NCBI GenBank assembly: GCA_024642485.1
Contig: JAHEAY010000048.1
Coordinates: 1-35,932 of the forward strand
Direction of reading: 5' to 3'
From: Cytophagaceae bacterium
Lineage (GTDB): Bacteria; Bacteroidota; Bacteroidia; Cytophagales; Spirosomataceae
Length of the DNA stretch: 35,932 bases
This document shows, one piece after another, positions 1-35,932 of this stretch. Under the pieces are notes generated by a model, which saw nothing but the letters and a program-made list of their open reading frames with translations, did not search any database and had not been told where the DNA came from. The position numbers and the translations under genes are program-made. Numbering within the stretch: position 1 is the stretch's first letter; the number at the start of each line of letters is the position of its first letter.

Positions 1-2
1 CT

Positions 3-692
3 GAGGTAGCGCAATTAGTGAAGTCGGAGGTTCCGGCGGATGTACAAGTGATTATGGCGACGCCAGCCTTGTATTTGACAGGTGTTTCTCAGGTAATTGA
101 GGGCATTGATAATTTGGCTGTAGCGGCACAAAACTGCCACGAAAAAGCATCAGGAGCGTATACGGGGGAGATTTCGGCGGTGCAATTGGCATCTGCTGCG
201 ATTCCTTATGTATTGATTGGACACTCGGAGCGTCGTGAATATTTCGCGGAGTCGAATGAGCAATTAGCTGCCAAAGTGGATGCGGCATTAGCGAATGGAA
301 TCACACCGATTTTCTGTTGCGGAGAGAGTTTAGCTTTGCGTGAGGGTGGTGAGTTTTTGGCTTTTGTAGCGGATCAATTAACGGCAAGTTTATTTCACTT
401 ATCGGCTGAGGAGTTCGGTAAAGTGGTGATTGCATATGAGCCTATTTGGGCGATTGGAACGGGTTTGACGGCTTCGGCTGAACAAGCGCAGGAAATGCAT
501 GCACATTTACGTGTTCACATTGCTGCCAAATACGGCGCAACGGTAGCAGATAATTGTTCGATTTTATATGGTGGATCTTGCAATGCGAAAAACGCACAAG
601 AGATTTTCGCGGGTCCAGATGTGGATGGCGGATTGATCGGCGGTGCTTCGTTGATCGCGGCAGATTTCATTACGATAGCGAAGTCATTTTAA
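3..692 (+). CDS. tpiA: Triosephosphate isomerase (partial, 5' end missing)
   Basis: Interconverts dihydroxyacetone phosphate and glyceraldehyde 3-phosphate in glycolysis and gluconeogenesis, in the cytoplasm. The reading frame is open from base 3 and runs off the left edge, so the N-terminal strand with the Asn-x-Lys substrate site lies outside the window. Visible family signatures are IGHSERREYF with the electrophilic histidine, AYEPIWAIGTG with the catalytic glutamate followed by the flexible loop 6, and the C-terminal phosphate-binding ILYGGS and GLIGGASL segments. The GTG at 18 is not the start, since homology continues upstream of it. A strong hairpin follows 16 bases after the stop codon and probably ends the transcript. 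Identification is secure; only the N-terminus is missing. Confidence 0.96.
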   Translation, partial: EVAQLVKSEVPADVQVIMATPALYLTGVSQVIEGIDNLAVAAQNCHEKASGAYTGEISAVQLASAAIPYVLIGHSERREYFAESNEQLAAKVDAALANGITPIFCCGESLALREGGEFLAFVADQLTASLFHLSAEEFGKVVIAYEPIWAIGTGLTASAEQAQEMHAHLRVHIAAKYGATVADNCSILYGGSCNAKNAQEIFAGPDVDGGLIGGASLIAADFITIAKSF

Positions 693-708
693 TTTTGTTT
701 GGCGGGTA

Positions 709-742
709 AACGCTGCCGGGGTCTGAAGACCCCGGCAGCGTT
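709..742. terminator. Perfect 15-bp GC-rich hairpin, probable bidirectional terminator or REP-like palindrome
   Basis: Positions 709-723 and 728-742 form a perfect 15-bp inverted repeat around a TGAA loop. The arms contain CGCTGCCGGGGTC and GACCCCGGCAGCG. It lies between tpiA and the HAD gene. Only a weak T-rich stretch follows, so it could equally be a dispersed REP-type palindrome. An 11-base piece of the arm (AACGCTGCCGG) recurs at 18177-18187 in the DEAD-box gene leader, without the second arm. Confidence 0.7.
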
Positions 743-782
743 ACTCCTCCGAACGTTTTATAGTCGAAAAAAGTATATCAAT

Positions 783-1460
783 ATGTTGGTAATCGCATTT
801 GACGCAGATGACACGCTTTGGGTAAATGAACCCTATTTTCGTGAGAGCGAAGAGGCCTTCGCAGCCTTGTTTGAGGACTATTTGCCTTTGCATCAAACCC
901 AACAGGAATTGTTTAAAACCGAGATGGATAACCTGGCACTTTATGGCTATGGGGTGAAAGGTTTTATGCTTTCCATGATTGAAACAGCCATTCGAATTAC
1001 GGGTGGAAATTTATCCGCTGAAGGTACACGGCAGATCTTGGAAATCGGGAAAGAACTACTCGAAAGACCCATTGAAATCCTTCCACATGTGGAGACTGTT
1101 CTAGAAGCGCTATCAACAAAATACCGCCTTGTGGTTGCTACCAAGGGTGATTTGCTCGATCAAGAGCGAAAATTAAAAAAGTCGGGCCTCGCCAAATACT
1201 TCCATCACATTGAAATCATGTCGGATAAAAAACCGGAAGATTATCAGAAATTAATCCGGCATTTGGACATTGCGCCGGAGCAGTTTTTTATGATCGGAAA
1301 CTCGTTGAAATCCGATATTTTACCCGTCCTAGAATTAGGAGGACATGGTGTTCATATACCCTTTCATACGACCTGGGCACATGAAATGGTGAGCCATCCC
1401 GTGGAACATGAGAACTTCCGGGAGATCGAACACTTAGACGAGGTTCTCTCGTTTTTATAA
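783..1460 (+). CDS. HAD-superfamily hydrolase
   Basis: A 225-aa cytoplasmic phosphatase-like protein of the HAD superfamily; its substrate cannot be read from sequence. Motif I is FDADDT at residues 6-11, with D7 as the expected nucleophile and D9 as the acid/base. Motif II is VVATKGD. Motif III/IV includes GNSLKSDILP, whose Ser and Asp lie where HAD enzymes coordinate magnesium. The insert between motif I and II is helical, as in YjjG- and phosphoglycolate-phosphatase-like proteins (C1 cap). The ATG at 783 is preferred over an in-frame TTG at 699, because the longer version would translate through the 709-742 hairpin and adds no conserved sequence. It faces the nfu gene, leaving a 187-bp gap between the two convergent stops. 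Confidence 0.85.
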   Translation: MLVIAFDADDTLWVNEPYFRESEEAFAALFEDYLPLHQTQQELFKTEMDNLALYGYGVKGFMLSMIETAIRITGGNLSAEGTRQILEIGKELLERPIEILPHVETVLEALSTKYRLVVATKGDLLDQERKLKKSGLAKYFHHIEIMSDKKPEDYQKLIRHLDIAPEQFFMIGNSLKSDILPVLELGGHGVHIPFHTTWAHEMVSHPVEHENFREIEHLDEVLSFL

Positions 1461-1647
1461 TTAGAAAATTTTAAGGGATTGGGGTAGGCAGTTTTATCAA
1501 CAACTTGATATTGAGAAAGATCATTATGCCCAATAAGCAAATCGAGTCAGAAAGATTAATTCGATAAGTGGATGCGAAAGGGTGACGCTGACTGGGTCTT
1601 AACCGACCCAACGATTTATCCAGAGCTATATTGTCCAATAAACTTAT
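1461..1647. other. Convergent intergenic gap with possible gene remnant
   Basis: No intact gene is visible between the two convergent stops. An ATG at 1526 opens a 13-codon frame (MPNKQIESERLIR) that stops at 1565-1567. A one-base shift continues as DKWMRKGDADWVLTDPTIY and on into the end of nfu, which looks like coding sequence broken by a frameshift. The piece IESERLI resembles the start of GNAT acetyltransferases, but too little remains to assign it. A short inverted repeat, TGGGTC (1593-1598) with GACCCA (1605-1610), could be a weak terminator. Confidence 0.3.
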
Positions 1648-2241
1648 TTAAACGCCCTCTGCGACAACTTCTTTCACTGCAGGCACCATTCGGGTCATCA
1701 AGGTCTCAATGCCCGCTTTAAGCGTCATTTGAGACGATGGACAGCCTGAGCAAGAACCTTGCAATAAAACCTTCATTTGGCCCGTCGCTTCATCAAATGA
1801 ATGGAAGGTAATGGCACCCCCATCTGATTCGACAGCAGGTTTCACGTATTCTTCCAAAACTTGCTTGATTTGGGTGATAATCTCAGAATCCGAAGAATCC
1901 CCTTCTACTGCAAATTCAGAGGCTGGCAATGAGAAAACAGCTTGTTTCTCGGCAAAATATTTCTTCAAATATTGCTTAATCCCAAACAATTCATCTTCCC
2001 AAGCCGCATTTTCCGTCTTTGTTAACGTGATAAAATTATTCGTGATAAACACTCGACGAACAAATTCAAAGCCGAATAAGGCTACCGCTAAAGGAGAATT
2101 TTTCTCTTTGGTCAATCCATCTGCTGGTTGGGTATAGTCAAATGACATGCCCTCAGGCAATAATTCCACATTAAAGACGAATTTCATCGAATGCGGATTG
2201 GGCGTAGATTCTGTATAAATGGTAACTGTCGAGGTAAGCAT
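1648..2241 (-). CDS. NifU/Nfu-type iron-sulfur cluster carrier
   Basis: A 197-aa Fe-S cluster scaffold or carrier that would hand 4Fe-4S clusters to apo-enzymes in the cytoplasm. The N-terminal half (about 5-90) matches the Nfu N-terminal domain, including the conserved TESTPNPHSMKF start. The C-terminal half (about 120-195) is the NifU-like domain, with the cluster-binding CSGC motif at C164 and C167. This two-domain form is the usual Bacteroidota Nfu. The gene is monocistronic, facing the HAD hydrolase on one side and following the rplU-rpmA terminator on the other. A perfect ATTGGCCAAT palindrome lies 29 bases upstream of its start and could be an operator, but this is inference. Confidence 0.9.
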   Translation of the reverse strand: MLTSTVTIYTESTPNPHSMKFVFNVELLPEGMSFDYTQPADGLTKEKNSPLAVALFGFEFVRRVFITNNFITLTKTENAAWEDELFGIKQYLKKYFAEKQAVFSLPASEFAVEGDSSDSEIITQIKQVLEEYVKPAVESDGGAITFHSFDEATGQMKVLLQGSCSGCPSSQMTLKAGIETLMTRMVPAVKEVVAEGV

Positions 2242-2270
2242 AAAATGGAGTTATAGTCCCTAAACCACCG

Positions 2271-2280
2271 ATTGGCCAAT
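2271..2280. promoter_or_regulatory. ATTGGCCAAT palindrome upstream of nfu
   Basis: A perfect 10-bp palindrome sits between the rpmA terminator and the nfu start codon, in the region where the nfu promoter must lie. No clear TAnnTTTG element was found here. A regulator-binding role is possible but unproven, since a single short palindrome can occur by chance. Confidence 0.25.
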
Positions 2281-2290
2281 AAGGTTTCGA

Positions 2291-2325
2291 AAAATAAAAA
2301 AAACCTGACACTTTCATGCCAGGTT
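2291..2325 (-). terminator. Rho-independent terminator of rplU-rpmA
   Basis: Read on the minus strand, an AACCTG/CAGGTT stem (2320-2325 with 2302-2307) extends through one mismatch into two further pairs. The loop is a short TGAAAG, and an eight-base T run and a second T-rich stretch follow. It lies 21 bases beyond the rpmA stop, on the correct strand. Confidence 0.85.
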
Positions 2326-2346
2326 CTCTATTAAATCTACAATTGA

Positions 2347-2757
2347 TTACTCAGCTGCAGCTTCTTTTTTCTTTGCAGGAGCTTTCTTTGCTTTTGGAGC
2401 TGCTTCTACAGCAACCTCAGCTACTGGAGCCGCCTCCACTGCTGGAGCTGCTTTTTTCGCTGGAGCTTTCTTCGCTACTGGTGCCGCTGGTGCTGCCGCA
2501 GCCACTGCTGGCAATACGTGCACAAATGAACGACCTTTAAATCCTTTTTTGAATGCTACTACACCATCCGCTAAAGCAAATAATGTATGATCTTTTCCAA
2601 GACCAACATTTTCACCTGGGTTGTGCGCTGTTCCACGTTGACGAACAATGATGTTCCCCGCGATAACTGCTTGGCCTCCAAATAACTTAACGCCTAAGCG
2701 TTTACTATGTGACTCGCGCCCGTTTTTCGACGATCCGGCGCCTTTCTTATGTGCCAT
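2347..2757 (-). CDS. rpmA: 50S ribosomal protein L27 with long Ala/Lys/Pro-rich C-terminal tail
   Basis: L27 sits near the peptidyl-transferase centre, where its flexible N-terminus contacts tRNA. Residues 1-85 are a canonical L27: [16 protein letters not shown], then [23 protein letters not shown] and [12 protein letters not shown]. The protein normally ends near residue 85-90, but this one continues to residue 136. The extra segment is almost entirely Ala, Lys, Pro, Val and Glu, with repeated KKAPAKK and AAPV units resembling histone-H1-like or linker tails. It is in frame, lacks stops and ends just before the operon terminator, so it is probably expressed. rplU lies 38 bases upstream in the same transcript. 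The tail's function is unknown. Confidence 0.95.
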
Positions 2758-2795
2758 GTTTTTTTATTTTATGCGTTTAAAACGCTAATTTTCAA

Positions 2796-3110
2796 TTATT
2801 TAACTGAGATACCTTCGATTAACACTTGCGTCAAATCTTGACGGTGTCCATTCATTTTTTGGTAAGACTTTCTACGTTTCTTTTTGAATACCAAAACCTT
2901 CTCGCCACGAACGTGTGCTACGATTTTAGCTTGAACAGTCGCACCAGCTACTGTGGGTGCTCCTACGGAAATCTTTCCGTCATTGTCAACAAGTAATACC
3001 TTGTCGATAACCAGTGCAGCGCCTTCCGCTCCCGCCAAACGGTGGGTATATACGGTACGGTCTTTTTCTACTTTAAATTGCTGCCCGGCAATTTCTACGA
3101 TTGCGTACAT
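2796..3110 (-). CDS. rplU: 50S ribosomal protein L21
   Basis: A 104-aa ribosomal protein that binds 23S rRNA (domain II/VI contacts in known ribosomes). It begins MYAIVEIAGQQFKVEKD, the standard L21 N-terminus, and ends with the family's basic FKKKRRKSYQKMNGHRQ block followed by a short beta strand. The ATG at 3108-3110 is chosen. A longer frame reaching 3140 adds ten residues with no family match and would cover the 5' leader. It forms the usual rplU-rpmA operon, driven by a near-consensus promoter at 3184-3214 and ended by the terminator at 2291-2325. Confidence 0.97.
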   Translation of the reverse strand: MYAIVEIAGQQFKVEKDRTVYTHRLAGAEGAALVIDKVLLVDNDGKISVGAPTVAGATVQAKIVAHVRGEKVLVFKKKRRKSYQKMNGHRQDLTQVLIEGISVK

Positions 3111-3183
3111 TTTATATGTATTTAAGTGAAACAATCCCACGAGGCCAGGTCGTTACCTTTACAAAGCCTTTTAAATGGGGTCG

Positions 3184-3214
3184 CAAATATAAAAAGGATT
3201 TGCTACAAAGCAAA
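3184..3214 (-). promoter_or_regulatory. Consensus Bacteroidota promoter for rplU-rpmA
   Basis: On the minus strand TTTG (3211-3214) and TATATTTG (3184-3191) are separated by exactly 19 bases. This matches the Bacteroidota sigma factor consensus TTTG-N19-TAnnTTTG at every fixed position. Transcription should start near 3177, giving a leader of roughly 65 bases that could carry L21-type autoregulation. The promoter begins immediately after the purM stop codon. Confidence 0.85.
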
Positions 3215-3217
3215 GCC

Positions 3218-4387
3218 TTATTCGTAAATAAATTCTCCGTAAGTACTTTTTATCGTCAATTTCTTCGTTGGAGCCGCCTCCACACGCCCTACAATCTGCG
3301 CTGGAATGCCAAATGACTCCGAAATTTGAATAATCTCATCCGCAAACTCCGGCGCCACATATATCTCCATTCGATGTCCCATGTTAAACACCTTGTACAT
3401 CTCCTGAAAACTCGTACCACTTTCCTTTTGAATCAAATCAAACAGCGGTGGAATCGGAAATAAATTGTCCTTAATCACATGAACACCCTCCACAAAATGC
3501 ATAACCTTCGTCTGCGCACCTCCCGAACAATGCACCATTCCATGAATCTGCGCTCTTAATGAACCCAAAATCGCCTTGATTACGGGCGCATAGGTCCGCG
3601 TAGGTGACAAAATCAATTGGCCAACATTCAACGGTGTTCCCGGAACAGCTTCCGTCAACGAACGTGAACCGGAATAAACTAAATCAGACGGCACCGATGG
3701 ATCAAAACTCTCAGGATATTTTCCAGCCAAATAATTCCCCAACACGTCATGACGCGCAGAAGTCAAGCCATTGCTTCCCATCCCACCGTTATACGTCTTT
3801 TCATAAGTCGCCTGCCCATCCGAAGCCAATCCCACAATCACATCACCGGCTTGAATATTGCCATTCGAAATCACATCCGAACGCTTCATCCGACCAATCA
3901 CCGTACTATCCACAATTATCGTACGCACCAAATCTCCCACATCTGCCGTCTCTCCTCCTGTGCTATATATCCCTAAACCATTCTCCCGCAACATCTCCAA
4001 CACCTCTTCGGTCCCATTAATAATCTCCGCAATCACCTCACCTGGAATCAAATTCTTGTTCCGACCAATTGTACTCGAAAGCAACATCTGATCCGTCGCG
4101 CCCACACAGATTAAATCATCCGTATTCATCACCACCGCATCCTGCGCAATCCCTCTCCACACCGAAATATCCCCCGTTTCCTTCCAATACAAATAAGCCA
4201 AAGACGACTTCGTCCCTGCTCCATCGGCATGCATAATGTTGCAATAATCCGCGTCTCCACCCAAAATATCGGGTGAAATCTTGCAAAAAGCTTGTGGAAA
4301 CAAACCCTTATCTAAATTGGCAATGGCCTTGTGAACATCTTCTTTAGAAGCCGAAACTCCCCGTTGCATGTAGCGATCGGTTGACAT
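3218..4387 (-). CDS. purM: Phosphoribosylformylglycinamidine cyclo-ligase (AIR synthase)
   Basis: Closes the imidazole ring, turning FGAM into aminoimidazole ribonucleotide with ATP in purine synthesis. The 389-aa length and sequence fit the divergent Bacteroidota PurM, longer than the roughly 345-aa E. coli enzyme. DGAGTK at 55-60 and MNTDDLICVGA at 87-97 are the conserved phosphate- and ATP-contacting elements of the PurM/PurL fold. ATYEKTYNGGMGSNGLTSAR and CSGGAQTKV lie in the C-terminal half. The start codon follows the hemB stop with a 2-base gap, so the two are almost certainly co-transcribed, although haem and purine synthesis have no obvious functional link. Confidence 0.93.
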   Translation of the reverse strand: MSTDRYMQRGVSASKEDVHKAIANLDKGLFPQAFCKISPDILGGDADYCNIMHADGAGTKSSLAYLYWKETGDISVWRGIAQDAVVMNTDDLICVGATDQMLLSSTIGRNKNLIPGEVIAEIINGTEEVLEMLRENGLGIYSTGGETADVGDLVRTIIVDSTVIGRMKRSDVISNGNIQAGDVIVGLASDGQATYEKTYNGGMGSNGLTSARHDVLGNYLAGKYPESFDPSVPSDLVYSGSRSLTEAVPGTPLNVGQLILSPTRTYAPVIKAILGSLRAQIHGMVHCSGGAQTKVMHFVEGVHVIKDNLFPIPPLFDLIQKESGTSFQEMYKVFNMGHRMEIYVAPEFADEIIQISESFGIPAQIVGRVEAAPTKKLTIKSTYGEFIYE

Positions 4388-4389
4388 AT

Positions 4390-5361
4390 TTACGCTTGAT
4401 TTAATTGAGCAAATTCTTTGGCAAAATACGTCAGGATTACCTGCGCACCCGCCCGTTTAATTGATAATAAACTTTCCAACATCGCCTTCTCGCCATCTAA
4501 CCAGCCATTTTGCGCCGCTGCTTTAATCATGGCATATTCTCCAGAAACATTATACGCCGCAATGGGCAAATGACTATTTTCACGCAACAAAGCAATGATA
4601 TCTAGGTATGCCAAAGCCGGCTTCACCATCAAGAAATCCGCACCTTCCGCCTCATCCAATTCCAATTCAATTAAGGCTTCCCGCCGATTCGCGGGATTCA
4701 TTTGATACGTTTTCTTGTCGCCAAATTTAGGTGCCGACTCCAATGCATCCCGGAATGGGCCATAAAATGCACTCGCATATTTAGCCGTGTAAGCCATAAT
4801 ACCTACATTCGAGAACCCCGCAGCATCCAATGCCTCACGCAAATAGCCCACACGTCCATCCATCATGTCCGAAGGCCCAATCAAACGAGAACCCGCTTGC
4901 GCTTGTGCAATCGCCATCTTGGCAAGTACCGGCAAGGTTTCATCATTCAAAATTTGGCCGTCCTTCACAATCCCATCATGCCCATCTGAACTGTAAGGAT
5001 CCATGGCAACATCAGTCAACAAAGAAATTTCTGGAAAACGGCTCGAAACGGCGTGAATCGCATCTAAATACAAAGAACCCTTTCGGTAACTTTCAGAGGC
5101 AACGGAATCCTTAAACGACTCCTCCACTTGCGGAAATAAGGCGAACGAGCGAATACCCAATTCAACACATTCCTCAATCTCCTTCAACAATAAATCAAGC
5201 GAATAACGATGTATGCCCGGCATAGAAACAATCGGTGTCTTTTTACCCGAACCCGACTGAACAAACAAGGGAAATAACATATCCTTCACCGACAGGCGAG
5301 TCTCCTCCACCATGTCTCGAATGACTGCACTCTGACGATTTCTACGCGGCCTTTGTAACAT
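4390..5361 (-). CDS. hemB: Delta-aminolevulinic acid dehydratase (porphobilinogen synthase)
   Basis: Condenses two 5-aminolevulinate molecules to porphobilinogen, the first pyrrole of the haem pathway. The 323-aa protein carries both Schiff-base lysines: K194 in YTAKYASAFYGPF and K247 in MVKPALAYLD. The metal-site loop reads DVAMDPYSSDGHDG (117-130), with aspartates where zinc enzymes have cysteines, so it belongs to the non-cysteine class, which uses magnesium or no active-site metal. The ATG at 5359-5361 is preferred to a GTG at 5382: homologues start at MLQRPRR-like sequence, and a promoter -7 box lies at 5380-5387. A regulator gene ends 30 bases upstream. Confidence 0.94.
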   Translation of the reverse strand: MLQRPRRNRQSAVIRDMVEETRLSVKDMLFPLFVQSGSGKKTPIVSMPGIHRYSLDLLLKEIEECVELGIRSFALFPQVEESFKDSVASESYRKGSLYLDAIHAVSSRFPEISLLTDVAMDPYSSDGHDGIVKDGQILNDETLPVLAKMAIAQAQAGSRLIGPSDMMDGRVGYLREALDAAGFSNVGIMAYTAKYASAFYGPFRDALESAPKFGDKKTYQMNPANRREALIELELDEAEGADFLMVKPALAYLDIIALLRENSHLPIAAYNVSGEYAMIKAAAQNGWLDGEKAMLESLLSIKRAGAQVILTYFAKEFAQLNQA

Positions 5362-5379
5362 ATCGAATGATTTAAGGCA

Positions 5380-5387
5380 CAAAGGTA
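5380..5387 (-). promoter_or_regulatory. Candidate -7 promoter box for hemB
   Basis: On the minus strand TACCTTTG matches TAnnTTTG exactly and lies 18 bases before the hemB ATG. No clear TTTG -33 element is seen at the expected distance, which falls inside the end of the upstream regulator gene. If used, the 5' leader would be only about 12 bases. Confidence 0.5.
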
Positions 5388-5391
5388 GGAA

Positions 5392-5724
5392 TTATTGCGG
5401 CAGTTGGGAAAGGATATTGCTTAATTGTCGCTCCAACAAATGTAATTTATCAACATGCTGGACAAATTCCGCGCGCGTTACAAATCCATAGCCCGCATAG
5501 ACATTCTCTGCCACTTGTACTTCAGGCTCCTCATCAAAAAATTGGGAAAGATTAAATTGCAAAATCTCCGACAACTGCACGAGCCGTGTTAAGGTCAGCT
5601 CTGTCTTACCTTGCTCTAATTTGGAATAGGTAGAAATCGCCATTCCTAATTTTATTGCCATATACTCCTGGCTATACTCGTGAGAAATTCGAATCTTCCG
5701 GAGTCTTGCTGCATATTTTTTCAT
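5392..5724 (-). CDS. Xre-family helix-turn-helix regulator
   Basis: A 110-aa DNA-binding protein. Residues 1-65 form a lambda-repressor-type HTH: LRKIRISHEYSQEYMAIKLG, then ISTYSKLEQGKTELTLTRLVQLSEIL. The recognition-helix region is followed by the conserved LEQGK turn. Residues about 68-110 include an acidic linker (FFDEEPEVQV) and a Leu-rich helix (KLHLLERQLSNILSQL) suited to coiled-coil dimerisation. The ATG at 5722-5724 is used; the earlier in-frame start adds ten residues without HTH similarity. It lies 79 bases after the M61 gene and 30 bases before hemB on the same strand, so it may control hemB or its own run of genes. No operator was identified. Confidence 0.85.
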   Translation of the reverse strand: MKKYAARLRKIRISHEYSQEYMAIKLGMAISTYSKLEQGKTELTLTRLVQLSEILQFNLSQFFDEEPEVQVAENVYAGYGFVTRAEFVQHVDKLHLLERQLSNILSQLPQ

Positions 5725-5803
5725 AAGGCAAGATAATGAATCGTATATACTCAACCGTTATGACTTCGCCGACAAAACATGTCACATATCGAAATAACTT
5801 TTC

Positions 5804-7207
5804 CTATTGTGCTATGCCAAAGACTTCCAAGCGATTCAAATCTGAAATTGTCAAAATGCCTTCCGACTCAAAATACAAGCCTACACTTTCCAAAAGTGCG
5901 GCAATTTCCCCTTGTAAGGGCTCCGAGGATTCTACCCAACGAGTCCAAAATTCCGACAAGGATTCTTCGTAAACTTCTTCCACCAAAGCATAAAATTCTT
6001 GACGAGTATACCCATTTTTCAGTTGGCCGTAGCGTTCCTGCATCAGTAACATAACGTCGCGGAGCGATTTGGCATGTTGGAATTTCCGACGAATCAACAG
6101 ATCCAAACCTAAAGCAACCAAAGCCCCCTTAAAATAGATTGAAACCCGTTTACCCGGCAAGGCAGAACCATAACCGTCTAACCACAAATCAATCGAACTT
6201 TCTAACAACGACTGCTTTGAAGCTCCATCCCGTTCGAAATGTAATTTCAAATTACCCGCCAATAAATTCACATATTCATCCGGATTCACCACACCCGAAG
6301 CCCACAAAAACCAATCCCCCAAATAGGTCGTAATCCCCTCTACTATCCAACCTGTGTCAAAAATAACCGCTTTGGTATAATCATAGGGCAATAAAGCTTT
6401 CGGTCGGATCGTCGCCACATTCCACACATGATACAATTCATGCGAACCCAAACCGATCAAATCCTCATAGGAATCCCGATCCTCCGGACCCATGACCATC
6501 ATTGTCGATTTCGTATGCTCAACTCCGTGATAGAATGGCTTAGGGCAAATCCACAACATAAAACGATATTCTCGAACAGGAAATTCCCCCATATAATCGA
6601 GCTGATAGGCAACAAATTTTTGGTAGGCCTTGAGCAATCGGTCCGAAAAATGCGTCTTAGGCCCCAAGCCCTGCAAATAGAATTTCACCCCATGGGTTTT
6701 CCAAGCATGCGTATGGAGTTGAGGCGCAGCAAGAAAAGGCGAATCGACCAGTTCGCGATACGATTTTGCCCGAAATTTATTTCCGAAAGTCCTTAATGCA
6801 CAGGACGTTTCGTATCCTCCCGCCGGCGGTAACAAGACTTCCACCTCACATGCCCGATTCTCCCCGCGATGTGGGAACAACAAACAATTCACAAAATTGA
6901 TGTAAACCATCGAATCATCCACCCAAGATCCCCCCGCATCCGGCTGCTCCGCATGATAACGATAAGTCACGGTGATGGGTTTTAAGTCCTTAACATCTAC
7001 TATCCAAGAGGACAAATCCGATTTCACAACCAGTGCATCAGCACAAGTAACTGTGGCAATGTTTTTCGCAAAATGTTGAACCTGATAACGCCCCGGTCGC
7101 CAAATAGGCAAATGCAATGCCAGCGGCCCTATGCGCGAAGGCATAAATGTCAACTCAATATCCAACGCATGAAACGATGGCTTTATTCGATATTTCAAAG
7201 TCCTCAT
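5804..7207 (-). CDS. M61-family (glycyl aminopeptidase-like) metallopeptidase lacking PDZ domain
   Basis: A 467-aa zinc peptidase of family M61. The zinc motif HELYH lies at residues 256-260 (H256, E257, H260), with the third ligand candidate E290 in WIVEGITTYLGDW. The upstream GVEHTKSTMM segment is also typical of M61. An N-terminal beta-rich domain (1-160) precedes the thermolysin-like catalytic part. Typical M61 members are about 550-600 aa with a C-terminal PDZ domain and often a signal peptide; here the protein ends shortly after the catalytic domain and starts MRTLKYRIKP, with no signal sequence, so it is predicted to be cytoplasmic. Its ATG overlaps the recO stop by 4 bases, implying translational coupling. 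Confidence 0.88.
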   Translation of the reverse strand: MRTLKYRIKPSFHALDIELTFMPSRIGPLALHLPIWRPGRYQVQHFAKNIATVTCADALVVKSDLSSWIVDVKDLKPITVTYRYHAEQPDAGGSWVDDSMVYINFVNCLLFPHRGENRACEVEVLLPPAGGYETSCALRTFGNKFRAKSYRELVDSPFLAAPQLHTHAWKTHGVKFYLQGLGPKTHFSDRLLKAYQKFVAYQLDYMGEFPVREYRFMLWICPKPFYHGVEHTKSTMMVMGPEDRDSYEDLIGLGSHELYHVWNVATIRPKALLPYDYTKAVIFDTGWIVEGITTYLGDWFLWASGVVNPDEYVNLLAGNLKLHFERDGASKQSLLESSIDLWLDGYGSALPGKRVSIYFKGALVALGLDLLIRRKFQHAKSLRDVMLLMQERYGQLKNGYTRQEFYALVEEVYEESLSEFWTRWVESSEPLQGEIAALLESVGLYFESEGILTISDLNRLEVFGIAQ

Positions 7208-7890
7208 GACAATACTTCTTGTAAAACCTGCAATGACCTCAATTCCCCAAAGGACTCCATGTGCAAGCCATAATAATAAATCAAAGCTCGTAAAATCGCG
7301 GCGCGCTGCACCCGATTAACCCCCACGCCATCCCCATAATCTGCATCAAATAATTCCTGCACAGCTGAAGCTTCCAAATCCCCCATGCCCGGAACGCCAG
7401 CCACCCGTAATTGATCCAAAAACTCTGCCACTTGACCCGCATGGAACCCTAAAAACTCACTCAAACGCCACAAAAACTGTAAATGGAAATTCTCCAAATG
7501 CCCCTTGCCCTGATCCAAAATCTGAAAAGACTCCTCTAAAAATGAAAACAACACCGGATTCGCCTCCTCTTCCCGCAACACCTTACTTAATACCTCCGTC
7601 AAAAACAGCGCGATACTCGATGAAGCAATATCAAAGGGAATCTTTCGATAAGGATAATAACATTTGGCCTCTGAAATCCGATGCAAGCCCTTTCCTGGTT
7701 TGTGGTATACCTCTAAATCCAACAAGGTCAAAGGTTGAAATAAGGCAATTTTATGTTTAGCCTTAGCCGAACGTACCCCATTTTCCACATAGGAACTAAT
7801 TCCAAATTCAGCGGTGTAAATGGTCACCAACAGGGATGATTCCCTGTATTTCATGTATTGAATGACGATTCCTTTGGTCTTATTCAGCAT
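7204..7890 (-). CDS. recO: DNA repair protein RecO
   Basis: A recombination mediator that helps load RecA on SSB-coated single strands in the RecF pathway. The 228-aa protein starts MLNKTKGIVIQYMKYRESSLL, a classic RecO N-terminal OB fold with the KG(I/V)V and YxE(S/T)S patterns, followed by the mid-region HRISEAKCYYPYRKIP and a helical C-terminal domain. It overlaps plsC by 11 bases upstream and the M61 gene by 4 bases downstream, so all three are probably translated from one message. The zinc-binding Cys cluster found in some RecO proteins is not evident here, as in other Bacteroidota. Confidence 0.9.
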   Translation of the reverse strand: MLNKTKGIVIQYMKYRESSLLVTIYTAEFGISSYVENGVRSAKAKHKIALFQPLTLLDLEVYHKPGKGLHRISEAKCYYPYRKIPFDIASSSIALFLTEVLSKVLREEEANPVLFSFLEESFQILDQGKGHLENFHLQFLWRLSEFLGFHAGQVAEFLDQLRVAGVPGMGDLEASAVQELFDADYGDGVGVNRVQRAAILRALIYYYGLHMESFGELRSLQVLQEVLS

Positions 7891-8659
7891 GATCCAAGCC
7901 TATTTCCTGCTGCAAACGAGTCAATATTTCCTCTGTCGTCGCATCTGCCGAAAAGCGAATCGGCTCACGGAACTCGACCGTCAGCGTCGTATTACGCTTC
8001 CGCATCAATAATCCCTTTTTGTCAAATGCCCGTCGGAACCCATTAATGCGCACCGGCACCACAATCGGATTTTCTCCCTTAATCAAATGCGCCGTTCCCT
8101 TCCGCAAGGGAGCAAAAGCACGTGTCGTTCCCTGTGGAAAACTAATAACCCAACCGAATTTTAAGCCTTTCCCAATCTTTTCCACCGCCGCCAAATCAAC
8201 CTCCCGCTTCACATCAACTCCCTCGGCACGCCAAGAGCGGTTCACCAAAATCGCTCCTGCCTGGGCTAAAACGCGTGGCAATAAACCATCATTTTTCATG
8301 GTTTCGGATGCGGCCACATAAAAGAGGTTAGAACGAGGGGCCATTAAATAAAAAGGGTAATTCAGCGTATTCCGAAAACCCCATTTGACCGAAAAAAAGA
8401 TATGATACAAACACACCACATCCATGAAATAAGTCTGGTGGTTTGGCAAAAAAAGCACGCCTTCATTTGGCAAATTTTCCAAATGCTCCGTCCCTGTAAT
8501 CTTCGTTTTGTTGTATATCGTCAAGCGATTGTACGAAATGAATCCCAAAATCACCATGATGATCCGCTTGAACAAAATGGGATTGCCAAAGGGATCTCGC
8601 TCACCCAATCCGAGCGTGTCCATGAAACGAAACACTTTGGCCAACTTTGACTGACTCAT
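7880..8659 (-). CDS. PlsC-like 1-acyl-glycerol-3-phosphate acyltransferase
   Basis: Probably transfers an acyl chain to lysophosphatidic acid, or a related acceptor, at the inner membrane. The 259-aa protein has the acyltransferase block I as NHQTYFMD (residues 73-80) and block III as FPQGTTR (174-180), plus PIVVPVRINGF as block IV. Two features differ from textbook PlsC: the His and Asp of block I are separated by five residues rather than four, and block III has Gln in place of the usual Glu. I recall this HQTYF variant from Bacteroidota homologues, so it is likely a lineage subtype, not decay. A hydrophobic helix sits at 32-42. It starts one base after the giant gene upstream and overlaps recO downstream. 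Confidence 0.85.
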   Translation of the reverse strand: MSQSKLAKVFRFMDTLGLGERDPFGNPILFKRIIMVILGFISYNRLTIYNKTKITGTEHLENLPNEGVLFLPNHQTYFMDVVCLYHIFFSVKWGFRNTLNYPFYLMAPRSNLFYVAASETMKNDGLLPRVLAQAGAILVNRSWRAEGVDVKREVDLAAVEKIGKGLKFGWVISFPQGTTRAFAPLRKGTAHLIKGENPIVVPVRINGFRRAFDKKGLLMRKRNTTLTVEFREPIRFSADATTEEILTRLQQEIGLDHAE

Positions 8660-8660
8660 A

Positions 8661-11600
8661 TTAAAATCCTCCTTTTTTCGACTTCGTTGCAGGCGCCGTT
8701 GATTTAACCGGCGCGGCTGCCTTTTTCACTTTTTTGGTTGGTGTAGTCCCTCGATAATATGCCAAGAAACGCTTCACAAAAGCATCTTTCTCATCACCCG
8801 CCGCTTCCACAACGACCAATTTACCCTTTTTATCTGATTTAACCGCTTCTCGAATGCTTGCCAAAAAGGCTGGATCCGAGGAATAAACGCCCAGCTCGCC
8901 ATTGAAATAGGCAAAATAATACCATAAATCTTCCGACAACTCCCAATACCCATAAAACTCTTCTTTACTCGGCTTCTTAATCACTTCCATATACCCTCGA
9001 ACCGTTGCATTCACATCCACCGAACCCACATTTACCCAAGGAATTCCTCCGACCGAATAAAAAGCAGAGGTGTTTGGAGACCAAACCCACGAAACCCCAG
9101 AAAAGTTAATCGAATTGGCGAATTCAGGTGCCACTTTATCCAGGGCCATGTGCACCTGATCCATTTTGGTCCGCATCGCCTCCGGAATCGCTTTTCCTAA
9201 TACTTGTTCTGCTCGGTTTAAATACGCATCCCGACGCTCCGGGTCATCCGCGGGGTCACTTTGGATTCCTTCATCCAACAAATATTTGACGATGCGATCG
9301 CCCATCACTTTTAGCAATTTGGCCGGATACGGAAATTGCAAATTCACCCAAGTGTCTAAGCGAGGAATCAAACTATCCGTCGACATATTTAACTGACCAA
9401 AGGAACGAATCGACTGATTTCCCGTAAACAATTGGATCGGGCCTTCAGCCTCTACTCGATGCTTATCGATAAACAATTGCATCTGCGTCTGCTTTCCCTT
9501 CACCTCATAGCGATCATTCGACTCTATGACATCCCCTTCCGCCTGAAATAATACGGGATCCAAATCATCCGATTGGGGACTTAAAAATGTCGGATACAAT
9601 CGGTTTTGCGCATTGATAAAAATTCCAGCGGTAATCGGCCGACCAGCCTCATCATGTAAATCTTTGTTCAAGACCAAATGCGGTTCTTCGCCTTTGTTGC
9701 TCTCAAAAGGAATCCAAGCAGCCCGGAAATTAGGCAAACCAATCACCGGTCGAATGAATCCTTTAAAGTTCAAATTAGGCAAGCGCGTATCCAACGAAAC
9801 CTCGCCCTTGAATTGCTGATGTTTACTGAAACGCAGGGGTACTTTCTCCGACAAAAGTCCATCAGCCGTAATGTAACTTTTCCCCTCAAAATGAAAGTTT
9901 CGCAAAGCAACGGCCACGGTATCCCCGTCACTGCGAGGAAATTGGTAATTAGCCTCCCCTTTCCAGCCGGCGGAATTTCCTTCCGAAATCTTTAAATCCT
10001 TCAACAAATGTTTGCCATTTAGGACCGCTTTGGCACCAGAAAAAGGCTTGAAAGCCCCATCTTTTTGAATACCCAAAATACCTTTTTCAGGATACAATAA
10101 TGCCGAACCAACCTCCACTTCTTTCACACCACTTAATGCCAAATACTGCGCTTTCAAATCATATGATGCATTTGTTGCCTTGATCATTGACCCCGCAACG
10201 CCCGTACTATCCAAACTTTTTAGCTCGAAACCTTGTTGGCCTCCCATCAAAAACTTCTGATTCGTCAAATCCCAAGTCGCCTCAGCCAATGAACTTTGGT
10301 AGGCCACATAAGGAAACGTAATCGCCGAACCCATGTCGCCTTTCATGGGCCGAATCATGACTTTATGGGATGTCATATTCGCCTCTAAAGCCACCCGATC
10401 CATGAAAACAGAAGGAGGGAAAAGCGCCATTTGTTTCCCAATTTTCAAGTTTGCTTCCAATGCAGTCCAAAGAGAAGCATCAAAACGGAAATTGGACGAT
10501 TCCATAATCCCGTCTTGCAAGGTTAAATTTCCCCGACCGAAAACCTGTTTTTTGTGCATGCCCAGCGACCCGGTCAGTTGGACTTCTTTGTTATACAACG
10601 AAATGGATTGCTTAAAAGGATGCATCCACAAGCTGTCCGTTTCCTGCATCCACGTGAAACGATGCTCGCTCATTTGCATGTTTGGAAAACCCTTCCCTTG
10701 CATATTTGCTTCTAAGCCCGTAGCAATCAAAGAATCCGGGTAAAAATGTGACTCTTTTTGATTCGAAATGAGCCCTTGATATGTCATGGAACCCGCCGCG
10801 GAAAGACCAATTTTATTCATCAACATGGGACTTTTTAGTTGATAAGTTGCCTTGTTGCGGTAAATGCTAAGTGGCAATTTTTGATTATACGAAAAGCCAA
10901 AGCTTTGATCTGGCATCAATACCAATGACACTTTTAAGGTAGGAAAAAGGCCTTCCGAATAAAAGCTTCCATCAAACGTGATTTCCTTTTGCGTTAAACT
11001 ATCCAGCTCGATGCGCGGATCTTGAAAATAATGTTTTTTGCTGTAAACGCCAGCCGCACGCCAAGGCTCATCAAAATAGGAAACAACTCCTTTCGGAATA
11101 ATCAATTTAGGAAATGCAGCAAGACCTAGTCGGCCCGATTTATTATTCGGGGGCGCTAATAGAATATGACCAGCCTCGTAGCGAAACTGCCCACCCAGCT
11201 CACGATTCGTCCCCTTTCGAACGAAGGTAATCGAATCAATCTGAGGAAGATTAATCGAATAATCCGTGAAATTAAAGCGGAATCCCTGGCCCCGGAAGCG
11301 GTAATTCCCAATCTTAATTTCGCCCATAAAATCGAAGTCACGCCCCTGCCCAAACACAATTTGATTGTTCGAAGGAATAAAATTGGCCTTCAAAGAATCC
11401 GACACCATGACTTCCTTAATGCCGCGAATCACGAGTTTTTGTTGGCCTAAATCCAAAGAAATATTCGCCGTATCCTTTGCCAACATCCCACCAAACGATG
11501 GCACATAAAACCGATCAAAATCTTTTTGTGCATATTTCACTTGGGCATAATGACGGCCCAAACGCGTGAAAGAAACGTCGCCACTCAGCTCGTCAAAATT

Positions 11601-13085
11601 CAAATATCCAGCATGTTTGAACTGCTGAAACCCTCCTTCTAGTAATTTAGGGTCCTTTTTATTTGCCTCGGCGATATCATACAAATTAGCATGACTTCGT
11701 TTAATCATAGCCAAATGGTTATACAATATCCGAATCGGATCATAGGTTAATATGCCCTGCTGGCTATCCAATCTGTCCGCATCAAAAAAGTCAAAGGACT
11801 CGACCCAGGCGGGGTTTTGGCTTTTGCCCGACAAACGGAAAAAATCCATTTTCTGCGTATCTGCGTGTAAAACACCTAAGTCGGCAGAAATCGAAACCTG
11901 ATGAAAACTATCTTCAAACCGAATTTCTTCTTGCGTGGGTTTGAGGTGCCAAGCGGCCTCGGCGGGAATCCAATTCGCCGTCACAAAACCGTGGTACAGT
12001 GAATCCTTTTTCCCGACATAACCAATAAATGCGCCTTCCTTAATCTGAATGGATTCGTTCGATTGCATCAAGGCTTGCGTCGTCAAAATTTCACCCAATT
12101 TCCGTTGGGGCCCCCAGATCTCAACCCTTGCCGGTTTTTCTTTCGAACCAAGCAAACCTAATTGATTGCCACGTACCAGCAAGCGACCAAAACCTTTAAA
12201 ATATTTCCCTTGTAAAGCCTCGCTAACAAATTGTTTGGATCGAAACTCTAGGTCGAATTGCTTAGCACCCGCCTTCTTTTTCAATTGCATCCGCAGTGCC
12301 CCCACAATGGAACGATCTCCTTCTTTCCAGTTCATTTCCTCGCTGAGCAAATAGCCTTTGCGCGGGTTGATTTGAAATAACGGTAAGGCCAAATTTCCTT
12401 GTTCCACAAGCGCATTTTGACCAAAAAACAAACGATCTTTTACTGAAAATAAGACCTGTTTCGCAGCTATCCGAAGACTATCCTTTCCAATGAGCGATTC
12501 ACAAATTGCATCTGTCCAAACCAAAACCGGCCCAGGGCTTTTCACTTGATATTGAATCCAAGTTTCAGCAGTGCTTTCTTCGGAAGGCGTATCCCAATTG
12601 TCGGCGGGCGCCAAGGTACTATCCGCATCTTGCCAACGAACCGACAGGTTTCCCTGCACACGGATGGCATAATTTCCCGTTTGTAACAGCTGTTGATTAT
12701 ACTGCCAGGCATCCACTTGTTCATAAAAATCAAGGACTAATTTGCCTGCTTTTCGGTTGGCAAGCTCTTCCGCAACACGCATTAATTCCTTCTGTAAATT
12801 GGGATTTGCTTGCAAAAACGTTCGTGCAAACAAATAAGAAAACGAAGGAGTTTTATAACCCGCCGCGCGCATTTGTTGGGCCCGAATAAAAAATTCCGCT
12901 TGCGGTTGCTGTGCATAAAGACTTTGCAATTGGTTGACAACAACAGGCGCGTCTGAAAACTTACTTTGGCTAATGCTCGAGCATAAATCGGCGACAAGAG
13001 AGGCGTTTGCATTTTGTTGGGCATAGGCAAAGGTGGGCAAAAATGCCAAGGAGCCAACCCATAAAATTATACGCAAAAGCCTCAT
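8661..13085 (-). CDS. Giant exported protein of unknown function, beta-rich (1474 aa)
   Basis: I do not recognise the family. Residues 1-22 are a clear Sec signal peptide (basic start, hydrophobic core, then AYA before QQN). Residues 23-150 look helical and Gln/Leu-rich, TPR-like. The remaining length to about 1300 alternates short hydrophobic and polar stretches with many Gly, Asn and aromatic residues, as in AsmA/TamB- or LptD-like beta proteins. Residues about 1310-1440 include VSWVWSPNTSAFYSVGGIPW and a compact, Trp/Tyr-rich YWELSEDLWYYFAYFNGELGV segment. The end is a Lys/Ala/Pro/Thr-rich tail. The ATG at 13083-13085 puts the signal peptide at the N-terminus; the frame extends 50 codons upstream without homology. 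It heads the plsC-recO operon, which suggests an envelope role. Confidence 0.75.
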   Translation of the reverse strand: MRLLRIILWVGSLAFLPTFAYAQQNANASLVADLCSSISQSKFSDAPVVVNQLQSLYAQQPQAEFFIRAQQMRAAGYKTPSFSYLFARTFLQANPNLQKELMRVAEELANRKAGKLVLDFYEQVDAWQYNQQLLQTGNYAIRVQGNLSVRWQDADSTLAPADNWDTPSEESTAETWIQYQVKSPGPVLVWTDAICESLIGKDSLRIAAKQVLFSVKDRLFFGQNALVEQGNLALPLFQINPRKGYLLSEEMNWKEGDRSIVGALRMQLKKKAGAKQFDLEFRSKQFVSEALQGKYFKGFGRLLVRGNQLGLLGSKEKPARVEIWGPQRKLGEILTTQALMQSNESIQIKEGAFIGYVGKKDSLYHGFVTANWIPAEAAWHLKPTQEEIRFEDSFHQVSISADLGVLHADTQKMDFFRLSGKSQNPAWVESFDFFDADRLDSQQGILTYDPIRILYNHLAMIKRSHANLYDIAEANKKDPKLLEGGFQQFKHAGYLNFDELSGDVSFTRLGRHYAQVKYAQKDFDRFYVPSFGGMLAKDTANISLDLGQQKLVIRGIKEVMVSDSLKANFIPSNNQIVFGQGRDFDFMGEIKIGNYRFRGQGFRFNFTDYSINLPQIDSITFVRKGTNRELGGQFRYEAGHILLAPPNNKSGRLGLAAFPKLIIPKGVVSYFDEPWRAAGVYSKKHYFQDPRIELDSLTQKEITFDGSFYSEGLFPTLKVSLVLMPDQSFGFSYNQKLPLSIYRNKATYQLKSPMLMNKIGLSAAGSMTYQGLISNQKESHFYPDSLIATGLEANMQGKGFPNMQMSEHRFTWMQETDSLWMHPFKQSISLYNKEVQLTGSLGMHKKQVFGRGNLTLQDGIMESSNFRFDASLWTALEANLKIGKQMALFPPSVFMDRVALEANMTSHKVMIRPMKGDMGSAITFPYVAYQSSLAEATWDLTNQKFLMGGQQGFELKSLDSTGVAGSMIKATNASYDLKAQYLALSGVKEVEVGSALLYPEKGILGIQKDGAFKPFSGAKAVLNGKHLLKDLKISEGNSAGWKGEANYQFPRSDGDTVAVALRNFHFEGKSYITADGLLSEKVPLRFSKHQQFKGEVSLDTRLPNLNFKGFIRPVIGLPNFRAAWIPFESNKGEEPHLVLNKDLHDEAGRPITAGIFINAQNRLYPTFLSPQSDDLDPVLFQAEGDVIESNDRYEVKGKQTQMQLFIDKHRVEAEGPIQLFTGNQSIRSFGQLNMSTDSLIPRLDTWVNLQFPYPAKLLKVMGDRIVKYLLDEGIQSDPADDPERRDAYLNRAEQVLGKAIPEAMRTKMDQVHMALDKVAPEFANSINFSGVSWVWSPNTSAFYSVGGIPWVNVGSVDVNATVRGYMEVIKKPSKEEFYGYWELSEDLWYYFAYFNGELGVYSSDPAFLASIREAVKSDKKGKLVVVEAAGDEKDAFVKRFLAYYRGTTPTKKVKKAAAPVKSTAPATKSKKGGF

Positions 13086-13170
13086 AGGGGGTAAAAATAC
13101 AAAAAAGCCATCACGAATCGCATCAAGTCTTTCCGCAGATTTATGTAAATTACCATTCAAATCAATCAAT

Positions 13171-13683
13171 ATGTCCAACGTACTCACGCAATTTGCGCAA
13201 ATTAAGGCCTTTGTATTCGACATTGACGGCGTCATGACAGACGGAAGTGTTCATGTCTTGGAAACCGGGGAACATTACCGAACTTTTCACATACGTGACG
13301 GATATGCCATCGAGAAGGCCCGAGAAGCGGAATATGATTTGTGTGTGATTACCGGCGGAGGCCATAAGGGTGTCAAAAAAAGATTGGAAAACCTGAAGTT
13401 TCAGGATATCTATTTTGGCTTGGGTGGCAAGGATAAATTGGAAACTTATTTGGGTTGGTTGGACAAAATGGGCATTGATGAGTCGGAGGTTTTATACATG
13501 GGCGACGACGTTCCGGACTTAAAAATTCTTTCCCGACCGGCATTATTGAGTACTTGCCCAGCAGATGCCATTCCAGAAATTCAAATGGCCTGTAAATATG
13601 TATCGCCTTTTGGTGGAGGCAAAGGAGCCGTGCGAGATGTGATTGAAAAAGTGATGAAATTACAGGGCAAATGGCCTGCTTAA
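13171..13683 (+). CDS. kdsC: KdsC-like 3-deoxy-D-manno-octulosonate 8-phosphate phosphatase (HAD)
   Basis: Removes phosphate from KDO-8-phosphate, a step in the core of lipid A-linked LPS. The 170-aa, cap-less HAD protein has motif I DIDGVMTDG (D17 and D19), ITGGG as motif II, a conserved lysine in the GLGGKDKLE stretch, and GDDVPDL as motif IV. The C-terminal Gly-rich tail (PFGGGKGAVRD) is the KdsC hallmark, contributed to neighbouring subunits of the tetramer. A related phosphatase in neuraminate-type pathways is the main alternative. The ATG at 13171 is preferred; the longer frame from 13033 would overlap the divergent giant gene. The gamma-carbonic-anhydrase-like gene follows after 10 bases. 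Confidence 0.88.
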   Translation: MSNVLTQFAQIKAFVFDIDGVMTDGSVHVLETGEHYRTFHIRDGYAIEKAREAEYDLCVITGGGHKGVKKRLENLKFQDIYFGLGGKDKLETYLGWLDKMGIDESEVLYMGDDVPDLKILSRPALLSTCPADAIPEIQMACKYVSPFGGGKGAVRDVIEKVMKLQGKWPA

Positions 13684-13693
13684 CAATACGAAA

Positions 13694-14203
13694 ATGGCAT
13701 TAATTGTTCCAATAAAGGGTATTTCGCCGCAATTTGGGGAAGAAAATTGGCAGGCAGCGAACGCGACCATCGTAGGTGATGTGACGTTTGGTACACACTG
13801 CACGGTATGGTATAATGCGGTCGTTCGTGGGGACGTGAATCGCATCCGCATAGGCAATTACAGCAACATTCAAGACGGTGCGGTGATCCATTGCACCTAC
13901 CAAAAAACCGAAACGCACATTGGAAATTACGTGTCCATCGCACACAATGCCATCGTACATGGCTGTACCATCGAAGATTATGTCCTCGTGGGAATGGGTG
14001 CCATCATCATGGACGGTGCGTTAATTGAGACGGGATCCATCATCGCCGCAGGTGCTGTCGTAACCCAAAATACCCGCGTTCCCGCCGGAAGCATCTATGC
14101 CGGAAACCCAGCTAAATTACTAAAACCTGTGAGCCTTGAAGCCGCTGAGGTATTCATGCGTACCGCGATGAATTATTTGGAATATGCGGGGTGGCAACGT
14201 TAG
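13694..14203 (+). CDS. Gamma-carbonic anhydrase-like hexapeptide protein (PaaY/YrdA family)
   Basis: A 169-aa left-handed beta-helix trimer, probably cytoplasmic. Hexapeptide repeats run from about residue 24 to 130 (IVGDVTFG, IRIGNYSNIQDGA, HIGNYVSIAHNAIVHG and so on). H66, H84 and H89 are placed as the three zinc ligands of the family, and the NAVVRGD turn with Arg and Asp is conserved. Members are either carbonic anhydrases or metal-dependent hydrolases such as PaaY thioesterase, and sequence alone does not separate these. The short C-terminal helix (SLEAAEVFMRTAMNYLEYA) is typical. It shares a transcript with kdsC and is followed by a hairpin plus T run. Confidence 0.9.
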   Translation: MALIVPIKGISPQFGEENWQAANATIVGDVTFGTHCTVWYNAVVRGDVNRIRIGNYSNIQDGAVIHCTYQKTETHIGNYVSIAHNAIVHGCTIEDYVLVGMGAIIMDGALIETGSIIAAGAVVTQNTRVPAGSIYAGNPAKLLKPVSLEAAEVFMRTAMNYLEYAGWQR

Positions 14204-14238
14204 ACAATAGACGGTGGACGTTGGACATTGGAAAATAT

Positions 14239-14300
14239 TGTAGAGACGCGATACCTCGCGTCTTTTTTACGTTTTATACGCGAAGTATCGCGTCTCTACA
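14239..14300. repeat. 62-bp MITE-like inverted pair of the palindrome family
   Basis: The arm at 14239-14261, starting TGTAGAGACGCGATACC, and the arm at 14278-14300, ending TATCGCGTCTCTACA, are inverted copies with one mismatch over 23 bp. Each arm is itself largely palindromic. The same layout, 61 bp long and more degraded, occurs at 33866-33926, so this is a repeated element and not a single chance hairpin. No target-site duplication is obvious. Confidence 0.75.
14244..14268 (+). terminator. Palindrome plus T-run terminating kdsC operon
   Basis: AGACGCGA (14244-14251), loop TACC and TCGCGTCT (14256-14263) form a perfect 8-bp stem followed immediately by TTTTT. This is one copy of the dispersed palindrome family and appears to double as an intrinsic terminator 40 bases after the upstream stop codon. 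Confidence 0.6.
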
Positions 14301-14519
14301 CTCCGGACTTTTTCCCTCCGGACTGTTGACTAGCGACTGACGACTTAAAAGATTTAGACGCGAGGTATCGCGTCTCTACACTCCGGACTTTTTCCCTCCG
14401 GACTGTTGACTAGCGACTGACGACTTAAAAGATTTAGACGCGAGGTATCGCGTCTCTACTCTACGGACTATCTCCCTCCGGACTGACGACTAGCGACTGA
14501 CCACTGACAACTGCCTCTC
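14286..14519. repeat. Three-copy tandem repeat with 80-bp period
   Basis: The units begin at 14286, 14366 and 14446, each opening TATCGCGTCTCTAC. Copies one and two are identical apart from the AAG/AGG difference just before copy one, and the third has several substitutions and is truncated. Each unit carries a CTCCGGACTTTTTCCCTCC-type direct repeat, a GACTAGCGACTGACGAC stretch, and the palindrome core AGACGCGAGGTATCGCGTCT at its junction (14356-14375 and 14436-14455). It ends exactly at the GH3 stop codon. There are no variable spacers, so it is not CRISPR. Confidence 0.85.
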
Positions 14520-16010
14520 CTACCTCCCTAAGCCGTCCGCGATCACCCGGTCATTCGCCAAACGTGGAACCTTATTTTGACCCCCTAATTTCCCCTGCGA
14601 TTTCATGTAATCAATAAAAGCATTAGGCTTCAAAATCGTGAGTTTTAACGGCTGCAAAACCTTTCCAGTAATCAAATCCTTGTAATAGATGTTTTGAGCG
14701 TTCATAGATGCCTCTAAAACGGCTTGAAAACGCGTAGGGTCCTGCGGTGCCTGAGCAAATTCGACCAACCACTCATGATAAGGCAATTCAACTGTAGGTG
14801 GATTTACCTGCGGTGCTAAGGTAAATTCAACAAGACTTGCTTCCGGACAGGCCTTTAATGCCTCAGCCATCGCACGTTCCGCCTCTTCCGCAATCACATG
14901 CTCCCCAAATGCCGAAATAAAATGCTTAATTCGACCCGTCACCACAATGCGAAACGGATTCAATGATACAAACTTTACCGTATCTCCAATCGAATATGAC
15001 CAAAGTCCCGCATTCGTCGACATCAATAAAGCATAATTCACGCCCAACTGAACCTCCGAAAGCATTAAACGCTTTGGCGTCGCCGTGAAATAGGTATCAG
15101 TTGGCACAAATTCAAAGAAGATTCCTCCATCAACATTCAACAATAATCCCTCCTCGCCCGTTGAGTCCTGAAATGCGATAAAACCCTCAGAGGCAGGATA
15201 GGTCTCTACGACATCAATTTCCCGACCAATCGAATCCATCAATTTCTGGCGATAAGGCTCAAAATTCACCCCACCAGTAACAAACAATTGAAAATCAGGG
15301 AATAAATCACCGATCTTTTGACCCGATAAAGTTTCTAAACGATCAAAATACATCTGCACCCAAGGCGGAATTCCCGAAATCAAACCCATGCGTTGTTGGA
15401 TGGTTTCTTGTACAATCGCCTCCAATTTCTCCTCCCAATCTTCGATGCAATTCGTCGCATAAGATGGCAATTGATTACTGCGCAAATAGCCAGGAACGTG
15501 ATGATTGACAATCCCCGATAAGCGACCTGTCGGAATTCCATGCTTAGACTCAAGCTCAGGAGAGCCCGACAAAAAAATCAGTTTTTGGTCTAAAAATGCA
15601 GAATTACCTGAATAGTGCACATAATGCAACAAGGCGTCGCGTGCACCCGTAATGTGAAACGGCATCGACTCTTTGGAAATCGGAATGTATTTCGCACCGG
15701 AAGTGGTGCCCGATGTTTTGGCAAAATAGGCAGGCTTTCCCGGCCATAAAATATTGGGAGAACCCAAAACCATCTCATCGATGTAGGTCTTCAAATCCTC
15801 GTATTCTGCGATGGGAACACGGATTTTATACTCTAAATAATTACGGATTTTATCGAATTCATAGGCTTGACCAAAGATGGTCTGCTCCGCCTTTTTGAGG
15901 TTATTCTTCAGCCAATTTTCCTGAATTTGAATCGCCTGCGCGTGACTATTTTGGTGTTTTTTTACCACCTTACGCGCAAAAGGTTTCGCAAAAAAGGATC
16001 GAATTCCCAT
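14520..16010 (-). CDS. GH3 family acyl-adenylate-forming enzyme
   Basis: A 496-aa member of the GH3 branch of the ANL superfamily, the family that in plants conjugates auxin or jasmonate with amino acids. The ATP-binding P-loop-like motif reads TSGTTSGAKYIP (99-110), YPASEG (271-276) is the second adenylate motif, and YSIGDTVKF followed by VTGRIKHFISAFGEHV marks the hinge to the C-terminal domain. The chemistry is expected to be carboxylate activation followed by transfer to an amine or thiol; the bacterial substrates are unknown to me. Start: MGIRSFF at 16010. The exported TPR gene ends 6 bases upstream, so the two are co-transcribed. It terminates directly at the tandem repeats. Confidence 0.9.
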   Translation of the reverse strand: MGIRSFFAKPFARKVVKKHQNSHAQAIQIQENWLKNNLKKAEQTIFGQAYEFDKIRNYLEYKIRVPIAEYEDLKTYIDEMVLGSPNILWPGKPAYFAKTSGTTSGAKYIPISKESMPFHITGARDALLHYVHYSGNSAFLDQKLIFLSGSPELESKHGIPTGRLSGIVNHHVPGYLRSNQLPSYATNCIEDWEEKLEAIVQETIQQRMGLISGIPPWVQMYFDRLETLSGQKIGDLFPDFQLFVTGGVNFEPYRQKLMDSIGREIDVVETYPASEGFIAFQDSTGEEGLLLNVDGGIFFEFVPTDTYFTATPKRLMLSEVQLGVNYALLMSTNAGLWSYSIGDTVKFVSLNPFRIVVTGRIKHFISAFGEHVIAEEAERAMAEALKACPEASLVEFTLAPQVNPPTVELPYHEWLVEFAQAPQDPTRFQAVLEASMNAQNIYYKDLITGKVLQPLKLTILKPNAFIDYMKSQGKLGGQNKVPRLANDRVIADGLGR

Positions 16011-16016
16011 GGTAAC

Positions 16017-16700
16017 TTACTTAAACACGCCTTGCGGATCAGGCAATTTTTCCGCTAAACTATGTCCTAAATTTAAATCCAACTGCGTGATATCCAGCTT
16101 TCTACATTCATGTAAATAGGCCCAGGCATTTTCATATTTCTCCTGTAAATAGGCCACTTGCGCGCGCTTCATCCACGCTGTCGCATAATTCGGTGTTTGC
16201 AACAGAGCTCTCTGCAATAATGCATCTGTCTCATCCAAAGTACCACAATCCATGGACTTCAAATAACAACTCAATTTTACAATTGCTAAGTCCACGCGAA
16301 GAATACTTTGCGTACTATCTAATGCCAAACCTTTGGATAAAAACTCGATGGCCTTTGGAAAATCTTGTCGTTGGAAAGTAATCACGCCCAATCCCCAATA
16401 GGAATCAACAGCTTGATTATCAAGCGCTTGAACTAGGTTAAATCGGTAAGTTGCGGTGTCCAAATGTCCCGAAGAGACGAATTCCCAAGCGCGCTCAGAA
16501 AAGAATTCCACTGCCTCTTTACGTGACCCAAAACTGGCATCACAAGACTCCACGAATTGGGTTAATTCCTTTTGGTCTTTGGCGGATAAGGCCTTTTGAC
16601 CATATAGTGGCAAGTATTTTGCCTCTTTAGGCGCTGCTGTTTGTTGGGCCATCGCTAAGCTTCCAACGAACATAAACAAACTAATTAGTAGTACTTTCAT
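16017..16700 (-). CDS. Exported TPR-repeat protein
   Basis: A 227-aa protein with a signal peptide at 1-19 (MKVLLISLFMFVGSLAMA followed by QQ). Three or so TPR-like helix pairs are visible: SYWGLGVITFQRQDFPKAIE, then ILRVDLAIVKLSCYL with a Cys pair, then ATAWMKRAQVAYLQEKYENA. TPR domains mediate protein contacts, so it is probably a periplasmic scaffold; no catalytic motif is seen. The ATG at 16698-16700 gives the signal peptide; the longer frame begins inside the DEAD-box gene. A TAGATTTG box (16706-16713, minus) just ahead would give an almost leaderless transcript if used, and it overlaps the end of the DEAD-box gene. The GH3 gene follows. Confidence 0.8.
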   Translation of the reverse strand: MKVLLISLFMFVGSLAMAQQTAAPKEAKYLPLYGQKALSAKDQKELTQFVESCDASFGSRKEAVEFFSERAWEFVSSGHLDTATYRFNLVQALDNQAVDSYWGLGVITFQRQDFPKAIEFLSKGLALDSTQSILRVDLAIVKLSCYLKSMDCGTLDETDALLQRALLQTPNYATAWMKRAQVAYLQEKYENAWAYLHECRKLDITQLDLNLGHSLAEKLPDPQGVFK

Positions 16701-16710
16701 CGCTGCAAAT

Positions 16711-18126
16711 CTACCTTTTCTTTTTAGATGATGGTGCTCCTGGGCGAAATTTTGCGTTTTTTCCTGGGCGATTATTCCGTTGGGGTGGTTTCGGAGTTGA
16801 AACCGCACCCCCTTTAGGGCCTGTTTTTGTCACAGCTTTACGTTGTGGAACCTTTTGGCCGCTAGCACGTGCTTTGATCACCCATTTTTTCTCGTGAAAC
16901 GCGCCTTTAAAATCGGGATCTTCGCGTTTCCGTTGATCATCGACCGCCCGCAACATATCTTGTTGCTCCACAAACGGAGTCTCTTCTCGGCTGATTTCCG
17001 CTGGAAGGTCCTGGATTTCAATCGTTTGCTGAATAATTTCCTCAATCTTTGCCCAGTGATATTGCTCCGCCAGAGTAATAAAAGTGATCGACTCGCCGAC
17101 CTGATCCGCCCGACCTGTCCGACCAATCCGGTGGACATAATCTTCGTAAATCAAAGGAACATCAAAGTTGATGACATGGGAAACTTTGGGAATATCAATG
17201 CCACGCGCTGCCACATCTGTCGTCACCAACACCCGAATTAAGCCTTCGCGAAACTGCTGCATGGCGTTGATGCGCGTATTTTGGCCTTTATTCGAGTGAA
17301 TCGCGCGCACTTGATCTTCGGATAAAACCTTGCGGATCAAAAACTTTTCAACCTGATTGGCAACGTCCTTACTCCGACAAAATACCATCACACGTTCGAA
17401 ACGATCTTGCTTAAGAAAATAGGCCAAAGCATTGATTTTCGTACTTAAATTCGGGGCCTCATAAACAAATTGGGTCACCTGACTAGCCGGAGTGGCTTGT
17501 CGGGTAATTTCCACTTTTTGAGGAAACTCCAAAAACTCATGCGATAAGTTCTCTACTTTCTCTGGGAAAGTCGCGGAAAACAACCCGTTTTGACGCTTTT
17601 TGTAAGGGATTTTCTCGAGTATTTCGCGGATCTGTGGCATGAAACCCATGTCCATCATTTTATCCGCCTCATCCAAAATCAAAATCTTTAATTCTTTTAC
17701 AACAATCGCGTCCTTGCGGTATAATTCCAAGAAGCGACCAGGTGTAGAAACCAAAATGTCAACGCCCGCTTCTAAGGTTTGGATTTGGGTTTTAGGTCCC
17801 AATCCGCCATATAATGCCAAAATGCGTAAATCCGTCTCGACGGCTAAGCCAACCATCACCTCATGAATTTGCATGACCAACTCACGTGTGGGTGCTAAAA
17901 TTAAGGTGCGAGGATTTTTCCCTTGGGCGTATTTACAACGCATTAAAATTGGCAAAGCATATGCAGCCGTTTTTCCTGTACCGGTTTGTGCGATGCCAAG
18001 GACATCGTGTCCTTGCAACATAAGAGGAATCGCCTTCTCTTGTATGGGGCTTGGAGTAACATAGCCCAAAGCGTCACAGGCGCGACACAATTGAGGGTTT
18101 AAACCAAGTGAAGAAAAATCAGTCAT
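16711..18126 (-). CDS. DEAD-box RNA helicase (RhlE-like)
   Basis: An ATP-dependent RNA unwinding enzyme, probably acting in ribosome assembly or cold-temperature RNA turnover. The 471-aa protein has every core motif: Q motif PSPIQ (25-29), I AQTGTGKT (46-53), Ia PTRELVMQ (79-86), TPGR (128-131), II DEAD (152-155), III SAT (184-186), V ARGIDIP and VI HRIGRTGR. After about residue 380 come an acidic linker and a Lys/Arg/Pro-rich C-terminal tail typical of RhlE-type enzymes, likely an RNA tether. The ATG at 18124-18126 is chosen, because the upstream extension lies in the leader. A -7 promoter box at 18209-18216 would give an 80-base leader. Confidence 0.93.
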   Translation of the reverse strand: MTDFSSLGLNPQLCRACDALGYVTPSPIQEKAIPLMLQGHDVLGIAQTGTGKTAAYALPILMRCKYAQGKNPRTLILAPTRELVMQIHEVMVGLAVETDLRILALYGGLGPKTQIQTLEAGVDILVSTPGRFLELYRKDAIVVKELKILILDEADKMMDMGFMPQIREILEKIPYKKRQNGLFSATFPEKVENLSHEFLEFPQKVEITRQATPASQVTQFVYEAPNLSTKINALAYFLKQDRFERVMVFCRSKDVANQVEKFLIRKVLSEDQVRAIHSNKGQNTRINAMQQFREGLIRVLVTTDVAARGIDIPKVSHVINFDVPLIYEDYVHRIGRTGRADQVGESITFITLAEQYHWAKIEEIIQQTIEIQDLPAEISREETPFVEQQDMLRAVDDQRKREDPDFKGAFHEKKWVIKARASGQKVPQRKAVTKTGPKGGAVSTPKPPQRNNRPGKNAKFRPGAPSSKKKR

Positions 18127-18208
18127 ATGATTAATTTTGATGAAGGGACAATTTCCTTCGTGGAATTCCGTTCGCGAACGCTGCCGGCGCCCAATCACAA
18201 TTCCATGA

Positions 18209-18241
18209 CAAAGGTAGGCAAAATAAAATTCCCTACCTTTG
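18209..18241. promoter_or_regulatory. Symmetrical divergent promoter between DEAD-box and CLC genes
   Basis: TACCTTTG occurs on the minus strand at 18209-18216 and on the plus strand at 18234-18241, each a full match to the TAnnTTTG -7 box. The two boxes lie in a perfect 10-bp inverted repeat (CAAAGGTAGG, 13-base spacer, CCTACCTTTG). Each faces its own gene: the helicase to the left and the CLC antiporter to the right. No good TTTG -33 element is visible for either. Confidence 0.65.
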
Positions 18242-18261
18242 AAACAAAAATTCTCTTAATC

Positions 18262-19455
18262 ATGCGAATTTGGGGCATTAGATTCCTATTATGGGCCATC
18301 ATCTCCTTCGCCAGTGGTAGTGTAGCATCACTTTTCCTCTGGGGCTTGCAATTCATCGCAGAAAATCGACAAACTTATTTTTTACTAGGGCTTCCTTTGG
18401 TTGGTTTATTACTCCTATGGATGCGCAAATGGTCATTCACCACATTAGGAACAAACGACCTCATCAAGCAGCTACAAGGAGCCGCCCAGGTTACTTCTGT
18501 TTTCCAGGCACCCTTTACATTAGCCAGCACCTGGTTAAGTCATTTGGTCGGAGCATCTGTAGGTAGGGAAGGGGCGGCAGTATTCATGGGCGGCTCGATC
18601 GCAAATGCGAGTACTAAGCCATTCAATATATCGCAAGAGGAAAAATCCATTTGGCTACGCGCCGGAATGAGTGCAGGCTTTGCGGCAATTTTCGGAACAC
18701 CTTGGGCCGGATGTTTATTCGGACTCGAAATTAAAGAAGTAGGCAAAATTCATTTTCGCTCAGTTTTTGCATGCTTATCCACCGCTTTTGCAGCAAATCT
18801 CGTAAGTCTCCACGTGTACGGCACAAAACACGTTTTGTATCCCCACATTTTATTACCTGAGATTTCACCCGTATTTTGGGCCAAATTAGCGCTTATAGGC
18901 CTTTTTTTAGCCCTCATTGCACGCTTCTATTCGCGCTTAGAATCGATTATTTATTTTGCGTCAGATAAATTACCCATACAGGCTTACCAAAAAGCGATTC
19001 TCGCAGGCCTAATTTTACTCGCGCTCTTTCAATTTCCCATTTTCCAAGAAAGCATCGGATTGGGTTCCGAATATTTACTAAGACCCTTTGAAGAAAATTT
19101 TCAAGCGGGAACTTTCGCTTTCCAAAAACTCATCGCGACTTGCTTGAGTCTTGGACTCGGTTATAAAGGGGGAGAGGCAACGCCCTTATTTTTAATTGGC
19201 TCACATGCCATGGCAAGTTTTTCAGATCTAATCAATTTGCCGGGTCCTTTTTTAGCTGCCTTGGGATTCACCTGCCTTTACATGGGTTTAACAAAAACTC
19301 CCATTGCAGCAATGTGCATGGGTGTTGAACTATTCGGAAAAGATGCCTGGTTTTGTTACCTCATAGTTACTCTCATTGTTATCTATTTCTCCGGGAATAA
19401 AGGAATTTTCAAATCACAAACATGGGCACATTATATGCCTAAACTCCCATTATAA
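18262..19455 (+). CDS. CLC-family anion/proton antiporter, resembling the fluoride-exporting type
   Basis: A 397-aa integral membrane protein with about ten hydrophobic segments. The proton-pathway glutamate motif reads GASVGREGAAVFMG (97-110), with E102 as the gating residue. Chloride-type CLCs have GREGP here, whereas fluoride exporters (CLC-F) have GREG followed by a small non-proline residue. The first selectivity motif GSGIP is absent, with GTNDLIKQ in its place, and the later GYKGGEATPLF loop also resembles CLC-F. Fluoride export is therefore the best guess. The ATG at 18262 lies 20 bases after the -7 box; earlier in-frame starts would precede the promoter. No fluoride riboswitch fits in the short leader. 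The M14 gene follows after one base. Confidence 0.82.
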   Translation: MRIWGIRFLLWAIISFASGSVASLFLWGLQFIAENRQTYFLLGLPLVGLLLLWMRKWSFTTLGTNDLIKQLQGAAQVTSVFQAPFTLASTWLSHLVGASVGREGAAVFMGGSIANASTKPFNISQEEKSIWLRAGMSAGFAAIFGTPWAGCLFGLEIKEVGKIHFRSVFACLSTAFAANLVSLHVYGTKHVLYPHILLPEISPVFWAKLALIGLFLALIARFYSRLESIIYFASDKLPIQAYQKAILAGLILLALFQFPIFQESIGLGSEYLLRPFEENFQAGTFAFQKLIATCLSLGLGYKGGEATPLFLIGSHAMASFSDLINLPGPFLAALGFTCLYMGLTKTPIAAMCMGVELFGKDAWFCYLIVTLIVIYFSGNKGIFKSQTWAHYMPKLPL

Positions 19456-19456
19456 T

Positions 19457-20641
19457 ATGTACCATTTCTTTTTTGACAACTATTCTCAGTACAAAGAAAC
19501 TCGCATTCAACAGCGCCGTTTTGACGAAAGTATATGGCAAGAACTTATACAAGAATGGAATCTTTCACCTCATTTAGAGGTAATGAAAATCGGGGAAACG
19601 TTTGAAAAAAGAGCGATTCATGAGGTAAAATTTGGCAAAGGTCCCATTCAGATTATTGCTTGGTCTCAAATGCATGGCGATGAAGCAACAGCAACCATGG
19701 CATTGTGCGATATATTCAACTTTATAAACTCAAATGACTCAAGGTTTATTGAAATAAGGGAAATATTGCATCAGAATTTAAGCATTTCTTTCATTCCTTA
19801 TTTGAACGTGGATGGAGCTTCACAATGGACTCGTGAAACGGCATTAGGAATTGATATGAACCGCGATGCTCAACATTGCTATAGCCCAGAAGCGAGATTA
19901 TTATCTGATTGGGCCGATAGTATTCAACCCACATTTGCCTTTAATCTACACGATCAAAATCGATTATACTCCGTAGGGAATTCGGCAAATCAAACGCACA
20001 TTGCCTTCCTTGCAACGGCTGGAGATGAGGCAGGAACCTGGACAGATTCACGACTTCGCGCAGGTAAATTAGCAAATCGATTGACGCGCTTAACACAAGA
20101 AAAAATACCCAATAAAGTAGCTAAATGGACCGACGAATTTAATCCACGTGCATTCGGAGATAACTTCCAAAAAAGAGGTTACGGATTACTATTACTTGAG
20201 TCGGGTGGGGCGGGATGGGACTTGGAAAAACAATCTTTACGCCAACTCAATGCGGCGATTTTATTAGATGCCTTTTACAGTATTGCAACAGGCACTTACC
20301 AACAAGAAGACATCGAAACGTATGAAGCTTTAGCGACAAACGAACGCCAAATATTCGACATAAAACTAACACAGGCACCTTTAGATTCAACAGGAAAAAT
20401 TCGTGCTGACATTGGTCTAAACTTGAAAGAAACGGCAAGCGGACAGACACAAATAAATTACGCTTGGACAGTCGAAGAAATAGGAGACCTTGCTTACATG
20501 CATGCATTAAATATACAAGATGCGAGCCAATGGGAATTTGTTCAATCTATACAATTAGGACAAGAAATAAGTGATTTGATCTTTACAAAAGCAGGCGAAA
20601 CCTCTTTTGATTTACGTACTTTTACAGCCAAAATAAAATAA
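19457..20641 (+). CDS. M14-family zinc carboxypeptidase-like protein
   Basis: A 394-aa metallopeptidase, cytoplasmic by the absence of a signal peptide. Zinc-binding residues are H73 and E76 in MHGDEAT (the HxxE motif) and H165 in NLHDQN. R136 in MNRDAQ follows the family's substrate-carboxylate arginine position, and E248 in LLLLESGG is the likely general base. A C-terminal beta-rich extension (from about 290) lies outside the catalytic domain. It starts one base after the CLC stop, so it is translationally close-coupled; the next gene, the NeuD-like acetyltransferase, starts 3 bases after its stop. The substrate is unknown; peptidoglycan peptide or a modified amino acid is possible. Confidence 0.85.
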   Translation: MYHFFFDNYSQYKETRIQQRRFDESIWQELIQEWNLSPHLEVMKIGETFEKRAIHEVKFGKGPIQIIAWSQMHGDEATATMALCDIFNFINSNDSRFIEIREILHQNLSISFIPYLNVDGASQWTRETALGIDMNRDAQHCYSPEARLLSDWADSIQPTFAFNLHDQNRLYSVGNSANQTHIAFLATAGDEAGTWTDSRLRAGKLANRLTRLTQEKIPNKVAKWTDEFNPRAFGDNFQKRGYGLLLLESGGAGWDLEKQSLRQLNAAILLDAFYSIATGTYQQEDIETYEALATNERQIFDIKLTQAPLDSTGKIRADIGLNLKETASGQTQINYAWTVEEIGDLAYMHALNIQDASQWEFVQSIQLGQEISDLIFTKAGETSFDLRTFTAKIK

Positions 20642-20644
20642 TAT

Positions 20645-21280
20645 ATGACATCATTACCCGTAATCATTATTGGAGTAAATCCATTTGCCCTTGAAGTTGC
20701 ACACATATTCCAACAAAATAACGTCGTAATCTATGGTTTTCTGGACGATGACCTTAAGAAAAAAGACACCATGATCGGTGAAATTCCTGTATTGGGAACC
20801 ACAGAAGATGAAAGTTATTGGGGCTTAATTGGAAAGTCTTGTGCCGTATTTGTGGCATTGGAAAACCCAACCGAGCGTAAGAAAATGATCGAATTAATCG
20901 AAGAAGATTGCAAAACAAAACCGGTTCACGCGATACATCCAAGCGCACAAATTGCCAATGTGAAGAGCTTAGCTTATGGTATATTCATTGGCGCGAATGT
21001 CGTACTAGGAGCAGAAACAAAGATTGCGGATCACGTCATTATTGGACCAGGTACAATCATTGAAACAGGCGCAAGTATTGAAGAATTTAGTCAAATCGGC
21101 GCAGGATCAGTTATCGGAAAAGAAGCACAAATCGATAAAAATGCATTTGTAGGAATTCACTCGACAATCGTTGGCAGCATTAAAATAGGGAAAGGTGCAA
21201 CCATCGGAGCAGGCTCTGTTGTAATAGAAAATATTCCAGCAAGCAAGCGTGCTTTCGGAAATCCTGCCAAAATACTATAG
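20645..21280 (+). CDS. NeuD/PglD-like sugar O/N-acetyltransferase
   Basis: A 211-aa protein with an N-terminal PglD/NeuD Rossmann-type domain (VIIIGVNPFALEVAHIF at 6-22, then VVIYGFLDDD) and a C-terminal left-handed beta helix of hexapeptide repeats from about residue 95 (IFIGANVVLGAETKIADHVIIG and so on). Such proteins acetylate nucleotide-linked amino sugars or sialic acids for surface glycans; the PglD catalytic-histidine region corresponds here to the VHAIHPSAQI stretch. It ends the CLC-M14-acetyltransferase run and its last 6 bases overlap the convergent exonuclease gene. No other sugar gene is adjacent; the gmd/tviB pair is 9 kb away, so the acceptor cannot be inferred. Confidence 0.87.
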   Translation: MTSLPVIIIGVNPFALEVAHIFQQNNVVIYGFLDDDLKKKDTMIGEIPVLGTTEDESYWGLIGKSCAVFVALENPTERKKMIELIEEDCKTKPVHAIHPSAQIANVKSLAYGIFIGANVVLGAETKIADHVIIGPGTIIETGASIEEFSQIGAGSVIGKEAQIDKNAFVGIHSTIVGSIKIGKGATIGAGSVVIENIPASKRAFGNPAKIL

Positions 21281-21988
21281 TTTTTGTATGTTGTGTGGCT
21301 CAACTAGGTTCATAAAATGAAACCGCAAATACAGTTGGGCCACCACAATTACATCCTCCATGCAATAGGATTCAATCCGCGCTAAATTACCCTCTTTATA
21401 GTACACATCGTGTACTTGGTCGCCCGAAAGATCTGATTTCGCGCCCTCAATTCCCATCATTTCAGCCAACAATTCCAAGGAGGTATAATTCTTTCGATCT
21501 CCAAATCGCCACATTTCCATGGTATCTTGGTGAATGATTTCCCATGGTTTTTTACCCTGAACTTGAAGGGCTTTGGGAATTTCGAGATTATTTGCCAACA
21601 TTCTTCTACACAAATACGGAAAATCAAACTCTTTCCCATTGTGTGCGACAAGCGTCAATTCCTTGGACTTGTATGTCTTGTTAATAAATGCGCCGAACTC
21701 TTTTAGTAGCTCTTTCTCATCATGATGCGCAATGGTTTTCACCTTCATACTGAGCTGCTGGTCCTTATTGACATACAAAAAGCCCATACCAATCACAATT
21801 ACCCGACCAAATTCAGCAAACAATGCTGCCCGATCCGCATACAAGTCTTCCAAGCTCAATGCGTCGACATTGTACAAATTCTTCGCTTTTTTTAGCCAGA
21901 ACTCTTGCATCCTTTCAGAAATCTGGGAAAAATCCGATTTTCCAGACACGGTTTCAATATCAAGAAAAAGCGTGTTTTTAAAGTTCAT
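21275..21988 (-). CDS. PolB-like 3'-5' exonuclease (RNase H fold)
   Basis: A 237-aa predicted DnaQ-like nuclease of the family named for the polymerase B exonuclease domain. Exo I is DIET (D10, E12), Exo II is HNGKEFDFPYL with D122, and Exo III is YCMED with D212, supplying the four acidic residues for two-metal catalysis. It has no polymerase domain, so it is a stand-alone nuclease, probably for DNA repair or proofreading. It overlaps lipB by 11 bases, and its start lies 20 bases from the parS site within lipB. Its 3' end overlaps the convergent acetyltransferase gene by 6 bases with no terminator between them. Confidence 0.88.
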   Translation of the reverse strand: MNFKNTLFLDIETVSGKSDFSQISERMQEFWLKKAKNLYNVDALSLEDLYADRAALFAEFGRVIVIGMGFLYVNKDQQLSMKVKTIAHHDEKELLKEFGAFINKTYKSKELTLVAHNGKEFDFPYLCRRMLANNLEIPKALQVQGKKPWEIIHQDTMEMWRFGDRKNYTSLELLAEMMGIEGAKSDLSGDQVHDVYYKEGNLARIESYCMEDVIVVAQLYLRFHFMNLVEPHNIQKL

Positions 21989-22727
21989 TTATCTCTGGCT
22001 TAGGCAATGTTTCACGTGAAACATGTTGGGGTGTAAATAAGAAAAGCGCTTGAAGATTCGCTAAAACAAGACTCTTAACTTCGTCCAAGTCCATCGTTTG
22101 GCCTAGCTCTAGCTGTAAAGAAGTTACGCCCTTAGTTGCAATACCACACGGCACGATATGTCCGAAATAGGATAGGTCGGTATTCACATTTAAGGCAAAT
22201 CCATGCATGCTGATCCAGCGAGAAGCCTTAACGCCAAAAGCACAAATCTTTCGTGGATTGTCAGATTCTGGATCAATCCACACACCAGTCAAGCCTTCGA
22301 TTCGCCCAGCCACTAATCCATAGTGAGCACAAGTTCGCATGATGGCTTCTTCCAGCATGCGGAGATATAAATGAATATCCGTAAAGAAGTTTTCTAGGTC
22401 TAAAATAGGGTAGCCGACCAGTTGGCCCGGCCCATGATAGGTAATATCGCCACCACGGTTAATCTTGAAAAAGCTAGCGCCAATCGTATGCAAAAAAGAC
22501 TCTTGCATCAACAAATGAGACTCGTCTCCGCTCTTTCCCAGGGTATAAACATGCGGATGTTCGCAGAACAAAAGAAAGTTGGGGGTAGGCTTCAAGTCCG
22601 ACTCAGCCACATTTCGATTTGCCAATTTAATGCCGGCCGTATGCGCCATCAAGGACTCTTGGAGATCCCAGGTTTCCTTGTAGGGCACAAGCCCCAAATC
22701 AACAAATTGGACATTTTTATTTGGCAT
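21978..22727 (-). CDS. lipB: Octanoyl-[acyl carrier protein]:protein transferase
   Basis: Transfers octanoate from ACP to lipoyl domains of 2-oxoacid dehydrogenases and the glycine-cleavage H protein. The 249-aa enzyme carries RGGDITYHGPGQ (91-102), the lysine of the KICAFG block (K160) and the catalytic cysteine C194 in VPCGIA. The ATG at 22725-22727 gives the usual length; a TTG frame reaching 22787 would start at the promoter. The C-terminal TPQHVSRETL is encoded by a perfect parS site, so this part of the gene has a second, DNA-level role. It shares a promoter region with the divergent yraN and overlaps the exonuclease gene. Confidence 0.94.
   Translation of the reverse strand: MPNKNVQFVDLGLVPYKETWDLQESLMAHTAGIKLANRNVAESDLKPTPNFLLFCEHPHVYTLGKSGDESHLLMQESFLHTIGASFFKINRGGDITYHGPGQLVGYPILDLENFFTDIHLYLRMLEEAIMRTCAHYGLVAGRIEGLTGVWIDPESDNPRKICAFGVKASRWISMHGFALNVNTDLSYFGHIVPCGIATKGVTSLQLELGQTMDLDEVKSLVLANLQALFLFTPQHVSRETLPKPEINEL
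22008..22023. other. parS site (perfect palindrome) within lipB
   Basis: TGTTTCACGTGAAACA is the exact consensus palindrome bound by chromosomal ParB, which spreads from it to organise and segregate the origin. It lies inside the 3' end of lipB, encoding part of QHVSRET. A second site at 23589 and the DnaA-box cluster at 28 kb support origin proximity. parB itself is not in the window. Confidence 0.9.
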
Positions 22728-22784
22728 CGAGATTATCAAGTAACTGTTAGGTCTGGCCAGAAGAAACCAGTTCTTTTGGGAAGA

Positions 22785-22792
22785 CAAATATA
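22785..22792 (-). promoter_or_regulatory. Candidate -7 promoter box for lipB
   Basis: On the minus strand TATATTTG matches TAnnTTTG exactly, 57 bases ahead of the lipB ATG. The -33 element is not recognisable at the expected position within the start of the divergent yraN gene. On the plus strand a weaker TTCTTTTG (22771-22778, one mismatch) could serve yraN. Confidence 0.5.
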
Positions 22793-22797
22793 CAAGA

Positions 22798-23151
22798 ATG
22801 GCGAAACATTTAAGGCTTGGGAAAAAGGCAGAATATCTAGCAACTGATTATTTACGAAAACAAGGTTATTATATCCGTGACAAAAACTACCGAAGCGGCC
22901 AGGCAGAAGTAGATATTGTAGCGCAAAAAAGCCAACGATTATACTTCATTGAAATCAAATCAAAACATTCCATGAGCTATGGGCCGCCAGAAGAACAAAT
23001 CGGGAAAGGCAAGATTCGGCGCTATCACAACGCGGCAGAAAGCTTTCAATTGGAAGAAAAATGGCATGGCGAAATACAGTTTGATACGATTTCCATTACT
23101 TTTTTTCCACAAGCAGTTAAAATCGAGCATTTCGAGGATGCTTTTTCGTAA
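22798..23151 (+). CDS. UPF0102/YraN-family endonuclease-like protein
   Basis: A 117-aa small protein of the widespread YraN family, whose cellular role is unresolved. It has the restriction-endonuclease-like pattern: the RLGKKAEYLATDYLRKQGY helix, then GQAEVDIVA with E37 and D39, then FIEIKSK with E52 and K54, making a PD-(D/E)xK core. It starts divergently from lipB (70 bases between start codons), and ybeY follows 22 bases after its stop, so the two are likely co-transcribed with mnmG. A DNA or RNA repair function is possible but not shown by the sequence. Confidence 0.88.
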   Translation: MAKHLRLGKKAEYLATDYLRKQGYYIRDKNYRSGQAEVDIVAQKSQRLYFIEIKSKHSMSYGPPEEQIGKGKIRRYHNAAESFQLEEKWHGEIQFDTISITFFPQAVKIEHFEDAFS

Positions 23152-23173
23152 ATTCGCGGTTTAATAAACGAAT

Positions 23174-23584
23174 ATGATCAGTTTCCATACAGAAGACGTT
23201 TCTTTCAAGCTGCAAGACAAAATCAAGCACAAGCAATGGCTGCAAGCGGTTGCGAAAGAAGAGCAAAAAAAGATCGGAGAGTTGAATTATGTGTTTTGCT
23301 CCGACAGCTATTTATTGGAGATCAACCAGAATTATTTGCAACACGATACCTACACAGATATCGTGACATTTGACAATTCGGATGACCCGAAAATCATCGA
23401 AGGAGACATCTTTATTTCCTATGATCGCATCCTGGAAAATGCGCAAAAATTTGGGACCGAAGAAAGCGAATTGCAACGCGTCATGGTGCATGGCCTGTTG
23501 CATCTTTGTGGGTATAAGGACAAGGCGAAGGCCGACAAAGACCAGATGACGAATAAGGAAAATTACTATTTGGCAAAAAGATAA
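23174..23584 (+). CDS. ybeY: Endoribonuclease YbeY (16S rRNA maturation factor)
   Basis: A metal-dependent RNase involved in 16S rRNA 3'-end maturation and ribosome quality control. The 136-aa protein has TYTDIVTFD, GDIFIS and the metal motif HGLLHLCGYKDK with H106 and H110. The usual third histidine, at position 116, is Asp here (GYKD instead of GYDH). I recall the GYKDK form from other Bacteroidota, so the protein is probably active with an altered ligand. It lies between yraN and mnmG; the gap to mnmG is 23 bases and is almost filled by a parS site. Confidence 0.93.
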   Translation: MISFHTEDVSFKLQDKIKHKQWLQAVAKEEQKKIGELNYVFCSDSYLLEINQNYLQHDTYTDIVTFDNSDDPKIIEGDIFISYDRILENAQKFGTEESELQRVMVHGLLHLCGYKDKAKADKDQMTNKENYYLAKR

Positions 23585-23588
23585 TACG

Positions 23589-23604
23589 TGTTCCACGTGA
23601 AACA
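23589..23604. other. parS site upstream of mnmG
   Basis: TGTTCCACGTGAAACA matches the general parS pattern TGTTNCACGTGAAACA; it differs from the site at 22008 only at the fifth base. It sits in the 23-base gap between ybeY and mnmG, 3 bases before the mnmG ATG, so bound ParB could also hinder mnmG translation-initiation-region transcription. Confidence 0.85.
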
Positions 23605-23607
23605 TAA

Positions 23608-25476
23608 ATGAAGATGATGCAGAATTCATATGACGTAATCGTAGTAGGAGCGGGGCATGCAGGCTGTGAGGCGGCGCATGCAGCAGCCCAAATGGGCTCA
23701 AAGGTGTTGTTGATTACGATGAACATGCAAACGATTGCCCAGATGTCCTGCAACCCGGCGATGGGGGGTGTGGCGAAGGGCCAGATCGTTCGTGAAGTAG
23801 ATGCCCTAGGAGGGATGTCGGGAATCATTTCCGACAAAACGATGATTCAGTTTCGAATGTTGAATCGTTCGAAGGGGCCGGCGATGTGGTCGCCAAGATG
23901 CCAATCGGACCGCGCGCGTTTTGCAGAAGAATGGCGCTGGGCTTTGGAACAGAATACCAATGTTGATTTTTGGCAAGATTCTGTGGAAGGCTTAATCGTT
24001 GAAAACGACGAAGTGAAAGGAGTGAACACCCGATTGGGAATGCAGTATTTTGCCCCTACAGTTGTGCTTACAAATGGTACCTTTTTAAATGGTTTAATCC
24101 ATATTGGGGAAAAACATTTTGGCGGAGGAAGAATGGCTGAGCCCATGGCTGGAGGTATCACAGAACAATTAATTCAATTGGGCTTTGAAGCGGGTCGGAT
24201 GAAGACAGGAACCCCGCCGCGTGTGGATGGACGGAGTTTAGATTATTCCAAAATGGAAGAACAAAAAGGGGATGAGAATCCAAGCTCATTTTCATATTTG
24301 ACGAAGGCGCCTATCCAAGCACAACGCTCATGTTGGATTACACATACGAATGAAAAAGTACACGAGGTTCTTCGAAAAGGATTTGATCGCAGTCCGATGT
24401 TTGCAGGAAGAATCAAAGGCTTAGGGCCGCGCTATTGTCCATCCGTGGAAGATAAAATCAATCGCTTTGCGGATAAGGATTCCCATCAAATTTTCGTTGA
24501 GCCGGAAGGGTGGAATACCGTTGAAATTTATGTGAATGGATTTTCAACATCGCTTCCGGAAGACATTCAATTCGAAGCAATCCGCTTGATCCCAGGATTT
24601 GAAAATGCGAAAATGTTCCGACCAGGTTATGCGATCGAATACGACTATTTCCCACCGACGCAATTGAATGCGACCTTGGAAACAAAACGTGTTTCGGGTT
24701 TATACTTTGCCGGACAAATTAACGGTACAACAGGCTATGAAGAAGCTGCTTGCCAAGGATTAATGGCCGGTATCAATGCACACCAAAAAGCACACCAAAA
24801 AGAACCTTTTACTTTATCGAGATCGGAGGCTTACATTGGCGTTTTGATCGACGACTTAATCAACAAAGGTACGGATGAACCTTACCGCATGTTTACGTCA
24901 CGCGCAGAGTTTAGAACCTTGTTAAGACAAGATAATGCCGATGAGCGCTTAACTGAAAAAGGCTTCGGCTTGGGATTGGCAACGCAAGAACGTTTGGATA
25001 CTTACCTGAACAAAAAGGAACAAGTCGCTGCGTTAATTGAAACCATTCAAACAACGAAAGTGAAGCCTGCGGAAATCAACGATTGGTTGCAAGAACAAGG
25101 AACCGCAACATTGAAGGAGGGGGCACCGCTGATTAATTTATTGAAGCGATCCGACTTGAGTTTTGAACAAATTCTCCAACACGAAATTGGCCAAAGTATC
25201 AAAGAAGCATATTCGCAAGAAGTGCTTGAGCAAGTTGAAATTATTGTCAAGTACGAAAGCTATATCGAGAAAGAGCGTTTGATGGTAAACAAGATGAAGA
25301 GCATGGAAGATTTGGCGATTCCGGCGAACTTCGATTATGACAAAATCAAAACCTTGTCCACCGAGTCTCGCATTAAACTTAAATCGATTCGTCCACAAAC
25401 CATTGGTCAAGCGAGCCGCATATCAGGTGTGTCTGCTGCTGACGTTTCGATTTTACTTTTATTTATGGGTCGTTAA
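23608..25476 (+). CDS. mnmG: tRNA uridine-5-carboxymethylaminomethyl modification enzyme MnmG (GidA)
   Basis: With MnmE, installs the carboxymethylaminomethyl group at U34 of tRNAs, using FAD. The 622-aa protein has the FAD-binding [12 protein letters not shown] (12-23), the catalytic-loop SCNPAMGG with C48, the mid-region [12 protein letters not shown], and the C-terminal helical domain, whose conserved [18 protein letters not shown] ends the protein. The ATG at 23608 is used; one at 23614 is equally possible. In many bacteria mnmG neighbours the replication origin, as here, where oriC-like sequence lies 2.5 kb downstream. The usual partner rsmG (gidB) is absent. Confidence 0.97.
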
Positions 25477-25478
25477 TT

Positions 25479-26363
25479 ATGGAAACATTACAAAACTGTC
25501 CGGCATGTGGTGAGTCAGAAATGACTACACATTTACAAGCCAAAGACTATACCGTCTCAAAAAACACTTTCACAATTGTTCGTTGTGCAGCCTGTGATTT
25601 ACTCTTCACGAATCCACGACCGGAAGCAGAACAAGCGGGCTATTTTTACCAATCGGAGAATTACATCTCCCACAGCAATACGCAAAAAGGATTCATCAAT
25701 AAGCTTTACCATGCGGTTCGAAAAATAACCTTGAAACAAAAAACAAATTTGATTCAAGGCGATCAACAAGGGACTAAATATCTATTGGATATCGGTTGTG
25801 GCAATGGGCACTTTTTACATGCTTGTCAACAAGACGGATGGAATACCTTTGGCATGGAACTCGATCCTGAAACAGCAGCACGTGCAGCAGCATTAACAGG
25901 TCAAAGCATATTCCCAAATTTACAGGCCATCCCCGATGAGCCTCAATTTGAATTGATCAGTTTGTGGCATGTATTAGAACATGTGTATGAAATCGACGCC
26001 TATTTTGAGTTCTTCAAAAAACGCATTAATCCAGGCGGTAAATTGCTTTTAGCCTTACCCAATTCGAAATCTTTTGATGCGGATTATTTTAAAGAATTTT
26101 GGGCGGCCTATGATGTTCCACGTCATATTTATCATTTCAATCCAGAAACAATTCAGTCGATTGCCAAAAAACACGGATTTAAATTAGCCAAACAACACGG
26201 CCAAATTTTCGACAGTTTTTACATTGCCCTGTTGAGTCACGAATACAAAACCGGAAGCAAGAAATTAATCGCTTCATTTTTCGTCGGCCTTTGGTCAAAC
26301 CTAATAGCCTATTTCAAAACAGGTAATTATTCGAGTAATATCTATATTTTTGAACATGCCTAA
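25479..26363 (+). CDS. SAM-dependent methyltransferase with N-terminal zinc ribbon
   Basis: A 294-aa class I methyltransferase of the Methyltransf_23 type. C7-x2-C10 and C36-x2-C39 form a probable zinc ribbon. The SAM-binding motif I is LLDIGCGNGHFL (102-113), and the HVLEHV block follows at about 164-169. The later ...AYDVPRHIYHF...FDSFYIALLSHEYK stretch is common in Bacteroidota homologues found next to envelope or glycan genes. The C-terminal hydrophobic stretch (residues about 266-278) may associate with membrane. It begins 2 bases after mnmG and overlaps the following lipoprotein gene by 8 bases. The substrate is unknown. Confidence 0.85.
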   Translation: METLQNCPACGESEMTTHLQAKDYTVSKNTFTIVRCAACDLLFTNPRPEAEQAGYFYQSENYISHSNTQKGFINKLYHAVRKITLKQKTNLIQGDQQGTKYLLDIGCGNGHFLHACQQDGWNTFGMELDPETAARAAALTGQSIFPNLQAIPDEPQFELISLWHVLEHVYEIDAYFEFFKKRINPGGKLLLALPNSKSFDADYFKEFWAAYDVPRHIYHFNPETIQSIAKKHGFKLAKQHGQIFDSFYIALLSHEYKTGSKKLIASFFVGLWSNLIAYFKTGNYSSNIYIFEHA

Positions 26364-27978
26364 ATTCGTGCAAAAACTCGCATTCGTCACATTTATCCTG
26401 TTCATCAGCTTGAGCATGTTTCAGCGTTGTGCACAAACGGCAAGTCCTCCGGGCGGAAAAAAAGATACCTTAGCGCCCAAAATTTTAACTAGTATTCCGC
26501 TAAACAAAAGCAAAAATTATACCGGAAAGAAAATCGAATTGAATTTCAATGAATATGTAACAATTAGAAATTTGAATCAAGAATTATTGATCACTCCGAA
26601 TGTGGGAACTTATGAAACACGTATCCGACCTACGGGCGTGACTTTACTATTGGACTCCACACTACATAAAAACACAACCTATACCTTCAATTTCCGAAAC
26701 GCGATTGAAGATATGTCGGAGCGCAATAAAGGCAAAAACATCAAGCTCGTTTTCAGTACGGGATCCGATATTGATTCTTTACAAATCAGCGGCCAGGTGA
26801 AACATTTGGAGACAAATAAAAAGCTAGAATCTATTTTGGTTGGCCTATATCCTTACACGGATACCTTGCGCATTGATCAGGCAAAGCCATACTATTTTAC
26901 GAAAACGGATACGTCTGGAAATTACCAAATAGAGAACATTGCAGCTGGCAAATATTACATGGCGGCATTTAATGACATCAACAATAATTTGGTTTATAAT
27001 TCAAACAAGGAACCTGTTGATTTCATCACACAAAACTTTATTGATTTAAAGAAAAGTCAAACGCAGGATTTTAAAATTGCTTTGCAAAATCAAGATCCCT
27101 TAAAAATAAGTAAGACGACGAGCACAGCTAAAACGGTTTTATATGAATTATCGAGGGGTGTAAAATCGATTGAGCTCCAACCGAAAAATCTGTCATACCA
27201 AATTGAATCACACCGAAACCTTCGTTTCTATGTGGGAAACGTGGAACATCAAGACACGGTACGTATATCAGCAATCGTAACAGATTCATTAAATCGGAAA
27301 ACGACCTTAGCTTTGAAGCTAAAATTTAGAGAGCCTAATAAGAAAGAAAAGGTCGTCAATACACCTTTACGTATGGAAGTTTTTCCAGCAAGCAATCATT
27401 TGTTAAGTCCTGAGGATTCGATTGTAATCAAATTTCCAAAACCGATCGCTTTAATAAATACAAAAGCAATCTCGTTCGTAACAGGCCCTGATGAAGAGAT
27501 TCAATTACCCGACGAGGCCTACAACTGGAATAGCTATGTGAATGAACTAAGCATTCAGAAAGCTTATTTGCCTTTGCGTAATCGTTTTGAATTGAAATTT
27601 GCGAAGCATGCTTTTGTCAGTGTGGAAAAAGATTCCTCCCAAATATTTACACAAGCATTTGAATTTCAAGATTTAGAAAATTATGGAAGTATTTCAGGGA
27701 GTATCAACACACCTAAAGGAAAACATGTATTTCAGTTAATCAAATCGGATACGAAGGCTTTGGCATACCAACAAACGGGCGAAAACACATTCAATTTTCC
27801 ACACGTGGAACCCGGTTTATATGAATTACGTGCTATCGAGGATCGCAATGGTAATGGACTTTGGGATTTAGGCAACTTTAAAACAAAAGAAAAGCCTGAG
27901 TCGATCTATTTCTTCCCAGGCAAGATCAAATTGAAGGCCAACTTCCAGATCAGCGATGTGTTGATAAGTACCCAATAA
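26356..27978 (+). CDS. Ig-like (Big_5/SbsA-type) lipoprotein
   Basis: A 540-aa surface or periplasmic lipoprotein. The signal helix ends in SMFQRC with the lipid-accepting C25, followed by AQTASPPGGKKDTLAP, a signature of Bacteroidota Ig-like lipoproteins. Residues about 36-140 form the Ig-like domain (KILTSIPLNKSK, then NFNEYVTI, then TYTFNFRNAIED). A carboxypeptidase-regulatory-like beta sandwich follows at about 145-240 (GQVKHLETNKKLESILVGLY, then DTSGNYQIENIAAGKYYMAAF), and a similar fold recurs near the end (FPHVEPGLYELRAIEDRNGNG). The ATG at 26356 is preferred over a TTG six bases upstream; it overlaps the methyltransferase by 8 bases. It is the last gene before the origin. Confidence 0.85.
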   Translation: MPKFVQKLAFVTFILFISLSMFQRCAQTASPPGGKKDTLAPKILTSIPLNKSKNYTGKKIELNFNEYVTIRNLNQELLITPNVGTYETRIRPTGVTLLLDSTLHKNTTYTFNFRNAIEDMSERNKGKNIKLVFSTGSDIDSLQISGQVKHLETNKKLESILVGLYPYTDTLRIDQAKPYYFTKTDTSGNYQIENIAAGKYYMAAFNDINNNLVYNSNKEPVDFITQNFIDLKKSQTQDFKIALQNQDPLKISKTTSTAKTVLYELSRGVKSIELQPKNLSYQIESHRNLRFYVGNVEHQDTVRISAIVTDSLNRKTTLALKLKFREPNKKEKVVNTPLRMEVFPASNHLLSPEDSIVIKFPKPIALINTKAISFVTGPDEEIQLPDEAYNWNSYVNELSIQKAYLPLRNRFELKFAKHAFVSVEKDSSQIFTQAFEFQDLENYGSISGSINTPKGKHVFQLIKSDTKALAYQQTGENTFNFPHVEPGLYELRAIEDRNGNGLWDLGNFKTKEKPESIYFFPGKIKLKANFQISDVLISTQ

Positions 27979-28464
27979 ACCCCCATTTTATCCACAATAG
28001 CTGTGGACGAATGTGGATAAAATTTCATACCCTGTGGAAAATGTGTATAAGTCCACACTTATCCACGTAATACGGAAACCTTATCCACAAGTTGATAAGT
28101 TATTTAAAATTATCAACTTCCTGATTAATAGCATATTACAAATCAAATTCTGACTTATCCACATATCCACAGAGAACAACAAAGAGAAACAAAGAAAAGA
28201 TTTTAAAAAGTTTTTCTTTTTTTAATTTATATGTGTGGATAAATGAAATCTACCGGTTGACACAGGTGAAGTATACAATTTTTGATGTTATATTGATATT
28301 TTACCCTAAAAAAATATTTAATTAAGATATAATAGCATATTTATACCCCACGAATTGTGGATAACTTGTGGACAATAAATACTTGTGTACAAAATATTCG
28401 TTTAAAAGTGCAAATCGAGGAGCTGATTTGTTAACTTTGATATTCATTACCAACAAACTCAATC
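27979..28464. other. Probable chromosomal replication origin (oriC)
   Basis: A 486-bp gene-free stretch with six perfect DnaA boxes (TTATCCACA): plus strand at 27988-27996, 28081-28089 and 28155-28163; minus strand at 28012-28020, 28234-28242 and 28356-28364. Near-consensus boxes include TTTTCCACA at 28033-28041 (minus), TTATACACA at 28042-28050 (minus), TTATCCACG at 28059-28067, ATATCCACA at 28163-28171 and TTGTCCACA at 28367-28375 (minus). AT-rich runs at about 28200-28232 and 28280-28345 could be the unwinding element. parS sites 4-6 kb to the left support the assignment. dnaA is not adjacent. Confidence 0.88.
28432..28439 (+). promoter_or_regulatory. Candidate -7 promoter box for the acyl-CoA synthetase gene
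   Basis: TAACTTTG fits TAnnTTTG and lies 25 bases before the ATG at 28465, at the right edge of the origin region. The -33 element is poor. Its distance from the last DnaA-like box is about 50 bases, so DnaA binding could influence this promoter; that is inference. Confidence 0.5.
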
Positions 28465-30240
28465 ATGCTTGAATTTTCAAATTTCACCCGCGTATTTGAT
28501 TTACTGCCGATTTACGATCAGCTCCATAAATCGGATTTGTTTTGCTTGAAGCGAAATGGCGAATGGCGAAAATATAGTTCGGAAGAAACTTTGGATATCA
28601 TTCAAGATGTTGCTTTGGGACTTTTGGCTTTGAAGATTAAACCAGGAGATAAAATTGCCATCATATCGGGCAATCGGCCGGAATGGAATTTTGTTGATTT
28701 TGCTATTCAATTGATTGGTGCTGTTTCTGTGCCGATGTACCCAACCATAACTGTGGAAGATTATGCATTCATTTTTGAGAATGCGGAAGTGAAGTATGTG
28801 TTTGTGGAGGGAGAAGAATTATATCTTAAAGCGAAAGAGGCTGCGAAAGGAAATCGCAAGATTAAGAAGGTCTTTACTTTCGACCCAGTTGAGGGAGCTG
28901 CCATGTGGACTGATGTGAAAGATGCAGGTTTTGGTCAAGATCGTTCGCCATTGAAAGCTTTGAAAGATGCGGTGAAACCTAGTGATTTATTGACCTTAAT
29001 TTATACATCGGGAACAACCGGTCGGCCGAAAGGGGTTATGTTGACCCATCACAATATTGTTTCCAACGTAAAAGCTTTAATTCGTGGAAAGTTTTTTGAT
29101 TTACATGCGACAGATCGCGCATTAAGCTTTTTACCACTTTGTCATATTTACGAGCGGACCGACATTTACATGTACATGTCTTATGGTGTTTCGGTGTATT
29201 ATGCTGAAAGCATGGATACGATTGCAGATAATATCAAAGAAGTTAAGCCGTCCATGTTTGCTTCGGTTCCAAGATTATTAGAGAAAGTTTACGATAAGAT
29301 TTTAGCCAAAGGCAATGAGTTAACGGGTATCAAACGTAAATTATTTTTTGGCGCGATTGAATTTGGATTGCAATATGACCCGATGGTTCCGTTGGGTTTC
29401 GTGGATTCCATCAAATTAGCAGTTTATCGGAAATTGATTTTCAGTAAATGGCGTGAGGCCTTAGGTGGAAATGTGCGTTTGATTGCTTCAGGGTCCGCTG
29501 CCTTACAACCTCGTTTATCACGTGTTTTCTGGGCGGCTGGAGTACCTGTCAGTGAAGGATATGGGTTGACGGAGACCTCTCCAGTTATTTCGGTATCTCA
29601 AGTTAATCCCCCCGATTTCCGCATCGGTTGCGTGGGAACTTTAGTAGATAGCATGGAATTGAAAATTGCGGAGGATGGAGAAATTTGTGTGCGCGGGGAT
29701 TCGGTGATGGTCGGATATTACAAAAATCCAGGAGCAACGGCTGAGGCTGTCGATAAAGACGGTTGGTTCCACACGGGCGATATCGGTGAAATGGTGGAAG
29801 GTAAGTATTTGAAAATTACGGATCGTAAAAAAGAAATTTTTAAAACTTCGGGTGGTAAGTATGTAGCACCACAGTTGGTGGAAAATAAATTAAAAGAATC
29901 TGCGTTTATCGAACAATGCATGGTGGTTGGCGAAGGCCAAAAATTCCCTTCTGCATTGATTATTCCGGAATTTGCGGCTTTAGGTGTTTGGTGCAAGCAA
30001 CATGGAATTCCAGTTGGTACGCCTGAGGAATTGATCAACAATAAAGATGTTTTTCGAAAACTGGAGGAAGAGGTAATGTCCACCATGGGTTCTGTGGCCA
30101 AATATGAACAGGTTAAGAAATTCGTTTTATTACCTCGTTTGTTTACGGTTCAAGATGGTGAAATCACCCCTACCTTGAAGTTGAAGCGCAAGGCTATTTA
30201 TGCCAAACACGAAAAAGCCATTTTGGCATTGTATGAATAA
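28465..30240 (+). CDS. Long-chain fatty acid-CoA ligase (AMP-forming)
   Basis: Activates fatty acids to acyl-CoA via an acyl-adenylate at the inner membrane face. The 591-aa ANL enzyme has YTSGTTGRPKGV (180-191) for ATP, FLPLCHIYERT in the acyl-binding region, EGYGLTETSP as the adenylate motif, WFHTGDIG and ITDRKKEIFKTSGGKYV in the hinge, and a C-terminal lysine-rich PTLKLKRKAIYAKH containing the catalytic lysine region. This is the FadD15/long-chain subgroup common in Bacteroidota. It is the first gene right of the origin and seems monocistronic; the gmd operon has its own promoter 48 bases after its stop. Confidence 0.92.
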   Translation: MLEFSNFTRVFDLLPIYDQLHKSDLFCLKRNGEWRKYSSEETLDIIQDVALGLLALKIKPGDKIAIISGNRPEWNFVDFAIQLIGAVSVPMYPTITVEDYAFIFENAEVKYVFVEGEELYLKAKEAAKGNRKIKKVFTFDPVEGAAMWTDVKDAGFGQDRSPLKALKDAVKPSDLLTLIYTSGTTGRPKGVMLTHHNIVSNVKALIRGKFFDLHATDRALSFLPLCHIYERTDIYMYMSYGVSVYYAESMDTIADNIKEVKPSMFASVPRLLEKVYDKILAKGNELTGIKRKLFFGAIEFGLQYDPMVPLGFVDSIKLAVYRKLIFSKWREALGGNVRLIASGSAALQPRLSRVFWAAGVPVSEGYGLTETSPVISVSQVNPPDFRIGCVGTLVDSMELKIAEDGEICVRGDSVMVGYYKNPGATAEAVDKDGWFHTGDIGEMVEGKYLKITDRKKEIFKTSGGKYVAPQLVENKLKESAFIEQCMVVGEGQKFPSALIIPEFAALGVWCKQHGIPVGTPEELINNKDVFRKLEEEVMSTMGSVAKYEQVKKFVLLPRLFTVQDGEITPTLKLKRKAIYAKHEKAILALYE

Positions 30241-30264
30241 AATAACGTGTTTTAACGAATTAGT

Positions 30265-30295
30265 TTTAGTGCTCTGCTAAAATTTCGTAATTTTG
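30265..30295 (+). promoter_or_regulatory. Promoter for the gmd operon
   Basis: TAATTTTG (30288-30295) matches TAnnTTTG, with TTTA (one mismatch to TTTG) 19-20 bases upstream. A start near 30301 gives a leader of about 38 bases before gmd. An AAGGAG sequence at about 30317-30322 resembles a Shine-Dalgarno, but it is too far (16 bases) from the ATG for the usual role. Confidence 0.6.
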
Positions 30296-30338
30296 AGGTT
30301 TGAAAAAATATTCCGTAAGGAGTCATTAAATTGGATGT

Positions 30339-31415
30339 ATGTCACAGCATAAAAAAGTAGCCTTAATTACGGGTATTACAGGTCAGGATGGAGCCTATTT
30401 GGCAGAATTGTTGTTGAGTAAAAATTATGTAGTTCATGGGATTAAGCGTAGAAGTTCTTTGATCAATACGCAACGAATCGATCATTTATACGAAGATCCG
30501 CATGTCGATTCATCCAATTTCCACTTGCATTATGGTGATTTAAGTGACTCAACGAATATCATTCGCATCATTCAAGATGTTCAACCTGACGAAATTTACA
30601 ATTTAGGTGCGATGTCGCATGTCAAAGTTTCTTTTGACGAACCTGAATATACAGCGCAAGTAGATGGAATCGGTACTTTGCGTATTTTGGAAGCCGTTCG
30701 TTTATTGGGTTTAACGAAGAAAACAAAGATTTATCAGGCGTCTACGTCGGAATTATATGGCTTGGTACAAGAAGTACCTCAGTCAGAAAAAACACCTTTT
30801 TATCCACGCTCACCGTATGCCGTTGCTAAATTATATGGCTATTGGATTACGGTGAATTACCGTGAAGCTTATGATATGTTTGCGGTGAACGGAATTTTGT
30901 TCAACCACGAGTCTCCATTGCGTGGAGAAACTTTTGTAACGAGAAAAATCACACGTGGAGTGGCGCAGATTGCGATGGGCCAACAAGATAAATTGTATTT
31001 AGGAAACTTAGATGCGAAACGCGATTGGGGCCATGCCAAAGACTATGTTGAGGCAATGTGGTTGATTTTGCAACAAGAAAAACCGGAGGACTTTGTGATT
31101 GCAACAGGAATTACGACTACCGTTCGTGATTTTATTCGCATGGCATTTAGTGAGGTAGGTATTGAAATTAAATTTACGGGTGAAGGTGTGAATGAAATTG
31201 CAACGATTGCGGCATGCAACAATCCTTTGTACCAAGTAGAAATTGGCAAAGAGGTTGTAGCTGTTGATCCACGTTATTTCCGCCCTACAGAAGTAGAGTT
31301 GTTGATCGGTGATCCTACCAAAGCGAAGGAAAAATTAGGTTGGAAATTGCAATATGATTTACCGGCTTTGGTGAAAGATATGATGGCTTCCGACGTACAA
31401 TTGTTTACCAAATAA
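30339..31415 (+). CDS. gmd: GDP-mannose 4,6-dehydratase
   Basis: Converts GDP-mannose to GDP-4-keto-6-deoxymannose, the precursor of GDP-fucose, GDP-rhamnose or perosamine for surface polysaccharide. The 358-aa short-chain dehydrogenase has the NADP-binding [11 protein letters not shown] (11-21), the KRRSS cofactor loop (37-40 region), STSELYG with catalytic Ser/Glu (136-141), and Y160-x3-K164. RDWGHAKDY is the sugar-nucleotide segment. No GDP-fucose synthase (fcl) or perosamine synthase follows, so the final sugar cannot be told from this window. The stop codon is one base from the next start, forming a tight operon with the UDP-sugar dehydrogenase and the NusG-like gene. Confidence 0.95.
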
Positions 31416-31416
31416 G

Positions 31417-32670
31417 ATGAATCCATCGATTGCGATAATAGGTTTGGGCTATGTGGGATTCCCGCTGGCTGTGGAGTTTGGAAAGATTTATCCAACCTTG
31501 GGTTTTGATATCGACGCTTCGCGTATTGATGAATTAAAGTCGGGGGTGGATCGCACTCAAGAAGTTAATGCTGCCCAATTAGCGGAATCGAAAAACTTGC
31601 GTTTTTCTTCGCAAGTGTCGGATTTAGCGTCCTGCAATACCTTTATTGTTACGGTTCCTACGCCTATAGATCATTTCAAAAAGCCTGATTTGAGTCCTTT
31701 GTTAAAGGCATCTGAGATGATTGGAAAGGTCTTGAAAAAAGGTGACGTGGTGATTTATGAATCCACGGTTTATCCAGGTTGCACGGAAGAAGATTGTGTG
31801 CCGGTGCTAGAAAAACATTCGGGATTGGTGTTTAATCAGGATTTTTTCTGTGGTTATTCGCCGGAGCGCATTAATCCAGGTGATAAGGTCAATACATTAA
31901 CGAAGATCAAAAAAGTAACTTCAGGTTCTACGCCGGAAATCGCGGAGTGGGTGGATCAATTATACAAATCGATTATCGTTGCTGGCACGCACAAGGCCTC
32001 ATCGTTAAAGGTTGCTGAGGCGAGTAAAGCGATTGAGAATGCCCAGCGCGATGTCAATATTTCCTTTGTCAATGAGCTTTCCTTGATCTTTGATCGGATG
32101 GGCATTGATACGACTGAGGTCTTAGAAGCAGCCGGAACGAAATGGAATTTCTTGAATTTTAAGCCCGGTTTAGTGGGCGGCCACTGTATTGGGGTCGATC
32201 CGTACTATTTATTGCATAAATCGGAGAGTTTGGGCTATTATCCGCAGGTTATTCTATCCGGCCGACGAGTGAATGACAACATGGGAATTTTTGTTGCCAA
32301 TAAATTGGTCAAATTACTCATTCAAAAAGGCAAGAAAATCGGCGGTGCCAAAACCTTAATGTTAGGCATCACGTTCAAAGAAAACTGTCCGGATATTCGT
32401 AATTCACGGGTGGTGGATATTTACAAAGAGTTGGTTGATTTCGGCATGGAAGTGGACGTCTATGATCCTTGGGCGAATGCCAAAGAGGTTAAACATGAGC
32501 ATGGTATCAGTCTTGTTTCGGAATTAGGTCAGGCCTATGATGCCATTGTGTTAACGGTGGCGCACCGGGAATTTTTGGATCTCGCCTTCGGCGAACTAAA
32601 AGCTAAAGATGGGGTGCTTTTTGATATCAAATCGATTTTAGATAAATCCATCGTAGACGCTCGATTATAA
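31417..32670 (+). CDS. UDP-N-acetyl-hexosamine 6-dehydrogenase (TviB/WbpO-like)
   Basis: Oxidises C6 of a UDP-N-acetylhexosamine to the uronic acid, using NAD, for capsule or O-antigen. The 417-aa protein has GLGYVGFPLAVEFGK (9-23), TVPTPID, ESTVYPGCTEE and YSPERINPGD. The catalytic cysteine is C257 in GLVGGHCIGVDPYYL, and LGITFKENCPDIRNS opens the C-terminal UDP-binding domain. The YSPERINPGD block favours the TviB/WbpO group over UDP-glucose dehydrogenase. It lies one base after gmd and one before the NusG-like gene. The alternative is UDP-ManNAc dehydrogenase (WbpA/WecC), which I cannot exclude. Confidence 0.9.
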   Translation: MNPSIAIIGLGYVGFPLAVEFGKIYPTLGFDIDASRIDELKSGVDRTQEVNAAQLAESKNLRFSSQVSDLASCNTFIVTVPTPIDHFKKPDLSPLLKASEMIGKVLKKGDVVIYESTVYPGCTEEDCVPVLEKHSGLVFNQDFFCGYSPERINPGDKVNTLTKIKKVTSGSTPEIAEWVDQLYKSIIVAGTHKASSLKVAEASKAIENAQRDVNISFVNELSLIFDRMGIDTTEVLEAAGTKWNFLNFKPGLVGGHCIGVDPYYLLHKSESLGYYPQVILSGRRVNDNMGIFVANKLVKLLIQKGKKIGGAKTLMLGITFKENCPDIRNSRVVDIYKELVDFGMEVDVYDPWANAKEVKHEHGISLVSELGQAYDAIVLTVAHREFLDLAFGELKAKDGVLFDIKSILDKSIVDARL

Positions 32671-32671
32671 G

Positions 32672-33142
32672 ATGGCCTGGTATGCGGTTTACACGAAATC
32701 TCGCACAGAGAAAAAAGTGGCCTTGCGTCTAAAGGAGGCAGGAATCGAGGCCTATTGTCCCGTAAATAAGCGCGAAAAACAGTGGTCGGACCGACGAAAA
32801 GTCACCGAGGAGCCACTTTTTCGTTCATACGTTTTTGTCAACATTGATTTAGAAAAACAAAGCGCAACAGTTCGTCGGACCCTGGGCGTTGTCAATTTTG
32901 TCTATTGGTTACAAAAGCCTGCCGTCATTCAAGACGATGAGATTCTGGCGATTAAACAATTTTTATCGGAGCATGCGGCCGTAGAGGTATTTGGAAATAC
33001 CCTTCAAGTGGGTGATTTTATTACTATTGATGCGGGTGCCTTGAAAGGCCAACAAGCGGAAGTGATGGGGATTAAAAATCGGCACGAAGTGCGATTACGT
33101 ATTGACTCCTTGGGATTTGAGTTGGTGGCGAGGGTGGAGTAA
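32672..33142 (+). CDS. NusG-like specialised antiterminator (UpxY/LoaP type)
   Basis: A 156-aa NusG paralogue: NGN domain WYAVYTKSRTEKKVALRLKE...PLFRSYVFVNI, then a KOW domain from about 110 (GDFITIDAGALKGQQAEVMG). It is too short and too specialised to be housekeeping NusG, and its place in a polysaccharide operon matches UpxY of Bacteroides and LoaP, which keep RNA polymerase from terminating within long capsule operons. Unusually it is the third gene here; UpxY genes are normally first. It ends the operon; a palindrome at 33157-33176 follows and may terminate transcription. The genes it should regulate are not visible in this window. Confidence 0.85.
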   Translation: MAWYAVYTKSRTEKKVALRLKEAGIEAYCPVNKREKQWSDRRKVTEEPLFRSYVFVNIDLEKQSATVRRTLGVVNFVYWLQKPAVIQDDEILAIKQFLSEHAAVEVFGNTLQVGDFITIDAGALKGQQAEVMGIKNRHEVRLRIDSLGFELVARVE

Positions 33143-33151
33143 TTCCCATAT

Positions 33152-33176
33152 TGTAGAGACGCGATACCTCGCGTCT
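33152..33176. repeat. Dispersed palindrome copy after the NusG-like gene
   Basis: TGTAGAG followed by the core AGACGCGATACCTCGCGTCT (33157-33176), identical to the copy at 14239-14263. The perfect 8-bp stem with TACC loop lies 14 bases after the operon's last stop and may act as a terminator. The rest of the gap to the toxin gene (33177-33259) contains no gene. Confidence 0.75.
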
Positions 33177-33259
33177 GTTTGCCTTTTATGTCATTTACGC
33201 ATCAGCCGATAGTCCGCAGGGAAATAGTACGTAGTATAGATGCCGCGATTCTCTATTAT

Positions 33260-33523
33260 TCACGATAAATAATGCCCCCTTAAACTCAATATAAGTATGG
33301 AATTGTTGGTTATCTCGTAAATGATTCGGTGTTTAGCATTGATACGTCTGGACCAACAACCCGCAAGTTGAAATCGAAGTTTTTCAGGTTTCCCGATTCC
33401 CCTAAATGCGTCTTGTTGTATGGAATCTAATAAAGCTTCAATCCTTTTTAATATCAATTTCTGGCCTGTGAACTTCCAATACTCCAAATCTAATAGCGCT
33501 TGTGGTGATAGTATTATTTCCAC
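33260..33523 (-). CDS. YoeB/Txe-family mRNA interferase toxin
   Basis: An 87-aa ribosome-dependent endoribonuclease toxin. The family residues line up with E. coli YoeB: E47 (in GIGKPEKL), R66 (KHRIIYE), and H84/Y85 in the C-terminal RGHY. The GCWSRRINAKHRIIYEI block is the clearest Txe/YoeB mark. Its ATG overlaps the antitoxin end by 10 bases, the usual toxin-second order in this family. All catalytic residues are present, so it is probably functional. The pair lies between the polysaccharide operon and Wzi, in a repeat-rich spot suggesting past insertion. Confidence 0.92.
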   Translation of the reverse strand: MEIILSPQALLDLEYWKFTGQKLILKRIEALLDSIQQDAFRGIGKPEKLRFQLAGCWSRRINAKHRIIYEITNNSILILSLRGHYLS

Positions 33524-33714
33524 AACATTTCCGGCGTAAATTTGATAAAATTGCCCTCTTCAATATTACGTTTTCCATCGAGAACCTTTTCAACAATTGC
33601 CGGATCATATTTTGAATCTAATTCTTCATATGGGATATTGTTTTCGCGTAGCCATTGAGTCAAGGCTAATCGCTGTTTTTTATCCTTTGGAAAGATTTGG
33701 ATTCTTCTTTTCAT
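33514..33714 (-). CDS. Antitoxin partner of the YoeB-like toxin
   Basis: A 66-aa protein with a basic N-terminus (MKRRIQIFPKDKKQRLALTQWLRENNIPYEEL) and an extended acidic C-terminal region (EEGNFIKFTPEMLWK), the sort of tail that wraps around a toxin. It is not a recognisable YefM/Phd family member by eye. It overlaps the toxin start by 10 bases. The ATG at 33712-33714 is preferred; the frame reaching 33798 would begin upstream of the -7 box at 33778-33785. A second TACATTTG box (33718-33725) could give an almost leaderless transcript. The pair would be autoregulated at these boxes, which is inference. Confidence 0.8.
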   Translation of the reverse strand: MKRRIQIFPKDKKQRLALTQWLRENNIPYEELDSKYDPAIVEKVLDGKRNIEEGNFIKFTPEMLWK

Positions 33715-33777
33715 AATCAAATGTAACGTTTTTTTGGTTTTATGAGCTAGCATTTTGTAGTGGTTAAGGTTGTTTGA

Positions 33778-33785
33778 CAAATGTA
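33778..33785 (-). promoter_or_regulatory. Promoter for the toxin-antitoxin pair
   Basis: On the minus strand TACATTTG fits TAnnTTTG, with a TTG -33 core about 20 bases upstream (33806-33808). An identical TACATTTG at 33718-33725 is nearer the antitoxin start. Start near 33771 gives a leader of about 57 bases. Confidence 0.55.
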
Positions 33786-33865
33786 CTTTATACTTCATTT
33801 GTGGTCAATTCGATAATCGAATTCGTTATAAATAATCAGTATGTTGGTTAACCGTTTGTCAGAAT

Positions 33866-33961
33866 TGTAGAGATGTGATAATCGCGTTAATATGTTAAGA
33901 AAGACGCGAGGTATAGCGTCTCTACATATTGCTCCCACTCTAAGTCTATCGCGTCTCCACA
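33866..33961. repeat. Degraded copy of the 62-bp palindromic element plus an extra half-copy
   Basis: Positions 33866-33926 begin TGTAGAGA and end TCTCTACA, spanning 61 bp, with a near-perfect core at 33902-33921 (one mismatch to AGACGCGAGGTATCGCGTCT) and a decayed partner at 33866-33888. A further half-core lies at 33947-33961. The layout matches the 14239-14300 element. It separates the toxin-antitoxin promoter region from wzi. Confidence 0.65.
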
Positions 33962-34008
33962 GATTTCTTAATTCTTTTTTCGTATTTTGCAGGCCTAAAA
34001 CCGATTTC

Positions 34009-35448
34009 ATGCGTCTTTGCGCCTTCATATTTGTATTGTTGCTAGCCTTCGGCGCTCAAGCGCAGGAAAAAAAAGAACCCAGCATTGAGTTAGGCATGGG
34101 ATTAACTTCGGGAACTTACACCCCATTCTGGTTGCGCGCAAATCAATATGGAGCCGTACCAACCAAAGAAAGTTATGCTACCGCAGGGGTGTCATTTGGT
34201 GATTTTTTCAAAGTAAATAAGCGAACAAGTTGGGGTTATGGTGTAAAGGCTTTGGTTAATTTATCCGAAACCAAAGCTGATGTTTTGTTGCAAGAGGCAT
34301 ATTTGAAAGGCAAATTTGGCATATTTGAATTACAAGCTGGTCGCAAGAAACAAATCCAAGGCTTAGTAGACTCGACGCTCAGTTCAGGATCATATATTTG
34401 GTCGGGCAATGCACTTCCTATGCCCATGATTAATCTAGTCGTTCAGGACTATTGGGCACCTAAATTCGTTAACGGCGTCGTAGGTTTTAAGGGTAATTTC
34501 GCGCATGGGTGGTTTGAAAACCAACGAAGCGATGTGGCAGATTTTTATTTGCATCAAAAGTCATTTTATGGCCGATTAGGCAAGCCCAATTGGTTATTTA
34601 AATTTTACGGTGGATTTAATCATCAAGTGCAGTGGGGAGGAACATTAAAATATCCGGATCCCTATAACATCGCGGCACACAATGGAAAGATTGCTACCGG
34701 CTTGAAAGAATACCTTTATATGATTACGGGCCAAAGTATGAATGTCGTTGGCGGAGACACGGCAACCTATGGCGTCAACGATGGTTGGAATCGTTTGGGC
34801 AATCACCTCGGATCTGTGGATATCGGAATGGAAATAGATGGGAAGAAAGCCAAAGTATTCTTCTATCGCCAAAGTTTCTATGAAGACGGATCGCTGTATT
34901 ATGGAAATAATATTACCGACGGTTTGCATGGGATAGCATTCACTAGGAAAGCAGACCAAGGTTTATTGAAACTTGTTATTGAATATTTTAATGCGACGTC
35001 TCAAGGAGGTTCCGGCGGCGCTACGAATATAGGCTATCTAAGAGGACAGGATAACTATCAAAATAATAGTGTTTATCGCGAAGGATGGACCTATATGGGA
35101 CATGGGATCGGAACGCCACTCATGACATTGGACTCTGAAACAGACCTTTCTCCTGGGAATGCTGTGTATTTCGATAATAGTCGGGTTGAAACTTTTTATG
35201 TTGCCGCCAGTGGAAAATGGGGCGAAAATGAAATTCTGATCCGTGGGAGTTTATCCAATGCGATTGGGGCCTATGGAAACGAATATACCAATGCCCTCAA
35301 GCAGGTATCTGTTGGTGTACAATGGCAACGACCAGTCCAATTGATGGGATACGATGCGCATTTGAAGGCGTCGCTTGGCGCCGACAAGGGTCTTTGGAAA
35401 CCGGATGTTATCGGAGGAAATGTCTCGTTGGTTTTGCCATTGAACTAG
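34009..35448 (+). CDS. Capsule assembly Wzi family outer-membrane protein
   Basis: A 479-aa outer-membrane beta-barrel like Wzi, which anchors capsule polysaccharide to the cell surface. A Sec signal peptide (MRLCAFIFVLLLAFGAQAQ) is followed by GLTSGTYTPFWLRANQYGAV, the typical start of the Bacteroidota Wzi-like family, then alternating amphipathic strands rich in Gly/Tyr/Trp (GGFNHQVQWGGTLKYPDP, KVFFYRQSFYEDGS). The C-terminal strand ends with hydrophobic VSLVLPLN. The ATG at 34009 gives the signal peptide; the frame from 33892 would run through the repeats and has no homology. A TATTTTG box 20 bases before the start is one base short of consensus. Its stop overlaps the convergent SpmB-like gene by 4 bases. 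Confidence 0.88.
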   Translation: MRLCAFIFVLLLAFGAQAQEKKEPSIELGMGLTSGTYTPFWLRANQYGAVPTKESYATAGVSFGDFFKVNKRTSWGYGVKALVNLSETKADVLLQEAYLKGKFGIFELQAGRKKQIQGLVDSTLSSGSYIWSGNALPMPMINLVVQDYWAPKFVNGVVGFKGNFAHGWFENQRSDVADFYLHQKSFYGRLGKPNWLFKFYGGFNHQVQWGGTLKYPDPYNIAAHNGKIATGLKEYLYMITGQSMNVVGGDTATYGVNDGWNRLGNHLGSVDIGMEIDGKKAKVFFYRQSFYEDGSLYYGNNITDGLHGIAFTRKADQGLLKLVIEYFNATSQGGSGGATNIGYLRGQDNYQNNSVYREGWTYMGHGIGTPLMTLDSETDLSPGNAVYFDNSRVETFYVAASGKWGENEILIRGSLSNAIGAYGNEYTNALKQVSVGVQWQRPVQLMGYDAHLKASLGADKGLWKPDVIGGNVSLVLPLN

Positions 35449-35932
35449 CCAAAGAACAAATAGCTCACCCAAATCGCTGTGGCGATTCCAACAAAATCTG
35501 CAACCAATCCCGCCCACAAGGTGTAGCGAATATTACGCACCTGAACAGATCCGAAATACAAGGCCACGACATATAAAACCGTTTCTGCTGAACCTTGGAA
35601 TACACAAGATAAGCGCCCCACAAAGGAATCAGACCCAAAGGTCTTCATCGTATCAATCATCATCGCGCGCGATCCACTACCACTCACTGGGTGCAACAAG
35701 GCGGTAGGCATCGCATCCACCCAACGGTTGTCGATTCCCGACAAATCCACGAGGTATTTAATTCCGTCCACCATATAGCCCAAAACGCCCGAATTACGCA
35801 GGCAAGAAATTGCGACTAATAGCCCCACTAAATAAGGAATGACTTTCACGGAAGTCTCAAATCCGCCTTTAGCGCCCTCCACAAACGTTCCGAAAATGTC
35901 AATTTTCTTGCGCATTCCTGCGGCAATGAAAG
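35445..35932 (-). CDS. SpmB-like nucleoside-recognition (GATE) membrane protein (partial)
   Basis: The N-terminal part runs off the right edge, so only the C-terminal 162 or so residues are seen (the frame stays open to the edge beyond the ATG at 35915). The sequence GTFVEGAKGGFETSVKVIPYLVGLLVAISCLRNSGV is the SpmB half of spore maturation/GATE-domain proteins, which Bacteroidota carry as SpmA-SpmB fusions although they do not sporulate. Three hydrophobic segments are visible, with the conserved ALLHPVSGSGSRAMM and GSAETVLYVVALYFGSV motifs. It is probably a membrane transporter or sensor of a nucleoside-like ligand. It meets wzi stop-to-stop with a 4-base overlap (the CTAG shared by both stops). 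Confidence 0.85.
   Translation of the reverse strand, partial: FIAAGMRKKIDIFGTFVEGAKGGFETSVKVIPYLVGLLVAISCLRNSGVLGYMVDGIKYLVDLSGIDNRWVDAMPTALLHPVSGSGSRAMMIDTMKTFGSDSFVGRLSCVFQGSAETVLYVVALYFGSVQVRNIRYTLWAGLVADFVGIATAIWVSYLFFG

Follow-up and report, generated by a model that had tools for sequence, protein, structure and literature searches.

A DnaA-box array downstream of mnmG and distant from dnaA as the very probable replication origin of an uncultured Aquirufa species

The stretch of DNA analysed in this study (the window, 35,932 nucleotides) constitutes the entire contig C18 of a genome of 238 contigs and 2.54 Mb that is 89% complete. Its mnmG gene shares 85% identity with mnmG of Aquirufa ecclesiirivi 50A-KIRBA, and the source bacterium is an uncultured species of Aquirufa, a freshwater genus of the Cytophagales. 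Downstream of mnmG, an intergenic region separates two genes, for a lipoprotein and for a fatty-acid-CoA ligase, both named correctly in an earlier interpretation made from the letters alone (hereafter the sequence-only reading). The neighbourhood is organized as follows.

23174-23584, + strand: ybeY (PF02130)
23608-25476, + strand: mnmG (gidA; PF01134, E 1.7e-165), 2.5 kb upstream of the box region
25479-26363, + strand: SAM methyltransferase gene (PF13489)
26350-27978, + strand: gene for a Big_5 Ig-like predicted lipoprotein (PF13205; "lipoprotein" from sequence), left neighbour of the proposed oriC
27979-28464, no strand: proposed oriC, an intergenic region of 486 bp flanked by the lipoprotein and ligase genes; 6 exact and 5 one-mismatch boxes, 70.6% A+T, position conserved
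28465-30240, + strand: fatty-acid-CoA ligase gene (AMP-binding, PF00501), right neighbour of the proposed oriC

Neither dnaA nor dnaN was among the six neighbouring genes tested, which agrees with the absence of both genes beside the region in the sequence-only reading. The arrangement thus differs from origins of the dnaA-dnaN type, where one of these genes is adjacent; dnaA is located on contig C51. A box scan identified the following DnaA boxes in the region and at its left border, the tandem pair being also evident in an alignment.

27959-27967, - strand: one-mismatch box TTATCAACA, within the 3' end of the lipoprotein gene
27988-27996, + strand: exact box TTATCCACA
28012-28020, - strand: exact box TTATCCACA
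28033-28041, - strand: one-mismatch box TTTTCCACA
28042-28050, - strand: one-mismatch box TTATACACA
28059-28067, + strand: one-mismatch box TTATCCACG
28081-28089, + strand: exact box TTATCCACA
28155-28171, + strand: tandem head-to-tail boxes TTATCCACATATCCACA, exact at 28155-28163 and one-mismatch at 28163-28171
28234-28242, - strand: exact box TTATCCACA
28356-28364, - strand: exact box TTATCCACA
28367-28375, - strand: one-mismatch box TTGTCCACA

Chance as the source of this cluster is excluded by shuffled and Markov sequences. At no more than one mismatch, 30 box matches were found in the whole window, compared to a mean of 10.1 and a maximum of 18 in 100 shuffles. Among 2000 Markov sequences with the composition of the region, the highest counts were one exact box and three boxes with at most one mismatch, whereas the region contains 6 and 11, respectively. 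When all 1680 distinct permutations of the box were considered, TTATCCACA alone occurred more than twice in the region. The DnaA-box cluster expected of an oriC is hence present well above chance. These results bear out the sequence-only reading, which had counted six perfect and at least five near-match boxes in both orientations within 486 bp and regarded the cluster as non-random. Its background density for a specific 9-mer (one per 130 kb per strand) requires correction: the expectation is one per 262 kb per strand and one per 131 kb for both strands.

The AT-rich runs described in the same reading were recovered as well, since the region is 70.6% A+T and the 50 bp with the lowest stability in the window lie within it. 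Stability was computed as nearest-neighbour sums. These values point to AT-rich DNA next to the boxes that would melt easily, as known from oriC. The following elements were recorded.

28095-28144, no strand: next least stable 50-bp stretch of the window after 28296-28345, counting stretches separated by more than 200 bp; nearest-neighbour sum -52.1
28126-28137, + strand: 12-mer TAATAGCATATT, copy 1, exact repeat
28155-28242, + strand: most conserved core in a 23-sequence alignment, comprising tandem boxes, A-rich purine tract, AT-rich stretch and inverted box
28296-28345, no strand: candidate DNA unwinding element; no 50-bp stretch of the 35.9-kb window is less stable; nearest-neighbour sum -47.6 (window mean -65.9, standard deviation 4.1)
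28330-28341, + strand: 12-mer TAATAGCATATT, copy 2, exact repeat

The two copies of TAATAGCATATT are 204 bp apart, one in each of the two least stable 50-bp stretches. Copies or near-copies occur in the related stretches L162 and L163 and one in L037; none was found in L075, L160, L159, L147 and L153.

Across 23 aligned Aquirufa sequences, the 20-bp bins covering 28159-28238 showed mean identities to the window of 0.78-0.89, versus 0.42-0.72 in the preceding bins. A core of about 85 bp is therefore better conserved than the DNA to its left in this alignment; to the right of 28238 the alignment is blurred by coding sequence present there in many relatives. A box cluster was found at the end of the lipoprotein gene in all 21 Aquirufa relatives whose stretch reaches this gene (20 stretches and L075). 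Clusters upstream of the ligase gene were also detected in genomes G011, G026 and G019 and partially in G002; the upstream DNA in G004, G032 and G009 is too short to judge, and genomes with cut or missing ligase matches stand outside the genus count. A TPR gene, absent in the window, separates the boxes from the ligase gene in L147 (8413-9927) and L157 (8391-9908), and the TPR start codon of L147 shares bases with the final core box (8413-8422). The spacing suggests the same arrangement in L148-L156, L158 and L159, and the distance from boxes to ligase is 1.0-1.6 kb in many other Aquirufa. Given the TPR gene or extra DNA before the ligase in these relatives, the boxes keep to the side of the lipoprotein gene and not to that of the ligase.

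Conservation at the level of the order was assessed with the best 80 of 585 loci matched by mnmG of the window, a set which, being anchored on mnmG and picked for closeness, says nothing on distant Bacteroidota. Seven loci were dropped (six without a detectable lipoprotein gene, one cut). In the remaining 73 from these best 80 of 585, at least four boxes with no more than one mismatch were present in the interval from -200 to +600 relative to where the lipoprotein gene ends in 61 loci, and fewer than four in 12. The median box density at this place was 8.75 per kb, compared to 0.36 per kb elsewhere in these loci, and it exceeded that of the remaining locus in 69 of the 73; the best tandem-box match (up to three mismatches, same strand) was located here in 60 of the 73. 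The usual order in the Cytophagales loci examined is mnmG (gidA), methyltransferase gene, lipoprotein gene, boxes. Same-order stretches that were found by the ligase and hold the lipoprotein gene contained the cluster in two of three cases; L137, from the same order and with the lipoprotein gene, revealed no box cluster. Eleven further same-order stretches with the ligase and no detected lipoprotein gene were devoid of a cluster, indicating that the ligase gene is often located elsewhere in the order. Downstream of mnmG, clear clusters were observed in five of seven single-contig genomes (G007, G416, G349, G140 and G040), while G348 has four one-mismatch boxes there and G358 has no cluster, with three scattered one-mismatch boxes.

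The source genome contains 60 exact boxes in 2.54 Mb on both strands, versus 28 matches of a reversed control pattern. Six of these are located at the proposed oriC and four within 75 bp on contig C115; the others occur singly or at spacings of 476 bp or more. The proposed oriC is the largest exact-box cluster of this genome, which is 89% complete and whose missing portion of about 11% could hold another. The Aquirufa genome G007 (single contig, 2,505,188 bp) has 10 of its 42 exact boxes within 425 bp at the orthologous place, its largest cluster, and three exact boxes within 42 bp at a second place. When 60 stretches of 20 kb from G007 were scanned at no more than one mismatch, clusters appeared in just two, holding these two places. 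The largest cluster of the genome is also conserved in relatives; a smaller second cluster exists. The sequence-only reading had held that the same cluster at several loci would count against an origin; this is found in a weak form, with one smaller cluster of four exact boxes in 75 bp, at whose counterpart in G007 the skew keeps its sign. A group of three exact boxes within 100 bp also occurs in L314 (13170-13269, genome G349), far from the main cluster of that genome, so that small clusters are not confined to Aquirufa.

The second cluster (L032, on C115 of the source genome G000, 6618-6711; G007, contig C1, 2134654-2134736) lies upstream of a PRA-PH (MazG-like) domain gene and downstream of an XRE-type gene. 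With a threshold of at least three boxes at no more than one mismatch, it was detected in all 33 testable Aquirufa genomes, among them the source genome (of 34 loci, one is truncated by a contig end). Its arrangement varies between subclades and the boxes persist; in five of five same-order relatives outside the genus, no such cluster was found within 500 bp of the gene (G045 by partial match). Our best guess is that it serves to titrate or recycle DnaA or to place the MazG-like gene under DnaA control. A doubtful, though conceivable, scenario for Aquirufa combines three elements: this lineage-specific cluster, about 0.9 Mb from oriC in G007, would titrate or recharge DnaA; dnaA lies nearly opposite the origin in G007; and an A-rich tract replaces the order-consensus CTAATAAC beside the tandem boxes. 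If it acts on DnaA, the second cluster would offer a handle on DnaA regulation in Bacteroidota.

Over the first 23 kb of the window, GC skew is predominantly negative; its sign is mixed between 23 and 28 kb and positive from there on, with the cumulative minimum in the 22-23 kb bin. The genes of the window change direction too, and much of its skew follows gene direction. In G007 (60 sampled stretches) the detrended minimum was found at 1.385 Mb and the boxes are 143 kb away, at 1.242 Mb; a sharp change in skew sign together with a strand change of the long ORFs occurs at the box locus itself. Undetrended data place the minimum of this genome at 0.21 Mb, and 1.08 Mb gives the best equal-halves split; the halves to either side of the boxes show a weak contrast (one-sided p 0.044, from non-independent stretches). 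With 20 stretches each, the detrended minima of G416 and G349 were 165 kb from the box cluster at 2.4545 Mb and 78 kb from that at 5.512 Mb, respectively, with dnaA far from the minimum in both. The skew check proposed in the sequence-only reading, carried out on sampled relatives, thus gave a divided result: in the three complete genomes, 1-6% of the circle separates the detrended minimum from the box cluster, but the undetrended minimum of G007 does not coincide. The skew backs the locus loosely; it is noisy, and its resolution is too coarse for placement on the kilobase scale.

A single match to PF00308 (Bac_DnaA) was obtained in the source genome, on C51. This contig of 5.6 kb carries no exact box and three one-mismatch matches, versus 1.8 expected. 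An origin adjacent to dnaA was considered and rejected on account of the missing exact box on C51 and of G007, where the exact box nearest to dnaA is 24.8 kb away. Across 37 single-contig Cytophagales (36 among 391 genomes plus G007, most sizes rounded to 0.1 Mb), the distance between dnaA and mnmG ranged from 13.6% to 49.4% of the circle with a median of 23.5%, and in none of them was dnaA within 13% of mnmG, which served as stand-in for the origin; boxes were checked in seven, with mixed result. G007 is at the upper end of this range, its dnaA lying almost opposite mnmG (49.4%). In 26 of the 37 genomes this distance is 18-31% of the circle, which resembles a fixed mid-replichore position, in a count that ignores kinship. 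The position of dnaA away from the mnmG-lipoprotein locus is the rule in Cytophagales, in line with a genome paper according to which Bacteroidetes oriCs are commonly far from dnaA (PMC4755523). The gene context, called non-canonical in the sequence-only reading, is on this evidence the usual order near mnmG. A literature search, with DoriC entries outside it, returned no paper on an oriC with mnmG in Cytophagales, which does not deny publication elsewhere, and none joining DnaA-trio, oriC and "Bacteroid-".

The non-random box array with its conserved position and core, together with low duplex stability and the approximate skew turn in relatives, leads us to regard 27979-28464 as very probably the chromosomal replication origin (oriC) of this uncultured Aquirufa species. 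The strong oriC candidate without adjacent dnaA proposed earlier is thereby upheld: chance is excluded, the locus shows conservation within the genus and across the order, the skew is roughly consistent and dnaA is on another contig. At DnaA-type origins the boxes are bound, adjacent AT-rich DNA melts and the helicase loads; the tandem boxes, which are conserved and adjoined by unstable DNA, are consistent with these steps. We infer DnaA binding, melting and actual initiation in this region. DnaA encoded elsewhere on the chromosome would bind the box array and might nucleate at the conserved tandem pair (28155-28171). The neighbouring AT-rich DNA, at 28172-28233, 28296-28345 or both, would then open and allow helicase loading, and two forks would leave.

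Three other explanations were weighed. The region could be a DnaA-titration or recycling site of the datA or DARS type with the true origin elsewhere, as DnaA-control loci outside oriC are described for E. coli (PMC4585315, PMC12371093) and the source genome has a second, smaller cluster. The lack of a clear cluster in G358 and G348 slightly raises this possibility and slightly lowers confidence in oriC. It is nevertheless unlikely, as G007 has no larger exact-box cluster, the place near mnmG is conserved over the order, the least stable DNA of the window lies inside the region and the skew turns roughly nearby, while the samples around the second cluster of G007 retain a positive skew.

If the region were instead a promoter of the fatty-acid-CoA ligase gene under DnaA control, this could account for the last box ending 89 bases before the ligase start and for two weak promoter-like matches (28369-28398 and 28437-28466). 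Shuffles gave a mean of 3.6 such matches, and in many other Aquirufa the boxes are 1.0-1.6 kb from the ligase, with the TPR gene between in L147 and L157, which makes a promoter very improbable. A promoter and terminator scan showed no excess, and no RNA family was found in the window at gathering scores. The chance that the boxes mark an integrated plasmid or phage origin is smaller still: plasmid origins carry DnaA boxes as well, according to the DoriC paper (PMC6323995), but no rep gene was among the six neighbouring genes tested and the arrangement of genes recurs across the order. When 26350-30240 was searched for plasmid matches, only short ones came up, all in the ligase gene, and a plasmid origin was rejected.

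The region 27979-28464 is very likely a chromosomal oriC, an ordinary one in the usual context of its order. It represents the likely origin of the freshwater genus Aquirufa and provides a working rule for many Cytophagales, namely to seek the origin downstream of mnmG, past the Big_5 lipoprotein gene, and not at dnaA. Such a rule would aid growth-rate estimates from read coverage and the construction of origin plasmids.

In Escherichia coli and the Gammaproteobacteria, oriC is located between gidA and mioC. The Aquirufa locus differs in the two genes separating mnmG from the boxes and in its right neighbour, a ligase or TPR gene in place of mioC. Both share TTATCCACA boxes, AT-rich unwinding DNA, mnmG/gidA nearby and dnaA elsewhere (see also PMC6669920); the Yersinia oriC is described as like that of E. 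coli (PMC10225481). Predicted Bacteroidetes oriCs in DoriC, for instance of Prevotella intermedia OMA14, are likewise box-rich, at a skew transition and far from dnaA (PMC4755523); P. intermedia belongs to another order and was compared by description alone. The oriC plasmids of Cytophaga hutchinsonii (Xu et al. 2012), in experimental use according to PMC5891637, come from the same order as the Aquirufa locus.

Directly after the tandem boxes, the commonest letters in 62 loci of other genera are GCCCTAATAAC, while the window has GAGAACAACAA and other Aquirufa have variants thereof. DnaA-trios (at least three of 3'-NAN-5' near a box), sought with the strand polarity of B. subtilis, were found in none of four Aquirufa sequences including the window; in other genera 16 of 62 tandem-box loci had them, no more than shuffles. 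A same-strand version of the rule was matched by all four Aquirufa sequences, and by shuffles of such A-rich DNA 72% of the time. The basal unwinding system (BUS) of Bacillus subtilis consists of tandem DnaA boxes and DnaA-trios (PMC8287927). The window differs in that the box strand carries a purine tract rich in A and no run of three 3'-NAN-5' lies opposite, and because it departs from this published trio rule (PMC8287927) it was not filed under BUS. Like the BUS, it has tandem head-to-tail boxes adjoining unstable DNA (28155-28171), and its origin may open in a similar way.
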